Below, piece by piece: positions 1 to 64,000 of a DNA stretch of 64,000 bases. This DNA comes from Mesorhizobium sp. M9A.F.Ca.ET.002.03.1.2 (GTDB taxonomy: Bacteria > Pseudomonadota > Alphaproteobacteria > Rhizobiales > Rhizobiaceae). The stretch is taken from the NCBI RefSeq assembly GCF_003952365.1, contig NZ_CP034443.1:2039001-2103000 (forward strand). The letters run 5' to 3'. Made by a program: the position numbers and the translations under genes. How positions within the stretch are numbered: the first letter of the stretch is position 1; every line of letters begins with the position of its first letter. Below the pieces are notes generated by a model. The model saw only the letters and a list, made by a program, of their open reading frames with translations, searched no databases and had not been told where the DNA came from.

Positions 1-809
1 TCCTCGCGCACCTCCGGCACGGCCACCTTGGCACCTTGCACCACGATCTCCCTGGCACCCCTTGAAAGCCCGCCGCCGAAGCCCAGAAAATTCATCGGCG
101 GCGAGCCGATGAAGTCGGCGACGAACATGCTCGCCGGCCGGTCGTAGATTTCGCGCGGGCTTCCGAACTGCTCGATGACGCCGTGGTTCATCACCGCTAT
201 CTTGTCGGCCATCGACATCGCTTCCATCTGGTCATGGGTGACATAGACGGTTGTGGCGTGGATGCGGTTGTGCAATTCGCGCAGTTCGTGGACCATGAGG
301 TCGCGGAATTCGGTGTCGAGTGTGCCGAGCGGCTCGTCCATCAGGAAGCATTTTGGACGCCGCACGATGGCGCGTCCGAGCGCCACGCGCTGGCGGTCGC
401 CGCCGGCAAGGCCGGAGACTGATTTGTTGAGCAGATGGTCGATGCGCAAAAGCTTCGCCGTCTCCTCGACCCTGGCGCGGATCTCGGCACCGGGCATGCC
501 TTGCGCCAGCAGCGGAAAGCCGATGTTCTTCCTGACGTTCATGTGCGGGTAGAGCGCGAACAACTGGAAGACGAAGGCGATGTCGCGCTCGCGAGCACGC
601 CGCATGGTGACGTCCTCGCCGCCGAGCAGGATCTTGCCGCCTGTCGGCAGTTCGAGCCCGGCGATCATCCTGAGCGTCGTCGTCTTGCCGCAGCCCGACG
701 GCCCCAGCATGACGAAGAACTCGCCATCCCCGACGACGAAGTTGGAATCCTGCACGGCGACGAAATCGCCGAAGGCCTTTCTCAGATGCTCGACCCTGAT
801 CTCCGCCAT
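1..809 (-). CDS. CUT1-type sugar ABC transporter ATP-binding protein (3' end beyond window)
   Basis: This is the ATPase that would power uptake through the two permeases encoded just upstream. About 269 codons are visible and the C-terminus lies outside the window. Walker A (GPSGCGKTT) is at residues 36-44, the Q-loop glutamine near 82, Walker B (CFLMDEP) near 154-160 and the switch histidine in THDQMEAM. The ABC signature reads LAGGDRQ (134-140) instead of the usual LSGGQRQ, and the D-loop reads PLGTLD rather than PLSNLD. The start ATG follows the stop of the small membrane-protein gene by three bases, so it is the last visible gene of one operon. A sugar or polyol substrate is inferred from the CUT1 partners; the actual ligand is not determined. 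Confidence 0.9.
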   Translation of the reverse strand, partial: MAEIRVEHLRKAFGDFVAVQDSNFVVGDGEFFVMLGPSGCGKTTTLRMIAGLELPTGGKILLGGEDVTMRRARERDIAFVFQLFALYPHMNVRKNIGFPLLAQGMPGAEIRARVEETAKLLRIDHLLNKSVSGLAGGDRQRVALGRAIVRRPKCFLMDEPLGTLDTEFRDLMVHELRELHNRIHATTVYVTHDQMEAMSMADKIAVMNHGVIEQFGSPREIYDRPASMFVADFIGSPPMNFLGFGGGLSRGAREIVVQGAKVAVPEVRE

Positions 810-812
810 CGT

Positions 813-1019
813 CTACTCCGGAAATTTCGAGACGATGATGAACATCGCCGTGCCGGCCAGCATGGTGACGAAGGAGTAAGTATAGAGCGGCAGTGCGAAA
901 GGCTGGAACAGCATCAGGAAGCCGATGGCGATGATCACTGTCGCGATGTTCTCCATCAAGCCGCGCCTGGCCCAGGCCGGCCAGCGCGATTTGCGTCTTG
1001 CCGGTTGGGTCATGCTCAT
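813..1019 (-). CDS. Small two-TM membrane protein inside the sugar ABC operon
   Basis: A 68-residue protein of unknown function. A basic N-terminus (PARRKSRWPAWARR) is followed by two probable membrane segments at about residues 24-42 and 45-63. Its ATG overlaps the stop of the preceding permease in an ATGA arrangement and its stop is three bases before the ATPase start, so it is translationally embedded in the operon. Rhizobial glycerol transport operons also carry a small extra membrane protein (GlpU, DUF2160). This one occupies a similar place, but I see no clear sequence match to DUF2160. I infer an accessory subunit or assembly factor of the transporter. Confidence 0.7.
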   Translation of the reverse strand: MSMTQPARRKSRWPAWARRGLMENIATVIIAIGFLMLFQPFALPLYTYSFVTMLAGTAMFIIVSKFPE

Positions 1020-1966
1020 TTGCGCACCGCGCCGAAGGTGATGCCGCGCAGCAACTGCTTGCGCAGCAGGATGGTGAACACCAGGATCGGCACCAGGAAA
1101 ATCGTCGTGCCGGCGGCGACCGCCGGCCAGTCCTGGCCGCCTTCGCCGATGATGGTCGGGATGAAAGGCGGTGCGGTCTGCGCCGTGCCCGAGGTCAACA
1201 GGGCGGCGAACGCATATTCGTTCCAGGCGAAGATCAGGCAGAAGATGGCGGTCGCGGCAATGCCGGTGGTCGCCTGCGGCAGCACGGTGCGCCAGAACGC
1301 CTGCAGGCGCGTGTAACCATCGATCATCGCCGCTTCCTCGTATTCGCGCGGGATCTCGTCGATGAAGCCCTTCAGCAGCCACACTGCTAGCGACACGTTG
1401 ACCGCCGTGTAGAGCAGGATCATGCCGAGCGCGGTATCCGACAGGCCAAGCTCGCGATACATCAGGTAGATGGGAATCGCGACTGCGATCGGCGGCATCA
1501 TCCGCGTTGACAGGATGAAGAACAAAAGGTCGTCTGCCAGCGGCACCTTGAAGCGCGAGAAACCATAGGCCGACAGCGTGCCGAGGAAGACAGCGCAGAA
1601 GGTCGAGCCGAAGGCGATGATCAGCGAGTTGACGAAGCGCGGCATGAAGTTGGACGGGCCGGCGATCACCATGTTGCGCTTGCGCACGGTCTCGTCGCAG
1701 AGGCCGGTCGCCGGTCCCAGCGAGTTGATGTATTCCGGCGTCTGTCGCGTCCGTGTCGAGAACAGATTGCAGTAGCCCTCGAGGCTCGGCTGGAACAGGA
1801 TCTTGGGCGGATAGGCGATCGAATCCGGCGGTGTCTTGAAGCTGGTGGCGAAGATCCACAGCAGCGGCACGATCGAGATCAGCGCGTAAAGTACAATGAT
1901 CGTTCCGGCGACGCGCTTCGACGTGACCGAGGGTGCGACGACCGAATGGGCTGACGTCAGGCTCAT
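1016..1966 (-). CDS. Carbohydrate ABC transporter permease (MalG-like, CUT1)
   Basis: An inner-membrane permease of 316 residues. About six membrane segments are visible, beginning with VAGTIIVLYALISIVPLLW near the N-terminus. The cytoplasmic EAA loop that contacts the ATPase is seen as EYEEAAMIDGYTRLQAFWRTVLPQ, followed by the typical FIPTIIGEGGQDWPAVAAG end. A roughly 50-residue periplasmic loop after TM1 (with NSLGPATGLCDE) is long for the family. The chosen ATG overlaps the stop of the upstream permease as ATGA. The much longer open frame reaching upstream runs through that permease in another frame and is not real. Confidence 0.9.
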   Translation of the reverse strand: MSLTSAHSVVAPSVTSKRVAGTIIVLYALISIVPLLWIFATSFKTPPDSIAYPPKILFQPSLEGYCNLFSTRTRQTPEYINSLGPATGLCDETVRKRNMVIAGPSNFMPRFVNSLIIAFGSTFCAVFLGTLSAYGFSRFKVPLADDLLFFILSTRMMPPIAVAIPIYLMYRELGLSDTALGMILLYTAVNVSLAVWLLKGFIDEIPREYEEAAMIDGYTRLQAFWRTVLPQATTGIAATAIFCLIFAWNEYAFAALLTSGTAQTAPPFIPTIIGEGGQDWPAVAAGTTIFLVPILVFTILLRKQLLRGITFGAVRK

Positions 1967-2910
1967 CTCTGCTTCACCTTGTTGAGCGCCTTGACGTAGA
2001 TGTTGGCGAGGCCGAACACCGCGACGAACAGGATGATGGCGAAAGCCGAGGAATAGCCCGTCCGCCAGCTTTCGAAGGCCTGCCGCTTCAGCGTGATCGA
2101 GGCGACCTCGGTGGTCGATCCCGGCCCGCCGCCGGTGAGCAGGTTGACCATGTCGAACATCTTGAAGTTCTCGATGCCGCGGAACAGCACCGCCAGCATG
2201 ATGAAGGGCAACGCCATCGGCAGCGTGATCGACCAGAACTGCCGCCAGTTGGAGGCGCGGTCGACCTCGGCCGCCTCGTAGATGTATTCGGGGATCGAAC
2301 GCAGGCCGGCGAGGCAGATCAGCATCACGTAGGGCGTCCACATCCAGGTGTCGACGATGACGATCGACCACGGCGCCAGCGAGACGTTGGAGAGCATGCC
2401 GATCTGCGTTGCCGGAATGCCTGACACGAATGAGATGGCATAGGCAAACAGACCGATCTGCGGCTCGTAGAGGAAGCGCCAGAAATTGCCGACCACCGCC
2501 GGCGACAGCATCATCGGAACGAGAATGATGGTCGTCCAGAAGGCGTGGCCGCGAAATTTCCGGTCGATCAGCCAGGCCAGCGTGAAGCCGATCAGCGTCT
2601 GCAGCAGAATGGTCCAGAACACGAAATGCGCCGTCGTCTGCATGGCGATCCAGATGTCCTGGTCGCCGAGGATGCGCCGGTAATTGGCAAAGCCGACATT
2701 TTTGACAACCTCGTTGGGGCGATTGGCGCGGTAGTTGGTGAAGGAAAGGTAGATCGCCCAAAACAGCGGGAAGATGTTGATGGCGAGCAGCAAGAGGATC
2801 GTCGGCGAGATGAACAGCCAGGCAAGGCCCTTGTCGCTGATGCCTCGGACCTTGCGGGCCAACGGCTCAGGCGTAGCCCGGGCAACGCTGTCCGCAGTCC
2901 GATTGAGCAT
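1963..2910 (-). CDS. Carbohydrate ABC transporter permease (MalF-like, CUT1)
   Basis: An inner-membrane permease of about 315 residues, first of the two channel-forming subunits. It shows the family start (LFISPTILLLLAINIFPLFWAIYLSF), the NYR...VGFANYRRI region and the EAA loop IPEYIYEAAEVDRASNWRQFWSITLP. An upstream in-frame ATG at 2988 was rejected because it lies inside a strong 12-bp hairpin. The ATG at 2910 starts MLNRTADS and gives the usual length. Transcription continues into the second permease through an ATGA overlap. Confidence 0.88.
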   Translation of the reverse strand: MLNRTADSVARATPEPLARKVRGISDKGLAWLFISPTILLLLAINIFPLFWAIYLSFTNYRANRPNEVVKNVGFANYRRILGDQDIWIAMQTTAHFVFWTILLQTLIGFTLAWLIDRKFRGHAFWTTIILVPMMLSPAVVGNFWRFLYEPQIGLFAYAISFVSGIPATQIGMLSNVSLAPWSIVIVDTWMWTPYVMLICLAGLRSIPEYIYEAAEVDRASNWRQFWSITLPMALPFIMLAVLFRGIENFKMFDMVNLLTGGGPGSTTEVASITLKRQAFESWRTGYSSAFAIILFVAVFGLANIYVKALNKVKQR

Positions 2911-2965
2911 GGTCAGTCCCGCTTCGGTCACTTGGGTCGTCTCGACAATGGAATTTATCTGAACT

Positions 2966-2995
2966 GTGTCCCGTGCCAAGGGCGGCACGGGACAC
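2966..2995 (-). terminator. Intercistronic hairpin between binding-protein and permease genes
   Basis: A perfect 12-bp inverted repeat (GTGTCCCGTGCC at 2966-2977 and its complement at 2984-2995) encloses a 6-base loop. It has no U-run on the leftward transcript, so it is more likely an mRNA-stabilising or partial-attenuation hairpin than a full terminator. Such hairpins after a binding-protein gene usually keep that message more abundant than the permease message. That role is inferred from position. Confidence 0.6.
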
Positions 2996-3014
2996 GCGGG
3001 CTCGGGAGGAGCGA

Positions 3015-4361
3015 CTACATCTTGCCGTCGTCCTGGAACACCTCGGTCCAGTCCTTGACCAGGCCGTCAAGCGCATCCTTGGCCGACCCCTGGCCGGCGA
3101 CGACATAATCGTGGAAGCGCTTCTGCGACGCCTGCAGCAGCGGCGCATAGCTGGGCTCGGCCCAGAAGTCCTTCACGATGGCCATGGAATCGAGGAAGGT
3201 CTGTGCATAGGGCTGGCTGGCCGGGAAGCCCGGGTCGTTCACCACCGCGTTGAGGCAGGAATAGCCGCCGAGCGACCACCATTTGGCCTGCACGTCCTTG
3301 TTGGCGAACCATTTGATGTATTTGAGCGCGGCCTCCTGCTTGTCCGAATAGGAGACCACCGAGATGCCCTGGCCGCCGAGCTGGGCGAATTGGTCGCCGT
3401 CGGGACCCTTGGGATTGGCGAAATAGCCGATCTTGTCGCCGCCGACATTCTCGTCCTTCTGCAGGCCTGGCCAGGTAAAGGCGAAGTTCATGTGCATCGC
3501 CACCTGGCCGGATTTGAAGGCATCGACGCCTTCGCCCATGTAGCTGTTAGACGCCCCGGGAGGCGTGCAGCAGTCATAGAGTGCCTTGTAGAACTCCAGG
3601 CCCTTCACCGATTTCTCGGAATTGACGAAGCCGTCCATCTCGTAGGGCTTGTCGGGGTTCTCGTATTTGAAGCCGAAGCTGTAGAGCACGTCCATGGCGC
3701 CCATGGTGATGCCTTCGGAGCCGCGCTCGGTGTAGATCGACGCGCCATAGACCGTCTTGCCGTCGATCTCGCGCTTCTGGAAGAACTCGGCGATCTGCTT
3801 CAACTGGTCGAAGGTCGTCGGCGCGGCGAGATCCCAGCCGTATTTTTCCTTGAACTCCTTCTGCAGTTCCGGCTTGGAGAACCAGTCCTTGCGATAGGTC
3901 CAGCCGACGACGTCGCCCATGGCCGGCAGCGCCCAGTAATTCGGCGAGTTCTTCGGCCATTGCGAATAGCCGACGACGGTCGCCGGCACGAAGTCGTCCA
4001 TGCTGATCTTCTCCGCGTCGAAGAAGTCGTTCAGCTTGACGTAGTGGCCGTTCTCGGCGGAGCCGCCGATCCATTGGCTGTCGCCGATGATCAGGTCGCA
4101 CAGCTTGCCCTTGGAATTCAATTCGTTGAGGAAGCGATCGGCATAGTTGGTCCACGGCACGAACTCGAATTTCATGCCGATGCCGGTTTCCTTGGTGAAG
4201 TCCTTGGACAGTTCCACAAGCGCGTTGGCCGGGTCCCATGCTGCCCAGCAAAGCGTCAGGTCTTCCGCATGTGCGACGTTCGAGACGGCTGTCGACGCAA
4301 GCATTGCCGAGGCCAGTCCCAACGTCAGTTTCCCTAACGTCAGTTTCAAGGTCGATTTCAT
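3015..4361 (-). CDS. Extracellular solute-binding protein, family 1 (sugar-type ABC transporter)
   Basis: A 448-residue periplasmic ligand-binding protein for the ABC system that follows it. A signal peptide (MKSTLKL..., cleavage probably after ASTAVSNVAHA) contains a short internal repeat, LTLGKLTLG. The mature part has the family features: NEL..KGKLCDLIIGDSQWIG, the YALPAMGDVVGWTYRKD hinge region, and FKSGQVAMHMNFAFTWPG. A good ribosome site (GGGAGGAAGG) precedes the ATG. The gene is separated from the permeases by a hairpin. The ligand cannot be read from the sequence; a sugar or sugar alcohol is the family expectation. Confidence 0.9.
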   Translation of the reverse strand: MKSTLKLTLGKLTLGLASAMLASTAVSNVAHAEDLTLCWAAWDPANALVELSKDFTKETGIGMKFEFVPWTNYADRFLNELNSKGKLCDLIIGDSQWIGGSAENGHYVKLNDFFDAEKISMDDFVPATVVGYSQWPKNSPNYWALPAMGDVVGWTYRKDWFSKPELQKEFKEKYGWDLAAPTTFDQLKQIAEFFQKREIDGKTVYGASIYTERGSEGITMGAMDVLYSFGFKYENPDKPYEMDGFVNSEKSVKGLEFYKALYDCCTPPGASNSYMGEGVDAFKSGQVAMHMNFAFTWPGLQKDENVGGDKIGYFANPKGPDGDQFAQLGGQGISVVSYSDKQEAALKYIKWFANKDVQAKWWSLGGYSCLNAVVNDPGFPASQPYAQTFLDSMAIVKDFWAEPSYAPLLQASQKRFHDYVVAGQGSAKDALDGLVKDWTEVFQDDGKM

Positions 4362-4431
4362 GCCTTCCTCCCATTTGCGAAACGCGCCCGGATGACGGTT
4401 TCAAGAAACCTCAACCCCCCTCCTCAGGGGC

Positions 4432-4500
4432 CTAAACATGACGACGCGGTTGAACCGCGGATGTTTAGTAATTTGTTTAGTGATGCAATTTTTACTAAAC
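4432..4500 (-). promoter_or_regulatory. Probable operator region of the sugar ABC operon
   Basis: An AT-rich patch in a GC-rich gap holds four related half-sites: CTAAACAT (4432-4439), ATGTTTAGTAA (4461-4471), GTTTAGTGA (4475-4483) and TTACTAAAC (4492-4500). The first and second form one inverted repeat, the second and fourth another. It lies 70-140 bp ahead of the binding-protein start. TTTAGTAAA-like palindromes are used by ROK- and LacI-type sugar regulators, so a sugar-responsive repressor is a reasonable guess. No regulator gene for it is in the window. Confidence 0.55.
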
Positions 4501-4857
4501 AAGGCAAGCGAATTCGTTGCTGCGCCGCAACATGGCGCTTCCGTCCCGGGGTGCTGGTCCGGGAAAATTGCGGCTGCCGGATTGGTCGGCGCACCGGAGC
4601 CGGTTCAATCGACCGTTCTCGTCCTGACCATCACCGGCCGGATCACTGGGGCTGGCGAAAGCAGCCGTCAGGGAAGTTGAGGAAATACATTGCGCCAAGC
4701 AGGTCCGCCGACGCCGTTGCTTCCTTGCGGCGGGAAGGGCGAGCAGTCCTGGATCGCTCTTCCCGCCCTTGGCGCCATCCGTGGCTATCGCAAAAACCAA
4801 TTCTGCGCCTTGCGCGGCTTAAGCGCCCATCGTACCGAGCATGAGGATCTCGTCCGG
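4501..4857. other. Gap between the sugar operon and the DMT transporter
   Basis: I see no supported gene here. The open frame reaching back from the transporter into this stretch lacks a family match and carries a near-perfect 14-bp hairpin (4729-4742 with 4754-4767, GGCGGGAAGGGCGA and complement with one G-U pair). I treat this as leader or intergenic DNA. Confidence 0.5.
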
Positions 4858-5820
4858 ATGCGCACCGAGCGCCAATGCCTTCACTCTACGCTCTCCACTT
4901 CATCCCACTCTCTCCCGGAATGGAAAAACGTGACGAACGGAATCCTGCTCGCCCTGATCGCCTATGCAAGCTATTCGTGCAACGATGCCGTCGTCAAAAG
5001 CCTGGGCGGGCAGTTCACGGTGTTCGAGATCGGGTTTTACTCGACGCTGTTTGCCGGCTTGTTTCTTCTCTTCACCCGGCCAAACGGCGAACGCTGGCGT
5101 GATTTCTGGCGCACCAAGCGGCCCTGGGCGGTGCAGGCCCGCGCCTGGTCCGGCATCGCGTCCGGCGTGCTCAGCGTCTATGCCTTCACCACCATCCCGC
5201 TGGCGGAAGCCTATGCCTTGATTTTCCTGGCGCCGCTGTGCGTCACCATTCTCTCCACCGTCATACTCAAGGAGAAGGTCGGCCCGTGGCGATGGCTGGC
5301 GGTGGTCGCCGGCTTTGCCGGCGTCATGCTGGTCGTGCGGCCGGGCTTTCGCGACCTGCATCTCGGTCACCTTGCCGCGTTCGGCGTTGCCTTCCTCGCC
5401 GCCGCCAGCGTCATCCTGATGCGTTCGCTCGCGGCCGGGGAAAAACGCACGACGATGCTGGGCGTGCTGATCGGCTACGGCCCGTTCTTCAACGGCATCG
5501 GCGCCGCGGCCACGTCATTCTCGCTTCCGGACGCAAGGCAACTGGCCTGGCTGGTGCTGTCGGGCGTATTCACCGCTTGCGGCCAGTTGCTTCAGCTACT
5601 GGCCGTCAAATACGCGCCCGCCAACCGGATCGCGCCGACGCATTATTCGCAGATCCTCTGGGCGGTGATCCTGGGCGCGCTGTTCTTCCAGGAATATCCC
5701 GATTTCCTGTCGCTTGTCGGCCTCACCGTCGTCGGCGGCTCCGGCCTTTTGACGATGGTGCGCGAGGAGGTGAGGCTCGGCACAGTGCGCTGGAATCCGT
5801 TTTCGCGGACGCGGCTTTGA
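4858..5820 (+). CDS. DMT-superfamily (EamA) transporter
   Basis: An inner-membrane permease of the drug/metabolite transporter superfamily, about 320 residues with roughly ten membrane segments in two EamA repeats. Typical motifs are AYASYSCNDAVVKSL near the start, the family signature PLAEAYALIFLAPLCVTILSTVILKEKVGPWRWLAV in repeat 1 and the corresponding PTHYSQILWAVILGALFFQE in repeat 2. The start is uncertain. ATG 4858 has a GAGGAT ribosome site, while GTG 4930 lies closer to the first membrane segment. The substrate is unknown. It is paralogous to the transporter at 50042-50962. Confidence 0.85.
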   Translation: MRTERQCLHSTLSTSSHSLPEWKNVTNGILLALIAYASYSCNDAVVKSLGGQFTVFEIGFYSTLFAGLFLLFTRPNGERWRDFWRTKRPWAVQARAWSGIASGVLSVYAFTTIPLAEAYALIFLAPLCVTILSTVILKEKVGPWRWLAVVAGFAGVMLVVRPGFRDLHLGHLAAFGVAFLAAASVILMRSLAAGEKRTTMLGVLIGYGPFFNGIGAAATSFSLPDARQLAWLVLSGVFTACGQLLQLLAVKYAPANRIAPTHYSQILWAVILGALFFQEYPDFLSLVGLTVVGGSGLLTMVREEVRLGTVRWNPFSRTRL

Positions 5821-5909
5821 TCTGGCCGCACCGGTTGCGCGACAGCCGTCACCGCTGATATGCGGTCGCTGCGGATCCGCCGCGACTGGATGGAAGCATC
5901 CCTGGAACA

Positions 5910-8485
5910 ATGACCAGAAAACCCTTGCCGGAGCTTCCGGTTTCCGCCGTGCTGCCGGCGCTCGGCGACGCGCTCGACCATGGCAACAGCGCCGTGCTGG
6001 TGGCGCCGCCCGGCGCCGGCAAGACGACGCTGGTGCCGCTGGCGCTGCTCGATGCAGCATGGCTCGGCACGGGCAAGATCATTCTGCTCGAGCCGCGCCG
6101 GCTCGCTGCCCGCGCTGCCGCCCGCCGCATGGCCGAACTGCTCGGCGAGGAGCCGGGCGAAACCGTCGGCTATGCCATGCGCATGGAGAATCGCACCTCG
6201 GCAAGGACGAAAATCCTCGTCGTCACCGAGGGCGTGCTCGCGCGGATGATCCTCGACGACCCGGAACTGCCCGGCGTCTCGGCTGTATTCTTCGACGAAT
6301 TCCATGAGCGCTCGCTCGATGGTGATTTTGGCCTGGCGCTGGCGCTCGACGTGCAAGGCGCGCTGCGGCCCGATCTGCGACTGCTGGTCATGTCGGCGAC
6401 GCTCGACGGCGCGCGGGTCGCTCGCTTGCTTTCCGGCGCCCCGGTAATCGAGAGCGAAGGCCGCGCCTTTCCGGTCGATATCCGCTATGACGAGCGGCCG
6501 GCCGGCACGGCAATAGAGGACGCCATGGCCAAGGCGATCCGCGCGGCCCTTGCCGATGAGAGCGGCAGCGTGCTCGCCTTCCTGCCCGGCCAGCGCGAGA
6601 TCGAGCGTACCGCCGAGCGGTTGCAGGGTCGCGTCAATGCCGACACCGACATCGTGCCGCTCTACGGCATGCTCGACGGCAAGGCGCAGGATGCGGCGAT
6701 CAAGCCGGCGCTGTCCGGCCGTCGCAAGGTGGTGCTGGCGACGTCGATCGTCGAGACCTCCATCACCATCGACGGTGTGCGCGTCGTCATCGATTCCGGC
6801 CTGTCGCGCCTGCCGCGCTACGAGCCGGCCAGCGGCCTGACGCGACTGGAGACGGTGCGTGTTAGCAGGGCCTCCGCCGACCAGCGCGCCGGCCGCGCCG
6901 GCCGCACGCAAGCGGGCGTCGCCATCCGGCTGTGGCGGGCCGAGCAGACGTCGGCACTTCCCGCCTTCACCCCGCCGGAAATCCTCGAAGCCGATCTTTC
7001 GGGGTTGATGCTCGATTGCGCCGCCTTCGGTGTCGCCGACCCGGTGAGCCTTTCCTTCCTCGATCCGCCGCCGGCCCCGGCACTCAACGAGGCAAGGGCG
7101 CTGCTTCGTGCGCTCGACGCCGTTGACGGGGCAGGGCGCCTGACCGAGTCGGGTGCTGCGATGCGCAGGCTGGCGCTGCCGGTGCGGCTGGCTCACATGA
7201 TCACCGAGGCGGCGAAGGCCAATCAGGCGGTCGAAGCGGCGATGCTCGCCGTGCTGCTCACCGAGCGCGGCCTTGGCGGCGACGGTGCCGACCTCGAACG
7301 GCGGCTGGTGCGGTTCCGCTCCGAAAGATCGCCGCGCGCCACCGCTGCACGGCAGCTTGCAGAGCGTTTGGCGAAACAGGCCTCACCCTCTTCACCCTCC
7401 CCCTCGAGGGGAGGGTCGATCCGCGAAGCGGAGCGGGGTGGGGTAGGTCGAGCGCGGCACCCCGTCTCCCGCGCCTTGCTGCGCAAGGCTCGCTCGCCGA
7501 CCCTCCCCACAAGGGGGAGGGCAACGCCGGCGCTCTCCTCATCCATGCCTGGCCGGACCGCGTCGCCAGGGCGCGTGGCGAGCGCGGCCGTTTCGTGCTG
7601 GCCAACGGTTCGGGCGCCATGCTCGACGCCGCCGATCCGCTGGCGGGCGAAACCTGGCTGGTCGTCGCCGACCTGCAGGGCAAGGCGCAGACCGCCCGCA
7701 TCACGGCGGCAGCGGCGGTGGATGAGACCGACATTCGCGCTTCGCTTGCCGGCAAGATCGAGACCCGCCGCGAAGTGAGCTTCGACCGTGACAGGCGCGC
7801 GGTGCGTGTGCGCGAAACCGCTCGCCTCGGCGCCATCACCCTGTCCGAACGCATGCTGCCGGCGCCGGTCGGCGCCGAGGCGGATCGCGCCATTCTCGAC
7901 GCTCTGCGCGAACACGGGCTGTCGCTTTTGCCGTGGAGCAAGGAGGCCGAAACACTGCGGCAACGGCTCGGCTGGCTGCATCGCGGCCTCGGCGCGACCT
8001 GGCCCGATGTTTCCGACGCCGCGCTCATCGACCGCCTCGACGACTGGCTGTTGCCGTTCCTCTCCGGTACGGCGTCCTTTGCTGCGATCGAACCGGGCGT
8101 GCTTTCGGCCGGCCTGACGGCATTGGTGCCGCACGATCTCCAGCGCAGGATCGACACGCTGGCGCCGACCCATTTCGACGCGCCGTCGGGCAGCCGCGTG
8201 CCGATCCGCTATGATGGCGAATGGCCGGTGCTGGCGATCCGCGTCCAGGAGCTGTTCGGCCTCGACCGGCATCCCGCAATCGCCAACGGCACGGTGCCGC
8301 TGACGCTGGAACTTTTGTCGCCGGCGCACCGGCCGATCCAGACGACGCGTGACCTGCCCGGCTTCTGGCGCGGTTCCTGGGCCGATGTGCGCACCGACAT
8401 GCGCGGCCGCTACCCAAAGCATGTCTGGCCGGAGAACCCGCTTCTCGCCACCGCCACCAGCCGCGCCAAGCCGCGGGGGACCTGA
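5910..8485 (+). pseudogene. hrpB: ATP-dependent helicase HrpB, interrupted by a palindromic repeat
   Basis: HrpB is a DExH RNA/DNA helicase of roughly 820 residues. The first part (5910 to about 7380) is intact: APPGAGKTTLVPLALL (Walker A), FDEFHERS (DExH box), LVMSATLDG (motif III) and SRASADQRAGRAGRTQ (motif VI). From about 7520 the C-terminal domain continues as LLIHAWPDRVARARGERG in a different frame. The first frame instead runs on out of register to a stop at 7778. Between them lies a palindromic repeat with no stop in either frame. The net inserted length is not a multiple of three, so full-length protein cannot be made without frameshifting. The 622-residue truncated product would keep the helicase core but lose the HrpB-specific C-terminal domain. 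A sequencing frameshift cannot be fully excluded. Confidence 0.8.
7381..7530. repeat. Palindromic intergenic-type repeat inserted in hrpB
   Basis: Arms of 24 bases at 7395-7418 and 7498-7521 are inverted copies with two mismatches (CCCTCCCCCT...GGGGAGGGTCG). The core contains GCGAAGCGGAGCGGGGTGGG and a second small hairpin, CCTTGCTGCGCAAGG. This architecture and composition match the repeats that fill intergenic gaps elsewhere in the window, but here it sits inside a coding sequence. Exact insertion ends are not defined because no clean direct duplication is visible. Confidence 0.8.
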
Positions 8486-8531
8486 GCATGATGGTCTGGC
8501 GCTCGTCGTTTTCCGGCTATAATCCTTAGCC

Positions 8532-9857
8532 ATGATAAACATCCTGCGGGCGCCCGACTTCCAGCAAAGCCAGCGGCTGCGCCTCAACACGCTGATCAGG
8601 CTGCGCTGGCTCGCCATTGTCGGCCAGAGCCTGACGGTTCTCGTCGTCGCCTACGGGCTGAAGTTCCCGCTGCCCGTCAGCCTCTGCTTCGCACTGATCG
8701 CCTGTTCGGCCTGGATGAACCTGTTGCTGACCTTCCGCTATCCGGCGGCGCACCGGCTGACCCCGCTGCCGGCGTTTGCCATCCTGACCTTCGACAGCCT
8801 GCAGCTTGCCGGCCTGCTCTACATGACCGGCGGCCTCACCAATCCGTTTTCGGTGCTGGTCACGGTGCCCGTGGTCATCTCGGCGACATCGCTGCCGCTG
8901 CGGCTGACCGCCATCCTCGGCACGCTGGTTATGGTGGCGGCGAGCCTGCTGGTCTTCTTCCATTTGCCGCTGCCCTGGTACGAGGGCGCGCCGCTGGCGA
9001 TGCCGTTCATCTATGTCGCCGGCATGTGGATGGCGGTGTTTTCCTCGATCGCCTTCACCGCGATCTACGCCTTCCGCGTGGCCGAGGAAGCGCGCCTGCT
9101 CGCCAATGCGCTTGCCGCCACCGAGCTGGTGCTGCAGCGCGAGCAGCATCTGTCGGCCCTGGACGGCCTCGCCGCCGCCGCCGCGCATGAATTGGGCACG
9201 CCGCTTGCCACCATCACGCTTGTCGCCAAGGAGATGGAGAAAGCGCTTCGAGGCGATCCGAAATACGGCGAGGACGTGACGCTGCTGCGTTCGCAGAGCG
9301 AGCGTTGCCGCGAAATCCTCAAACGCCTGACCAGCCTGTCGTCCGAGGGCGAGGCGCATCTTTCGCGCCTGCCGCTGACCTCGCTGGTCGAGGAGGTGAC
9401 GGCCCCGCACCGCGATTTCGGCATCTCGATCAAGCTTCGCCCCGGCGAGCGCGTCGGCCCCGAACCGGTCGGGCGACGCAATCCCGGCGTCATCTACGGC
9501 CTCGGCAATCTGGTCGAGAACGCCGTCGACTTCGCCCGCAAGGTCGTCACCGTGCGCTGGAGCTGGAACGAGGCCACTGTTACCTTCTCGATCACCGACG
9601 ACGGGTCGGGCTTTCCTCCCGAAATCATCGACCGCATCGGCGAACCCTATATGTCGACGCGCCAGGGCACCGAGGCCGGCGGCGGCCTGGGCCTTGGTCT
9701 TTTCATCGCCAAGACCTTGCTGGAACGCTCCGGCGCCACCCTCGATTTCCGCAATTCGAGCGAACCGGGCGAGGGCGCGGTTGTGCAGATATCGTGGCCG
9801 CGCGGCGTCTTCCTCAATCCTGAGCAGGCTTCGGCCATCATGTTTGACACGGCCTGA
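8532..9857 (+). CDS. regB: Redox-sensing histidine kinase RegB/ActS
   Basis: A 441-residue membrane sensor kinase of the RegB/PrrB/ActS family. With the response regulator that follows, it controls respiration, carbon and nitrogen fixation and acid tolerance genes according to the redox state of the quinone pool. About six membrane segments occupy residues 25-190. The quinone-binding motif GGLTNPF is at 100-106, the phosphorylated histidine in AAAAHELGTPLATI is H219, and the redox-active cysteine of the family is C259 (SQSERCREIL). The ATPase domain has the N-box LVENAVDFA and the G-boxes DDGSGFP and GGGLGLGLFIA. The regulator starts 63 bp downstream. Rhizobial workers call this gene actS. 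Confidence 0.94.
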   Translation: MINILRAPDFQQSQRLRLNTLIRLRWLAIVGQSLTVLVVAYGLKFPLPVSLCFALIACSAWMNLLLTFRYPAAHRLTPLPAFAILTFDSLQLAGLLYMTGGLTNPFSVLVTVPVVISATSLPLRLTAILGTLVMVAASLLVFFHLPLPWYEGAPLAMPFIYVAGMWMAVFSSIAFTAIYAFRVAEEARLLANALAATELVLQREQHLSALDGLAAAAAHELGTPLATITLVAKEMEKALRGDPKYGEDVTLLRSQSERCREILKRLTSLSSEGEAHLSRLPLTSLVEEVTAPHRDFGISIKLRPGERVGPEPVGRRNPGVIYGLGNLVENAVDFARKVVTVRWSWNEATVTFSITDDGSGFPPEIIDRIGEPYMSTRQGTEAGGGLGLGLFIAKTLLERSGATLDFRNSSEPGEGAVVQISWPRGVFLNPEQASAIMFDTA

Positions 9858-9920
9858 ATTGGACAATGGCGTTCCAAAACTATATCTGCGTAAAAATCAG
9901 GCAGCAGGAATTTTAAGACG

Positions 9921-10484
9921 ATGAGTGGCGACGAAACGATTGGCGCAATGGTTGAAGGCGAGGACACCTCGCTATTGATCGTCGACGACGACAAGCCGTT
10001 TCTCACCCGGCTTGCCCGCGCCATGGAAACCAGGGGTTTCGTGGTCGAGACGGCCGAGAGCGTGGAGGAGGCGGTGGCCAAGGCGCGCGCCAACCCGCCG
10101 GCCTATGCGGTGGTCGACATGCGGCTCGGCGACGGCAACGGCCTTGACGTCGTCGCCGCCATCCGCGAGAAGCGCGACGATGCCCGCGCCGTCATCCTCA
10201 CCGGCTACGGCAACATCGCCACCGCGGTGACGGCGGTGAAGCTGGGAGCCATCGACTATCTGTCGAAGCCGGCCGATGCCGACGATGTTTTCGCCGCACT
10301 CACCCGCACGGCGGGTGAACGCGCGGCACCCCCCGAAAATCCGATGTCGGCTGATCGCGTGCGCTGGGAGCACATCCAGCGCGTCTACGAAATGTGCGAC
10401 CGCAACGTCTCCGAGACCGCGCGCCGGCTCAACATGCACCGCCGCACGCTGCAGCGGATACTCGCCAAGCGCGCGCCGCGCTGA
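9921..10484 (+). CDS. regA: Response regulator RegA/ActR
   Basis: A 187-residue partner of the upstream kinase. The receiver domain has the acidic pocket LIVDDDKPF, phosphoacceptor D66 (VVDMRLGDG) and the conserved lysine in YLSKPAD. After a proline-containing linker (AAPPENP) comes a Fis-type helix-turn-helix (NVSETARRLNMHRRTLQRIL), nearly invariant in RegA/PrrA/ActR proteins. It binds DNA as a global redox regulator in the cytoplasm. A short AT-richer spacer separates it from regB, so the two are probably co-transcribed, although regA could also have its own promoter. Confidence 0.95.
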   Translation: MSGDETIGAMVEGEDTSLLIVDDDKPFLTRLARAMETRGFVVETAESVEEAVAKARANPPAYAVVDMRLGDGNGLDVVAAIREKRDDARAVILTGYGNIATAVTAVKLGAIDYLSKPADADDVFAALTRTAGERAAPPENPMSADRVRWEHIQRVYEMCDRNVSETARRLNMHRRTLQRILAKRAPR

Positions 10485-10486
10485 CG

Positions 10487-10590
10487 CATGATTCCCCGGG
10501 ATCGATTTTGCTTCGCTGACCTTCGGTTCGGAAAGCACCATGCGCGAACCACTGCGGCGTTCCAAAGACGCGCGGCGTAGAGGCTTGCCC
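10487..10590. repeat. Degenerate ATGCGC-type rhizobial repeat
   Basis: The segment after regA contains GGGATCGATTTTGCTTCG, then GCACCATGCGCGAACCACTG and AAGACGCGCGGCG. The same order of words (GGAATCGATTTTCGCTGG, GGGATCATGCGCAAAATCC, GGACGCGCAGCGCTG) occurs at 47993-48082, so I read it as a decayed copy of one repeat family. No strong hairpin survives here. Confidence 0.35.
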
Positions 10591-10659
10591 TGCCATTGAT
10601 GCTTGCGCATCATCGCACCAGGTGAAACCGGCCCTGCCGGCCGATAGGACGGAGAGCAC

Positions 10660-11880
10660 ATGCAGGACCAGAAGCAGCCACCGGCTTCCATTCTTCGGCA
10701 GCGGCCGGTTTCCGTTCTTCGCGAATTCCTCGCCAGCGAGGCGGCAGGCGGCATCGTCCTGATGGTGGCCGCGGCACTGGCCCTGATCGTCGCCAATTCG
10801 CCGCTGTCCCAGGCCTATTTCGAAGCTCTTCACGCCTATCTGGGACCGCTCAGCGTATCGCACTGGATCAATGACGGCCTGATGGCCGTGTTCTTCCTGC
10901 TGGTCGGCCTGGAGATCAAGCGCGAGATGCTGGACGGACAGCTCTCGACCTGGCCGCGGCGCGCCCTGCCCGGCATCGCCGCAGCCGGCGGCATGCTGGT
11001 TCCTGCCCTTGTCTACGTCGCCATCAACCGCGACAACCCGGCCGCTTTGTCCGGCTGGGCGATCCCGACCGCCACCGACATCGCATTTGCGCTCGGCGTG
11101 CTGTCGCTGCTCGGCAGCCGCGTGCCGGGGTCGCTGAAGGTATTCCTCACCGCGCTTGCCATCATCGACGACCTCGGCGCGGTCATCATCATCGCGATGT
11201 TCTACACAAGCGACCTGTCGCTCGCCTATCTCGGCGCCGCCTTCGCGGTCATCGCTCTGCTCGTCGTTTTCAACCGCATGCAGGTGCTGACGCTGCTGCC
11301 CTATCTCGTGCTTGGTCTTGTCCTATGGGTTCTGGTGCTGAAATCGGGCGTCCATGCCACGCTCGCCGGCGTGGCGCTAGCCCTCACCATCCCTCTGAAG
11401 ATCACCCCGGGCATCAGTCATGATCTCGACCATTCGCCGCTGCATCGGCTCGAGCATGGCCTGCACAACGTCGTGCCGTTCGTCATCATCCCGATCTTCG
11501 GCTTCGCCAATGCCGGCGTTTCGCTTGCTGGCCTGAGCGCGGCCACCCTGGTCGAGCCGCTGACGCTGGGCGTCGCCGCCGGCCTCGTCGTCGGCAAGCT
11601 GGTCGGCGTGTTCGGCTCCTCCGCGCTTGCCATCCGGTTCGGTTTTGCCGATCTGCCGGTGAATGCCGGCTGGCTGCACATGACAGGCATTTCTCTGCTC
11701 TGCGGCATCGGCTTCACCATGAGCCTGTTCATCGGCCTGCTCGCTTTCGCCAGCAACGTCGAGCTGCAGGACGCGGTGAAAGTCGGCATCCTCGCCGGAT
11801 CCGTCATCGCCGCGATCCTCGGCGCAGCCGTGCTGTTGATGGCGCCGGCCGCGAATGGGGAAGAGGAGGACGAGGAGTAG
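10660..11880 (+). CDS. nhaA: Na+/H+ antiporter NhaA
   Basis: A 406-residue inner-membrane antiporter that expels sodium in exchange for protons. Family landmarks are clear: [16 protein letters not shown] at the start, [41 protein letters not shown], and [18 protein letters not shown] containing the two adjacent transport aspartates (IDDLGA, equivalent to E. coli D163/D164). The C-terminal tail ends in a run of glutamates. A ribosome site (CGGAGAG) precedes the ATG. It is transcribed alone and its 3' end faces mmcB across a palindromic repeat. Confidence 0.95.
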
Positions 11881-11899
11881 AACTGGCCGATTGGCGCCG

Positions 11900-12121
11900 T
11901 TCCTCGCCCCCGCGAAGCGGGGGAGAGGTGGCCCGGCGAAGCCGGGACGGAGAGGGGGGCGACATCCGCGAAGTCAGAACCCGGTGAGGGACAGGGTGCG
12001 TGACTCGCCATGGTACGAAGCCTTTCAGGCGCCTTGAGACAACGAGCTCCCGGACGCCGTGAAGGCCCCTCTCCGTCCCGGCTTCGCCGGGCCACCTCTC
12101 CCCACTTTGTGGGGCGAGGAA
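11900..12121. repeat. Large inverted repeat between convergent nhaA and mmcB
   Basis: Two arms of about 57 bases (11900-11957 and 12066-12121) are imperfect inverted copies, separated by 108 bp. Each arm contains GAGAGGTGGCCCGGCGAAGC or its complement and a smaller hairpin of its own (CCCGGCGAAGCCGGG). It fills most of the gap between the two stops and can fold in transcripts from either side, so it may act as a bidirectional terminator or end stabiliser. Confidence 0.85.
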
Positions 12122-12173
12122 CCCAGGTTCTGCGAAAGCAGCCGCACTTGACGCTTAGCGCAAAGGTCGAAAG

Positions 12174-12686
12174 CTACTCGCTCTCTCCCTCCAGCGCCGG
12201 CACCGCCACGCCGGCGAGTTCCGCCGCCAGCAGCCGCGACGCACCGGCCCGCGCGATCCTCAGCATCAGCGCCTTGCGCGTCGCCGCCGCCATGCGGTGC
12301 TCGGGCGCGTCGCGCAGGATTTCGGCGCCGTAGCCGTCGGAAAGGATAAACCCGCATTCCTGCGGAAAGATCTCCGACGGCACGCCGGGATGGGTGGCAA
12401 AGAAGAAGCGGTCGGAGTGCAGCCGGTAGTCCGGCCATTTGCGGTCGACCCTGAAATCCTCGATCGAGGATTTGATCTCGATGATCCAGATGTCGCCCTG
12501 GCGGGTCAGCGCGACGAGATCGGCGCGGCGCCCGGTGGCCAGCGACAGTTCGGGCAGCACATGCGCGCCCATCTCTTTCAGCAGCCGTTGCACGCCACGC
12601 CGCACCAGCATGGCGCGCTCCGACTGGCGGCCGTCGATCAGGGGATTGAGGGGGATGGGAGAAATGATTGGCATGGCGGACACCAT
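12174..12686 (-). CDS. mmcB: MmcB family DNA repair protein
   Basis: A 170-residue protein of the alphaproteobacterial MmcB family, first linked to resistance to mitomycin C in Caulobacter, with a restriction-endonuclease-like fold. The likely catalytic pattern is visible: GRRADLVALTRQGDIWIIEIKSSIEDFRVDRKWPDY, i.e. an aspartate followed by E-x-K. The segment ERAMLVRRGVQRLLKEMG is also typical. ATG 12686 gives the full frame; ATG 12674 is a possible alternative. It is transcribed leftward, facing nhaA. Confidence 0.85.
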   Translation of the reverse strand: MVSAMPIISPIPLNPLIDGRQSERAMLVRRGVQRLLKEMGAHVLPELSLATGRRADLVALTRQGDIWIIEIKSSIEDFRVDRKWPDYRLHSDRFFFATHPGVPSEIFPQECGFILSDGYGAEILRDAPEHRMAAATRKALMLRIARAGASRLLAAELAGVAVPALEGESE

Positions 12687-12752
12687 GCCAGATGTTGTTC
12701 ACGGTTTGAACCTGTTTTTTGGCGGCGATTATGTACTTTACAAACCCTTCCT

Positions 12753-13052
12753 TTAATCTACGGGCATCATGCCCTCCAGAGCAATGATCCTCGTCTTTGC
12801 GCAGCGTTCGCGGATGGCTTTGAGCCGGCTGTATTCCGGAGAGTCGTACCATGCCATGAGGGAGGCCATATCCGGGAACTCGACAATGACCAGGCGATGA
12901 GGTTCCCAATCGCCTTCCAGCACTTTGGTGGCTCCGCCACGAGCGATGTACCTTCCCCCGTAGCGCGCTTCGCTTGCTGGTACATCCCGGCGGTATTCCT
13001 CGAAAACGGCGGCGTCGGTTATGTCCACATCAGCAATAAGATAGGCTGCCAT
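12753..13052 (-). CDS. DUF1330 family protein
   Basis: A 99-residue cytoplasmic protein with a ferredoxin-like dimeric alpha/beta-barrel fold. MAAYLIADVDITD, YRRDVPASEARYGGRYIARGG, LEGDWEPHRLVIVEFPDMASLMAWYDSPEY and LKAIRERCAKTRIIALEG match DUF1330 throughout. The biochemical role of the family is not established. A strong ribosome site (GGAGTAGGG) precedes the ATG. It is divergent from the GYD-domain gene. Confidence 0.88.
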   Translation of the reverse strand: MAAYLIADVDITDAAVFEEYRRDVPASEARYGGRYIARGGATKVLEGDWEPHRLVIVEFPDMASLMAWYDSPEYSRLKAIRERCAKTRIIALEGMMPVD

Positions 13053-13200
13053 CGACCCTACTCCGCGAGGAAAGGCATTGAAGCACGTCCATTAGCGATA
13101 CCGCAAATAAGCCGGCACTACGCCCCGGAAATGACTCGCGTTCTCTCGGATTGGGGCGCTTAATTGTGTTCGTAGGGGTAACTCTGGGAGGAGATGAACC

Positions 13201-13527
13201 ATGCCCATGTATCTCACGAAATTCAGCTATACGCCCGAAACCTGGGCCCGCCTGATCGAAAACCCCGAAGATAGACGCGAGGCGGCCCGTTCCTACATCG
13301 AATCGGTGGGCGGAAAGCTGCACGGGTTCTGGTACGCCTTCGGAGAGCACGATGGCTGGAATCTGTGGGAGGCGCCAGACAACGTGTCGATGGCATCTGT
13401 CGTGCTCGCCATTGGTGCGGGAGGAGCGCTCAGCTCGTGCGAGACCACCGTTCTCCTTAGCGTCGAAGAGACGATGCAAGCGCTTGGCAAGGCGAAGTCG
13501 ATCCGGTATCGCCCGCCGGGATCGTAA
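13201..13527 (+). CDS. GYD domain-containing protein
   Basis: A 108-residue protein of the GYD family (dimeric alpha/beta-barrel superfamily). The recognisable parts are YLTKFSYTPETWARLIENPEDR, the GGKLHGFWYAFGEHDGWNLWEAPDN core from which the domain takes its name, and AGGALSSCETTVLLSVEETMQAL. A strong ribosome site (GGGAGGAG) lies before the ATG. The function is unknown. The neighbouring divergent DUF1330 protein shares the barrel superfamily, which may be coincidence. Confidence 0.87.
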   Translation: MPMYLTKFSYTPETWARLIENPEDRREAARSYIESVGGKLHGFWYAFGEHDGWNLWEAPDNVSMASVVLAIGAGGALSSCETTVLLSVEETMQALGKAKSIRYRPPGS

Positions 13528-13604
13528 GGTCGGCCGTTGCGGCTTGCAGAGCTGGTCGCTAGTTGGGCTACCCACGCTACGGAATGGCTGGTGTCGCGCA
13601 ACCT

Positions 13605-14027
13605 TCACACCTGTGCAGAAACGACTTTGTCATCGGGCCGCGCAGCCCCCGCAATATCATCCAAAATCGGGCAGTCCGGCCGCTCGTCGCCGTGGCAGGC
13701 GTGGATCAGTTTCTGCAGGGTCGAGCGCATCGACCACAGTTCGCGCACCTTCTCCTCGATTGCCGTCACATGCGCGGCGGCGATCTCGCGCACGTCATGG
13801 CTGGCGCGGCCGCGATCCTCATAGAGCGCCATCAGCTGGCGGCAATCTTCGATAGAAAAGCCGAGATTGCGCGCGCGGCGCAGAAAAGCCAGCCGGTGGA
13901 TGTCGTCGCCGCAATAGTCGCGGTAGCCGTTGCCGGCGCGCCGCGGTCGGATCAGGCCGATCTCCTCGTAGTAGCGAATGGTCTTGGCCGGCAGGCCGGA
14001 ACGGTGGGCGGCTTCTCCGACATTCAT
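13605..14027 (-). CDS. hmrR: Copper-responsive MerR-family regulator (CueR/HmrR)
   Basis: A 140-residue MerR-type activator. The N-terminal winged helix reads MNVGEAAHRSGLPAKTIRYYEEIGLIRP, followed by a coiled dimerisation helix and a metal loop with C111 and C119 separated by seven residues (CHGDERPDC), the CueR spacing for monovalent copper. The start was set at MNVGEA, which has a GAGGAAT ribosome site; the longer open frame upstream adds a non-homologous 70-residue extension. It is alone, facing the GYD gene. A matching CueR operator with a 19-bp spacer is present before the copper ATPase at 22298, about 8.3 kb away, its probable target. Confidence 0.88.
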   Translation of the reverse strand: MNVGEAAHRSGLPAKTIRYYEEIGLIRPRRAGNGYRDYCGDDIHRLAFLRRARNLGFSIEDCRQLMALYEDRGRASHDVREIAAAHVTAIEEKVRELWSMRSTLQKLIHACHGDERPDCPILDDIAGAARPDDKVVSAQV

Positions 14028-14248
14028 GGCGATTCCTCGACCTCCGGCGGTCTGGCGGACCGCCCATTGAATTTGCTTCACAATCCTGCAGCGACCGTTG
14101 CCGAAAAGCCACAGTTGCGGACTTACCGCACGTAAGCCCCCGCATATAGTCATCGCGCGCTTGGCAAGCAAAGCAAATGCCAGCATGAATAATGGCGACA
14201 AAGCGGCCGCAACGTGCCGCACTATTTGGCGGGGCATCGAACCTTTTT

Positions 14249-14866
14249 ATGCGCATGAAGCCATTTGCAATCGTCGTCGCGTTTGCGTTGTCGGCCGCTA
14301 TCGCTGGTTGCAGCACCATCGGCTCGCAGATATTCAACAACAACTATGGCGCGGTGACCGATGCGGGCTATCAATTGCCCCGCATTCCAATCGAAAAGGT
14401 GCCGCAGAAATATCGTCGGCAGGTGGTGAATTACGACACCGATGAAAAGCCGGGCACCATCGTCGTCGATACGCAGAACAAGTTTCTGTACTACGTCATG
14501 GGCGGCGGCGAGGCGATGCGTTACGGCATCGGCGTCGGCCGCGAGGGTTTTGAGTGGCGCGGCACCGCCCGTATCGCGGTGAAGCGCGAATGGCCGACTT
14601 GGACGCCGCCTTCGGCGATGATCAGGCGTCAGCCGGAGCTCGCCAAATTTGCCGGCGGCATGGAGCCGGGATTGACCAACCCACTCGGCGCGCGCGCCCT
14701 GTATCTGTTCAACAAGGGCGGCGATTCGGGCTACCGCCTGCATGGCAGCCCGGAGTGGAACTCGATCGGCAAGGCGATGTCGTCGGGCTGCATCCGGCTG
14801 ATGAACCAGGACATCATCGACCTCTACGACCGCACCTCGGTCGGCGCCAAGGTCATCGTTTTGTAA
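14249..14866 (+). CDS. L,D-transpeptidase (YkuD family) lipoprotein
   Basis: About 205 residues. A lipoprotein signal (MRMKPFAIVVAFALSAAIAGCS) suggests attachment to the periplasmic face of a membrane. The YkuD catalytic domain follows, with the conserved LHGSPEWNSIGKAMSSGCIRL box containing the nucleophilic cysteine and the upstream histidine. Such enzymes make 3-3 cross-links in peptidoglycan or attach proteins to it. ATG 14249 is preferred because it places the lipobox correctly; a further upstream start at 14192 adds residues before the signal. A rho-independent terminator follows directly. Confidence 0.88.
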   Translation: MRMKPFAIVVAFALSAAIAGCSTIGSQIFNNNYGAVTDAGYQLPRIPIEKVPQKYRRQVVNYDTDEKPGTIVVDTQNKFLYYVMGGGEAMRYGIGVGREGFEWRGTARIAVKREWPTWTPPSAMIRRQPELAKFAGGMEPGLTNPLGARALYLFNKGGDSGYRLHGSPEWNSIGKAMSSGCIRLMNQDIIDLYDRTSVGAKVIVL

Positions 14867-14915
14867 AAGGAATCATGCGCGGACCGTCTAGGCAACAAAT
14901 AGACGTCGCAAACAG

Positions 14916-14948
14916 AAAACCGGGCAATTCGGCCCGGTTTTTTGTTTT
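14916..14948 (+). terminator. Rho-independent terminator after the L,D-transpeptidase gene
   Basis: AAAACCGGGC (14916-14925) pairs with GCCCGGTTTT (14932-14941) around a six-base loop and runs into TTTTTTGTTTTG. It lies 50 bp after the stop. The A-run on the left also gives a usable U-run for the leftward transcript, but the nfuA stop is to its right, so it may serve both converging genes. Confidence 0.85.
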
Positions 14949-14975
14949 GTCTGGAAGGCGATTAATTGGGGTCCT

Positions 14976-15545
14976 CTAAGAGACCTGCTCGACCTGCTGC
15001 ACCTCGGGCACGAAATGCCGGAGCAGGTTCTGGATGCCGTGCTTCAGCGTCGCCGTCGACGACGGGCAGCCGGCGCAGGCGCCCTTCATATGCAGGAACA
15101 CGGTGCCGTTCTCGAAGCCGCGGAAGGTGATGTCGCCGCCGTCCTGGGCGACGGCCGGGCGCACCCGCGTGTCGAGCAGTTCCTTGATGGTGATGACCAG
15201 TTCCTCGTCGGCCTTGTCGTAGAATTCGCCGGTCTGGCTGGTCTCGGCGGCGGGGCCGGCCTTGGCCATGACAGGCGCGCCGGACATGAAGTGTTCCATG
15301 ATGGCGCCGAGGATCGCGGGCTTCAGATGCTGCCAGTCGGGGCCGTCCTTGGTCACGGTGACGAAATCATAGCCGAAGAAGACGCCGGTGACGCCTGGGA
15401 TCTCGAACAGCCGGCCAGCCAGCGGCGAGGCAGCGGCGGCGCTGTCGGCATCGCGGAAATCGGCGGTGCCGTCGACAAGCACCTCCTTGCCGGGCAGGAA
15501 CTTCAATGTCGCCGGATTTGGTGTCGATTCGGTCTGGATGAACAT
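14976..15545 (-). CDS. NifU-like Fe-S cluster scaffold/carrier protein (Nfu family)
   Basis: A 189-residue protein with the Nfu N-terminal domain (MFIQTESTPNPATLKFLPGKEV...SPLAGRLFEIPGVTGVFFGYDFVTVTK) and a C-terminal NifU-like domain with the cluster-binding CxxC motif (VFLHMKGACAGCPSSTATL). It delivers [4Fe-4S] clusters to target enzymes in the cytoplasm. ATG 15545 was chosen because it has a GGAG ribosome site and begins at the family start; an ATG 18 bp upstream lacks one. A 7-3-7 palindrome resembling the rhizobial iron control element lies 31 bp upstream. Confidence 0.92.
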   Translation of the reverse strand: MFIQTESTPNPATLKFLPGKEVLVDGTADFRDADSAAAASPLAGRLFEIPGVTGVFFGYDFVTVTKDGPDWQHLKPAILGAIMEHFMSGAPVMAKAGPAAETSQTGEFYDKADEELVITIKELLDTRVRPAVAQDGGDITFRGFENGTVFLHMKGACAGCPSSTATLKHGIQNLLRHFVPEVQQVEQVS

Positions 15546-15575
15546 GGCCGTCTCCGTGCCCATTCGGGCAGATAG

Positions 15576-15592
15576 TTTGGAATAATTCTAAA
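15576..15592 (-). promoter_or_regulatory. Irr-type iron control element (ICE) candidate upstream of the Nfu gene
   Basis: The 17-mer TTTGGAATAATTCTAAA is a 7-3-7 dyad with one mismatch. It closely matches the ICE pattern (TTTAGAA-N3-TTCTAAA) bound by the haem-responsive regulator Irr in Rhizobiales. Its position just upstream of an iron-cluster gene fits Irr repression under iron limitation. Irr itself is not in the window. Confidence 0.6.
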
Positions 15593-15685
15593 TAGGCCTT
15601 ATCGGCGGGACATTCAAGCAAAAGGCATCGCCGGAATGGCTGGCCGGCGGAATGTTTTTGCCGGACCCCCGATGGCCGATGCACC

Positions 15686-16177
15686 TCAGGCGAGGCTGTC
15701 GATTTCCTCGTCCGACAGGTTCTGCGGCACCACCGTCACCGGGATGGGGAAGGCGGCGCCCTTGCCGGCAACGGCGCCGACCAGCGGCCCCGGCCCCTCC
15801 TTGCCGGCGCCGGCCGCCAGCACGAGGATGGCGATGTCCTGGTCTTCCTCGATCAGTTTGTGGATCTCGTCCGTCGGCTTGCCTTCGCGCACCACCAGTT
15901 CCGGCTCGATGCCGAGCTTCTGCCGCACCTTGTTGGCATACGCGTCGAGCGCCGCCCGCGCCGTGGCGTTGGCCTCCTCGCGCATAATCTTCTCGACACC
16001 CAGCCAATGCTGGAAATCGTCCGGCTCGATCACATAGAGCAGCACCAGCACGCCGCTGGTGCTCTGCGCGCGTTTCGAGGCGTAGGCGACGGCCCGCTCG
16101 CATTCGGGCGTATCGTCGATGATCGCCAGGAACTTGCGGCGATGGCCGGCTTCGCGGCTGAGGCGTTTGGAGACCAT
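15686..16177 (-). CDS. Universal stress protein (UspA family)
   Basis: A 163-residue single-domain Usp. The fold landmarks are RKFLAIIDDTPECERAVAYASKRAQ, GVLVLLYVIEP near the N-terminus and the C-terminal strand FPIPVTVVPQNLS. The ATP-binding pattern (G-2x-G-9x-G-S/T) is only partly preserved as LAAGAGKEGPGPLVGAVAGKGAA, with the final S/T position replaced, so nucleotide binding is uncertain. A GAGGT ribosome site precedes the ATG. It lies between trpS and the Nfu gene on the same strand, 86 bp after the trpS stop. Confidence 0.85.
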   Translation of the reverse strand: MVSKRLSREAGHRRKFLAIIDDTPECERAVAYASKRAQSTSGVLVLLYVIEPDDFQHWLGVEKIMREEANATARAALDAYANKVRQKLGIEPELVVREGKPTDEIHKLIEEDQDIAILVLAAGAGKEGPGPLVGAVAGKGAAFPIPVTVVPQNLSDEEIDSLA

Positions 16178-16263
16178 ATTCTACCTCGATGGTTTCGGTC
16201 GCAATCTGCCACCGCCACAGCCCGGCCGCAAGCGACCGGCGGGTGTGGCGATGCCGGTGCAAA

Positions 16264-17331
16264 TCAGCCTTGCAGGAGGCCGATAATGTCGCGCACGGTC
16301 TTCATCGTCGCCTCGGCCAAGGCGCCGGCCCGCTCGCCGCCGTCCCTGAGCACCGCGTCGACATAGCCGCGGTCGTCGGAAATGCGGCGCATCTCGCCGG
16401 CGACCGGCGCCAGTCTTTCCACGGCCAGGTCGGCCAGCGCCGGCTTGAACACCGAGAACTGCTGGCCGCCGAACTCTTTCAGCACCGCTTCCTTCGAGAT
16501 CTCGGCCAGGCCCGCATAGATGCCGACGAGGTTTTCCGCCTCGGGCCGGCCGGCAAGGCCGTCCAATTCCCCTGGCAACGCCTCGGGGTCGGTCTTGGCC
16601 TTGCGGATCTTCTTCGAGATCGTGTCGGCATCGTCGGTCAAATTGATGCGCGACAGGTCCGACGGGTCCGACTTCGACATCTTCTTCGAGCCGTCGCGCA
16701 AGCTCATGATGCGCGCCGCCGGTCCGCCGATGATCGGCTCGGTCAGCGGGAAGTAGCCGTTCACCGTCTCCTCGCCGACCTTCATCTCGACACCGACGCC
16801 AAGGCCGGCGATGCGGTCCGAAAAGTCGTTGTTGAATTTCTGCGCGATGTCGCGCGTCAGCTCCAGATGCTGCTTCTGGTCGTCGCCGACCGGCACGTGG
16901 GTGGCGCGGTAGACGAGGATGTCGGCCGCCATCAGGCTCGGATAGGCCAGCAGCCCGAGCGAGGCATTCTCGCGGTCCTTGCCGGCCTTGTCCTTGAACT
17001 GCGTCATCCGGTTCATCCAGCCGATGCGGGCCACGCAGTTGAAGATCCAGGCAAGCTCGGCGTGCTGCATAACCCGCGACTGGTTGAAGACGATCTGCTT
17101 CTTCGGGTCGATGCCGGAGGCGAGAAACGCCGCGGTGATCGCGCGCGTCTGGTCCTTGAGATCGTCATGCACGAGCTGCGCGGTCAGCGAATGCAGGTCG
17201 ACGACGCAGTAGATGCAATCGGAGGTCTCCTGCAGCGCGACGAACTTCTTGATGGCGCCGAGATAGTTGCCGAGATGCAGATTGCCGGTCGGCTGGACGC
17301 CGGAAAAAACGAGAGGCTTGAAGGCGGTCAT
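16264..17331 (-). CDS. trpS: Tryptophanyl-tRNA synthetase
   Basis: A 355-residue class I aminoacyl-tRNA synthetase that charges tRNA-Trp. It shows the HIGH-type motif HLGN after [18 protein letters not shown], and the KMSKS loop in [13 protein letters not shown]. The ATG at 17331 begins [11 protein letters not shown], the normal family start, with a GGGGAC ribosome site; the longer frame upstream is an unrelated extension. The leader contains a good promoter and a terminator-like hairpin. Confidence 0.95.
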
Positions 17332-17492
17332 GATGTCCCCATGGCTTGTGGAGGGCCGTTTCGCGCGCGGCGAAAGTCTTTCGACGGCGCGCTTATGGAC
17401 GAGAGAGAGGAGAGGATCAAGAGGCTCTCGGATAGACGCGAGGGCTTCGGGCTCCAGCTTGGCAAAACGCCTGTTTGCCGAAGCATGAAATG

Positions 17493-17515
17493 AAAAACCC
17501 GCCTCGCCGGCGGGT
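17493..17515 (-). terminator. Terminator or attenuator hairpin between murJ and trpS
   Basis: On the leftward transcript ACCCGCC pairs with GGCGGGT around a five-base loop and is followed directly by five U residues. It is downstream of murJ and could simply end that transcript. It also lies just downstream of the probable trpS promoter at 17545-17573, which would place it in the trpS leader as a candidate attenuator. Confidence 0.6.
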
Positions 17516-17544
17516 CGTTGGCGCAACTCAGCACCATGAATAAA

Positions 17545-17573
17545 TTCCTAGCATAACTGCCGTCACCTGTCAA
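17545..17573 (-). promoter_or_regulatory. Probable sigma-70 promoter of trpS
   Basis: On the minus strand TTGACA (17568-17573) is followed after 17 bases by TAGGAA (17545-17550). This predicts a start near 17538, giving a leader of about 200 nt before the trpS ATG. The surrounding gap (17332-17634) holds no convincing gene. Confidence 0.5.
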
Positions 17574-17634
17574 GTTGAAACTACCCAGGGCAATCGCTTC
17601 AGGCTCGCGCTGCCCCCGTCCTCGGCCCTTCGGC

Positions 17635-19233
17635 TTACGGATCTGGAGACTGTTCCCCGGCAAGCGACGTCCCCTTGCGCCTGATATTGCGCCGGATCAT
17701 GCCGAAATCGGCGCCGCCGGTGGCGAAGGCCGCGATGAAGTAGAGCAACGCCCCGCCGGCGACCAGCGCAAGAAGCGTCGTCGCCTTGATTGCCAGCGGC
17801 GAGCCCGAGGCCAGTTGGGCGGCGAACCAGTTCTCGGCAAAGTAGAGCGCCGCCCCCATCACCGCCGCCGACAGAACCAGCCGTGGGATGCGTTTCATGA
17901 GCGGCGCGTCGCGGCCCCAGTGGCCGCGCCGGATCAGCACGCCGAGCAACATCAGCGCATTGACCCAGCCGGCGACGGCCGAGGCGACGGCGATGCCCGG
18001 CGCGCCCATCGACGGAAACAGCGTCAGCGCGGTGGTGATGTTCACCGCCACCGAGATGGCGGCGAAGATCATCGGCGTGCGCGTGTCCTCGCGGGCGAAA
18101 TAGCCGGGGGTGAACGCCTTGATCAGCACGAAGGCCGGCAAGCCCAAGCCAAAGATCGCCAGGATCGCCGCCACGCTTGGCGTCGAGCCGTTGGCGGCAA
18201 ACGCGCCGCGCTCGTAGACCAGCCGCACGATCGGCTCGGACATGACCAGCAGTGCCGCCGCCGCCGGCAGGGTCAGGAACAAGGTGAACTCCACCGATCG
18301 GTTCTGCAGATTGGCCGCTTCGATCAGATTGCCTGATTTCAGCGCCCGCGACAGTTCGGGCAGAAGCACGATGGCGACGGCGATGCCGACGACGCCGAGC
18401 GGCAGTTGGTAGATGCGATCGGCATAGGCGAGCGACGATACCGCGCTGTCCTGCGTCGAGGCGATCGCCGTGCCGATCACCTGGTTGATCTGGGTGATGC
18501 CGCCGGTGATCGCCGCCGGCAGCGCCAGCACCAGCAGGCGCTTGACGTTGGGCGTCATCCTTGGCCGGCGAAAGCCGATTGAGATGCCGGCATGGCGCAC
18601 CGCCACCCAGACGATCGCCAGTTGCACCAGCCCGGCCGCCAGCACGCCCCAGGCCAGAGCGAAGCCGACGGTGCGCGCGTCCGATCCCTGGTACCAGGCA
18701 TAGGCGAGCACGGCGATCAGGATGATGTTGAGGAACACCGGCGCCACCGCGGCGGCGAAATAGCGGCGCAGCGAATTCAGCATGCCGGCCATCATCGCGC
18801 CGAGCGACATGCAGATCAGGTAGGGGAACATGATGGTCGCAAGCCCGACCGTCATCTCGAACTTGCCCGGCGAGTCGGCGAAGCCCGGCGCCACCAGGTA
18901 GCGCACGATCAGCGGCATCGCCAGCTCCATGGCGATGGTCAGCGCCAGCAGCGCCGTGAACAGCACGCCGAACACCTCTTCGGAAAAGCGCTTGGCGCCG
19001 TCGGTGCCGTGAGTCTCGATCTCCTTGGCGAAGAGCGGCACGAAGGCGGCGTTGAAGGCGCCTTCGGCAAACAGCCGGCGAAAGGTGTTGGGGAACTGGA
19101 AGGCGGCGTTGAAGGCGTCGGCGATCGGCCCGGTGCCCAGAGCCGCCGCCATCAGCATCTCGCGGGCGAAGCCCAGGGCGCGGCTCATCAGCGTGCCGGA
19201 AGCGACCGTGGCGAATTTCTTGACAAGGCTCAT
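17635..19233 (-). CDS. murJ: Lipid II flippase MurJ (MviN)
   Basis: A 532-residue polytopic inner-membrane protein of the MOP superfamily that flips lipid-linked peptidoglycan precursor to the periplasmic side. The N-terminus MSLVKKFATVASGTLMSRALGFARE, AFNAAFQFPNTFRRLFAEGAFNAAFVPLF and the central GGITQINQVIGTAIAS are family signatures, and about fourteen membrane segments are visible. It starts 46 bp after glnD on the same strand; glnD-murJ-trpS is a gene order often seen in Rhizobiales. Confidence 0.95.
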   Translation of the reverse strand: MSLVKKFATVASGTLMSRALGFAREMLMAAALGTGPIADAFNAAFQFPNTFRRLFAEGAFNAAFVPLFAKEIETHGTDGAKRFSEEVFGVLFTALLALTIAMELAMPLIVRYLVAPGFADSPGKFEMTVGLATIMFPYLICMSLGAMMAGMLNSLRRYFAAAVAPVFLNIILIAVLAYAWYQGSDARTVGFALAWGVLAAGLVQLAIVWVAVRHAGISIGFRRPRMTPNVKRLLVLALPAAITGGITQINQVIGTAIASTQDSAVSSLAYADRIYQLPLGVVGIAVAIVLLPELSRALKSGNLIEAANLQNRSVEFTLFLTLPAAAALLVMSEPIVRLVYERGAFAANGSTPSVAAILAIFGLGLPAFVLIKAFTPGYFAREDTRTPMIFAAISVAVNITTALTLFPSMGAPGIAVASAVAGWVNALMLLGVLIRRGHWGRDAPLMKRIPRLVLSAAVMGAALYFAENWFAAQLASGSPLAIKATTLLALVAGGALLYFIAAFATGGADFGMIRRNIRRKGTSLAGEQSPDP

Positions 19234-19279
19234 TTGTGTGGAGATTGCCTGGGTGATTGGGACAAATCGAGGACCGCGT

Positions 19280-22081
19280 TCACTCGGCGGCGGCCTTGGC
19301 CTTGCCGCCGCGCTCGGGCACGGTGCCTTCGAGGGCCGCGATCAGCCTGTTGTGGATAGCGGTGATGCGCGTCGGGCTGTCGATCTTCTGGCCGGTGAGA
19401 TCGGTGACATAGAAGGTGTCGATGACCTTTTCGCCGAAGGTGGTGATGTGCGCCGACGCGATGTCGAGCGACAGGTCGGACAACGCTCCGGTGATCTCGG
19501 ACAGCAGGCCCGGCCGATCCAGCCCCTCGACCTCGATCACCGAGAACCGGTTCGACAGCGTGTTGCGGATTTCGGCGCGCGGCTGGATGCGGAAGACCTT
19601 GGCGCCGCGCTTGGGCTTGGTGCGCTTCTCGATGATCTCCGGAAGCCAGCTCTTGCCCGACAGCACGTCCTCGATCAGGCGGCCGACGCGCTCGGCGCGG
19701 CGGCGCTCGTCTTCGTCGAGGTCGAATTCCCTCGAGATCAGGATGGTGTCCAGCGCGCGGCCGTCGGAGGTGGTGAAGATCTGCGCGTCGACGATGTTGC
19801 CGCCGGCCGCCACACAGGCCCCGGCAATGACCGAAAGCAGCCGGGGATGGTCCTGCGCCAGCACGGTGATCTCGGTCACCGCCTCGAACTGGTGGGTCTT
19901 GACCATGGTGGCGAGCTTCTTGCCTGCTTGATCCGCCTCGCGGATGAATTCGGCGTGGCGAAGCTGGTCGGCGAGATCGACCGTCAGCAGATAATTCTCG
20001 TAGTGCTTGCCGGCATAGCGCTTGCGGGCCTTTTCCGGCCAGTCGGTGAGCGCCTCGGCCAGCAGCTCGCGCGCCGCCGCCGTCCGCTTGGCGCGCGATA
20101 CTTCCGAAAACCCGCCGGTCAACAGCAACTCGGTCTCGTAGTAGAGCGTGCGCAGCAACTGCCCCTTCCAGCCGTTCCAGACGCCCGGCCCGACGCCTCT
20201 GATATCGCAGACGGTCAGGACCAGCAGCAGCTTCAGCCGTTCGACGGACTGCACGATGGCGGCAAAATCCTCGATCGTCTTGCGGTCGTTGAGATCGCGG
20301 GTCTGTGCCGTCATCGACATGTCGAGATGGTTCTCGACCAGCCAGGCGACCGTTTCGGTGTCGGCCGCCGACAGTCCCATATGCGGGCAGATGCGCCGCG
20401 CGATCCGGGCGCCCGCTTCGGAATGATCCTCCGGCCGCCCCTTGGCGATGTCGTGCAAAAGCACCGCGACATAGAGCGCCTCGCGGCTTTTCTTCAGCCC
20501 CGGCATCAGTGAGTGGGCGAGCGGGTGGATTTTCTCGCCGTCGCCGCGCTCGATTTCGGCCAGCACGCCGATGCAGCGGATCAGGTGCTCGTCCACCGTA
20601 TAGTGGTGGTACATCGAGAACTGCATCATGGCGACGATCTTGCCGAAGTCCGGGATCAGCTTTCCCAGCAGTCCCGCTTCGTTCATGCGCCTGAGATTGA
20701 GCTCGGCGTTGCGGTCCGACGTTAAAATGTCGAGGAACAGCCGGTTGGCTTCCTCGTCGCGCCGCAGCGCCTTGCCGACCAGGCCGAGCGAACGGGTCAG
20801 AAGCTTCAGCGCATCGGGGTGGAACTCCAGCCCGTGCTTGTCGGCGAACCAGAACAGCCTCAGGAGATTGACCGGGTCGCGCTCGAACACCTGGTCGTCG
20901 GCGATGTTGATGCGATGGTTGTCGATGATGAAGTCGCCGGTGCCGGCCAGCTTGCGCTTGCGGCGCGAGAAGGTGAGGAAGATGCGGTTGAAGCCCGGCA
21001 CATGCTTGGCCTGCTCTTCCTCGAGCGCCGCGCAGAAGATGCGGGTGAGATCCCCGACATCCTTGGCGACGAGGAAGTAATGCTTCATGAAGCGCTCGAC
21101 CGCCGAAAGGCCCGGATGCGTGGTGTAGCCCAGACGTTCGGCGATCTCGCGCTGGATGTCGAAATGCAGCCGTTCCTCGGCCTTGCCGGTGAGGAAATGC
21201 ATGTGGCAGCGCACCGCCCACAGGAAATCCTCGGCCTTCTGGAATTCCCGGTATTCGGTGCCGGTGAAGACACCCTTGTCGACCAGCTCCTCGCCGGTGC
21301 GCACCCGGTAGAAATACTTGCCGATCCAGAACAGCGTCTGCAGGTCGCGCAGGCCGCCCTTGCCGTCCTTGACGTTGGGTTCGACCAGGTAGCGGCTTTC
21401 GCCGGCCTTGGCATGGCGCTCGTCGCGTTCGGCAAGCTTGGCCTGCACATATTCGGGCCCGGTCGTGCGCACCACCTCGTGGTCGAAACGCTGCAGGAGC
21501 TCGTCATAGAGCTTCTGCTCGCCCCACAGGAAACGCGCTTCCAGGATCGAGGTGCGGATGGTGATGTCGGTGCGCGACAGCCGCAGGCATTCGTCGATGT
21601 TGCGGGTGGCGTGACCGACCTTCAGCCCCAGATCCCATAGCATGTAGAGCATGTATTCGACGATCTGTTCGCCCCATGGTGTCTGCTTGTAAGGCAGCAG
21701 GAACAGGAGGTCGATGTCGGATCCCGGCGCCAGCGTGCCGCGGCCATAGCCGCCGACCGCAACGACGGCCATGCGTTCGGCCGATGACGGGTTTTTCACG
21801 CGATAGACATGGCTGGCGGCGAAATCGTAGAGCGCGCGGATGATCTCGTCCATGAGGTGCGACAGCCGGGCGGCGCAGGCAGTGCCGCTGCCGTCGTCCA
21901 TCAGCATGCGTTCCACGATCGTGCGGCCGGCGGCCAGCCTGCCCTTGAGAAGCTGGAGAACGCCGGCGCGCGCGGCCTTGCCGGAGCCGTCGCCTGCCGT
22001 GGCCGCGGTCAGCGCCGTCATCTCGCGGCGCAAGGCTTCGCCGTCGATCAGTTCATCGAGCTTCAGGGATATTCTTGCCAT
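19280..22081 (-). CDS. glnD: [Protein-PII] uridylyltransferase/uridylyl-removing enzyme
   Basis: A 933-residue nitrogen sensor that adds or removes UMP on PII proteins according to glutamine. In order: the nucleotidyltransferase domain with [19 protein letters not shown] (GSDID at 120-124), the GlnD-type helical domain ([21 protein letters not shown]), an HD hydrolase domain ([16 protein letters not shown]...[17 protein letters not shown]), and two C-terminal ACT domains, the second in [20 protein letters not shown]. Length is normal for the family. It is divergent from the copper ATPase gene. Confidence 0.96.
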
Positions 22082-22236
22082 AAGTGCCGTTCGGCCTCGC
22101 CGTTTCGGCGGCGTCTATAGCGCGTTTTCGCGGCGCTGGGTATGGGGCGGACGGACACGCCGGCGCGGTAGCGGCGGGAATTTTCCGCCTGAACCGTTCG
22201 GCATCGCGCCTACGGCACGAAAATCGAATTTGGCCC

Positions 22237-22267
22237 TTGACCTTCCAGTTACTGGAAGCACTACCTC
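22237..22267 (+). promoter_or_regulatory. CueR/HmrR-type promoter of the copper ATPase operon
   Basis: TTGACC (22237-22242) and TACCTC (22262-22267) are separated by 19 bases, the overlong spacer typical of MerR-activated promoters. Within the spacer is the dyad CTTCCAG-TTA-CTGGAAG (22242-22258), which matches the CueR/HmrR consensus. The predicted start is about 25 bp before the ATG. Confidence 0.85.
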
Positions 22268-22297
22268 CGCCTCAGCATCGAGATAGAGGCATTCCGC

Positions 22298-24808
22298 ATG
22301 ACGCATTCCGACCACGATCATCACGCCCACACACACGGTTCCTGCTGCTCGGCGAAAGCTGCCCCATCCGTCGCCGACGCCGTCATTCGCGATCCGGTCT
22401 GCGGCATGACCGTCGATCCGGCCGCCGGCAAGCCGACCGCCGAGCATGGCGGCCATCTCTATCATTTCTGCAGCGAGCGCTGCCGTTCGAAATTCACGGC
22501 TGAGCCGGAAAACTACCTTACGGCGACCGACCCTGTCTGCGGCATGAGCGTCGACCGCGCCACGGCGAAGCACTTTTCCCGGCATGAAGGCCAGGGCTTC
22601 TATTTCTGCTCGGCCGGTTGCAAGGTGAAATTCGAGGCGGAGCCGGCAAAGTATCTCGGCGACCGGCCGGAGCCGCAGGCGATGCCGAAAGGCACGCAAT
22701 ACACCTGCCCGATGCATCCGGAAATCATCCGCGACAAGCCCGGCGCCTGCCCGATTTGCGGCATGGCGCTGGAGCCGATGGGCGTGCCGACCGGCGACGA
22801 AGGCCCGAACCCGGAGCTGGTCGATTTCACCAGGCGCTTCTGGGTGAGTGCCGTGCTGTCCGTGCCATTGCTGATCTTCGCCATGGCGCCGATGCTCGGC
22901 CTGACGTTCAGCACCTTCATCGACGGGCAGGCGAAGGTCTGGTTGGAAATGGCGCTGGCCAGCCCGGTCGTGCTGTGGGCGGCATTTCCCTTCTTCCATC
23001 GCGGCTGGGATTCGGTTCTCAACCGCAGCCCCAACATGTGGACGCTGATCTCGCTCGGCGTTGGTGCCGCCTATCTCTACAGCGTCGTCGCCACGCTGTT
23101 CCCGGATATATTTCCGCACCAGTTCCGCGGCCATGAGGGCACGGTGCCGGTCTATTTCGAGGCGGCCGCCGTCATCGTGGCGCTGGTTTTTCTCGGCCAG
23201 GTGCTGGAACTGCGCGCTCGTGAAAAAACCGGCTCGGCGATCCGCGCTCTGCTCGACCTCGCGCCGAAGACCGCGCGGCTGATCGGCGAGGACGGTTCCG
23301 AAAACGACGTGCCGCTCGACACGGTCAAGGCCGGCAATCGCCTGCGCATCCGCCCCGGCGATGCCGTGCCGGTCGACGGCATCGTGCTGGAAGGCCGCTC
23401 TTCCGTCGACGAATCGATGATTACCGGCGAGCCGCTGCCGGTCGAAAAGACGCAAGGCGATCCGCTAACCGGCGGCACGCTCAACAAGAACGGTTCGCTG
23501 ATCATGCGCGCCGAGAGGATCGGCGCCGAAACCACGCTGGCGCGGATCGTCGAGCTCGTCGCCAAGGCGCAGCGTTCGCGCGCGCCGATCCAGGCCCTGG
23601 CCGACCGCGTCTCCTTCTATTTCGTCCCGGCCGTCGTGGTGGTCGCGATCGTCGCGTTCACCGCCTGGGCGATCTTCGGGCCGCACCCCAGCCTGATCTT
23701 TGCCATCGTCTCGGCGGTCTCGGTGCTGATCATCGCGTGCCCTTGCGCGCTGGGTCTTGCCACGCCGATGTCGATCATGACCGCCACGGGGCGCGGCGCG
23801 CATGCCGGGGTGCTGATCAAGGACGCGGAGGCACTCGAACGCTTTGCCGCGGTCGATACGCTGATCGTCGACAAGACCGGTACATTGACCGAAGGCCGGC
23901 CGAGATTGACCGACGTCGTCGCGGCCGAAGACATGCCGGAAGATGATCTCCTGGCACTTGCCGCCGGCCTGGAAAAGGGCTCGGAACATCCGCTGGCCGA
24001 GGCGATCGTCGAAGGTGCCCGCGAACGCGGCGCAAAAATTCCCGACGCCGGCGATTTCGAGGCGGTCACCGGCAAGGGCGTTTCCGGCACGGTTTCGGGC
24101 AAGAAGGTCGCGCTCGGCAACGCCGCGATGATGGCCGATCTCGGCATCGATATCGCCTCCATCTCGACCAGCGCCGAGGCGTTGCAGACCGAGGGCAAGA
24201 CCGCGATGTTCGTCGCCGTCGGCAAGAAACTGGCCGGCATCGTCGCCGTCGCCGACCCGGTCAAGGCGACGACGGCAGAGGCGATCAAGGCGCTGCACGA
24301 CCGCGGAATGAAGATCATCATGGCGACCGGCGACAATGAACGCACGGCGAAGGCCATCGCGAGCAAACTCGGCATCGACGAGGTGCGTGCCGGTCTGCTG
24401 CCGGAACAGAAGAGCGCGCTGGTCGAGGCGTTGCGCGCCGGGGGCGCTGGCGTCGCCATGGCCGGCGACGGCGTCAACGACGCGCCGGCACTGGCCGCCG
24501 CCGATGTCGGCATCGCCATGGGCACCGGCGCCGATGTCGCGGTCGAAAGCGCGGGGATCACGCTGGTCAAGGGCGATCTCAACGGCATCGTGCGGGCCCG
24601 CACGCTCGCCCAGGCGACGATCCGCAATATCCGCCAGAACCTGTTCTTCGCCTTCCTCTACAACGTGCTTGGCGTGCCGGTCGCCGCCGGCGTGCTCTAT
24701 CCGATCACCGGCACGCTGCTGTCGCCGATGATCGCGGCGGCGGCGATGAGCCTGTCGTCGGTTTCGGTTATCTCCAACGCGTTGCGGCTCAGGACGTTGA
24801 AACTCTGA
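22298..24808 (+). CDS. Cu(+)-exporting P1B-type ATPase with double YHS metal-binding N-terminus
   Basis: An 836-residue copper efflux pump of the inner membrane. The N-terminus is unusual: a His-rich tail ([15 protein letters not shown]), two YHS domains ([10 protein letters not shown]...FCSERC near 31-66 and [10 protein letters not shown]...FCSAGC near 79-114) and a heavy-metal-binding domain (YTCPMHPEI...[11 protein letters not shown]), in place of classical GMxCxxC domains. The ion-binding CPC is at 481-483, the phosphorylated aspartate at D525 (DKTGT), SEHPLAEAI is the HP motif and [10 protein letters not shown] lies near 723. [11 protein letters not shown] and [15 protein letters not shown] carry the YN and MxxSS residues of Cu(I) pumps. 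It is preceded by a CueR promoter and followed by a DUF305 gene. Confidence 0.93.
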
Positions 24809-24850
24809 GTGATGCCCCAGATAGAAACTCGTTCAAAAAGGAGACAATGA

Positions 24851-25237
24851 ATGACCTTGGCCAAGAAGATCGTGCTGCTGCTGATGGCGGCGGGAATGCT
24901 GCTTGCCGTTTTCCTCGAAAGCATTCCGTCGCAAGCCCAGGAGATGAAACACGACATGGGCGCGATGGCGATGGATAGCCCCTCGACCGACGGCTACAAG
25001 GCGGCGATGGACAAGATGCACACCGACATGATGGCGATCGAATATTCCGGCAATGCCGATGTCGATTTCGCCCGCGGCATGATCCCGCATCACCAGGCGG
25101 CCATCGACATGGCCAAGATCGAGCTCGCCAACGGCAAGGACCCGGAGATGCGCAAGCTGGCCGAGGCGGTCATCGCGGCGCAGGAAGCCGAGATCAAGCA
25201 GATGCAGGATTGGCTCGCTGCCCACCCGGTGAAGTAG
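24851..25237 (+). CDS. DUF305 periplasmic protein, probable copper binder
   Basis: A 128-residue secreted protein. A signal peptide (LAKKIVLLLMAAGMLLAVF, cleavage probably near SQAQ) is followed by a Met-rich stretch (EMKHDMGAMAMDSPS) and the DUF305 core, with HTDMMAIEYSGNADVDFARGMIPHHQAAIDMAKIEL and the repeated His/Met positions typical of the family. DUF305 proteins often accompany copper resistance genes and some bind copper. An AAGGAGA ribosome site precedes the start, 42 bp after the copper ATPase, so it probably shares its CueR-controlled transcript. Confidence 0.85.
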   Translation: MTLAKKIVLLLMAAGMLLAVFLESIPSQAQEMKHDMGAMAMDSPSTDGYKAAMDKMHTDMMAIEYSGNADVDFARGMIPHHQAAIDMAKIELANGKDPEMRKLAEAVIAAQEAEIKQMQDWLAAHPVK

Positions 25238-25327
25238 ACATCAAGCGGTCCACGGGAAATCCAGGGACTTTCATCTGGATTTCTCCCGAAGGGTGTGATG
25301 CCATCCGGGTCTCGACTGGAGCACGCC

Positions 25328-26173
25328 ATGCCGTCAACGATAAGAACCACCACACTGCCCTCGGGCGAAGCCGTTCCCGTGCTCGGCCAGGGCACGTGGA
25401 AAATGGGCGAGGACGCCCGTCGCCATGCCGATGAGGTCAACGCCCTGAAGCTCGGGCTCGACCTCGGCATGACGCTGATCGACACCGCCGAAATGTACGC
25501 CAGCGGCGGTGCCGAGGAGGTGGTGGCGGATGCCATTGCCGGGCGCCGCGATGAGGTGTTCCTGGTCTCCAAGGTGCTGCCTTCCAACGCCTCGCGCGCC
25601 GGCGTGCCGGCGGCCTGCGACAGAAGTCTCAGGCATCTGCGCACCGACCGCATCGATCTCTATCTGCTGCATTGGCCCGGCAGCGTGCCGCTGGCGGAAA
25701 CGGTCGATGCCTTCGAGGCGTTGAAAAAGGCCGGCAAGATCCGCCACTGGGGCGTCAGCAATTTCGACACTCATGAGATGGACGAGCTGGTCGGCCTGCC
25801 GGCCGGCGACAGCGTCCAGACCAACCAGATCCTCTACAATCTGTCCCAGCGCGGCCCCGAATTCGACCTTGCGCCCTGGAGTCGGCAGCGCGGCATTCCG
25901 CTGATGGCCTATTCGCCGGTCGATCAGGGCGTATTGGCGCGCAACGCCGGGCTCGAAGCCATCGCCGCCCGCCATGATGCCACGGCGGCGCAGGTGGCGC
26001 TGGCCTGGGTGATGGCGCAGCCAGGTGTCATCGCCATTCCGAAGGCCGGCAAACAGGAGCATGTCCGCCAGAATGTCGCTGCGCTCGACATCAGGCTCAC
26101 CCCGGAAGATTTCGCCGACATCGACCGCGCCTTCCCGCCGCCGACCCGCAAGCGCGGCCTGGAGATGATTTGA
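25328..26173 (+). CDS. Aldo/keto reductase
   Basis: A 281-residue NAD(P)H-dependent oxidoreductase with the TIM-barrel fold. [12 protein letters not shown] near the N-terminus, the catalytic Asp-Tyr pair in [17 protein letters not shown], the lysine in [12 protein letters not shown], the histidine in [14 protein letters not shown] and the cofactor-binding [16 protein letters not shown] are all present. ATG 25328 has a GGAG ribosome site at proper spacing; an earlier in-frame start at 25295 lacks one. The substrate cannot be predicted. It faces mutS across a perfect 26-bp palindrome. Confidence 0.9.
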
Positions 26174-26196
26174 GGACGAGGCTCAGAGCTTAGGTC

Positions 26197-26252
26197 GCAT
26201 TCCTTCGCGCCCCCCTCTGTCCGGCAGGACAGAGGGGGGCGCGAAGGAATGC
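26197..26252. repeat. Perfect 26-bp palindrome between convergent genes
   Basis: Arms at 26197-26222 and 26227-26252 are exact complements around a GGCA loop. The arm sequence includes CCTTCGCGCCCCCCTCTGTC, the same outer arm as the repeats at 34830 and 60480, but here the internal core is missing. It can terminate or stabilise both converging transcripts. Confidence 0.9.
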
Positions 26253-26284
26253 CGGCGGATGGAAGAGGGACCAGCCAGTGACGG

Positions 26285-29014
26285 CTACTTCCCCGCCATG
26301 CCCTTCAACCGGTACAGCGCCTCCAGCGCCTCCCTCGGCGTCATCTCGTCGGGGTTGATCGCGCCGAGCGCGACACCCAGCGCGTCGTCCTTCACCGACT
26401 TCGGTGCTTCCCGCCTCACCGCAACCGAAAACAGCGGCAGGTCGTCGACCAGCCGGTTTGCCTTGCCCGAAACCTCGCCTGCCTCCAACTGGTGCAGCAC
26501 TTCCCTGGCCCGGCCGACCACCGCTTCCGGCAGGCCGGCCAGCCGCGCCACCTGCACGCCGTAGGAGCGGTCGGCGGCACCCTTGCCGACCTCGTGCAGG
26601 AAGACCACGTCGCCCTCCCATTCCTTGACCCGCATGGTGACGTTGTGCAGTCGAGCGAGTTTGCTGGCCAGCGCCGTCATTTCGTGGAAATGGGTGGCGA
26701 AGATCGCCCTGCAGCGGTTCTTCTCGTGCAGATACTCGACCGCCGCCCAGGCGATCGACAGGCCGTCGAAGGTGGCGGTGCCGCGGCCGATCTCGTCGAG
26801 GATCACCAGCGCGCGTTCGCCGGCCTGGTTGAGGATCGCCGCCGTCTCGACCATCTCGACCATGAAGGTCGAGCGACCCCGCGCCAGATCGTCTGAGGCG
26901 CCGACACGCGAAAACAACCGGTCGACGACGCCGATATGAGCTGATGCCGCCGGCACGAAGGAACCGGTCTGGGCGAGAATGGCGATCAGCGCGTTCTGCC
27001 TGAGAAAGGTCGACTTGCCGCCCATATTGGGGCCGGTCAGCAGCCAGATCGCGCCGTTTTTGGCATCGCCTTCCGGCGACAGATCGCAATCATTGGCGAC
27101 GAACGGTCCTTCGCCCGAACGCCGCAGCGACTGTTCGACCACTGGATGGCGCCCGCCCGAAATTGAAAAGGCGAGGCTCGCGTCCACGACCGGCCGGCAC
27201 CAGGCCTCGCTCTCGGATAGCAGGGCAAGTGCCGCCGACACGTCGAGCACGGCGAGCGCTTCGGCGCCGGCGCGGATTGTGTCCGCCTCGCCAACCGCTT
27301 CCGCTGTCAGCCTGTCGAAGGCGGCAAGCTCGATCGCCAGCGCCCGGTCGGCGGCGTTGGCGATCTTCGATTCCAGCTCGGCCAGTTCGGTCGTGGTGAA
27401 GCGCATGGCATTGGCCATGGTCTGGCGATGGATGAAGCGCGCCTTCGCCCCATCGCTGCTCGTCATGATCGCATGGTGGTTGGCGGTGACTTCGATGTAG
27501 TAGCCGAGCACATTGTTGTGCCGGATTTTCAGCGAACGGATGCCGGTCTCGTCGATCAGCGAGCGTTCCAGCCCGGCGATCACTTTTCGCGACTCGTCGC
27601 GCAGCGCCCGCATTTCGTCGAGCTCAACGTGGTAGCCGCTGCGCACGAAGCCGCCGTCGCGCTTGAGCAGCGGCAGCTCGTCGCCGAGTGCCTGCGTCAG
27701 ACGTGCGGCCAGCGGGCGCGGCAGCGCCTCGATCGCCGCAAAAGCCGCCGCCAGTTCTTGCGGAAGGGCGGTCGCCTCGAAAAGTTCGGCAATGGCGCCG
27801 GCTGCCTCGAACCCGGCGCGTAATGCGCCGAGATCGCGCGGGCCGCCACGGTTGAGCGCCAGCCGGGACAGCGCCCGCGGCATGTCGGCGACGCTCTTCA
27901 GGCTCGCCCGCACCGTCTGGCACAGCTGTGTCTCGGAGCGGAAGAACGACACCGAATCCAGCCTTGCGCCGATGGCCGCCGGATCGGTCAGCGGCGCCAT
28001 CAGCCGGTCGGCGAGCAGCCGCGCGCCGCCGCCGGTCACCGTGCGGTCGATCGCCTTGAACAGCGAACCCTCGCGGCTGCCGGACAGGGTGCGCAGTAGC
28101 TCCAGATTGGCGCGCGTCGCCGGATCGATGAACAGCGTCGAACCCTGCTCCTCGCGCTCCGGCCGCGACAGCGGCGGCCGCTCGGCCTTCTGCGTCTTTT
28201 CGACATAGGCGATGGCGCCCGAGATCGCCGACAATTCGGCGCGGGAAAAGGTGCCGAAACTGTCCGGCGTCGCCACCTCGAAAAAGCGGGCGATGCGCCC
28301 GGCGGCCGACGCCGAATCGAACAGGCTCGGCGGCTGCGGATTGGCGACCCGCCCGAGCACGTCGAACACCGGTTTCAGTTCGGGATCGTAGAACACCGGT
28401 TCGGCGACGATCAGCTCGCGCGGGTCGACGCGAAAGACATCGGCGAGCAGCCGGTCGGCGGTGGTTTCGGCAACGCGGAAGGCACCGGTCGAGATCTCGA
28501 TCCAGGCCAGCGCATAAGTGTGCTCGGCCCCGCCCTTCACCCGGCCAAGCGCCATCAGAAAACTCGACTCCGACGGCGCCAGCAACTTGTCCTCGGTGAT
28601 GGTGCCGGGCGTCACCAGCCGCACCACGTCGCGGCGCACCACCGATTTGCCGCCGCGCTTCTTCGCCTCGGCCGGATCCTCGATCTGCTCGCAGACGGCG
28701 ACGCGGAACCCTTGTCCGATCAGCTTCTGCAGGTAGTCGTCGGCGGCATGCACCGGTACCCCGCACATCGGGATGTCGAGGCCCTGGTGCTTGCCGCGCT
28801 TGGTCAAGACGATGCCGAGCGCCCGGCTCGCCTTCTCGGCGTCGTCGAAGAACAGCTCGTAGAAATCGCCCATGCGGTAGAACAGCAGCGAATCCGGGTT
28901 CGCCGCCTTGATCTCGATATACTGCTCCATCATGGGGGTGGCGCCGCTCGCGGCGGCGGGTGTCGGCGGCATGGCCGCCGGGGCGTCGGTGTCTTTCGCA
29001 GTGCGCATGTCCAT
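26285..29014 (-). CDS. mutS: DNA mismatch repair protein MutS
   Basis: A 909-residue mismatch-recognition ATPase. The mismatch-probing F-x-E motif lies in [14 protein letters not shown] near the N-terminus; later come the connector and lever domains, Walker [11 protein letters not shown] at about 660-669, Walker B in [19 protein letters not shown] and the ATHFHEMT loop. The start at MDMRTAKD was preferred over an earlier in-frame ATG at 29113, which adds 33 unrelated residues. An Ala/Pro-rich spacer precedes the mismatch domain, as is common in rhizobia. It is transcribed leftward, divergent from the malic enzyme gene. Confidence 0.96.
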
Positions 29015-29272
29015 GCGCTGCACGCTAGCAGATGTGATCGCGCGGTTTAATGCCGGCGACTTGAAAAGCAGGGGAAGACGGCCCGGGAACTTACCCGGCT
29101 CGCCACGTTGCAAGGTCGCCCTTGATCGAAGGCATCTCGCGGCGCGCAGGAAGAGCGTTTGCGGATCGCTTGGCGGTTTACAGCGGCGGCGTGTAGCCTT
29201 AATCCGGAAGCTTCAAAAAAAGCACGCACCCGTCTCAAGCGGTGCCGCTCGGGTGAGGAAACCGAAAGCATC

Positions 29273-31552
29273 ATGGCCAGGAAAACCGAAAACAACGGCC
29301 CCTCCGTCAGTGCGCAGGAGGCGCTGGATTTCCATGTCATGGGCCGGCCGGGCAAGCTGGAGATCGTCGCCACCAAGCCGATGGCGACGCAGCGCGACCT
29401 CAGCCTTGCCTATTCGCCGGGCGTCGCGGTTCCCGTCCTCGCCATCGCAGAGGATCCCAGCCGCGCCTTCGACTACACGGTGCGCGGCAACATGGTCGCC
29501 GTCATTACCAACGGCACCGCCATCCTCGGCCTCGGCAATCTCGGCGCGCTGGCCGCCAAGCCGGTGATGGAAGGCAAGGCGGTGCTGTTCAAGCGCTTCG
29601 CCGATGTCGATTCCATCGATCTCGAGATCGACACCGAGGACGCCGACGAGTTCATCAATTGCGTGCGTTACCTCGGCCCGTCCTTCGGCGGCATCAACCT
29701 GGAAGACATCAAGGCGCCGGAATGCTTCATCATCGAGCAACGGCTGCGCGAGCTGATGGACATACCGGTCTTCCATGACGACCAGCATGGCACCGCCATC
29801 ATCTCGGCCGCCGGCCTGATCAACGCGCTCAAAGTTACCGGCCGCGACATGAAGACCACGAAAATGGTCTGCAACGGGGCGGGCGCGGCCGGCATCGCCT
29901 GCATCGAGCTGATGAAGGCGATGGGTTTTTCGCCCGAAAACATCATCCTCTGCGACACCAAGGGCGTCGTCTTCCAGGGCCGCACCGAAGGCATGAACCA
30001 GTGGAAGTCGGCGCATGCGGTCAAGACCAAGGCGCGCTCGCTGGCCGAGGCGCTGGACGGCGCCGACGTGTTCCTCGGCCTCTCCGCCAAGGGCGCGCTG
30101 ACCACCAAGATGGTGCTGTCGATGGCTGAGAAGCCGATCATCTTCGCCATGGCCAATCCCGACCCCGAGATCACGCCCGAGGAAGTGGCGGAGATCCGCA
30201 CCGACGCCATCATGGCCACGGGGCGTTCGGACTATCCGAACCAGGTCAACAATGTGCTTGGTTTTCCTTACATCTTCCGCGGCGCGCTGGATGTGCGGGC
30301 CACCACCATCAACGACGACATGAAGATCGCCGCGGCGCGCGCGCTCGCCGAACTCGCGCGCCAGGACGTTCCCGACGACGTCGCCGCCGCTTACCAGGGC
30401 AACCGGCCGAAATTCGGCCCCAACTACATCATCCCGGTGCCGTTCGACCCGCGCCTGATCTCGGCCATTCCGATCGCGGTCGCCAAGGCGGCGATGGATA
30501 GCGGCGTCGCCCGCAAGCCGATCCTCGATCTCGACCGCTACGCCCAGGAGCTTTCCGCCCGCCGCGACCCGATCGCCTCGACGCTGCAGCGCATCTACGA
30601 CCGCGTGCGCCGCCAGCCCAAGCGCATCGTCTTCGCCGAGGGCGAGGAGGAGCAGGTCATGCGCGCCGCCGTCTCCTACGTGAACCAGCGGCTCGGCACC
30701 GCCATCCTGCTCGGCCGCGACGACGTCATCAAGGAGAACGCCAGGAACGCCGGCATCGAGCTCGACAGGCAAGGCCTCGAGATCATCAACGCCAGACTGT
30801 CGCGCCGCAACGGCGTCTACACCGACTATCTGTACGAGCGCATGCAGCGCAAGGGCTTCCTGTTCCGCGACTGCCAGCGTCTGATCAACAACGACCGCAA
30901 CCACTTCGCCGCCTGCATGGTGGCGCTGGGCGACGCCGACGGCATCGTCACCGGCGTCACCCGCAACTATTCGACGGCGCTCGACGACATCCGCCGCGTC
31001 ATCGACGCCAAACCCGGCCACCGCGTCATCGGCGCCTCGATCGTGCTGGCGCGGGGCCGGACCGTGATCGTCGCCGACACCGCCGTGCACGACATGCCGA
31101 ATGCCGAACAGATCGCCGACATCGCCGAGGAAGCGGCCGGCTTTGCCCGCCGCATGGGCTATGAGCCAAGGCTCGCCATGCTCGCCTATTCCACCTTCGG
31201 CCATCCGCAGGGCGAGCGCTCCGAACGGGTCCAGGAAGCGGTGCGCATCCTCGACAAGCGGCGCGTCGATTTCGAGTATGACGGCGAGATGGCCGCCGAC
31301 GTGGCGCTCAACCCGCGTGCCATGGCGCAATACCCGTTCATCCGGCTGACCGGGCCGGCCAATGTGCTGATCATGCCGGCCTTCCACTCGGCCTCGATCT
31401 CGACCAAGATGCTGCAGGAGCTCGGCGGCTCGACCGTCATCGGCCCGCTGCTGGTCGGCCTGAACAAGCCGGTTCAGATCGTCTCGCTGAATGCCAAGGA
31501 CAGCGACATCGTCAACATGGCGGCTATCGCGGCGTATTCGGCGGGGACTTGA
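29273..31552 (+). CDS. maeB: NADP-dependent malic enzyme with phosphotransacetylase-like C-terminal domain
   Basis: A 759-residue enzyme converting malate to pyruvate and CO2. The malic-enzyme half has [43 protein letters not shown], the metal and substrate region [21 protein letters not shown] and the dinucleotide site [15 protein letters not shown]. The C-terminal half (from about residue 430, [20 protein letters not shown]) resembles phosphate acetyltransferase but acts as a regulatory module in rhizobial DME/TME enzymes. NADP preference is the usual annotation and cannot be proved from sequence alone. The upstream extension of the frame to 29159 was not used. Confidence 0.93.
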
Positions 31553-31671
31553 AAGCGGTCCGCATCGCCGATGCCAGGGCGGCGGCACGCCGTTTGCCGC
31601 AAACTTTCTTCGCGCGAGCGCCGATGGGCCCTGTGGTGGTTCGGCTCGCCGCCGTCATTCAATCGGTAGGC

Positions 31672-31701
31672 AAAAAACCTTCCCCCGCATGCGAGGGAAG
31701 G
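31672..31701 (-). terminator. Rho-independent terminator of the Cys/His-rich protein gene
   Basis: For leftward transcription, CCTTCCC pairs with GGGAAGG around the self-complementary CGCATGCG (one mismatch), followed by a run of six U residues. It lies 25 bp after the stop of the gene at 31726-32385. It may also bound transcription from the facing malic enzyme gene. Confidence 0.8.
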
Positions 31702-31725
31702 CCAGACACTTGACATAGCGACGGC

Positions 31726-32385
31726 TCATTCCCAGTCGCGGCAGCTCAGATAGGCATGCCGCCAGTAGCGCCAGCCGGTCGTCTTCCATTTCCAGAACTC
31801 ATAGCCGCAGCCGCCATGGTCGGCAGCGACGATCGTCACGCCGCCCCACGCCCAGGAGCCGTGCTTGTGGTGGTGATTGCCATGGTGGCCGCCATGGCCG
31901 CCATTGCCAGGCTTGCATCCGACGATCTTGCAAGGCAGACCTTTGCGCTGATGCTTAAGGATCGGCGGTTTGGCTTTGCAGCCAATCGCAGCGCAGTCGA
32001 TTTTCGCCTGTATCCTGGGGCGGATCTTGTCGGTAAACGGCAGTTTGCCTGACGGCCTGAGGGTTTCGGTGCGGCGGGCGAGGCGAACATGCGGCGTCGC
32101 CGGGCCTTGCTTCACGGCCTGTGAAATACCGTGCTTTATCTTGAGGTTGCTCCCTTCGGCGTGGGCGCCGTTCGTGACGGCCATGGCCCCCACGATCGCG
32201 GCCAGCAGCAAGACGACACCGGCGCGTTCGATCTTGAACATCGATGTCAGGCGCGCCACGCCTTTGGCGAGCACGGCCGATCTTTCCTGATGTGCGCGCG
32301 CTGCGGCGCCGGTATAGAGCGCCTCATACTGCGTCGGCGTCAATGCGTCGGGATCGACGCCGTCGACTGTTACGGAAGTAGACAT
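31726..32385 (-). CDS. Membrane-anchored or secreted Cys/His/Gly-rich protein of unknown function
   Basis: A 219-residue protein I do not recognise. Residues 1-52 are hydrophilic and cytoplasmic in character, a single membrane segment follows at about 54-75 (GVVLLLAAIVGAMAVTNGAHA, a possible cleavage site), and the rest is exported. The exported part has two similar C-x4-C motifs (CAAIGCKAKP and CKIVGCKPGN), a Gly/His tract (GNGGHGGHHGNHHHKHG) and an aromatic, Cys-containing end (GCGYEFWKWKTTGWRYWRHAYLSC). The tract suggests metal binding, and paired cysteines suggest disulfides. An AAGGAT ribosome site supports the start. It lies between maeB and a decayed copy of the maeB 3' end. Confidence 0.7.
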   Translation of the reverse strand: MSTSVTVDGVDPDALTPTQYEALYTGAAARAHQERSAVLAKGVARLTSMFKIERAGVVLLLAAIVGAMAVTNGAHAEGSNLKIKHGISQAVKQGPATPHVRLARRTETLRPSGKLPFTDKIRPRIQAKIDCAAIGCKAKPPILKHQRKGLPCKIVGCKPGNGGHGGHHGNHHHKHGSWAWGGVTIVAADHGGCGYEFWKWKTTGWRYWRHAYLSCRDWE

Positions 32386-32672
32386 TTTCCGGATCCTTCA
32401 GTTGGTTGGCGGCCTCGGCCGCGATTGGGTCAGATGAGTGGCCGGCTTGATGCCGGGAGCGTTTCGTCTTCAACGGAGCCGTCCCGTCGGGTCGCTCCAT
32501 GGCGCGGCTTTTCGCTCCGGACTGTTTCGGACGAATGCCGAAATTCAACCGAATTGTTTCAATTGTTGCGGCCCGCGCAGTGCGCCGGACCCTTGCAGGC
32601 GGGCTTCTTTGGACAGGCGGGAGGTATTGACCGCTGTGGCGATGCGGCCCGTGAAGCACACGATAGAATGCC

Positions 32673-32757
32673 GGCCTCGACACGCCGGATCAGATCGTCG
32701 CGCTCAACGCCAGGCTTCAGACATCGTGAATATGGCGGCGGTTGCCGCTTTTACGGC
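32673..32757 (+). pseudogene. Remnant of a second malic enzyme / phosphotransacetylase 3' end
   Basis: About 85 bp read GLDTPDQIVALNA, then after a one-base deletion DIVNMAAVAAFTA. This matches the C-terminus of the malic enzyme 1.2 kb upstream ([13 protein letters not shown]...[13 protein letters not shown]) at both protein and DNA level. No upstream homology or start remains in 32386-32672, where I see no gene. It is best explained as the last piece of a duplicated or related gene that has been lost. Confidence 0.65.
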
Positions 32758-32769
32758 AGCGATCGACCT

Positions 32770-32797
32770 CTTCCTTCTCCCACAAGGGAGAAGGAAG
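32770..32797 (-). terminator. Hairpin downstream of the PfkB-family kinase gene
   Basis: A perfect 12-bp stem (CTTCCTTCTCCC at 32770-32781 with its complement at 32786-32797) and an ACAA loop, eight bases after the kinase stop on the leftward transcript. It has no strong U-run. The sequence is a minimal version of the CCTTCTCCC/GGGAGAAGG palindromes at 43192 and 45950. Confidence 0.65.
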
Positions 32798-32804
32798 GAG
32801 TCAC

Positions 32805-33797
32805 CTACAGCAGCCCCGCCAACTCGGCCTCGCGGCGCAAATTCTGCCTCGGCCTTGGCCCGAGCTGCTGGATGACCAATCCGGCCGCCAGCGAGCCGAG
32901 ATCGCCGCAATCCTTCAGGCTGCGGCCTTGCGTGTAGCCGTAGAGGAAGCCGGCGGCATAAAGGTCGCCGGCGCCGGTGGTGTCGACCAGCTCGCGGATC
33001 TTGGTCGCGCCGACGGTGACGGTCTCGTCGCCGCGCACGATGACCGAGCCCATTTCGGAGCGGGTGACGGCGGCGACCTTGCAGTCCTTGCGGATCTGGG
33101 CCAGCGCCTCGTCGAAGGAGGCGGTCTGGTAGAGCGACTTGATCTCGTGGGTGTTGGCAAAGACGATGTCGACGGTGCCCGAGCGCATCAGGTCGAGGAA
33201 CTCGTCGCGGTAGCGGTCGACGCAAAACGAATCCGACAGCGTCATCGACACTTCGCGCCCCGAGGCATGCGCGAGCATCGCCGTCTGCCGGATCGCCTCC
33301 TTGGCGCGCGGCGGGTCCCACAGATAACCCTCGAAATAGGTGACCGCCGCACCCGAAGCCTTGTCGGCCTCGACATCCTCCGGGCCGAGCTCGATGCAGG
33401 CGCCGAGATAGGTGTTCATCGAGCGCTCGCCGTCCGGCGTGACGAAGATCATCGAGCGCGCCGTCGGCGGCTGGCCGTTGAGCGGCTTGGTGTCGAAGGC
33501 GACGCCCTGCGCGTGGATGTCATGGGCGTAGATTTCGCCGAGCGGGTCGTTCGAGACCTTGCCGAAGAAGGCGGCGCGACCGCCGAAGCTGGCGACGCCC
33601 GCCGCCGTGTTGCCGGCGCTGCCGCCGGAGGCTTCGATGGCCGGGCCCATGCGGCTGTAGAGGAGCTCGGCGCGCCTCGTGTCGATCAGGTTCATCGCGC
33701 CCTTGATGATGCCGTTCGTCTCCAGGAATGCCTCGTCGCACTGGGCGATGATGTCGACAATGGCATTACCGATGCAAAGCACGTCATAATCCGGCAT
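32805..33797 (-). CDS. PfkB-family carbohydrate/adenosine kinase
   Basis: A 330-residue ribokinase-superfamily enzyme. The N-terminal VLCIGNAIVDIIAQ, the substrate motif GGSAGNTAAGVASFGGRAAFFGKV and the catalytic DTTGAGDLYAAGFL (base at about D278) are all present. Close rhizobial relatives are annotated as adenosine kinase; phosphorylation of adenosine by ATP is therefore the likeliest activity, but other nucleosides or sugars are possible. ATG 33797 with a GGAG site 11 bases upstream was preferred over a TTG start six codons earlier. It is transcribed leftward as a single gene. Confidence 0.88.
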   Translation of the reverse strand: MPDYDVLCIGNAIVDIIAQCDEAFLETNGIIKGAMNLIDTRRAELLYSRMGPAIEASGGSAGNTAAGVASFGGRAAFFGKVSNDPLGEIYAHDIHAQGVAFDTKPLNGQPPTARSMIFVTPDGERSMNTYLGACIELGPEDVEADKASGAAVTYFEGYLWDPPRAKEAIRQTAMLAHASGREVSMTLSDSFCVDRYRDEFLDLMRSGTVDIVFANTHEIKSLYQTASFDEALAQIRKDCKVAAVTRSEMGSVIVRGDETVTVGATKIRELVDTTGAGDLYAAGFLYGYTQGRSLKDCGDLGSLAAGLVIQQLGPRPRQNLRREAELAGLL

Positions 33798-34099
33798 CAA
33801 TGATGTCTCCGTCAAAAACCCACCGGCTTTCTGCCACGCCGGCCGCGGGCGGGTCTAGCGATTTGATGCGGCTTTGCCTAGCCAACAAATACGGCGCGCG
33901 CTGGATGCGTCATCACGGTTGGACAATGATCGAAGCATTTCTTCCGTGCCTTGCCTATAGGGATGGCGTAGTCGATCAACGTCCCTCGAAGGTTGCGGAC
34001 CCGCCATGACGCGTCGCGTCTCCGCCTATCTCGCAGATGTTCCGTTCGATTTGGGCCTGTTCTATATAGGCCCTGTTTGACATAGGAGTTGGAAACGCC
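33798..34099. other. Divergent promoter gap without a gene
   Basis: This 302-bp gap between the kinase and the EI24-like gene has only short unsupported frames. Just before the EI24-like start is a small dyad, GGGCCT (34053-34058) and AGGCCC (34068-34073), enclosing TTCTATAT. It may overlap the promoter. Confidence 0.4.
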
Positions 34100-34795
34100 G
34101 TGATCTTCGACGCCGCCCGCGCCGCCGCAAGCCGGCTGTTCTCGCCCGAATTCCGCTCGGTGTTCGTGAAGACGCTGGGGCTGACCTTGCTGACGCTGGC
34201 CGCACTTTGGTTCGCCATCGAGGGCCTGTTCGAGTGGCTGGCCTTGCCTTGGATCGACGCTTGGCTGCCCGGGCTGCCGTCCTGGGCCGGATGGCTGGGC
34301 GTCATCGTCGCCGGTATCGGCCTTGCACTGGGGCTGGCGTTGCTCATCGCGCCGGTGACGGCGATCATCGCCGGCCTGTTTCTCGACGACGTCGCCGAAG
34401 TGGTCGAGCGCACCGACTATCCCAATGACCCGCCCGGCCGTGCCATGCCGGCGCTGCGCTCCCTGGTGCTGGCGATAAAATTCTTCGGCGTCGTCATGTC
34501 AGGCAACATCGTGGCTTTGCTGCTTCTGCTGGTGCCGGGCATCAACATCGCCGCCTTCTTCGTCGTCAACGGCTATCTGCTGGGACGCGAGTTCTTCGAA
34601 TTCGCCGCCATGCGCTTTCGCCCGGAAGCCGAGGCAAGGGCATTGCGCAGGAAACATGCCGTCACGGTGTTCCTCGCAGGGCTGGTCATCGCTGCCTTCC
34701 TCACTGTCCCGCTGCTCAACCTTCTGACGCCGCTCTTCGCCGCCGCCATGATGGTGCACCTGCACAAGGCGATCAGTGCGCGGGAAGCGAACTGA
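34100..34795 (+). CDS. EI24/CysZ-like integral membrane protein
   Basis: A 231-residue inner-membrane protein with four or more membrane segments (TLGLTLLTLAALWFAIEGLF; WLGVIVAGIGLALGLALLIAP; GNIVALLLLLVPGINIAAFFVVNGYLLGREFFE; HAVTVFLAGLVIAAFLTVPLLNLL). NGYLLGREFFEFAAMR and the PLLNLLTPLFAAAMMVH end are typical of the EI24 domain family, which includes the sulfate permease CysZ. Sulfate transport is not shown for this branch. Translation starts at GTG 34100 behind a TAGGAG site. The gene is followed by a large nested repeat. Confidence 0.82.
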   Translation: MIFDAARAAASRLFSPEFRSVFVKTLGLTLLTLAALWFAIEGLFEWLALPWIDAWLPGLPSWAGWLGVIVAGIGLALGLALLIAPVTAIIAGLFLDDVAEVVERTDYPNDPPGRAMPALRSLVLAIKFFGVVMSGNIVALLLLLVPGINIAAFFVVNGYLLGREFFEFAAMRFRPEAEARALRRKHAVTVFLAGLVIAAFLTVPLLNLLTPLFAAAMMVHLHKAISAREAN

Positions 34796-34829
34796 CTGCT
34801 CGCCCGCTCGCTACTTGGCTCAGGTCGAG

Positions 34830-35195
34830 TTCCTTCGCGCCCCCCTCTGTCCTGCCGGACATCTCCCCCACGCGGGCAGGGCAATCGCATATGGCAGCGC
34901 CTGCCCCCCACTCCGGCCACTGCGCGGCCACCTCTCCCCATGACATGGGGGAGAGGAAACCCAAGCCTTTCAAGGCCGCGACCATGGCGACCGGCGTTTC
35001 TTCTCCCCCACTTTGTGGGGAGAGGTGGCTCGGCGAAGCCGAGACGGAGTGGGGGAGCGCCATATGCGATTGCCCTGCCCACGCGGGGGGAGATTGGACA
35101 TCGTCGTCGTTTTCACCAATCGCCAACGTTGCAGCAAGGCGCTGCGGACGAAGCTTCCGATCTCCCCCATGTGGGGGCGCTGTCCTGCCAACCTC
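34830..35195. repeat. Composite palindromic repeat with a second repeat nested in it
   Basis: The outer element begins CCTTCGCGCCCCCCTCTGTC...GGACATCTCCCCCACG and resumes after the insertion as CGCGGGGGGAGATTGGACAT, CCAATCGCC, AAGCTTCCGATCTCCCCCATG. It follows the same order as the intact element at 60480-60638 (GGAGATCGGACGTC, CCAATCGCC, GAAGCTGCCGATCTCCCCC). Removing the nested 201 bp and one direct repeat restores a normal hairpin tip. It fills the gap between the convergent EI24-like and hydroxyproline dehydratase genes. Confidence 0.8.
34877..35077. mobile_element. Nested 201-bp palindromic mobile element (MITE-like)
   Basis: The segment is bounded by terminal inverted repeats CAGGGCAATCGCATATGGC and flanked by a 10-bp direct repeat CCCACGCGGG (34867-34876 and 35078-35087), the pattern left by a transposition-type insertion. 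The two arms continue as imperfect inverted copies for about 80 bp (CCCCCACTCCG..., GCCACCTCTCCCCA...). It encodes nothing. The inner part resembles the repeat at 11900-12121. Confidence 0.8.
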
Positions 35196-35210
35196 TGAGA
35201 TCTCTGACCA

Positions 35211-36206
35211 TCAGCGCAGCAGAAAACCCTTGCCCAGTTCGTCGTCGGGCTCGACGATGAATTCGGCCCGGCCGCAGTAGTAGGCGCGGCCGCCGACACG
35301 GGCGATGATGGCGTCATGCGACCCGGCTTTGGCCGTCCGCGCCACGCTGCCGGAAAAGCGCGAGCCGGCGATGCTCTCGAACACCCGCGTCTGGCCGGCA
35401 ATCTGGCCCTTGGCATGCATCGCCGCCAGCCGCGCGGTGACGCCCGAGCCGGTCGGCGAACGGTCGACCTCGGCCTCGGCGAAGACGCAGACGTTCCTAG
35501 TCGGGGTATCGGAAAATACGTCCCGTCCGTCGGTCAGGATGGTGCCGTAGAGAAAGGCAAGATCGGCATGGTCGGGGTGCGACAGCGGGAACTCGGCCTT
35601 GAGCCTGTCGGTCAGCGCCGTCGCCGCATCGACGAAATCGCGCACGCGGCTTTTGCCGAACTCCAGCCCGAACTGGCGGCAATCGGCCAGCGCATAGAAG
35701 GCGCCGCCGTAGGCGATGTCGAAGCCGATCGCGCCGAAGCCGGGCAATTCGATCTCCTGGTCGCGGGCGAACAGAAAGGCCGGCACGCTTTCGAACGACA
35801 CCGCGCCGGCCTTGCCGTCCTGCACCTCGACCGAGGCGACGACCAGCCCGCACGGCGCTTCGATGTTGACGGTCGTCACCGGCTCCTGCCGCGCCACCAG
35901 CCCTTCGTCGACGGCGTAGCGGCCGAGCGCGACGATGGCGTGGCCGCACATGGTCGAATAGCCTTCATTGTGCATGAACAGCACGGCGAGATCGGCGCCG
36001 GGCAGGTCGGGCTCGACCAGCAGCGCGCCGTACATGTCGTAATGGCCGCGCGGCTCGAATATCAGGAGCTTCCTGAGATGATCGAGGTGGTCGCGCACAT
36101 AGGCGCGTTTTTCCAGGATCGTGCCTTTCGGGATCTGCGGATAACCGCCGGTGACGATCCGCAGCGGCTCGCCGCCAGTGTGCATGTCGACGACGGTGAG
36201 TCTCAT
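35211..36206 (-). CDS. Trans-3-hydroxy-L-proline dehydratase (proline racemase superfamily)
   Basis: A 331-residue member of the proline racemase family. The first catalytic residue is a cysteine, C87 in STMCGHAIVA. The second position is threonine, T252 in VDRSPTGSGVTARL, where racemases and epimerases have cysteine. The Cys/Thr pair is the mark of trans-3-hydroxy-L-proline dehydratases, which eliminate water to give pyrroline-2-carboxylate. DMHTGGEPLRIVTGG opens the family fold. It begins 14 bp after a PEP-mutase-like gene on the same strand and is probably co-transcribed. No proline transporter or ketimine reductase gene lies nearby. Confidence 0.85.
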   Translation of the reverse strand: MRLTVVDMHTGGEPLRIVTGGYPQIPKGTILEKRAYVRDHLDHLRKLLIFEPRGHYDMYGALLVEPDLPGADLAVLFMHNEGYSTMCGHAIVALGRYAVDEGLVARQEPVTTVNIEAPCGLVVASVEVQDGKAGAVSFESVPAFLFARDQEIELPGFGAIGFDIAYGGAFYALADCRQFGLEFGKSRVRDFVDAATALTDRLKAEFPLSHPDHADLAFLYGTILTDGRDVFSDTPTRNVCVFAEAEVDRSPTGSGVTARLAAMHAKGQIAGQTRVFESIAGSRFSGSVARTAKAGSHDAIIARVGGRAYYCGRAEFIVEPDDELGKGFLLR

Positions 36207-36220
36207 GCGTCGGGGCCCAT

Positions 36221-37024
36221 CTAAGCCAAGGATTCGGCAAACAACGCCTGCAGCTTGCCGAAAGGCATGGCGTCGCGGCTGAAGCCGAAGGTGCCGTCCT
36301 GCTGGATCTCGCGCGCCGCGGTTTCCAGCATGCCAAAGGCGAAATTGGTGAGTCCGGACCCGAGCGAGATACGCTTGACACCTGCCTGGGCGAGGTCGTC
36401 GATGGTGAAGTCGGGCCTCGCCAGGACATTGACCGGCCTGGTCAGCGCCGAGCAGATGATCTGCACCGTCTCGATGTCGCCGATGCCCGGCGCGTAGAGC
36501 ACGTCGGCGCCGGCCTTCTCGAAGGCCTGCAGCCGCTTGATCGTGTCGTCGATGTCGGGTCTGCCCCACAGGAAATTCTCGGCCCGCGCGGTGAAGACGA
36601 AATCGTGTTTCAGCGCCCGCGCCGCCTCCGCCGCAGCGGCGACGCGCTCGACCGCATGCGAAAAATCGTAGATCGGCTTGTCGGGCTCGCCGGTGTGGTC
36701 CTCGATCGAGCAGCCGGCGAGGCCCGCCGCTTCGGCCGCGAAGATGGTCTCGGCGGCACTTGTCGCGCTGTCGCCCTTGCCTTTCTCGAGATCGGCCGAG
36801 ACCGGCAGGCCGGTCGCCGCCGTCACCTCGCGGCAATGGTGGATCATCGCGTCGAAGGTCACCGCGCCATCGGGCAGGCCGCGCGAAAAGGCAAAGCCGG
36901 CGCTGGTCGTCGCCAGTGCCTCGAAACCGAAGGAGGCCAGAAGCTTCGTCGTGCCGACATCCCAGGGATTGGGCATGACGAAGATCGAGGCATGCAGGTC
37001 GCGAAAAATCTTGCCCTTGTCCAT
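36221..37024 (-). CDS. Isocitrate lyase / PEP phosphomutase family enzyme
   Basis: A 267-residue TIM-barrel enzyme. The N-terminal VMPNPWDVGTTKLLASFGFEALATTSAGFA, metal-binding SADLEKGKGDS and GLAGCSIEDHTGE, and FVFTARAENFLWG match the large oxaloacetate-decarboxylase/PEP-mutase subgroup. The KKCGH signature of true isocitrate lyases is absent, so lyase activity on isocitrate is unlikely. ATG 37024 (MDKGKIF) with GGGGAG was chosen over 37078. It is the first gene of an apparent two-gene operon with the hydroxyproline dehydratase. Confidence 0.85.
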   Translation of the reverse strand: MDKGKIFRDLHASIFVMPNPWDVGTTKLLASFGFEALATTSAGFAFSRGLPDGAVTFDAMIHHCREVTAATGLPVSADLEKGKGDSATSAAETIFAAEAAGLAGCSIEDHTGEPDKPIYDFSHAVERVAAAAEAARALKHDFVFTARAENFLWGRPDIDDTIKRLQAFEKAGADVLYAPGIGDIETVQIICSALTRPVNVLARPDFTIDDLAQAGVKRISLGSGLTNFAFGMLETAAREIQQDGTFGFSRDAMPFGKLQALFAESLA

Positions 37025-37093
37025 GGATGCTCCCCAGAGTGCGTAGCGTATTTTACCCTGCCACCGCCCGCCGGGCAAACGAATGCGATTGGC

Positions 37094-37960
37094 TCAGAAG
37101 CGTTTGGCATTCTCTCCTGCCAATTTGTCCAATGCGTCGGAATCCTTGACGTATGCGGCCCCGTCCCAATGGTAGGTGACGGAGATGTCGCGTGAGGAAG
37201 CTTCGGGCGCCGCCTCGTCGCAACTTTCGCCATTCGGCCCTGCGGCTTCAGTCACTATGGCATCGGTCACCGTGGCCTGGATTGCCGCATAGGGCTGGCC
37301 GTCCGCAACGGTCTCAAGGGCCAATTCCTGCGTGCGCTTGTAGGCGCACAGAGACTCGTCGAACGTGTGGATCACGTCGATCAGTTCGAAACTGTCGTCG
37401 CGGACCAGGATCAGCGGCGTGCCGACGTAGCCCTGGTTCGAATTGAAATGCGTGCTCAGCGTAATGATGACGTCATCGCCAGGCCCGATCGGCAGCTTGC
37501 CCGGATCGCGGAAATAGGTGCTCCGGTCGACGGCGACATTGACAGCGTCGAGCAGTCTCGGCTTGCCGGCAAGATCGTAAAGCGCCAGCACCGCGAAACC
37601 CTCGGCACTGTCGGCGGAGCCGCCGAGGTCGAACAGCATCGCCAGCCGATGCTTGCCGCCGGCCTTGATGTTGAGCGCTGCGGCGTTGGAAAGGCTCGAC
37701 GTCTCGGGCGGCTGGCCACCGCTATCGGGACCCTCGATATGGCGCATCTCGATCGGCATGGAACCCCGGTAGAAGCCGTCCTTGTCCGCCGCCAGATCGG
37801 AAATGACCATTCTGGCGAGATCGAGATAGGTCGTGTCCCCGTGGCCGGGGACGGGGCTGCCGAGGTCCGGAAAGCTGACGCCTTGCGCGCCGGCCGCGGT
37901 CCACGGACATGGCAGCAGCAGCAGACAGGCGAGGATGAAGCGAAGCAGGGTGCGATGCAT
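37094..37960 (-). CDS. Secreted protein of unknown function
   Basis: A 288-residue protein I do not recognise. A clear signal peptide (MHRTLLRFILACLLLLPCPWTAAGAQG) directs it to the periplasm or outside. The mature part is rich in beta-strand-like segments (HRLAMLFDLGGSADSAEGFAVLALYDL, DDVIITLSTHFNSNQGYVGTPLILVRDDSFELIDVIHTFDE) and has two cysteines late in the sequence. It ends in DISVTYHWDGAAYVKDSDALDKL, which resembles the C-termini of other periplasmic proteins of unknown role. It lies 70 bp upstream of the PEP-mutase-like gene on the same strand and could be co-transcribed. Confidence 0.7.
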   Translation of the reverse strand: MHRTLLRFILACLLLLPCPWTAAGAQGVSFPDLGSPVPGHGDTTYLDLARMVISDLAADKDGFYRGSMPIEMRHIEGPDSGGQPPETSSLSNAAALNIKAGGKHRLAMLFDLGGSADSAEGFAVLALYDLAGKPRLLDAVNVAVDRSTYFRDPGKLPIGPGDDVIITLSTHFNSNQGYVGTPLILVRDDSFELIDVIHTFDESLCAYKRTQELALETVADGQPYAAIQATVTDAIVTEAAGPNGESCDEAAPEASSRDISVTYHWDGAAYVKDSDALDKLAGENAKRF

Positions 37961-38041
37961 GCGTTCCTCGAACTGTCGAGCCTTCGCAAGCTAGCACGGA
38001 CGACCGAGGCGTACAGCCGGATAAGAAGGCTGAATATCAGA

Positions 38042-38710
38042 TCAGTGGATCGGCACCAGCCCGGCCAGTTCGCGCATGTCGTCGAACAGAACGCCGCCAG
38101 CCTCGGCGAGGCCGTCGCGGTCGGAATGCGGGTCGCCGTGATAGGAAAACACCCGCATGCCGGCGGCAATGCCGGCCGATGTCCCGGCGACGCTGTCCTC
38201 GATGACGATGCAGTCGGCGGGCGCGAAGCCCATCGTGCTTGCGGCATGCAGGAACAGGTCGGGAAACGGCTTGCCGCGCGAGACCATGGTCGAGCTGAAC
38301 AGCGCATGCTCGAACAGCGGCAGCAGACCTGTCTGGCCGAGCGTGATGTGCATTTTCGAAACCCGCGCCGATGAGGCGACGCAAGTTGCGATGCCGGCCC
38401 TATGCACGGCTTCGATGAACTCCCGAACATAGGGGACGGTTTCGACGCCATGCGCGAACAGGTCCGGCAGGCCGGCGTTCCAGCGCTCGACGAAATCAGC
38501 GCCGAGGCTGACGCCGGTCGCCTCGACCTCCTTTTGCACCGAGGCCATGCTGCGGCCGGAGAAATTCTTGCGGCAATATTCGAAGCTCGCCGGAAAGCCG
38601 GCGGCAACAAGCCATTCGGCGAGGCGCCGATTGGCCAGGTTCTCGGTGTCGACCAGGACCCCGTCGCAATCGAAGATGACCAGTTTGGGTAGGGATCGTG
38701 TTTCAGTCAT
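38042..38710 (-). CDS. HAD-superfamily phosphatase (subfamily IA)
   Basis: A 222-residue phosphatase or phosphomutase-like enzyme. Motif I is VIFDCDGVLVDTENLANRRL, motif II lies in CVASSARVSKM, the lysine in RGKPFPDLFLHAA and motif IV in CIVIEDSVAGTSAGIAAGM. The cap helix pattern matches the phosphoglycolate phosphatase / beta-phosphoglucomutase branch. The substrate is not predictable. The first codons (MTETR) lie inside one arm of a perfect 29-bp inverted repeat, so the ribosome-binding region can pair with an upstream copy. Confidence 0.88.
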   Translation of the reverse strand: MTETRSLPKLVIFDCDGVLVDTENLANRRLAEWLVAAGFPASFEYCRKNFSGRSMASVQKEVEATGVSLGADFVERWNAGLPDLFAHGVETVPYVREFIEAVHRAGIATCVASSARVSKMHITLGQTGLLPLFEHALFSSTMVSRGKPFPDLFLHAASTMGFAPADCIVIEDSVAGTSAGIAAGMRVFSYHGDPHSDRDGLAEAGGVLFDDMRELAGLVPIH

Positions 38711-38852
38711 ATTGAACCCTTCTACCGGAGGGAATTTGGGTCAAGGTCGAGGTCTTCGGCGCAGGCCGTGCTGGTAGCACGGCCAAGTCCGAAGGCCGAA
38801 GGATTTGGCTCGAATTCACCCGTTAGAAGGGTTCAATATGACTGAAACACGA
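38696..38852. repeat. Perfect 29-bp inverted repeat spanning the HAD start codon
   Basis: The arms are 38696-38724 and 38824-38852, exact complements. The interior is also partly palindromic, with GGCCGTGCT-GGT-AGCACGGCC at its centre. It occupies the whole gap between the dut stop and the HAD start. The left arm contains the HAD initiation codon and the right arm carries a second copy of the same start in reverse orientation. The arm sequence differs from the G/C-rich repeat family elsewhere in the window. Confidence 0.9.
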
Positions 38853-38860
38853 CCCAGACA

Positions 38861-39346
38861 TCAGGCCGTGCCGGTCGATCCGAACCCGCCGGAGCCGCGC
38901 GTCGTGCCACCGGCCAGTGTGCGCTCCTCGACCGTCGCCTGCATCACGGACGCAAAGACGATCTGGGCGATCCGCATGCCGCGCGTCACCGCGAAATCCT
39001 CGTCGCCGAGGTTGATCAGCAGCACCTTCACCTCGCCGCGATAGTCGCTATCGATGGTGCCCGGCGTGTTTAGGCAGGTGAGGCCGTGCTTGAAGGCGAG
39101 ACCCGAGCGTGGCCGGACCTGACCTTCCATGCCTTCCGGAATCTCCAGGATCAGCCCGGTCGGCACCAGGGCGCGTTTTGCCGGCAGGATCAGCAGCGGC
39201 CGGTCGTCCGGCACCGCGGCGCGCAGATCCATGCCGGCGGCGCCCGGGCTTTCATAGGCGGGAAGCGGCAGGCCTTCGCCATGCGGCAGCCTGACGAAGC
39301 CGACGGCCGGACCGATGACGGAGGAGGGATAGAGTGCTGCGCGCAT
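38861..39346 (-). CDS. dut: Deoxyuridine 5'-triphosphate nucleotidohydrolase (dUTPase)
   Basis: A 161-residue trimeric dUTPase that hydrolyses dUTP to dUMP. The five motifs are visible: AGMDLRAAV (1), [11 protein letters not shown] (2), [24 protein letters not shown] (3), [10 protein letters not shown] (4) and the glycine-rich C-terminal arm [10 protein letters not shown] (5). The catalytic aspartate lies in DSDYRGE. It is transcribed leftward ahead of the HAD phosphatase, separated by the inverted repeat. Confidence 0.95.
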
Positions 39347-39430
39347 GAGGCTGATCCTATCGCCGCCAAAGCCGATTCGGTCAACTCGGCGGCAATGCTA
39401 TCAACGACTTTCTTTCAGCGCGGTTCCGCT

Positions 39431-39901
39431 TCAGCGCAGTTCGACGGGAACGACCGTGGTCTCCTTGATCTCCTCCATGACGAAGGAGGCCGAAACGTCC
39501 GACAACGCCACCTTGGCGATCAGCCGCTGATAGAGCCGGTCATAAGCCCTGACGTCGGCGACGCGGGCGCGCAGCACATAGTCGAGGTCGCCGGACATGC
39601 GGTAGACGCCGGTGATCTCGGGAAAGCCGGTCACCGCCGCGCGGAATTTCTGCAGCCAGTCCGGATCGTGATTGGAGGTGCGGACCAGGATGAATACCGA
39701 AAGGCCAAGGCCGAGCTTGTCGGCATCGACCAGCGCCACCCTGCCGGTGATGACGCGATCCTCCTCAAGCCGCTTCACCCGGCGCCAGCAGGCGTTGCGC
39801 GACAGCGACACCCTTTCCGACAATTGGTCGACCGACAGTGTGCCGTCGCGTTGCAGTTCGGCCAGCAATCTTCGGTCGATCTCATCGATGTTCAGCGTCA
39901 T
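39431..39901 (-). CDS. Lrp/AsnC family transcriptional regulator
   Basis: A 156-residue DNA-binding protein. The N-terminal helix-turn-helix (LNIDEIDRRLLAELQRDGTLSVDQLSERVSLSRNACWRRVKRLEEDRVI) and the C-terminal RAM ligand-binding domain (GLSVFILVRTS...VTGFPEITGVYRMSGDLDYVLRARVADVRAY) are complete. Start MTLNIDEID was preferred to an upstream frame start at 39919. Members sense amino acids. A symmetric TTGTCCCAA/TTGGGACCAA pair upstream may be its own operator. It is divergent from the DUF6356 gene. Confidence 0.9.
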   Translation of the reverse strand: MTLNIDEIDRRLLAELQRDGTLSVDQLSERVSLSRNACWRRVKRLEEDRVITGRVALVDADKLGLGLSVFILVRTSNHDPDWLQKFRAAVTGFPEITGVYRMSGDLDYVLRARVADVRAYDRLYQRLIAKVALSDVSASFVMEEIKETTVVPVELR

Positions 39902-39910
39902 GTGGGATGT

Positions 39911-39953
39911 TTGTCCCAATAATTGGCCAAATACAAGGATGATTTGGGACCAA
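39911..39953. promoter_or_regulatory. Candidate operator between the Lrp-type regulator and DUF6356 gene
   Basis: TTGTCCCAA (39911-39919) and TTGGGACCAA (39944-39953) form an inverted pair with one extra base, flanking AATTGGCCAAAT, itself nearly palindromic. It lies 10-52 bp upstream of the regulator start, in the divergent promoter region, where Lrp/AsnC proteins usually autoregulate. Confidence 0.5.
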
Positions 39954-40017
39954 TGAACCGGAGCTTCGTGTCAGTCTGCTTATTCATCGGGTCTGCATGC
40001 CCGGCAGGAGGATCGAC

Positions 40018-40272
40018 ATGACGGCACGGCTCGCAAGACTTTTCACCTCACACCCGGCTTCGGTGGGCGAAACCTATTTCGGCCACATGGCTTTCGCCGC
40101 GTGGTTCTCGTCGCGGCTGTTCATGGCGGCTTTCGCCGCGCTCGTTCACGCTTTCTTGCCGTTCTTGTTCGATTCCACGGCAAGCGGAATCATCCGCGAG
40201 CTTTACGAGCGGACGCACAACAGGGGCTCACACGCGGGCAAGGAGCCTGCGGCTCTCACGGACCGCGCCTGA
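40018..40272 (+). CDS. DUF6356 family small membrane protein
   Basis: An 84-residue protein with the family pattern RLFTSHPASVGETYFGHMAFAAWFSSRLFMAAFAALVHAFLPFLFDSTASGII. One hydrophobic segment lies at about residues 26-48, containing VHAFLPFLF. The function is unknown. A near-consensus ribosome site (AGGAGG, seven bases upstream) makes the start secure. It is divergent from the Lrp-type regulator, which may control it. Confidence 0.82.
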   Translation: MTARLARLFTSHPASVGETYFGHMAFAAWFSSRLFMAAFAALVHAFLPFLFDSTASGIIRELYERTHNRGSHAGKEPAALTDRA

Positions 40273-40364
40273 AGGAAGATCGAGCGGTTTGCCAGTTGGG
40301 CGGCCTATCCATCCTGTCGGTCATCGCCCTCACAAGGGGAGATCGGCAGGAACACTCCAGGACA

Positions 40365-41444
40365 CTAAACATTGGCAAACCGCCCCAGCCCGTAAGGCTC
40401 AAGCAGCGGATCGCGCTCGCCCTCCAGGATTTCCCGGGTGGCGAACAGGCCGACGGCGGGTGCCAGCGTGATGCCCGAATGCATGACGGCGACATAAAGG
40501 CCGCTCACGCCCTCGGCCCGTCCAACGATCGGAAAGCCGTCGATGGGTGTTGGCCGGTAGCCGACCGTGTAAAAATCCAGCTCCAGCCCGTCGGCGCCGC
40601 GCAGCATGCCTTTCATCGACGCAAACAGCTCGCGGGCGGTGGCTTCGGCATCCATACCCGGATCGGCGCCGCCGAAATCCGAACCGGCGATGATGCGGCC
40701 CTCGGCAGTCTGGCGCATATGCAGCCGGTCGCCGATCACCAAACCGTTGAGCAGCTTTTCGTATGGGCGCGAATGGATGATCAGGCCGGGCGGCGTCTCG
40801 ATCGGCAGGTCTACCCCGGCCGTCGCGGCGATCGCCGGAGCGCCGGCCCCCGCCGCGATGACCACCTCGTCGGCGGCAATGCGTCCGCCTGAAATATCCA
40901 CGCCGGTAACCCTGCCGTTGGCCTCCACCAACGCGGTCACGGCGGTTCCGGTCGTCACTCGCGCGCCGCGCCGCTCGGCATCGGCCAGCAGCGCCCGCGT
41001 GGCCGCGACCGGCTCGGCGACGCCTTCCCCAGGCACATGCAGGGCGAAATCGGGAAGCTCGGCAAGATTGGGCTCGATGCGTGCGGCCCCCGCACGATCG
41101 ACGCGCTCGATGCCATAGCCCCAGGCGGAATGCCCTGAGGCATAGGCTTCCAATTCGGCAGCCGGCAGGTCCCAGCACAGGCCGCCGCACCAGGCGAGCG
41201 GAATGCCGGGCAGGTCCTGTGCCAGCCGCGTCCACTCGGCCATCGAACGGGTGCGCAGCCGGAAATACGGTTCTGGATTGCCCCAGCTGGCATTGATCCA
41301 GGCAAAGGAATTCGGCGTGGCGACGCCGCCGGCGCCGCTGTCTGCGAGGACCGTCACCTTCGCTCCAGCCTTCGCCAGATGCCAGGCGATGGACGCGCCG
41401 ATAATGCCGGCGCCGACGACGATGACTTGCTTGGCTGCGCTCAT
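40365..41444 (-). CDS. FAD-dependent oxidoreductase (DAO / D-amino acid dehydrogenase type)
   Basis: A 359-residue flavoprotein. The Rossmann dinucleotide motif VIVVGAGIIGASIAWHLAKAGAKVTVL opens the protein, followed by ATPNSFAWINASWGNP, the second FAD region VVIAAGAGAPAIAATAG and the C-terminal GLYVAVMHSGITLAPAVG. The family includes D-amino acid dehydrogenase and glycine/sarcosine oxidases; the substrate is not predictable. Start MSAAKQ has an AAGGA ribosome site; the longer frame to 41570 was not used. It is a leftward single gene, facing the DUF6356 gene. Confidence 0.87.
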   Translation of the reverse strand: MSAAKQVIVVGAGIIGASIAWHLAKAGAKVTVLADSGAGGVATPNSFAWINASWGNPEPYFRLRTRSMAEWTRLAQDLPGIPLAWCGGLCWDLPAAELEAYASGHSAWGYGIERVDRAGAARIEPNLAELPDFALHVPGEGVAEPVAATRALLADAERRGARVTTGTAVTALVEANGRVTGVDISGGRIAADEVVIAAGAGAPAIAATAGVDLPIETPPGLIIHSRPYEKLLNGLVIGDRLHMRQTAEGRIIAGSDFGGADPGMDAEATARELFASMKGMLRGADGLELDFYTVGYRPTPIDGFPIVGRAEGVSGLYVAVMHSGITLAPAVGLFATREILEGERDPLLEPYGLGRFANV

Positions 41445-41587
41445 GGATGGTCCTTTGTCGAATCGGGTCTTCTGATGCCGTTGCGGCGACCCTATCTCAA
41501 GACCGGACGGGGGCCATCCGCCCAAAACCGTTCGACAGGCCACAAAAGCGCTGCTAGAAGCCCGCGCCACAGACAGGATTCCTAAAA

Positions 41588-43180
41588 TTGGCTGAAGACA
41601 TCGAAAACGCGGTATCGCGCCGCCGCACTTTCGCGATCATCGCGCACCCCGACGCCGGCAAGACGACGCTCACCGAAAAGCTGCTTCTGTTCGGCGGCGC
41701 CATCCAGCTTGCCGGCGAGGTCAAGGCCAAGAAGGACCGCATCCAGACCCGCTCGGACTGGATGAAGATCGAGCGCGAGCGCGGCATTTCGGTCGTCACC
41801 TCGGTGATGACCTTCGAGTACGAGGATAATGTCTTCAATCTGCTCGACACGCCCGGCCACGAGGATTTCGCCGACGACACCTACCGCACGCTGTCGGCGG
41901 TCGATGCGGCGGTCATGGTCATCGACGCCGCCAAGGGCATCGAGCCACGCACGCTGAAGCTGTTCGAGGTCTGCCGGCTGCGCGACATCCCGATCATCAC
42001 CTTCGTCAACAAGATGGATCGCGAAAGCCGCGACCCGTTCGAGATCCTCGACGAGATCGAGCAGAAGCTGGCGCTGGACACAGCGCCCATCACCTGGCCG
42101 ATCGGTCGGGGAAAAACCTTCTCCGGCACCTATCACCTGGCGCTGAACGCGGTGCGCAAGGGCGACGCCGAGAAGGAGCGGACGCCGGTCAACGGCCCGG
42201 ATTCCAACCGCGTCGCCGGCCTGTTGCCGGAAAACGAGCGCGAGGATTTCATCGAGGAGTTGGAACTGGCGCGCGAAGCCTGCCGTCCGCTCGACATCGA
42301 CGCGTTTCGCGAGGGCCATCTGACGCCGGTCTATTTCGGCTCGGCGCTGCGCAATTATGGCGTGCGCGACCTGATCGAGGCGCTTGGCGCCTACGGGCCG
42401 CCGCCGCGCGCGCAGGAGGCCGACACCCGCAAGGTCGAGGCGACCGAGGACAAGATGACGTCGTTCGTCTTCAAGATCCAGGCCAACATGGACCCCAACC
42501 ATCGCGACCGCATTGCCTTCGTTCGCGTCTGCTCGGGCAAGCTCGAGCGCGGCATGAAGGCCAAGCTGGTGCGCACCGGCAAGCCGATGTCGCTGTCGGC
42601 GCCGCAATTCTTCTTTGCCCGCACCCGCGTCACCGCCGACGAGGCTTTTGCCGGCGACGTCGTCGGCATCCCCAACCACGGCACGCTGCGCATCGGCGAT
42701 ACGCTGACCGAGGGCGAGGAGATCCTGTTCCGCGGCGTGCCGAATTTCGCGCCGGAAATCCTGCGCCGCGTTCGGCTTGGCGATGCGATGAAGGCCAAGA
42801 AGCTGAAGGAAGCGCTGCACCAGATGGCCGAGGAAGGCGTCGTGCAATTGTTCTCGCCGGAGGATGGTTCGCCCGCAATCGTCGGCGTCGTCGGCGCGCT
42901 GCAGCTCGATGTCTTGAAGGAGCGGTTGAACGTTGAATATTCGCTGCCGGTCGATTTCGAGATGTCGCGCTTTTCCGTCTGTCGCTGGATCTCCGCCGAC
43001 GACAAGGCCGAGGTGCATCGTTTCATCGAGGCGCATCGCGGCGACATCGCCCGCGACCTCGACAACGATCCGGTGTTTTTGGCCCAACACGCCTTTTCGC
43101 TCAACTACGAGGCCGAGCGCTGGAAGGCGATCCGCTTCGCCGCGGTCAAGGATTATCAGGTGAGAGACAAGGCGGCTTGA
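41588..43180 (+). CDS. prfC: Peptide chain release factor 3
   Basis: A 530-residue translational GTPase that removes release factors 1 and 2 from the ribosome. G1 (IAHPDAGKTTLTEK, 19-27), G3 (DTPGHEDF) and G4 (NKMDRE) are present, and the RF3-specific SDWMKIERERGISVVTSVMTFEY follows. Translation must start at TTG 41588 behind a GGA-containing site: the next ATG would remove the G1 loop, and the N-terminus here (MAEDIENAVSRRRTFAIIAHPDAG) is the family start. It faces the VOC gene across a palindromic repeat. Confidence 0.95.
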   Translation: MAEDIENAVSRRRTFAIIAHPDAGKTTLTEKLLLFGGAIQLAGEVKAKKDRIQTRSDWMKIERERGISVVTSVMTFEYEDNVFNLLDTPGHEDFADDTYRTLSAVDAAVMVIDAAKGIEPRTLKLFEVCRLRDIPIITFVNKMDRESRDPFEILDEIEQKLALDTAPITWPIGRGKTFSGTYHLALNAVRKGDAEKERTPVNGPDSNRVAGLLPENEREDFIEELELAREACRPLDIDAFREGHLTPVYFGSALRNYGVRDLIEALGAYGPPPRAQEADTRKVEATEDKMTSFVFKIQANMDPNHRDRIAFVRVCSGKLERGMKAKLVRTGKPMSLSAPQFFFARTRVTADEAFAGDVVGIPNHGTLRIGDTLTEGEEILFRGVPNFAPEILRRVRLGDAMKAKKLKEALHQMAEEGVVQLFSPEDGSPAIVGVVGALQLDVLKERLNVEYSLPVDFEMSRFSVCRWISADDKAEVHRFIEAHRGDIARDLDNDPVFLAQHAFSLNYEAERWKAIRFAAVKDYQVRDKAA

Positions 43181-43191
43181 AGCACGGCCTT

Positions 43192-43341
43192 CCTTCTCCC
43201 CTTCTTGTGGGAGAAGGTGGATTGGCGCGAAGCGCCAAGACGGTTGAGGGGTGCTGGACAGAGCGCTGTCTTGCCAAGCTGGAACACCCCCCTCATCCGT
43301 CACCTTCGGCGACACCTTCTCCCACAAGAAGGGGAAAAGGA
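43192..43341. repeat. Palindromic repeat between convergent prfC and the VOC gene
   Basis: Arms of 22 bases at 43198-43219 and 43313-43334 are exact complements (CCCCTTCTTGTGGGAGAAGG...). The core carries TTGGCGCGAAGCGCCAA, CGGTTGAGGGGTGCTGG and CACCCCCCTCATCCG. It fills the 169-bp gap and is the same family as 45950-46102. Confidence 0.88.
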
Positions 43342-43349
43342 AAGATCGC

Positions 43350-43823
43350 TCAGCCCTTGGCCGCCTCTTCGATCTTGGCGATGTCGATCTTGCTCATCTG
43401 CATCATCGCCTGCATGACACGGCCGGCCTTTTCCCTGTCGGGGTCCTGCAGCAGCTTCGGCAACTGCTCGGGAACGACCTGCCAGGAAAGGCCGAATTTG
43501 TCCTTCAGCCAGCTGCACTGGCTGGGCTCGCCACCGCCCTCGATTAGCCTGTTCCAGAAATGGTCGACCTCTTCCTGCGTCTTGCAGTTGATGGACAGCG
43601 AGACTGCCTCGGTGAACTTGAATTGCGGCCCGCCGTTGAGCGCCTGAAACTGCACGCCGTCGAGCTCGAATTCGGCCACCAACACCTTTCCCTCATTATC
43701 GCCGCTGCCCTTGGGCCAGCGCATCACGCTCAGCACCTTCGAATTCTTGAAGATGGAGATGTAGTGGTTCATCGCGTCCTCGGCCTGGTCGTCAAACCAC
43801 AGGCAGGGGGTGATCTTTTGCAT
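43350..43823 (-). CDS. PhnB-like VOC family protein
   Basis: A 157-residue protein of the vicinal-oxygen-chelate superfamily, PhnB/3-demethylubiquinone methyltransferase-like group. KITPCLWFDDQAEDAMNHYISIFKNSKVL, FELDGVQFQALNGGPQFKFTEAVSLSINCKTQEEVDHFWNRLIEGG and CSWLKDKFGLSWQVVPEQL are diagnostic. Despite the group's name no methyltransferase activity is expected. The function is unknown. It is transcribed leftward, facing prfC. Confidence 0.88.
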   Translation of the reverse strand: MQKITPCLWFDDQAEDAMNHYISIFKNSKVLSVMRWPKGSGDNEGKVLVAEFELDGVQFQALNGGPQFKFTEAVSLSINCKTQEEVDHFWNRLIEGGGEPSQCSWLKDKFGLSWQVVPEQLPKLLQDPDREKAGRVMQAMMQMSKIDIAKIEEAAKG

Positions 43824-44096
43824 TTGCTTGCTCCTCGGCTGTTGCAGTTGGCTATCACAGTGAAACGGCCTGGCTTGGCGTTGGTGTTATTTGCCCTGCC
43901 GCTTGCCCAAGGACGCCCGGTAGGCACGCAATCCGACAGTGCCATCGATCTTTTCTGCGGATCTGGGAATTTTCCTGGGAAATGTGGCGCACTGCAAAAT
44001 TGTGGCCAGACCAGGCTTCGGCGTCTATAACGCCTGCGATCCGAATTCAGCGCCGTCGCGCCATCCGTGGCGCGGCCAGCCAGCTAAGGAAAGTTC

Positions 44097-45941
44097 ATGC
44101 CCGCCTATCGTTCCCGCACCACCACCCATGGCCGCAACATGGCCGGCGCCCGCGGCCTGTGGCGCGCCACCGGCATGAAGGATTCGGATTTCGGCAAGCC
44201 GATCATCGCCGTGGTCAATTCCTTCACCCAGTTCGTGCCGGGCCATGTCCATCTCAAGGATCTCGGCCAGCTGGTTGCCCGCGAGATCGAAAAGGCCGGC
44301 GGCGTCGCCAAGGAATTCAACACCATCGCCGTCGACGACGGCATCGCCATGGGCCACGACGGCATGCTCTATTCGCTGCCGTCGCGCGAACTGATCGCCG
44401 ACTCGGTCGAATACATGGTCAATGCCCACTGCGCCGACGCCATGGTCTGCATCTCCAATTGCGACAAGATCACGCCGGGCATGCTGATGGCGTCGCTGCG
44501 CCTCAACATCCCGACCGTCTTCGTCTCCGGCGGGCCGATGGAAGCCGGCAAGGTGGTGCTCGCCGGCAAGACGCAGGCGCTCGATCTGGTCGACGCCATG
44601 GTCGCGGCCGCCGACGACAAGATCTCCGACGAGGATGTCAAGACCATCGAGCGCTCGGCCTGTCCGACCTGCGGCTCCTGTTCGGGCATGTTCACCGCCA
44701 ATTCGATGAACTGCCTGACCGAGGCGCTCGGCCTGTCGCTGCCCGGCAACGGCTCGACGCTGGCGACGCACGCCGACCGCAAGCGGCTGTTCGTCGAGGC
44801 CGGTCATCTGATCGTCGATCTCGCCCAGCGCTGCTATGAGCAGGACGACGACACCGCACTGCCGCGCAGCATTGCCTCGAAGGGCGCCTTCGAGAACGCC
44901 ATGACGCTCGACATCGCCATGGGCGGCTCGACCAATACCGTGCTGCACATCCTGGCTGCCGCGCATGAGGGCGAGGTCGATTTCACCATGGAGGATATCG
45001 ACCGGCTGTCGCGGCGGGTTCCGGTGCTGTGCAAGGTGGCGCCGGCCAAGGCCGACGTCCACATGGAGGACGTCCATCGCGCCGGCGGCATCATGGCCAT
45101 CCTCGGCCAGCTCGACAGCGCCGGCCTGATCAACCGCGACCTGCCGACGGTGCACACGGCAAGCCTTGGCGAAGCGCTCGATCACTGGGATATTTCGCGC
45201 ACCACCAGCCAGAACGTCCGCGATTTCTTCCTTGCCGCACCGGGCGGCGTACCGACGCAGGTCGCCTTCAGCCAGGACCGCCGCTGGGACGAGCTCGATC
45301 TCGACCGCGAGAAGGGCGTCATCCGCTCGGCGCAGACGCCTTTCTCGAAAGACGGCGGCCTTGCCGTGCTGAAAGGCAATCTGGCGCTCGACGGCTGCAT
45401 CGTGAAGACCGCCGGCGTCGACGAATCCATCCTCAAATTCACCGGCCCGGCGCGCGTGTTCGAAAGCCAGGACGCCAGCGTCAAGGCGATCCTCTCGAAC
45501 GAGATCAAGGCCGGCGATGTCGTCGTCATCCGCTACGAGGGGCCGCGCGGCGGCCCCGGCATGCAGGAAATGCTCTACCCGACCAGCTATCTCAAGTCGA
45601 AGGGGCTCGGCAAGGCGTGCGCGCTGGTCACTGATGGCCGCTTCTCCGGCGGCACATCAGGCCTGTCCATCGGCCATGCCTCACCGGAAGCGGCCGAAGG
45701 CGGGCTGATCGGGCTGGTACAGGAGGGTGACACGATCGAGATCGATATCCCGAACCGTACCATCCATCTCGCGGTGAGCGACGCCGAACTCGCAGCGCGC
45801 CGCGCGGCGATGGAGGCCAAGGGAGCTGCCGCCTGGAAGCCCGAGGAAAAGCGCAAGCGCAAGGTGACGACGGCCTTGCGCGCCTATGCCGCTTTCGCCA
45901 CCAGCGCCGACAAGGGCGCGGTGAGGCGCGTGCCGGAGTAG
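44097..45941 (+). CDS. ilvD: Dihydroxy-acid dehydratase
   Basis: A 614-residue Fe-S enzyme of branched-chain amino acid synthesis, dehydrating 2,3-dihydroxyisovalerate to 2-ketoisovalerate. It starts [25 protein letters not shown] as in E. coli IlvD. The cluster cysteines are in [12 protein letters not shown] and [17 protein letters not shown], with the metal-binding region in [15 protein letters not shown]. The C-terminal [24 protein letters not shown] and [20 protein letters not shown] are also conserved. AAGGAAAG precedes the ATG. The 273-bp gap upstream holds no gene I can support. Confidence 0.96.
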
Positions 45942-45949
45942 CGCGGTTC

Positions 45950-46102
45950 TTCCCTTCTCCCCCTGTGGGAGAAGGTGGCCGAGCGAAGCTCGGTCGGATG
46001 AGGGGTGTTCCAGGGAACGCCGGCGTCTCATTCCGGCCAGCACCCCTCAACCGTCTTGGTGCTGCGCGCCAATCCACCTTCTCCCACAAGGGGAGAAGGG
46101 AA
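45950..46102. repeat. Palindromic repeat between convergent ilvD and the ABC exporter
   Basis: Arms of 29 bases at 45950-45978 and 46074-46102 are inverted copies with one mismatch (TTCCCTTCTCCCC...GGGAGAAGGTGG). The core contains GAGCGAAGCTC and GGATGAGGGGTGTTCC with a diverged complement, CAGCACCCCTCAACCG. It occupies virtually the whole gap between the two stops. Confidence 0.88.
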
Positions 46103-46108
46103 ATGCTG

Positions 46109-47863
46109 CTACGGCATCAGCTGATACTCATAAAGCTTCTGATAAAGCCCGCCCTGCTTGAGCAGTGTTCGATGCGCGCCGCTTTCCACCACCTTGCCGG
46201 CTTCCAGCACCACGATTGTATCGGCCTGGTGCACGGTCGATAGGCGGTGGGCGATGACGATGGTCGTGCGCCCGACCGTCAGCTGTTGCAGCGCGTCGCG
46301 AAACAGCGCCTCGGATTCGGCGTCGAGCGCGCTGGTCGCCTCGTCGAGAAGCAGGATCTCCGCATTGCGCAGCATGGCGCGCGCGATCGAAATGCGCTGG
46401 CGCTGGCCGCCGGAAAGCAGCGCGCCGTTCTCGCCGACTTCCGTGTCGTAGCCTTTCGCCATGGCGGTGATGAAGTTGTGGGCATTGGCCGCCTTGGCGG
46501 CTGACATCACGTCCTCGTCGCTCGCGTCCTGCCGCCCGAGGCGGATGTTGTGCATCACCGTGCCGGCGAACAGGAACGTGTCCTGGCTGACATAGGCGAT
46601 CTTCTGCCGCAGCGAAGCGAGCGTAGCGTGCGCAATATCCTGGCCATCGAACAGCACCTTGCCGCCTTGCGGGTCGTACATGCGCATGATCAGGTTGAGC
46701 ATGGTCGATTTGCCGCTGCCCGAAGGTCCGACCAGCGCCGTCATCTTGCCGGGCGCGAAGGTCAGGTCGAAGTGTTCCAGCACGGGTTGGCCGTCCTGGT
46801 AGGAGAAGCTCACATCGTCGAACCGGATCTCGCCCGGGCCTTGCAGAAGCGGCTTGGCATCGGGTTTTTCGGCCAGCGTCAGCGGCCGGTCGGCCAGTTG
46901 GAACATCATGCGCACCCCGACCATGCCGGTCTCCAGCGAGATGCGGACGCGGGCAAGGCGCTTTGCCGGCTCGTAGGCAAGCAGGAGCGCGGTGATGAAG
47001 GCCATGATGCTGCCGGGTGTCTGCCCGCCCTGCACGACGAGAACGCCGCTGACCAGGATGACGCCGGCGATGGCCAGCCCGGCCAGTGTTTCCATGATCG
47101 GGCTGGTGCCGGCCTCCAGCGTGGCGATGCTGTTGGCCCGGCTTTCGACATCGGAAACCGCCTTGTGCATACGCTTGCGCATCGAATCCTCGAGATTGAA
47201 GGATTTGACGACACGCACGCCGATCGTTGTTTCCTGCATCACCTGCACGATCTGTCCGATGGAGCGGAACTCCATTTCGGTGATCTTGCGGATTCGCTTG
47301 AGGATGCGGTTGACGAAATAGATCGCCGCCGGTCCGACAATGAAGGAAACCAGCGACAGCGCCGGTTGCTGGATAAACATGACCAGCAGCAGGCCGATGA
47401 GCGAAACCAGATCACGCACGAACGACGTGACGACGAGGTCGAGCACCCTGCGCGCGGCCTGCGCGTTGTTGGTCATGCGGGTGATCAGGTCGGACGAGGA
47501 GGTCGAGTGGTAGAATTCGATGCCTTGCGCCAGGATCCGGTCATAGATCTTGCGCTGCCGGTCGGCGATGATGCTGTTGCCGACCCGGCTGAGGAAATAG
47601 GCCTGGACGAAGGTGGCGAGCCCCTTGATGATGAAGATGGCGGCGACCGCGGCTGCGATCAGGTAGATCCGCTTGACGTCCCGCGAGATCATGAACTCGT
47701 TGGTGATGTCGCGCATGATCCAGGCGCTGGCTGCCGTCATGCCGGCCACCACCAGCATCGCCAATATGGCGATGCTGTAGCCGAACATGTGTTTGCGGAA
47801 CGATTCCCTGAGCAGCCTCACGATGAGGTGCAGGTTCTCCGACGAGCGGAAAAATCGAAACAA
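46109..47863 (-). CDS. MsbA-like ABC transporter (fused membrane and ATPase domains)
   Basis: A 584-residue half-transporter that dimerises in the inner membrane. The membrane domain (about residues 20-320) has six segments, including MFGYSIAILAMLVVAGMTAASAWIM, and the loops VGNSIIADRQRKIYDRIL and STSSSDLITRMTNNAQ seen in MsbA. The ATPase domain has Walker A ALVGPSGSGKSTMLNL, signature LLSGGQRQRISIARAML, Walker B ILLLDEATSALD and switch histidine IVIAHRLST. Lipid A-core or another lipid export is the usual function of close relatives, but substrate is not certain from sequence. It is transcribed leftward, facing ilvD. Confidence 0.9.
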   Translation of the reverse strand: MFRFFRSSENLHLIVRLLRESFRKHMFGYSIAILAMLVVAGMTAASAWIMRDITNEFMISRDVKRIYLIAAAVAAIFIIKGLATFVQAYFLSRVGNSIIADRQRKIYDRILAQGIEFYHSTSSSDLITRMTNNAQAARRVLDLVVTSFVRDLVSLIGLLLVMFIQQPALSLVSFIVGPAAIYFVNRILKRIRKITEMEFRSIGQIVQVMQETTIGVRVVKSFNLEDSMRKRMHKAVSDVESRANSIATLEAGTSPIMETLAGLAIAGVILVSGVLVVQGGQTPGSIMAFITALLLAYEPAKRLARVRISLETGMVGVRMMFQLADRPLTLAEKPDAKPLLQGPGEIRFDDVSFSYQDGQPVLEHFDLTFAPGKMTALVGPSGSGKSTMLNLIMRMYDPQGGKVLFDGQDIAHATLASLRQKIAYVSQDTFLFAGTVMHNIRLGRQDASDEDVMSAAKAANAHNFITAMAKGYDTEVGENGALLSGGQRQRISIARAMLRNAEILLLDEATSALDAESEALFRDALQQLTVGRTTIVIAHRLSTVHQADTIVVLEAGKVVESGAHRTLLKQGGLYQKLYEYQLMP

Positions 47864-47992
47864 CCGGCTGATCCCTGAACCGCGACAACGAAAGGCGGCT
47901 TATAGAGCGAGTTGCGGCCGGATGGAACCATTCGCCGCCGCGGAAGGAAGCGGCTGCGGCAACCTGTGCGCCACGATGCGCATAACCCCCGT

Positions 47993-48082
47993 AAATCGGA
48001 ATCGATTTTCGCTGGGGATCATGCGCAAAATCCAAGTGCTGCAGCGACCTTTGCGAGTCCAGGAGGACGCGCAGCGCTGTAG
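47993..48082. repeat. ATGCGC-type rhizobial repeat with hairpin
   Basis: GGAATCGATTTTCGCTGG, GGGATCATGCGCAAAATCC and then a hairpin, CTGCAGCG...GAGTCC-AGGA-GGACGC...CGCTGTAG (48039-48082). This word order is a common interspersed repeat of Mesorhizobium-type genomes, from memory. It ends 26 bp before the amidohydrolase start, so it probably contributes the 5' leader of that transcript. Confidence 0.6.
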
Positions 48083-48108
48083 TATGATTCTGAAAAGGAT
48101 GACGACAG

Positions 48109-49395
48109 ATGAATTTCGACCTTATCGTCCGCGGCGGCACGCTGCCCGACGGCACGATCGCCGATATCGGCATCGTCGGCGAGACGATCGCGGCCATCGA
48201 GCCCGAACTGAACGTAACCGCGGGCACGGCGATCGACGCGCATGGCAATCTGATCTCGCCGCCTTTCGTCGATCCACATTTCCACATGGACGCCACGCTC
48301 TCCCTGGGCATCCCGCGCGTCAACGCGTCGGGCACGCTGCTGGAAGGCATTTCGCTGTGGGGCGAGCTGAAGCCGCTGCTGACGCACGAAGCGGTGCGCG
48401 AGCGCGCGCTCGCCTACTGCGACTGGGCGGTGTCGATGGGCCTGCTCGCCATTCGCACCCATGTCGATGTCTGCGATGACAGGCTGCTGGCGGTCGAAGC
48501 CTTGCTCGACGTGAAGAAGACGGTCGCGCCCACCATCGACCTGCAACTGGTCGCCTTCCCGCAGGATGGGTTCTATCGCTCGCCGACGGCGCGCGACAAC
48601 ACCATCCGCGCGCTCGACATGGGCATCGACATCGTCGGCGGCATTCCGCATTTCGAGCGCACCATGGTCGACGGCACGCGCTCGGTGACGGAACTGTGCG
48701 AGATCGCGGCAAAGCGCGGTCTCATGGTCGACCTGCATTGCGACGAGACCGACGACCCGTTGTCGCGCCATATCGAGCAGCTTGCCTATGAGACGCAGCG
48801 CCTCGGCCTGCAAGGCAGGGTCGCCGGCTCGCATCTCACCTCGATGCACTCGATGGACAACTACTATGTCTCGAAGCTGTTGCCGCTGATCGCCGAGGCA
48901 GGCGTCTCGGCGATCCCCAATCCGCTGATCAACATCATGCTGCAGGGCCGCCACGACACGTTTCCCAAGCGCCGCGGCCTGACGCGGGTCAAGGAGATGC
49001 TGGCCCACGGCATCCGTGTCGGCTGGGGCCAGGATTGCGTGCTCGACCCCTGGTATTCGCTGGGCACCGCCGACATGCTCGACGTCGCCTTCATGGGTCT
49101 TCACGTCGCCCAGATGTCGAGCCCGGCCGACATGGCGCGCTGCTTCGACATGGTCACCAATGTCAACGCCGCCATCATGGGCCTCGACCATCTCGGCCTG
49201 GCGGTCGGCAAGCGCGCCAGCCTCGTCGTCCTCGATGCCGGCGATCCGGTCGAGGCCTTGCGTCTGCGCCCCGAACGCCTGTGCGTGATCGCCAGGGGCA
49301 AGGTGGTGGCCGAGCGGGCCAGGCAGGACACGCGGCTTTCGATCGCGGGGCGGCCGGGAACGGTGAACCGCAGGCATCGTCCGCCCATGTCATGA
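48109..49395 (+). CDS. Cytosine deaminase-like amidohydrolase
   Basis: A 428-residue metal-dependent hydrolase closely following E. coli CodA: HFHMD metal ligands (H57, H59), RTHVDVCDDRLLAVEALLDVKK, LQLVAFPQDG, LHCDETDDPLSRH, AGSHLTSMHSMDNYY and NPLINIMLQGRHDTFPKRRGLTRVKEM. At the active-site loop CodA has GHDDVFDPWY, whereas this protein has GQDCVLDPWY (D309 kept, C310 in place of the second aspartate, Q in place of His). That residue governs pyrimidine selectivity in CodA, so the substrate may be a related amino-purine, pyrimidine or triazine. It stands alone with no codB transporter nearby. Confidence 0.85.
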   Translation: MNFDLIVRGGTLPDGTIADIGIVGETIAAIEPELNVTAGTAIDAHGNLISPPFVDPHFHMDATLSLGIPRVNASGTLLEGISLWGELKPLLTHEAVRERALAYCDWAVSMGLLAIRTHVDVCDDRLLAVEALLDVKKTVAPTIDLQLVAFPQDGFYRSPTARDNTIRALDMGIDIVGGIPHFERTMVDGTRSVTELCEIAAKRGLMVDLHCDETDDPLSRHIEQLAYETQRLGLQGRVAGSHLTSMHSMDNYYVSKLLPLIAEAGVSAIPNPLINIMLQGRHDTFPKRRGLTRVKEMLAHGIRVGWGQDCVLDPWYSLGTADMLDVAFMGLHVAQMSSPADMARCFDMVTNVNAAIMGLDHLGLAVGKRASLVVLDAGDPVEALRLRPERLCVIARGKVVAERARQDTRLSIAGRPGTVNRRHRPPMS

Positions 49396-49532
49396 CCAGG
49401 AATTGTCATGACCGATAGTGGGCAGGCCCAACAGGACGGCGGACCTGCATCAAGCCGCGCGCGTCGATCAGATTGATAGGATCCAATCTTAAGTCTACAG
49501 TCAGTCTCCACTTTTACGCCGAGGAGGACAGC

Positions 49533-49787
49533 ATGTGGTACAAGACGGCGATGGCGGTCGCGCTGGCCGCAATCTGTACAGGCTGCATGACGGCGGAAGA
49601 CCGCCGTGCCGCGGACGAGGCGAAATGCCGGTCCTACGGCTTCGTCAGGAAGAATGATGCCTTCGCCGAATGTCTGCAGCGCATCGATCTCGCGCGCCGC
49701 GCGGATCTGAGAAGCGCGTCGGCTTTCGATCCTTGGGACCGGCCGGTGATCTATCGTCCGATCATCATCCGGCCGCGGCCAAAGTAG
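49533..49787 (+). CDS. Small lipoprotein of unknown function
   Basis: An 84-residue protein with a lipoprotein signal (MWYKTAMAVALAAICTGCMT). The mature part has a compact pattern, DEAKCRSYGFVRKNDAFAECLQRIDLARRADLR, seen in small rhizobial lipoproteins: C-x-x-Y-G, then A-F-A-x-C, then I-D-x-A. The end is proline- and arginine-rich. A consensus GAGGAGG ribosome site fixes the ATG at 49533, not the upstream in-frame ATG at 49473. A 12-bp hairpin follows. Confidence 0.75.
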   Translation: MWYKTAMAVALAAICTGCMTAEDRRAADEAKCRSYGFVRKNDAFAECLQRIDLARRADLRSASAFDPWDRPVIYRPIIIRPRPK

Positions 49788-49912
49788 GCCGTCCAGGCGC
49801 CGTTTCGATCATATTCATCGGTCTAGGCCCAGCCGATTTCCGGCTCTGGTCTGGCCGGATTCCCTATTTCCGCTCGTCAAAGCGGCTGCTTGCGTCTACG
49901 ACGCGGCTCCAT

Positions 49913-50009
49913 CCAAAGCGCGTCTGAAGAGATTCATGCGACGCGCTTTGGGTGTTTATCTTATGCATGTCGTTGCCCAAAACCGCTGCGCACTTTTGGG
50001 CGACCTGCA
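49913..50009. repeat. Two adjacent hairpins, repeat element before the DMT gene
   Basis: The first hairpin is perfect: CCAAAGCGCGTC (49913-49924) with its complement at 49940-49951 around 15 bases, followed by TGTTTATCTT, so it may end the lipoprotein transcript. The second pairs TGCATGTCGTTGCCCAAAA (49964-49982) with TTTTGGGCGACCTGCA (49994-50009). The CAAAACCGCTGCGCACTTTT core is a familiar rhizobial interspersed repeat. Confidence 0.65.
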
Positions 50010-50041
50010 TTGGCTTTCATGCGGGAGGAAGCGACATCGGT

Positions 50042-50962
50042 ATGGCACAGCCAACAGCCCGGAATTCGACGATGAGGAACGTGCTTTTGGCCGGCATTCT
50101 GCTGATGCTGGCCGGCGATTTCCTGTTTGCGTTGAACGATGCGATGGGCAAATGGCTGGTCACCAGCTTTTCGGTCGGCCAGGTCGTGCTGATCCGTTCC
50201 ATCGGCGCCTTTTTCGTGCTCGGCCCGATGATCGCGCGTCAAGGCACGGCCAGGCTGTTCCGCATGGAGCGCCTTGAGCTGCAGGTCCTGCGCGTCGTCA
50301 TGACGACGCTCGACACGGCGCTGTTCTATGCCGCCGTCGTCTATCTGCCGCTCGCCGACGTCATGAGTTTCTACATGGCGGGGCCGATCTACGTAGCGGC
50401 GCTGTCCCATCTGCTGCTCGGTGAAAAGGTCGGCTGGCGCCGCTGGATGGCGATCCTGGTCGGCTTCTGCGGCGTGCTGATCATGCTGAAGCCGTCATCG
50501 GCGGCGTTTTCGCTGTCGTCGACCTTCGCGCTGGCCGGAAGCATTTCATTCGCCTTCGCCATCATCCTCAACCGTCGGCTGCGTGGCACCAGCGACACCT
50601 CGCTCGTTACCTGGCAAACCATCGGCACATTGCTGGTCGGCGGAGTTCTCACCATCGGCAACTGGCAGACGCCGTCCTCGCTCGATTTCGGCGCCATGCT
50701 GCTTCTCGGCGTCGTCTCCTGCGGCGCGCATCTGATGATCACCAGGGCGCTGAAGCTGGCGCCCGCCTCGACGCTGGCGCCGCTGCATTACAGCCTGCTG
50801 CTGTGGGCCGTTATCTTCGGGCTTGCCTTCTTCGGCGACGTGCCCGGCCCGCGCATCCTGATCGGCTCAGGCATCATCGTGCTGGCCGGCCTGTTCATCT
50901 TCCATCGTCAGAAGGTGGTCGACACGGTGCCGCCCGAAAACGTGCCGAAGGGCGTCAACTAA
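50042..50962 (+). CDS. DMT-superfamily (EamA) transporter
   Basis: A 306-residue inner-membrane transporter with about ten membrane segments in two EamA repeats. Repeat 1 ends LPLADVMSFYMAGPIYVAALSHLLLGEKVGWRRWMAILVGFCGVLI and repeat 2 ends APASTLAPLHYSLLLWAVIFGLAFFGDVPGPRILIGSGIIV. These parallel the paralogue at 4858-5820. ATG 50042 has GGAGGAAG upstream at a somewhat long distance; ATG 50072 lacks a site. The substrate is unknown. It is a single gene facing the dimethylglycine dehydrogenase operon. Confidence 0.86.
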   Translation: MAQPTARNSTMRNVLLAGILLMLAGDFLFALNDAMGKWLVTSFSVGQVVLIRSIGAFFVLGPMIARQGTARLFRMERLELQVLRVVMTTLDTALFYAAVVYLPLADVMSFYMAGPIYVAALSHLLLGEKVGWRRWMAILVGFCGVLIMLKPSSAAFSLSSTFALAGSISFAFAIILNRRLRGTSDTSLVTWQTIGTLLVGGVLTIGNWQTPSSLDFGAMLLLGVVSCGAHLMITRALKLAPASTLAPLHYSLLLWAVIFGLAFFGDVPGPRILIGSGIIVLAGLFIFHRQKVVDTVPPENVPKGVN

Positions 50963-51036
50963 GGTCCAGGTTTCTGGTACCTGACGCTCAGATTTCTGAT
51001 ACCCAACGTTGCGCGTCGCCGCTGACCCAGAAATTT

Positions 51037-53487
51037 CTAAGCCCTGACCTTTTCGCCCGCTGGGTCGTAAAGCGGCTCGAGATGGATTTTCGCCGGCGTC
51101 CGCTCCATCGCCACCACCAGCTCGTAATCGCCGGAGGCGAGGAAGTCGTCGCTGACGCCGTCGGCGTTGCGCACATAGCCGTAGCCGATGTTTTTGCCGA
51201 CCGTGTAGCCATAGCCGCCGCTGGTCAGGTAGCCGACCGGCTCGTTGTTGCGCAGGATCGTCTCGCGCCCGACCAGAACGATCTCGCGATCGTCGACCGT
51301 GAAGCCGGCAAAGCGCTTTTTCAGCGCGGCGCCGTCGAGCCTTTCAAGCGCCCTTCTGCCGACGAAATCCGTGTTCTTTCTGAGCTTCACCGCCCAGCCG
51401 AGGCCGGCCTCCTGCGGGGTATCGTTGGGCGTGATGTCGGAGCCCCAGGCGCGGTAGCCTTTTTCCAGCCGCAGCGATTCCAGCGCCCGGTAGCCGACCG
51501 GGCGGATGCCGTGCTTCTCGCCCGCCGCCATCAGCGCGTCGAAGATCTCGCCCGTTGCCGCGATCGGCACATGCAGCTCCCAGCCGAGCTCGCCGACATA
51601 GGTGACGCGCAGCGCCCGGATTGTGTGGCCGGCGATGGCGATTTCCCGCACATGTCCGAATGGGAAAGCGGTGTTCGACACATCCGCATCGGTCACCGCG
51701 GCCAGCACGTCGCGGGCACGCGGCCCCATCAGCGACAGCGTGCCGAAATCCTCGGTGACATCGGTCAGCGTCACGTCGAGTTCCTTGCCGACATGGTCGC
51801 CGATCCACGAGAAATCATGCGTGCGGAAACCGGTGCCGGTGACGATGTAGAATCTCTCTTCGCCGAGCCGCGCCACGGTCAGGTCGGCCTCGATACCGCC
51901 GCGCGTGTTGAGAAGCTGCGTGTAGGTCAGCCGGCCGACCGGCTTGATGTCGTTGGCGCAGATCCAGTCGAGCGCTTTCAGCGCGTCCGCGCCGCTCAAT
52001 TCATATTTGGCAAAAGACGACTGGTCGAAGATGCCGACGCTCTCGCGCACCTGCCGGTGTTCGTCGCCGACTGCCGAAAACCAGTTCTGCCGGCCCATCG
52101 AATAGACGTCCTCAGGCTCGATGTCTTCGGGCGCGAACCAGTTCGGCCGCTCCCAGCCAAGCTTCGAACCGAACACCGCGCGGCGCTCTTGCAGCCGTTG
52201 ATAGAGCGGCGACACGATCCGCGGCCGGCCCGTGACATACTCCTCATGCGGGAAGCCGATCGTGTAGTGCTTGCCATAGGCTTCCAGCGTGCGGTCGCGG
52301 ACCCATTGCCGGTCGCGGTGCAGGTCGCAAAAGCGTCTGATATCGACCACCCACAGGTCGAGCGGCGCCTCGCCGTCGACCACCCATTGTGCCAGCACCC
52401 AGCCGGCGCCGCCGCCCGCCGCGATGCCGAAGGCGTTGAAGCCGGCGCCGACGAACATGTTGGCGCATTCGGGTGCGACGCCGAGAATGAAATTGCCGTC
52501 CGGCGTAAAACTCTCCGGCCCGTTGATCATCTGTTTGACGCCGACGGTTTCGAGCGCCGGAACCCGCGCGATCGCCTGGTTCATATGCTGCTCGAAATGA
52601 TCGTAATCGTCGTCGAACAGCCGGAACGCCCAGTCATCAGGAACGTCGCCTCCGGCAAGATCGGTGGTCCAGGCTTGCGGATTCGGCTCGTAGCCGCCCA
52701 TCACCAGTCCGCCGACCTCCTCCTTGAAATAGGTGCGGCGGTCGGGGTCGCGGATCGTCGGCGCATCGGTCGCCAACCCGTCGATCCTTTCGGTGACGAT
52801 GTACTGGTGCTTCACCGGCTGCAACGGCACGTTGATGCCGGCCAGCGCCCCTACCTGCCGCGCCCATTGCCCGGCACAGTTCACCACCTTGTCGCAGGCG
52901 ATGTCGCCCTTGTTGGTCCTCACCGCGGTGATACGGCCGTCCTTCATCTCGAAGCCGGTGACGCGGGTATCCTCGAACAGCCTGGCGCCATGCATGCGCG
53001 CGCCCTTGGCCAGCGACTGCGTGATGTCGGAAGGGCTTGCCTGGCCATCGGTCGGCAGCCAACTGGCGCCGACGAGATCGCCGGTTTCCAGCAGCGGCCA
53101 CATTGTCTTGACTTCGGCCGGCGTCAGCAACTGCATGTCCATGCCGAAGCTTTTCGCCGTCGTCGCCAGCCTCTTGTACTCGGTCCAGCGGTCGGCATTG
53201 GTGGCGAGCCTGAGGCATCCGGTCATCTTCCAGCCGGTGGCCAGCCCGGTTTCGGCTTCCAGCCCCTTGTAGAGATCGACCGAATATTTGAGCACGCGGG
53301 TGATAGAGGCCGACGACCGCAACTGTCCGACCAGCCCCGCCGCATGCCAGGTGGAACCCGAAGTCAGCTTGCCCTGTTCCAAAAGCACGACATCGGCCTT
53401 GTGGTCACGCGCCAGATGATAGGCCGTCGAACAGCCGACAATGCCGCCGCCGATGACGACGATCCCGGCATGGCTGGGCAATGTCAT
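51037..53487 (-). CDS. Dimethylglycine/sarcosine dehydrogenase-type flavoprotein with GcvT domain
   Basis: An 816-residue enzyme of one-carbon metabolism. The N-terminal DAO domain has the Rossmann motif VVIGGGIVGCSTAYHL and the flavinylation site GSTWHAAG (H48). A FAO-type linker leads to the C-terminal folate-binding GcvT domain with DQSSFAKYELSGADALKALDWI, MGPRARDVL and the barrel end VGYLTSGGYGYTVGKNIGYGYV. It would oxidatively remove N-methyl groups and pass formaldehyde to tetrahydrofolate; dimethylglycine, sarcosine or a methylaminobutyrate are the candidate substrates. Its ATG overlaps the stop of the kinase-like gene as ATGA, so the pair is an operon. Confidence 0.88.
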   Translation of the reverse strand: MTLPSHAGIVVIGGGIVGCSTAYHLARDHKADVVLLEQGKLTSGSTWHAAGLVGQLRSSASITRVLKYSVDLYKGLEAETGLATGWKMTGCLRLATNADRWTEYKRLATTAKSFGMDMQLLTPAEVKTMWPLLETGDLVGASWLPTDGQASPSDITQSLAKGARMHGARLFEDTRVTGFEMKDGRITAVRTNKGDIACDKVVNCAGQWARQVGALAGINVPLQPVKHQYIVTERIDGLATDAPTIRDPDRRTYFKEEVGGLVMGGYEPNPQAWTTDLAGGDVPDDWAFRLFDDDYDHFEQHMNQAIARVPALETVGVKQMINGPESFTPDGNFILGVAPECANMFVGAGFNAFGIAAGGGAGWVLAQWVVDGEAPLDLWVVDIRRFCDLHRDRQWVRDRTLEAYGKHYTIGFPHEEYVTGRPRIVSPLYQRLQERRAVFGSKLGWERPNWFAPEDIEPEDVYSMGRQNWFSAVGDEHRQVRESVGIFDQSSFAKYELSGADALKALDWICANDIKPVGRLTYTQLLNTRGGIEADLTVARLGEERFYIVTGTGFRTHDFSWIGDHVGKELDVTLTDVTEDFGTLSLMGPRARDVLAAVTDADVSNTAFPFGHVREIAIAGHTIRALRVTYVGELGWELHVPIAATGEIFDALMAAGEKHGIRPVGYRALESLRLEKGYRAWGSDITPNDTPQEAGLGWAVKLRKNTDFVGRRALERLDGAALKKRFAGFTVDDREIVLVGRETILRNNEPVGYLTSGGYGYTVGKNIGYGYVRNADGVSDDFLASGDYELVVAMERTPAKIHLEPLYDPAGEKVRA

Positions 53488-54368
53488 GATTTCTGTCCGT
53501 ATTTTGTTCTATAGTTTTCCAGCGCGGCTTCCAGCCGCGTCAGGTTTTCGTCGGTATAGGCGACGTAGTCGATGCCGGGTGCGTCGAGATAAAGTTCGGA
53601 AACCATGCTCCACATCGCCTCGCGCAGCAGCGATGCGCATTGCATGGCCGCGTGCGAGCGGCGGATCGCCTGGTCTGGCTCCTTCATGAAATAGGCGGTC
53701 AGGAAGGCGAAGGATTCCTCGTCGCTCATGCTGGCGTTCGAGGCGACGCCGGCAAGGTCGAACATCGCCGTGTTGAAGCCGGCATATTCGAAATCGATCA
53801 GCCACAATCTGTGGCCATCGTCGAGGATATTAGCCGGCAAAAGATCATTATGGCCGAAGACGATCGGCAGCAGTTTCTGCGCCCGTTCTAGCTCGTCGGC
53901 CAGAGCCAGCAGGCGCGGCAACTCGCTTCGCATGCGGCTGCCGCCTTCCTCAAGCGTGCGCGCATAGTCGCGGATGACATGGAACACCCAGAACATGAAG
54001 CCGGCGCCGGAGACATGATTTGGCATCTCCCGATGGAAGCCGCGCATCAGGGCGGCGACACGGCCGATATTGGCGCGCACGTCTTCCGCGACATAGGTCT
54101 TGGCGCCGAGAAATTCCGTCACCAGGATGCCAGGCTCGGAATAGCGAACCGCCGGCGCGAAGCCGGCGGCATGCGCTGCGCGCGCCGTCATCACCTCGCG
54201 CTCGCGAAAGACGTGGTGGAACGGAAAGTCCTGGCCAAAGCGCACGACATGCCGCCCGGCCGCGTCCTCGACCAGATAGTTGGCGTTGCTCAGGCCGCCC
54301 GGCAGCGGTTCGATCTCGATGCTACCGGTCCAGCAGGGCAGGGCGCGGATGCGATCCTCGGCAGTCAA
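53484..54368 (-). CDS. Choline/aminoglycoside kinase-like phosphotransferase
   Basis: A 294-residue protein-kinase-like fold enzyme of the choline kinase / APH family. The nucleotide loop is PLPGGLSNANYLVEDAAGRHVVRFGQ, the catalytic loop VFGHNDLLPANILDDGHRLWLIDFEYAG, with the aspartates of HND and DFE. It probably phosphorylates a small amine or amino alcohol. The start appears to be TTG 54368 behind GAGGG; no ATG fits. The stop overlaps the downstream flavoprotein start. Together with a methyl-amine-type dehydrogenase it suggests catabolism of choline-related compounds, under the divergent DeoR regulator. Confidence 0.82.
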   Translation of the reverse strand: MTAEDRIRALPCWTGSIEIEPLPGGLSNANYLVEDAAGRHVVRFGQDFPFHHVFREREVMTARAAHAAGFAPAVRYSEPGILVTEFLGAKTYVAEDVRANIGRVAALMRGFHREMPNHVSGAGFMFWVFHVIRDYARTLEEGGSRMRSELPRLLALADELERAQKLLPIVFGHNDLLPANILDDGHRLWLIDFEYAGFNTAMFDLAGVASNASMSDEESFAFLTAYFMKEPDQAIRRSHAAMQCASLLREAMWSMVSELYLDAPGIDYVAYTDENLTRLEAALENYRTKYGQKS

Positions 54369-54809
54369 GGGTTCATCCCTCGTTTCGCGGGAGTCAACAA
54401 GGCGCCACGGGGGGACGCAAAGATAGCGGTCGACAGGAGGGAGCAATGCGAAAGTCTCGTCGGTGCGGGACGCCAGGATCGGTATCCCGCACCGCACCGA
54501 CGAGCCCCTGTGCCGGGTTCTTTGACTCCGGCATCCGCCCCCGCGGATTCGAAAAAAACCCTTTCCCTTGCGCCAGACGATTTTCCAGACGTTCGGGCAG
54601 ATAAATTCTGGTGCGGCTCTGCCATCGTTCTCTCGTGGCAACTCCGAGCCTGTCACCAAGCCAGTGTCCTGCCATGTGACCTGGCTTGTCAACGAAAATT
54701 TGTGACTTTTTCTGTCGTCTTGCCCGAAATTGCAAGGATTCCTTGTATAGTGTGGCAGATTTGCCTTAAAAGCGGTCAGCGGCGCAACAATCCGATTGGG
54801 CGAGACCCG
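54369..54809. promoter_or_regulatory. Divergent regulatory region of the kinase operon and the DeoR gene
   Basis: This 441-bp gap holds no supported gene. A perfect 13-bp inverted repeat, CTCGTCGGTGCGG (54456-54468) with its complement at 54492-54504, lies on the kinase side. On the regulator side TTGCCC, an 18-base spacer and TGTATA in an AT-rich stretch look like a promoter for the DeoR gene. The dyad is a reasonable candidate operator. Confidence 0.45.
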
Positions 54810-55586
54810 ATGATCCATTCGAAGCGGCATGGCGAAATCCTGCGTCTCCTGCAGGAGGAGGGCACCGTCACCATCGCCAGCCTGGCCGACCGGCTGGGTG
54901 TCTCTCTGGAGACTGTGCGCCGCGACGTCAAGCCGCTGACCAGTGACGGTTCGATCCTGAAGATGCATGGCGCCGTCGGCCTGCCGTCGATGGCTGGCGA
55001 GGCGCCGTTCGAGCGGCGCATGCGCGAGAACGCCGATGCCAAGCGCGCCATCGCCCGCATGGTCGCCGCCACCATCCGCGACGGCGAATCGATCATGCTC
55101 GACACCGGGACCACCACCTCTTTCCTGGCCCGCGAACTGCTCGGCCACCGGCGGCTGACGGTGGTCACCAACTCTTCCGACATCGCCCGCACGCTGGCTA
55201 CGGTCAATGGCAACAAGGTCTATATGGCGGGCGGCGAGTTGCGCAGCGATTCGGGCGCCGCCTTCGGCGTCTCGGCCATCGAATTCGTCAGCCGGTTTTC
55301 CGTCAGCCATGCGGTGATCTCCACCGGCGCGGTCGATGCTAACACGGGCGTCATGGACTATGATCTGGAAGAGGCGGAATTCGCCCGCATGGTGCTGTCG
55401 CGCGGCCAGCGTACGCTTGTCATCACCGACCACACCAAATTCGGTCGCCAAGGCCTGGTCCAGGTCTGCGGCTTCGACGGCTTTTCCGAACTCGCCACCG
55501 ACCGGCCGCCGCCGCATGACATCGCTGCGGTACTTTCCCAGGCTGGCGCGCGGCTCAGCATTGCAGGCGCGGAAACCGGGATCTAA
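54810..55586 (+). CDS. DeoR family transcriptional repressor
   Basis: A 258-residue regulator. The N-terminal DeoR helix-turn-helix reads HGEILRLLQEEGTVTIASLADRLGVSLETVRRDVKPLTSDGSILKMHGAV. The C-terminal phosphosugar-sensing domain has MLDTGTTTSFLARELLGHRRLTVVTNSSDIARTL, YMAGGELRSDSGAAFG and LVITDHTKFGRQGLVQVC. DeoR members normally respond to a phosphorylated sugar or related compound, which fits regulation of the divergent kinase. Its TAA stop overlaps the stop of the converging flavoprotein gene. Confidence 0.92.
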   Translation: MIHSKRHGEILRLLQEEGTVTIASLADRLGVSLETVRRDVKPLTSDGSILKMHGAVGLPSMAGEAPFERRMRENADAKRAIARMVAATIRDGESIMLDTGTTTSFLARELLGHRRLTVVTNSSDIARTLATVNGNKVYMAGGELRSDSGAAFGVSAIEFVSRFSVSHAVISTGAVDANTGVMDYDLEEAEFARMVLSRGQRTLVITDHTKFGRQGLVQVCGFDGFSELATDRPPPHDIAAVLSQAGARLSIAGAETGI

Positions 55587-56500
55587 TCGAAAACCAGCGA
55601 TTGGTGGGCGCATATGCCCGCGAAGGCGCCGCCTGATACGGCGAAGGCGATGTTGTGCATCGATCGTGCCGCGTCTCCGGCGGCATAGACACCGGGGACT
55701 GTCGTCTGCTGGCGGTCGTCGACAACAATCACTGGACCGAGAAGACCTTCCGTGAAGCCGCAGCCGAGCTGTTCGGCAACCGGACTCGCCATGGTGTTGC
55801 GCGGCGCGGTGAACAGTGCCTTGACGCCGGCTTTGCGGCCGTCTTCGAGCCTGACGGTCAGTCCGCCCGAACCATCCTTTTCCAGTTCGGCCACGCCGGC
55901 CGGCTCGAACCGCACATTCCGCCTTTCCAGCGCAAGCATCTGTTCCGCGTCAGGCTCGAACATGCCGTTGGCGAACAGCGTGACGTCGCCCCAGTCGGCG
56001 ATCAGTTGCGCCTGATGCACCGACATCGGTCCGGTTGCGAGCACGCCAAGCGACCCGCTGGCCACCTCATAGCCGTGGCAATAGGGGCAGTGCAGAACGC
56101 TCTTTCCCCAATGCTCGGCAAGCCCTGGGATATCGGGCAGGATATCGCGCACGCCGGTGGCAAGGACCAGCCGCGCCGCGCTGAATGTCTCGCCGCGATC
56201 CGCTGTGATCTCGAAGCCGGCACCGGCGGCAGCGGCCTTGTCCACCAACCCGGCGACGAGCTTGGCTGTCGGATAGGCCAGCAGCTGCTGCCTTGCGTCG
56301 TCCAGGATGGCGCCGGGCGCGCGCCCGTCCTGTCCGAGGAACCCATGCGAATGCTCGGCGAAACGGTTGCGCGGCTGCCCCGCATCGATCACTAGGACAT
56401 TGCGCCGTGCCCGCGCCGCCTGGATGGCGGCCGACAGGCCGGCAAAGCTGCCGCCCACGACAATCAGATCATACTGCATGGCTGGCAGATCATACTGCAT
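55583..56500 (-). CDS. Thioredoxin-reductase-like FAD/NAD(P) oxidoreductase
   Basis: A 305-residue flavoprotein. The FAD motif YDLIVVGGSFAGLSAAIQAARARRNVLVIDAG, the redox-active CPYC in SVLHCPYCHGYEVASG, and the FAD-binding PGVYAAGDAARSMHNIAFAVSGGAFAGI end match the TrxB-like family. The NAD(P) loop diverges from standard TrxB (GVLATGPMSVHQAQL), so it may use a different partner. A 21-bp tandem duplication around the initiation codon offers two ATGs seven codons apart; the first (56500) keeps the GGAG ribosome site and is chosen. It overlaps the 3' end of the Rrf2 gene and is probably co-transcribed with it. Confidence 0.88.
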   Translation of the reverse strand: MQYDLPAMQYDLIVVGGSFAGLSAAIQAARARRNVLVIDAGQPRNRFAEHSHGFLGQDGRAPGAILDDARQQLLAYPTAKLVAGLVDKAAAAGAGFEITADRGETFSAARLVLATGVRDILPDIPGLAEHWGKSVLHCPYCHGYEVASGSLGVLATGPMSVHQAQLIADWGDVTLFANGMFEPDAEQMLALERRNVRFEPAGVAELEKDGSGGLTVRLEDGRKAGVKALFTAPRNTMASPVAEQLGCGFTEGLLGPVIVVDDRQQTTVPGVYAAGDAARSMHNIAFAVSGGAFAGICAHQSLVFD

Positions 56501-56506
56501 GGCTGG
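56465..56506. repeat. 21-bp tandem duplication at the flavoprotein start codon
   Basis: CAGATCATACTGCATGGCTGG occurs twice in direct tandem, one base after another (56465-56485, 56486-56506), with no mismatch. It duplicates the initiation codon plus the first codons of the reductase gene (MQYDLPAMQYDLIVV) and also contains the stop of the Rrf2 gene. Seven codons were added in frame. Confidence 0.92.
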
Positions 56507-56939
56507 TCACTCCAATCAACTCGTAGCGGCGGCGGAAATCGGCGGCGAGGTCGGCGAGCGTGATGTGGCTGAGTTTCTCCGCCAGCAGCCTTTCGGCCTC
56601 GACGCGAAACTCGTCGAGCGCCGCGATCACCGCTTGTTCGACAAGACAGCCGGGGCTTTCCGGCTCGGTGCCGAACGGCAGCAGCGTTTCGCCAAGTGCG
56701 GCGCTGATCTCGGCCAGCGAGATGTTTTCGGGCGGGCGGCCAAGCTGCCAGCCGCCGCCATGGCCGCGCAACGAGGTGACGATGCCGGCGTCGCGCAAGC
56801 CGGCGATGGTCCGGCGGACCACGACCGGGTTCGTGTGGATGAATGTGGCGAGCTGCTCGGAGGTCAGCGCGTGTTCCTGCGTTTCGGTCATGTGGACGAG
56901 AATGTGCAGGGTCGACGACAGTCTGCTGTTTCGTTTCAT
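56490..56939 (-). CDS. Rrf2 family transcriptional regulator
   Basis: A 149-residue winged-helix regulator. The pattern SSTLHILVHMTETQEHALTSEQLATFIHTNPVVVRRTIAGLRDAGIVTSLRGHGGGWQLGRPPENISLAEISAAL is typical of the YwnA-like branch. Only one cysteine remains (PGCLVEQ), so it lacks the three-cysteine cluster site of IscR/RirA; such single-Cys members often sense oxidants. It overlaps the reductase gene it probably controls. A symmetric GTAACT site lies right at its start. Confidence 0.88.
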   Translation of the reverse strand: MKRNSRLSSTLHILVHMTETQEHALTSEQLATFIHTNPVVVRRTIAGLRDAGIVTSLRGHGGGWQLGRPPENISLAEISAALGETLLPFGTEPESPGCLVEQAVIAALDEFRVEAERLLAEKLSHITLADLAADFRRRYELIGVTSHAV

Positions 56940-56956
56940 GTAACTTAGTTAGTTAC
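56940..56956 (-). promoter_or_regulatory. Candidate Rrf2 operator
   Basis: GTAACT-TAGTT-AGTTAC is a 6-5-6 palindrome immediately upstream of the Rrf2 start codon. Its position would block transcription or initiation of the Rrf2-reductase operon, consistent with autoregulation. No other copy was noticed in the window. Confidence 0.5.
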
Positions 56957-57026
56957 GAGACTTGCGATCGTCAAGTGATGCCGGTCCCCACTTCCCAGCG
57001 GCGTCTCCGCCGTGTTTAGTCCGGCC

Positions 57027-57953
57027 ATGGCCTTCACCATCCGCCAGCTGCAGTTCTTCATCGCCGTCGCCGAGCAGGGCACGGTGTCGGGTGCCGCGCA
57101 GAACCTGTCCATCTCGCAATCGTCGGTCACCGAGGCGATCAAGGAGCTCGAAAGCGATCTCGGCGTTGAACTGTTCGAGCGCCACCCGCGCGGCCTCAAC
57201 ATCACCCACAAGGGTCACCAGTTCCTGCGTCACGCGACCAAGATCCTTGCCGACGTTTCCGACGCGCGCCGCGCCTTCTTCGGCGATCAGGCGATTGCAG
57301 GCGGCCGGCTCCAGCTCGGCGTCACCTCGCTGGTCGCCGGCTATGTGCTGTCCGACCTTCTCGCCCGCTACCGCCGCGCCTATCCGGGCGTCGAGGTATC
57401 GGCCATCGAGGACAATGGCGATTACCTCGAACATCTCTTGATCGGCGGCAAGCTCGACATCGCCGTCATGGTCACCTCGAACCTGCGCGACCGCACCGCG
57501 CTGCAATCGGAAATCCTTGAAGTCTCGGCCTACCGGCTGTGGCTGCCGCTCGGCCATCCGCTGGCCGGCGCCGACATCATCGGCATCGGCGACATCGCCT
57601 CGGAGCCGCTGATCATGCTGACCGTCGACGAGATCGAGGAGAATACCGGAAAACTGCTGGCGGCGATCGGCGCCAAGCCGCATGTCGCCTTCCGCACCCG
57701 CTCGGTCGAAGCGGTGCGCAGCCTCGTCGCCACCGGCGCCGGCGTGGCGCTGCTGCCCGACCTCGTCTACCGGCCGTGGTCGCTGGAAGGCGACCGCATC
57801 GAATCGCGCGATATTTCGGGCTCCTTGCCGGTGGTCCAGGTCGGCATGGTCTGGCGGCGCGGCTCCGGCCTGCCGCAGGCCGCGCGCGACTTCATCGGTC
57901 TTGCCCAGTCGCAGCGCATGGTCCGTCAGCGGCCGGACAAGATTGGCCGCTGA
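57027..57953 (+). CDS. LysR family transcriptional regulator
   Basis: A 308-residue activator-type regulator. The N-terminal helix-turn-helix is FTIRQLQFFIAVAEQGTVSGAAQNLSISQSSVTEAIKELESDLGVELFERHPRGLNITHKG, with the effector domain (GRLQLGVTSLVAGYVLSDLLARYRRAYP...) following. ATG 57027 was preferred to an upstream GTG at 57012. It lies directly upstream of the polyamine operon, in the same direction, with a T-N11-A palindrome between them, so it probably controls that operon and may respond to a polyamine or aminobutyraldehyde. Confidence 0.9.
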   Translation: MAFTIRQLQFFIAVAEQGTVSGAAQNLSISQSSVTEAIKELESDLGVELFERHPRGLNITHKGHQFLRHATKILADVSDARRAFFGDQAIAGGRLQLGVTSLVAGYVLSDLLARYRRAYPGVEVSAIEDNGDYLEHLLIGGKLDIAVMVTSNLRDRTALQSEILEVSAYRLWLPLGHPLAGADIIGIGDIASEPLIMLTVDEIEENTGKLLAAIGAKPHVAFRTRSVEAVRSLVATGAGVALLPDLVYRPWSLEGDRIESRDISGSLPVVQVGMVWRRGSGLPQAARDFIGLAQSQRMVRQRPDKIGR

Positions 57954-57955
57954 TC

Positions 57956-57972
57956 TATCGGAAAAACCGATA
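57956..57972 (+). promoter_or_regulatory. Candidate LysR operator (T-N11-A dyad)
   Basis: TATCGG-AAAAA-CCGATA is a perfect 6-5-6 palindrome containing T-N11-A, the LysR-type box. It lies right after the lysR stop and about 117 bp before the first gene of the polyamine operon, a usual place for activation. Confidence 0.55.
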
Positions 57973-58088
57973 TCGCCTTTCTGATAAATGAATTTGCGAA
58001 ACCGGAAATTTCACAGCACCTTGACGATCAGGGACCAAAGCCGCCGCGACAGTGCGGCCCCTTATGCGCCAAAAATGGGAGATCGACG

Positions 58089-59243
58089 ATGAATTCACTG
58101 CTGAAGTCATGCACTGCCTTGACAGTTGCGCTGGCCTTCTCCGGCCAGGCCATCGCCCAGGTCACGGAACTCGGTAAGGGCGAAGGCGAGGTCAACATTG
58201 TCGCCTGGCCCGGCTATATCGAGCGCGGTGAAACCGACAAAGGCTACGACTGGGTCACATCCTTCGAGAAGGACACGGGCTGCAAGGTCAACATCAAGAC
58301 CGCCAACACCTCCGACGAGATGGTTGCGCTGATGAATGAGGGCGGCTTCGACCTCGTCACCGCCTCCGGCGATGCCTCGCTGCGTCTCGTCGCCGGCAAG
58401 CGCGTCCAGGCGATCAACACCGATCTCATCCCGAGTTGGAAGACGGTCGACGACCGCCTGAAGGACGCCCCGTGGTTCACGGTCGGCGGCGCCCATTACG
58501 GCGTTCCCTACCAGTGGGGGCCGAACGTGCTGATGTACAACACCGAAGTGTTCAAGGAAGCGCCGAAGAGCTGGAACGTCGTCTTCGAGGAAATGAACCT
58601 GCCCGACGGCAAATCGAACAAGGGCCGCGTCCAGGCCTATGACGGGCCGATCCACATTGCCGATGCCGCCAATTATCTGATGGCCCACAAGCCGGAGCTC
58701 GGCATCAAGGACCCCTATGAACTGACCGAGGACCAGTACAAGGCAGCCCTCGATCTCTTGCGCGTCCAGCGCACGCTGGTCGGCCGCTACTGGCATGACG
58801 CCGCCATCCAGGTCGACGATTTCCAGAACGAAGGCGTCGTCGCCTCCGGCTCGTGGCCCTATCAGGTCAACACGCTGGTCGCCGCCAAGAAACCGGTCGC
58901 CTCGACCATTCCCGAGGAAGGCGTCACCGGCTGGGCCGACACCACCATGATGGAAGCCGACCCGGCCCACCCGAACTGCGCCTATATGTGGCTCGAGCAT
59001 TCGCTGTCGCCGAAAGTGCAGGGCGATGTCTCCGCCTGGTTCGGCTCGCTGCCGGTGGTGCCCGCCGCCTGCAAGGGCAACGAACTGCTCGGCGACGAAG
59101 GCTGCAAGACCAACGGCTACGACAATTTCGACAAGATCAGGTTCTGGAAGACGCCGGTGTCGAAATGCGCCACCGGAAACGACCAGTGCGTGCCTTACTA
59201 TCGCTGGGTGTCGGACTATATCGGCGTCATCGGCGGGCGGTGA
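58089..59243 (+). CDS. ydcS: Polyamine-type ABC transporter substrate-binding protein (YdcS-like)
   Basis: A 384-residue periplasmic protein. Signal peptide MNSLLKSCTALTVALAFSGQAIAQ, then the PotD/PotF-family pattern EVNIVAWPGYIERGETDKGYDWVTSFEKDTGCKVNIKTANTSDEM, GVPYQWGPNVLMYNTEVF and the C-terminal KIRFWKTPVSKCATGNDQCVPYYRWVSDY. The gene order with transporter subunits and aminobutyraldehyde dehydrogenase follows E. coli ydcSTUV-patD, supporting a putrescine or related ligand. GGGAGA precedes the ATG. It is separated from the ATPase gene by a repeat. Confidence 0.9.
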   Translation: MNSLLKSCTALTVALAFSGQAIAQVTELGKGEGEVNIVAWPGYIERGETDKGYDWVTSFEKDTGCKVNIKTANTSDEMVALMNEGGFDLVTASGDASLRLVAGKRVQAINTDLIPSWKTVDDRLKDAPWFTVGGAHYGVPYQWGPNVLMYNTEVFKEAPKSWNVVFEEMNLPDGKSNKGRVQAYDGPIHIADAANYLMAHKPELGIKDPYELTEDQYKAALDLLRVQRTLVGRYWHDAAIQVDDFQNEGVVASGSWPYQVNTLVAAKKPVASTIPEEGVTGWADTTMMEADPAHPNCAYMWLEHSLSPKVQGDVSAWFGSLPVVPAACKGNELLGDEGCKTNGYDNFDKIRFWKTPVSKCATGNDQCVPYYRWVSDYIGVIGGR

Positions 59244-59265
59244 GTTCGCTTTGCTAGAGAGGTAG

Positions 59266-59392
59266 GCGCTGCCCCTCACCCCTTACCCTCTCCCCGTGAA
59301 GAACGGGGAGAGGGGGTCGCCAGCGCTGGAGCGCTTCCTTCTCCCCGTCACTATACGGGAGAAGGTGCCGGCAGGCGGATGAGGGGCAGCGC
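59266..59392. repeat. Palindromic repeat between ydcS and ydcT
   Basis: GCGCTGCCCCTCA (59266-59278) is exactly complemented at 59380-59392. Inside are two smaller hairpins, CCCTCTCCCCGT...ACGGGGAGAGGG and CTTCTCCCGT...ACGGGAGAAG. It may cap the abundant binding-protein message. Confidence 0.85.
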
Positions 59393-59432
59393 AGACGCCT
59401 GGATTTAAGAGCCTGACACATCAGGACAGCCC

Positions 59433-60431
59433 ATGACCTCGGCCGTTTCCTTCCAGAAAGTCTCCCGCCATTTCGGCAGCGTGCGCGCCGTCGACACTGT
59501 CGATCTCGACATCGTGCCGGGCGAGTTCTTTGCCATGCTCGGGCCTTCCGGCTCCGGCAAGACGACCTGCCTGCGGCTGATCGCCGGCTTCGAGCAGCCG
59601 ACGGCGGGCTCGATCTCCATCTTCGATGAACGCGCCGAAGGCGTCCCGCCCTATCGCCGCAACGTCAACACCGTGTTCCAGGACTACGCGCTGTTCCCGC
59701 ATCTCAACGTGCTCGACAATGTCGCCTATGGCCTGATGGTCAAGGGCGTCGGCAAGCCGCAGCGGCAGAAGGCGGCGGAGGAGGCGCTGTCGCTGGTGCG
59801 GCTTCCCGGTTACGGCGCCCGTCGTCCCGGCCAGCTCTCCGGCGGCCAGCGCCAGCGCGTCGCGCTCGCCCGCGCGCTGGTCAACCAGCCAAAAGTGCTT
59901 CTGCTCGACGAGCCGCTTGGCGCGCTCGACCTCAAGCTGCGCGAGAACATGCAGGAAGAGCTGAAGTCGCTGCAGAAGGCGCTTGGCATCACCTTCGTCT
60001 TCGTCACCCACGACCAGGGCGAGGCGCTGTCCATGGCCGACCGCGTCGCCGTCTTCAACGACGGCAAGATCATGCAGGTCGGCACGCCGGAAGATATCTA
60101 CCAGCGGCCGAAGACGCGCTTCGTCGCCGATTTCGTCGGCTCGTCCAACGTGCTGCCGCCGGATTTCGTCCAGCGTTACTCAGGCCAGCACCGCTGGGGC
60201 AGCCTGCGCCCTGAATCCATTCGTGTCGGTCGTGCCGCCAAGGGCGACGGCGTTGCCGCCCGCCTCGTCTCGACCAACTATCTCGGCGCCACGACAAGGC
60301 TGGCGCTCGATGCCGACGGGCTGAGGCTGCACGCTGTTGTGCCGGCTGGTACGAAATTGCCCACGGAAGGGGAGGCGGTCGTGCTCACCTTCAACCGCGA
60401 GCACCTGCATCTGATGGACGAGACGGCATGA
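59433..60431 (+). CDS. ydcT: Polyamine-type ABC transporter ATP-binding protein (YdcT/PotA-like)
   Basis: A 332-residue ATPase. Walker A LGPSGSGKTTCLRLIAG, Q-loop VFQDYALFPHL, signature QLSGGQRQRVALARALV, Walker B VLLLDEPLGALD and switch histidine THDQGEALSM are all canonical. It then has a PotA-type TOBE domain (GSLRPESIRVG...LVSTNYLGATTRLALDA). It drives the permease pair encoded downstream, which is separated by a 35-bp-arm palindrome. Confidence 0.93.
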   Translation: MTSAVSFQKVSRHFGSVRAVDTVDLDIVPGEFFAMLGPSGSGKTTCLRLIAGFEQPTAGSISIFDERAEGVPPYRRNVNTVFQDYALFPHLNVLDNVAYGLMVKGVGKPQRQKAAEEALSLVRLPGYGARRPGQLSGGQRQRVALARALVNQPKVLLLDEPLGALDLKLRENMQEELKSLQKALGITFVFVTHDQGEALSMADRVAVFNDGKIMQVGTPEDIYQRPKTRFVADFVGSSNVLPPDFVQRYSGQHRWGSLRPESIRVGRAAKGDGVAARLVSTNYLGATTRLALDADGLRLHAVVPAGTKLPTEGEAVVLTFNREHLHLMDETA

Positions 60432-60479
60432 AGGCGCTTTCGGCAATTGTCGCCAATAGCCGAGACAAGGCGCTCTACG

Positions 60480-60638
60480 GCGCCCCCCTCTGTCCTGCCG
60501 GACATCTCCCCCACAAGGGGGGAGATCGGACGTCACGCCGGCTTTCGCCAATCGCCTACGCCGCAAGAATGAGTAAGGCGCCGAAGCTGCCGATCTCCCC
60601 CTCGTGGGGGAGATGTCCGGCAGGACAGAGGGGGGCGC
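60480..60638. repeat. Palindromic repeat with perfect 35-bp arms inside the polyamine operon
   Basis: Arms 60480-60514 and 60604-60638 are exact complements, starting GCGCCCCCCTCTGTCCTGCC. Core words are GGAGATCGGACGTC, CCAATCGCC and AAGCTGCCGATCTCCCCC. It is the intact form of the element seen collapsed at 26197-26252 and interrupted at 34830-35195. It sits in the 252-bp gap between ydcT and ydcU, which holds no gene. Confidence 0.92.
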
Positions 60639-60683
60639 GAAGGATCGCGGCCTCTCTATCCTCCGCCAGGGCCGGGCGGCGTC

Positions 60684-61649
60684 ATGACAATCGCCGCGCT
60701 CAACTCCAACCCCGCCCCCGCCATCCTGCCGGGAAGCGGCGGCATGCGTGGCGCCCTGTCCGACCTCTTGTGGCGCAAGCCGAGCCTGCTGCTGCTCCTC
60801 ATGCTGCTGCCGCCGATCCTGTGGCTCGGCATCGTCTATATCGGCTCGCTGTTCGCGCTGCTCTTACAGAGCTTTTTCTCGATCGACGAGTTCTCCGGCC
60901 TCATCAACCGGCAGTTCACGCTGAAAACCTATGGCGACCTGCTCCAGGCCGCCAATCTCGACATCATCCTGCGCACGGTGACGATGGCGGCCCTGGTCAC
61001 GCTCGCCTCCGCGGTCATCGCCTTCCCCATCGCCTATTACGCGGCGCGTTATGCGCGCGGCCGCTGGAAGGCGCTGTTCTATCTCGGCGTCATGCTGCCG
61101 CTGTGGTCGAGCTATCTGGTCAAGATCTACGCCTGGAAGCTCATCCTCGCCAAGGAAGGCATCCTGACCTGGCTGCTCGCCAAGCTGCATCTTCTGTGGC
61201 TGCTCGATGGCTGGCTGTCGCTGCCGATCGTCGGCGGCAACTCTGTGTCGGTCTCCTTCACCGGCACCTTCATCGTCTTCGTCTATGTCTGGCTGCCCTT
61301 CATGATCCTGCCGGTGCAGGCGGCACTCGAGCGCGTGCCGGGCAATCTGGTCGAAGCCTCGTCCGATCTTGGCGCCTCGCCTGGCCAGACCTTCCGCAAC
61401 GTGCTGTTCCCGCTGGCGCTGCCGGGCATCGTCGCCGGCTCGATCTTCACCTTCTCGCTGACGCTCGGCGACTACATCATCCCGCAGATCATCGGCACCT
61501 CGCGGCTGTTCATCGGCCAGGCCGTCTATTCGCAGCAGGGCACCGCCGGCAACATTCCGCTCGCCGCCGCCTTCACCGTGGTGCCCATCGTCATCATGGG
61601 TTTCTACCTTTGGGGCGCCAAGCGCATGGGAGCCTTCGATGCGCTCTGA
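60684..61649 (+). CDS. ydcU: Polyamine-type ABC transporter permease (YdcU/PotB-like)
   Basis: A 321-residue inner-membrane permease with about six segments, the first [73 protein letters not shown] and the EAA loop [34 protein letters not shown] match the PotB/YdcU group. Its 3' end overlaps the next permease by 11 bases in another frame, so translation is coupled. Confidence 0.92.
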
Positions 61650-62454
61650 TCGCGGCCAATCGGCCCCCCTCGGCCTGAAGATCGCCGCTGCCGGCGGCCT
61701 GCTGTTCCTGCATTTGCCGATCTTCTTGATCTTCGTCTATGCCTTCACGACCGAGGAAAAGAGCTTCGTCTGGCCGCCGCCAGGGCTGACCACGCAGTGG
61801 TTCGCCGTCACCTGGAACCGCCCCGACGTCTGGGCAGCGCTGTCGCTGTCGGTCAGGGTTGCCGCCATCTCGACCATCGTCGCCCTGGTGCTTGGCACGC
61901 TCTGCGCGGCCGCCGTGTCGCGAACACGGTTCTTTGGCCGCGAAACGATCTCGCTGCTCGTCATCCTGCCCATCGCGCTGCCCGGCATCATCACCGGCAT
62001 CGCACTGCGCTCGGCCTTTTCACTGGCCGAGATTCCGTTCTCGTTCTGGACGATCGTCCTCGGCCACGCCACCTTCTGCGTCGTTGTCGTCTACAACAAC
62101 GCCGTCGCCCGCTTCCGCCGCACCTCCGGTTCGATGATCGAGGCGTCGATGGACCTCGGCGCCGACGGCTTCCAGACGTTTCGGCATGTCGTGCTGCCCA
62201 ACATCGCCACGGCACTCCTTGCCGGCGGCATGCTTGCCTTCGCGCTGTCGTTCGACGAGGTCATCGTCACCACCTTCACCGCCGGCCAGCAGCAGACGCT
62301 GCCGATCTGGATGCTGGAGGAACTGATCCGTCCGCGCCAGCGCCCGGTCACCAATGTCGTGGCCATGGTCGTCGTGCTGGTGACGCTGCTGCCCATCCTC
62401 GCCGCCTATTACCTGACCCGCGACGGCGACCAGATCGCCGGCTCGGGCAAATAA
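61639..62454 (+). CDS. ydcV: Polyamine-type ABC transporter permease (YdcV/PotC-like)
   Basis: A 271-residue inner-membrane permease. It shows [32 protein letters not shown], then [17 protein letters not shown] and the EAA loop [58 protein letters not shown] as in PotC/YdcV. It overlaps the upstream permease start-to-end and ends 29 bp before the dehydrogenase gene. Confidence 0.92.
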
Positions 62455-62483
62455 CGTCAAGAATCCGCAAGGGAGAGACTGCC

Positions 62484-63911
62484 ATGGACACAAAGATGCT
62501 GATCGGCTCGAAATTCGAGAAGGGCACCGAGACCGAGGAGCCGATCCTTAATCCGAAGACCGGGGCGACCATCCTCAACCTGCCTGAAGCCAGCCAGGCG
62601 CAGATCGAGGCGGCGGTGCTGGCGGCCGAAAAGGCTTTCGTCACCTGGTCGCGCACCACGCCGGCCCAGCGCTCGGGCTATCTCCTGAAGATCGCCGGCC
62701 GCATCGAGACCGAGGCGAAGGAATTCGCCGCCCTCGAAGCGCTCAATTGCGGCAAGCCGATCAATGCCGTGCTCAACGACGAGATCCCGGCGATCGTCGA
62801 CTGCTACCGCTTCTTTGCCGGCGCCGTCCGCTCGATGCCCGGCCAGGTCGCCGGCGAATACATTCCCGGTCACACCTCGATGGTGCGGCGCGATGCCATC
62901 GGCGTCGTCGCCTCGATCGCGCCGTGGAACTATCCGCTGATGATGATGGCATGGAAGCTGGCGCCGGCGATTGCCGGCGGCAACACCGTCGTCTTCAAGC
63001 CCTCGGAGCAGACGCCGCTGACCTCGCTCAAGCTGGCGAAAATCCTGGCCGATATCCTGCCGGAGGGCGTCGTCAATGTCGTGCTCGGTCGTGGCGACAG
63101 CGTCGGCAACACGCTGATCAACCACCCGAAGGTCAACATGATCTCGATCACCGGCGACGTCGCCACCGGCAAGAAGGTTCTGCAGGCCGCCGCCAAATCG
63201 GTCAAGCGCACGCATCTCGAGCTCGGCGGCAAGGCACCGGTCATCGTCTTCGACGACGCCGATCTCGATGCGGTGGTCAACGGCCTGCGCGCCTTCGGCT
63301 ACTACAATGCCGGCCAGGACTGCACCGCCGCTTGCCGCATCTATGCCGGCAAGAAGATCTACGACAAGCTCGTCGCCGACCTTTCCTCCGCCGTCTCGAC
63401 CATCAAGTACAACCGCCCCGATGACACCGAGAACGAGATCGGGCCGCTCATCTCACGCCGCCAGCGCGACCGCGTCTCGAGCTTCGTCGAGCGCGCCTCC
63501 GAGCTGAAGCACATCGAGATCACCACCGGCGGCAAGCCGGGCGAGGGCTCCGGCTTCTTCTACCAGCCGACCGTCGTCGCCGGCGCTCTGCAGGAGGACG
63601 AGATCGTGCGCCGCGAGGTATTCGGGCCGGTCGTCTCCGTCACCCGATTTTCAGAGGTCGACGAGGCGGTGAGCTGGGCCAATGACAGCGATTATGGCCT
63701 CGCATCCTCGGTATGGACCAAGGATGTCTCCCGCGCCATGGCGACGGCCGCCCGCCTGCAATATGGCTGCACTTGGATCAACACCCATTTCATGCTGACC
63801 AACGAGATGCCGCATGGCGGGCTGAAACAATCCGGCTACGGCAAGGACATGTCGCTCTATGCCCTGGAGGACTACACCGCCGTGCGGCATGTGATGGTGG
63901 CGCACGGGTAG
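62484..63911 (+). CDS. patD: Gamma-aminobutyraldehyde dehydrogenase (PatD-like)
   Basis: A 475-residue NAD-dependent aldehyde dehydrogenase. It has the cofactor region [43 protein letters not shown], the glutamate in [18 protein letters not shown] and the nucleophilic cysteine in [47 protein letters not shown] at the C-terminus is characteristic of PatD/YdcW, which oxidises 4-aminobutyraldehyde from putrescine to GABA. GGGAGAG lies 8 bases before the ATG. A longer upstream frame is a shadow of ydcV. It completes the uptake-plus-oxidation operon. Confidence 0.92.
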
Positions 63912-63917
63912 CGTTTT

Positions 63918-64000
63918 TTACCTCTCCCCCTTGTGGGAGAGGTCGGGTTGCCCCGATTTGTCCTTCACAAATCGGTTGGCAATCCGGGTGAGGGGTAAGC
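63918..64000. repeat. Palindromic repeat at the right edge (incomplete)
   Basis: ACCTCTCCCCCTTGTGGGAGAGGT is a hairpin followed by a second, CCGATTTGTCCTTCACAAATCGG, and GGTGAGGGGT at the window end. It starts seven bases after the patD stop, and the complementary outer arm would lie beyond the window. Confidence 0.7.

Follow-up and report, generated by a model that had tools for sequence, protein, structure and literature searches.

The gap between two convergent genes of Mesorhizobium sp. M9A.F.Ca.ET.002.03.1.2, encoding an EI24/CysZ-like protein and a member of the proline racemase family, contains one palindrome nested in another. This raises the question of whether a non-coding palindrome has transposed and, if so, which enzyme moved it and how the target was chosen. 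The locus lies in a 64-kb window, by which we mean the whole stretch of DNA that was analysed (64,000 nucleotides). We conclude that the 201-bp inner segment is very probably a MITE of a Mesorhizobium ISAs1-family IS, moved in trans to a target chosen for its symmetric sequence. The features of the locus, in window coordinates, are as follows.

34100-34795, + strand: upstream gene, EI24/CysZ-like (Pfam PF07264)
34837-34876, unstranded: left part of the outer palindromic repeat, ending in the left direct repeat; alignment to 60480 onward is unbroken once the insert is omitted
34867-34876, unstranded: left 10-bp target duplication, CCCACGCGGG
34877-34895, + strand: left terminal inverted repeat, CAGGGCAATCGCATATGGC; its first 17 bases have 1 mismatch with each end of the M. 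ciceri IS
34896-35058, unstranded: MITE interior, two inversely oriented units of the class A hairpin repeat of the host, without BLAST similarity to the IS interior
35059-35077, - strand: right terminal inverted repeat, the exact reverse complement of CAGGGCAATCGCATATGGC
35078-35087, unstranded: right 10-bp target duplication, CCCACGCGGG
35088-35188, unstranded: right part of the outer repeat, its right arm shortened in comparison to intact copies
35211-36224, - strand: downstream gene in convergent orientation, a member of the proline racemase family (Pfam PF05544)
60480-60638, unstranded: intact copy of the outer palindrome with its three hairpins

The segment at 34877-35077 was found exactly as described in the first-pass annotation, with perfect 19-bp terminal inverted repeats flanked by a perfect 10-bp direct repeat. 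It interrupts an outer repeat spanning 34837-35188, the intact counterpart of which is the copy at 60480-60638. Joining the flanks with a single copy of CCCACGCGGG produced one alignment to this counterpart with a score of 144, in comparison to 84 for the uncut sequence, confirming the claim that the insert lies within a second palindrome. The predicted folds of the nest (34840-35200; z -11.5, with 0 of 100 shuffles equally good) and of the inner segment alone (34877-35077; z -11.7, with 0 of 200) were both far beyond chance. A known RNA family and a plain terminator were ruled out as the identity of the nest, since Rfam returned 0 matches at the gathering threshold within the 64-kb window and neither a terminator-like nor a promoter-like site was found at 34750-35260. 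The loss in the right arm of the outer repeat, at 35150-35200, apparently occurred between two G runs.

The outer repeat consists of three hairpins forming one palindrome of ~160 bp, and 29 full-length copies, that at 60480 included, were listed in the 6.4-Mb chromosome of the strain. Thus, the outer element also exists without the inner one, as its reading as an interrupted repeat implied. It resembles the REP, BIME and REPIN repeats and the rhizobial RIME repeats in occurring as abundant inverted hairpin pairs but differs from REPINs, since the genome of the strain has no match to a Y1/RAYT transposase. The PF01797 profile gave 0 matches in that genome, with control matches in 5 of 14 genomes, and a RAYT-driven REPIN was therefore ruled out for the outer repeat.

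A search of the same genome for the 201-bp element revealed four full-length copies (100, 97, 83 and 77% identity), and the proposal that it is a mobile element thus survived a test that could have eliminated it. The flanking repeats matched at 10/10, 9/10 and 10/10 positions of 10 bp for three copies and were an exact 8 bp for the fourth. Three of the four copies are located inside the tip of a CTCCCC..GGGGAG hairpin. The other copy, at chromosomal position 5877703, is 97% identical to the window copy and has flanks conserved in relatives, its left flank being matched in 101 of 144 genomes, the genome of the strain included. Among the best 19 of the 100 relatives with a left-flank match, the flank was conserved as far as the site in 8; the site itself was empty, with a single copy of the target, in 7 of the 8 and occupied in 1 (G020). 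The right flank aligned less well, with scores of 38 to 80 of 120 in these 8 relatives, and was ~100 bp further off in one locus (L313). This comparison shows that the copy at 5877703 is a genuine insertion with a target duplication of ~10 bp, and it bears out the earlier claim that a non-coding palindrome of this kind has really transposed. In the occupied orthologue of G020 (L309), the left end of the element is shortened, and that copy is probably immobile.

The focal locus itself was compared in 41 relatives, out of 49, that had a match to the EI24 gene, by inspecting 900 bp after this gene. The racemase gene adjoins the EI24 gene in 21 of the 41, with gaps of 11 to 160 bp in comparison to 430 bp here. 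Neither the inner nor the outer element was present in the inspected 900 bp in any of the 41 relatives, indicating that this lineage acquired both elements or that every one of those relatives has lost them. The empty site expected in orthologous gaps, with the outer repeat but without the insert, did not appear among them, and the order of nesting at the focal site consequently rests on the interruption itself.

With a length below ~300 bp, terminal inverted repeats, a target duplication and several copies, the 201-bp element has all the attributes of a MITE, and a non-autonomous element implies a driver. A genus-wide search for the element ends retrieved end pairs ~1.15 kb apart. In M. ciceri WSM4083, such a pair delimits an IS of 1153 bp, with CCGTTTACGG on both sides, that encodes a 371-aa transposase, and each of its ends is identical to the first 17 bases of the MITE at 16 of 17 positions. 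The transposase scored 260.5 bits against the ISAs1 profile NF033564 (cut-off 70; one copy tested, L065) and matched PF13808 and PF01609. As judged from these profiles, it belongs to the DDE transposases, within the ISAs1 family, and not to the RAYT/Y1 type associated with REPs. The first-pass annotation had pointed to a hairpin-targeting transposase (MITE or REP-like), and the REP-like option was not supported. Duplications of 8 to 10 bp are typical of the ISAs1 family; the IS ends studied here are ~18 bp long, start with CAGGG and are bordered by a 10-bp duplication, which is exact in 24 of 42 IS copies.

The transposase was detected at E<=1e-100 in 15 of 146 Mesorhizobium genomes, which is probably a lower bound because the ends sit just inside contig ends in several drafts. 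In the genome carrying the nest, no intact transposase of the ISAs1 kind was found. Its single ISAs1 relative (G000:C1:2678029-2678913; L251) is degraded and distant (27 to 39% identity, one stop), with no element end within 4 mismatches in the surrounding 3 kb. The MITE thus appears to be stranded in this genome at present, and its driver must have been lost or have come from elsewhere. The transposase gene with matching ends that the first-pass annotation called for was therefore obtained in relatives, at 16/17 per end, but not in the host genome. Transfer on plasmids was considered and rejected, since comparison to a plasmid collection gave no near match for the IS and, in distant mode, one match for the MITE, at 70.7% identity, on a Nitratireductor plasmid. 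The likely driver is the ~1.15-kb ISAs1-family IS of related Mesorhizobium, the ends of which match those of the MITE almost completely and which likewise duplicates 10 bp of its target. Mobilisation in trans, as the annotation had surmised, is very probable.

In order to describe target choice, 90 different two-ended insertions (42 IS and 48 MITE) were collected by end, DNA and protein searches with author-chosen thresholds; they do not constitute a random sample. Identical combinations of 15+15 flanking bases were counted once, which drops some nested IS copies inside near-identical MITEs. For loci permitting two pairings of the ends, that with the better duplication was retained, slightly favouring duplications. 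The 10-bp duplication was exact in 8 of the 48 MITE insertions, and at least 8 of its 10 bases were present in 35/42 IS and 20/48 MITE insertions, 28/48 MITE insertions falling short. Stem and motif counts are based on the 55 insertions with at least 8 of the 10 bases, the 35 of 90 with fewer being left out. Use of the earlier pairing rule instead of the final one changed these numbers little (53 versus 55 usable insertions, 35 versus 36 hairpin sites and 18 versus 19 others).

Insertions were centred on a hairpin with a stem of at least 6 pairs in 36 of 55 cases (25/35 IS and 11/20 MITE), in comparison to 1.3% of the 16,481 nearby positions within these loci. Such targets are abundant. CTCCCC-N3-9-GGGGAG hairpins number 125 in the genome of the strain and 311 in Mesorhizobium sp. 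AR07, versus 1 and 4, respectively, in a reversed-pattern control; across the six genomes counted, natural hairpin targets ranged in number from about 90 to 310 per genome. The sites with shorter stems were informative. Among the 19 with a stem of fewer than 6 pairs, 9 had at least 5 of the 6 bases of TCC-N10-GGA, in comparison to an expected 0.60%, and 5 of the 14 with fewer than 4 pairs did so against the same expectation. The motif at non-hairpin sites was clear for the IS (7/10) and weak for the MITE (2/9), some MITE sites being old or imperfect. Of the nine non-hairpin motif sites, L088, L107 and L228 show partial palindromy or are closely related to these hairpins, which does not apply to L064, L092, L093 and L105. 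One further non-hairpin site with a weak motif, L021, is a true insertion.

From these observations, what the transposase recognizes is very likely a sequence that is symmetric about the 10-bp step, of which hairpin tips would be the commonest good match. The proposal of loop-specific insertion was thus correct as to the frequent use of palindrome tips, but recognition of structure is not needed to explain it. The 10-bp duplication had also been taken as the signature of a hairpin-targeting transposase; this did not hold, since the autonomous IS leaves the same 10 bp, including at sites without a hairpin such as L092 and L093.

The alternative that the transposase recognizes the hairpin, or cruciform, structure itself accounts for the excess of stems of at least 6 pairs, and it draws on two further observations. 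Sites with 5 or more of the 6 motif bases are hairpins in 24 of 33 insertions but in only 23 of the 385 such sites in the window, and at 12 of the 36 hairpin sites the motif is matched at no more than 4 of its 6 positions, the stem of L101 being made of other letters. Nonetheless, we consider this alternative unlikely, since 19 of the 55 insertions lack such a stem and nearly half of these nevertheless carry the symmetric motif. In addition, the left arm contains CTCC and the right arm GGAG at 31 of the 36 hairpin sites, making stem and sequence indistinguishable there, and hairpin sites located between genes would be enriched through survival alone. A preference for symmetric sequence combined with survival between genes can be enough to generate the pattern without hairpin recognition.

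Survival could also be the entire explanation, if the IS inserted widely, only intergenic insertions persisted and palindromic repeats filled much of the intergenic space. The 125 CTCCCC-N3-9-GGGGAG sites of the genome are in keeping with this account, as is the finding of hairpins at 4 of the 23 places in the window where TCC-N10-GGA is matched in full. It is nevertheless quite unlikely on its own, because the enrichment of the motif at sites without a hairpin reveals a sequence preference that survivorship may add to but not replace. If hairpins are mostly between genes, survival adds to the hairpin bias.

Under the preferred reading, in which the target is chosen by symmetric sequence, the IS transposase, supplied in trans, would bind the ~18-bp ends and join them to the target with a 10-bp stagger, generating the 10-bp direct repeat. 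The target would be selected for the symmetry of its sequence, which approximates to (T)CC-N10-GG(A) with additional C/G immediately within it and is of a kind provided by the tips of the abundant CTCCCC..GGGGAG hairpins of host palindromic repeats. Insertion at a tip would lengthen the hairpin concentrically and avoid genes, and a correspondingly low fitness cost may underlie the survival of such insertions.

At four loci, namely, L004 (position 3912681 of the genome of the strain), L067, L078 and L085, one 10-bp flank is the exact reverse complement of the other. Such inverted-form duplications accounted for 4 of 89 insertions, or 3 of 90 in a recount in which L078 was paired otherwise. Arm-to-arm copying within the hairpin, by template switching, would give this arrangement. 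The target of L004 is itself nearly palindromic.

It is improbable that the MITE was moved by a different, unseen IS carrying its exact 19-bp ends. No full-length IS with the exact CAGGGCAATCGCATATGGC end was seen, and CAGGGCAATCGCATATGG copies are located at contig ends in two genomes (G069 and G072), as such an element might leave them; however, the ISAs1 elements mostly match at 16/17 at each end and share with the MITE the duplication length, the target class and the genus. Formation of the nest without transposition, by recombination or slippage among similar palindromes, is scarcely credible: the slippage-like loss in the outer right arm and the few inverted-form duplications would suit it, but the targets at which exact 10-bp duplications occur are unrelated, and the empty orthologous sites contain the target only once. 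Both observations contradict such an account and rule out an origin by chance or local slippage.

The interiors of the MITEs were compared in an earlier row set of 47 MITE and 42 IS rows. Under a blastn threshold of E<=1e-8 over 60 bp, the 47 interiors fell into four mutually unlinked classes (21, 21, 4 and 1 members). Not one of them matched any of the 42 IS copies at E<=0.01. What connects MITE and IS is consequently the similarity of their ~18-bp ends, the length of the duplication and the class of target. The interiors are GC-rich hairpin repeats of the host type, only the ends being common to MITEs and IS, and not internal-deletion derivatives of the IS, a derivation that is not required of every MITE. 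The class A repeat unit is also dispersed in the genome of the strain without transposon ends, in both arrangements: opposite to that of the MITE at, for example, L294-L297 and window positions 11898-12121, and as in the MITE at L305. The copy at 11898-12121 is an inverted pair in the reversed arrangement. Hairpins of the CCTCGGGCTTGTCCCGAGG type are widespread in Alphaproteobacteria, and the third MITE class (4/47; L008, L020, L028 and L033) has one in its interior.

Insertions are themselves nested. The clearest case, in Mesorhizobium sp. AR07 (L259), is an IS within a MITE within a hairpin repeat, with a duplication of 10/10 for the IS and only 5/10 for the flanks of the MITE itself. In the same row set, Blast revealed MITE-like flanks in 6 of 42 IS copies, of which one is beside a MITE (L266) and two match class A repeats that may not belong to a MITE. 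At L266, also in AR07, the IS adjoins the MITE at the edge of the latter, in the same hairpin. Because the interiors are host-type hairpins and IS copies land in or beside MITEs, we tentatively propose that the IS ends may act as a shuttle for host palindromes. Repeats of at least three to four unlike kinds would each be carried as cargo by ISAs1-type ends common to all, and the IS transposase would disseminate them in a self-seeding manner. This idea is less than even in our estimation. Were it true, the motif-bearing tips present in two of the kinds would be landing sites for further copies, and concentric nesting of mobile hairpins would build the palindromic repeat landscape of Mesorhizobium.

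These results identify an IS that is likely to drive the movement of non-coding palindromes in rhizobia and indicate that a motif of symmetric sequence can give the appearance of hairpin targeting. They also provide a clean system, in which the transposase and the ends are known and natural hairpin targets are available, to study the spread of extragenic palindromes of the host and to determine whether persistence of the hairpin is the reason why insertions at its tip are tolerated. The IS described here resembles known ISAs1-family members in its transposase, which scores above the NCBIfam ISAs1 cut-off, its size of ~1.15 kb, its ~18-bp CAGGG ends and its 10-bp duplication. In searches of open-licence papers, those on Mesorhizobium MITEs or palindromic repeats included, we found no report of a preference of ISAs1 elements for the tips of host palindromic repeats. 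IS231, a member of the IS4 family, and its MIC231 cassettes combine a symmetric GC-rich target with movement of the cassettes in trans and are in both respects similar to the present system, the transposase family being different.

MITEs of other IS families have been described in Alphaproteobacteria, including MITEPye1 of the IS1182 family (PMC11578231). As described there, MITEPye1 is, like the 201-bp element, small, hairpin-forming and mostly intergenic, with IS-type ends and a target duplication; the interior of the latter differs in being no IS remnant but one of several mutually unlike hairpin repeats. ISs that target REPs, namely, ISRm22, ISRm19, ISPsy8, ISPa11, ISPpu9 and ISPpu10, belong to the IS3, IS110 and IS4 families (Tobes and Pareja 2006, PMC1525189), and the main text of that paper contains no occurrence of ISAs1 or Mesorhizobium. 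The insertion point of ISRm22 in Sinorhizobium is the axis of palindromy of the REPs, its duplication is 6 bp long and 10 of 10 copies lie in REPs (PMC1525189). The systems treated in that text and the present one share specific insertion into abundant extragenic palindromes, the present one differing in the ISAs1 family, the 10-bp duplication and the share of palindrome tips, which is about two thirds of the recognisable sites. Type 1 REP-targeting ISs, as defined there, have 100% of their copies at the same repeat position, in comparison to the hairpin-centred shares of 25/35 (IS) and 11/20 (MITE) found here. The principle of REP-targeting ISs and of MITEs is thus already known, and the novelty of the present system, which is well supported, is that an ISAs1-family element with a 10-bp duplication has this target preference.
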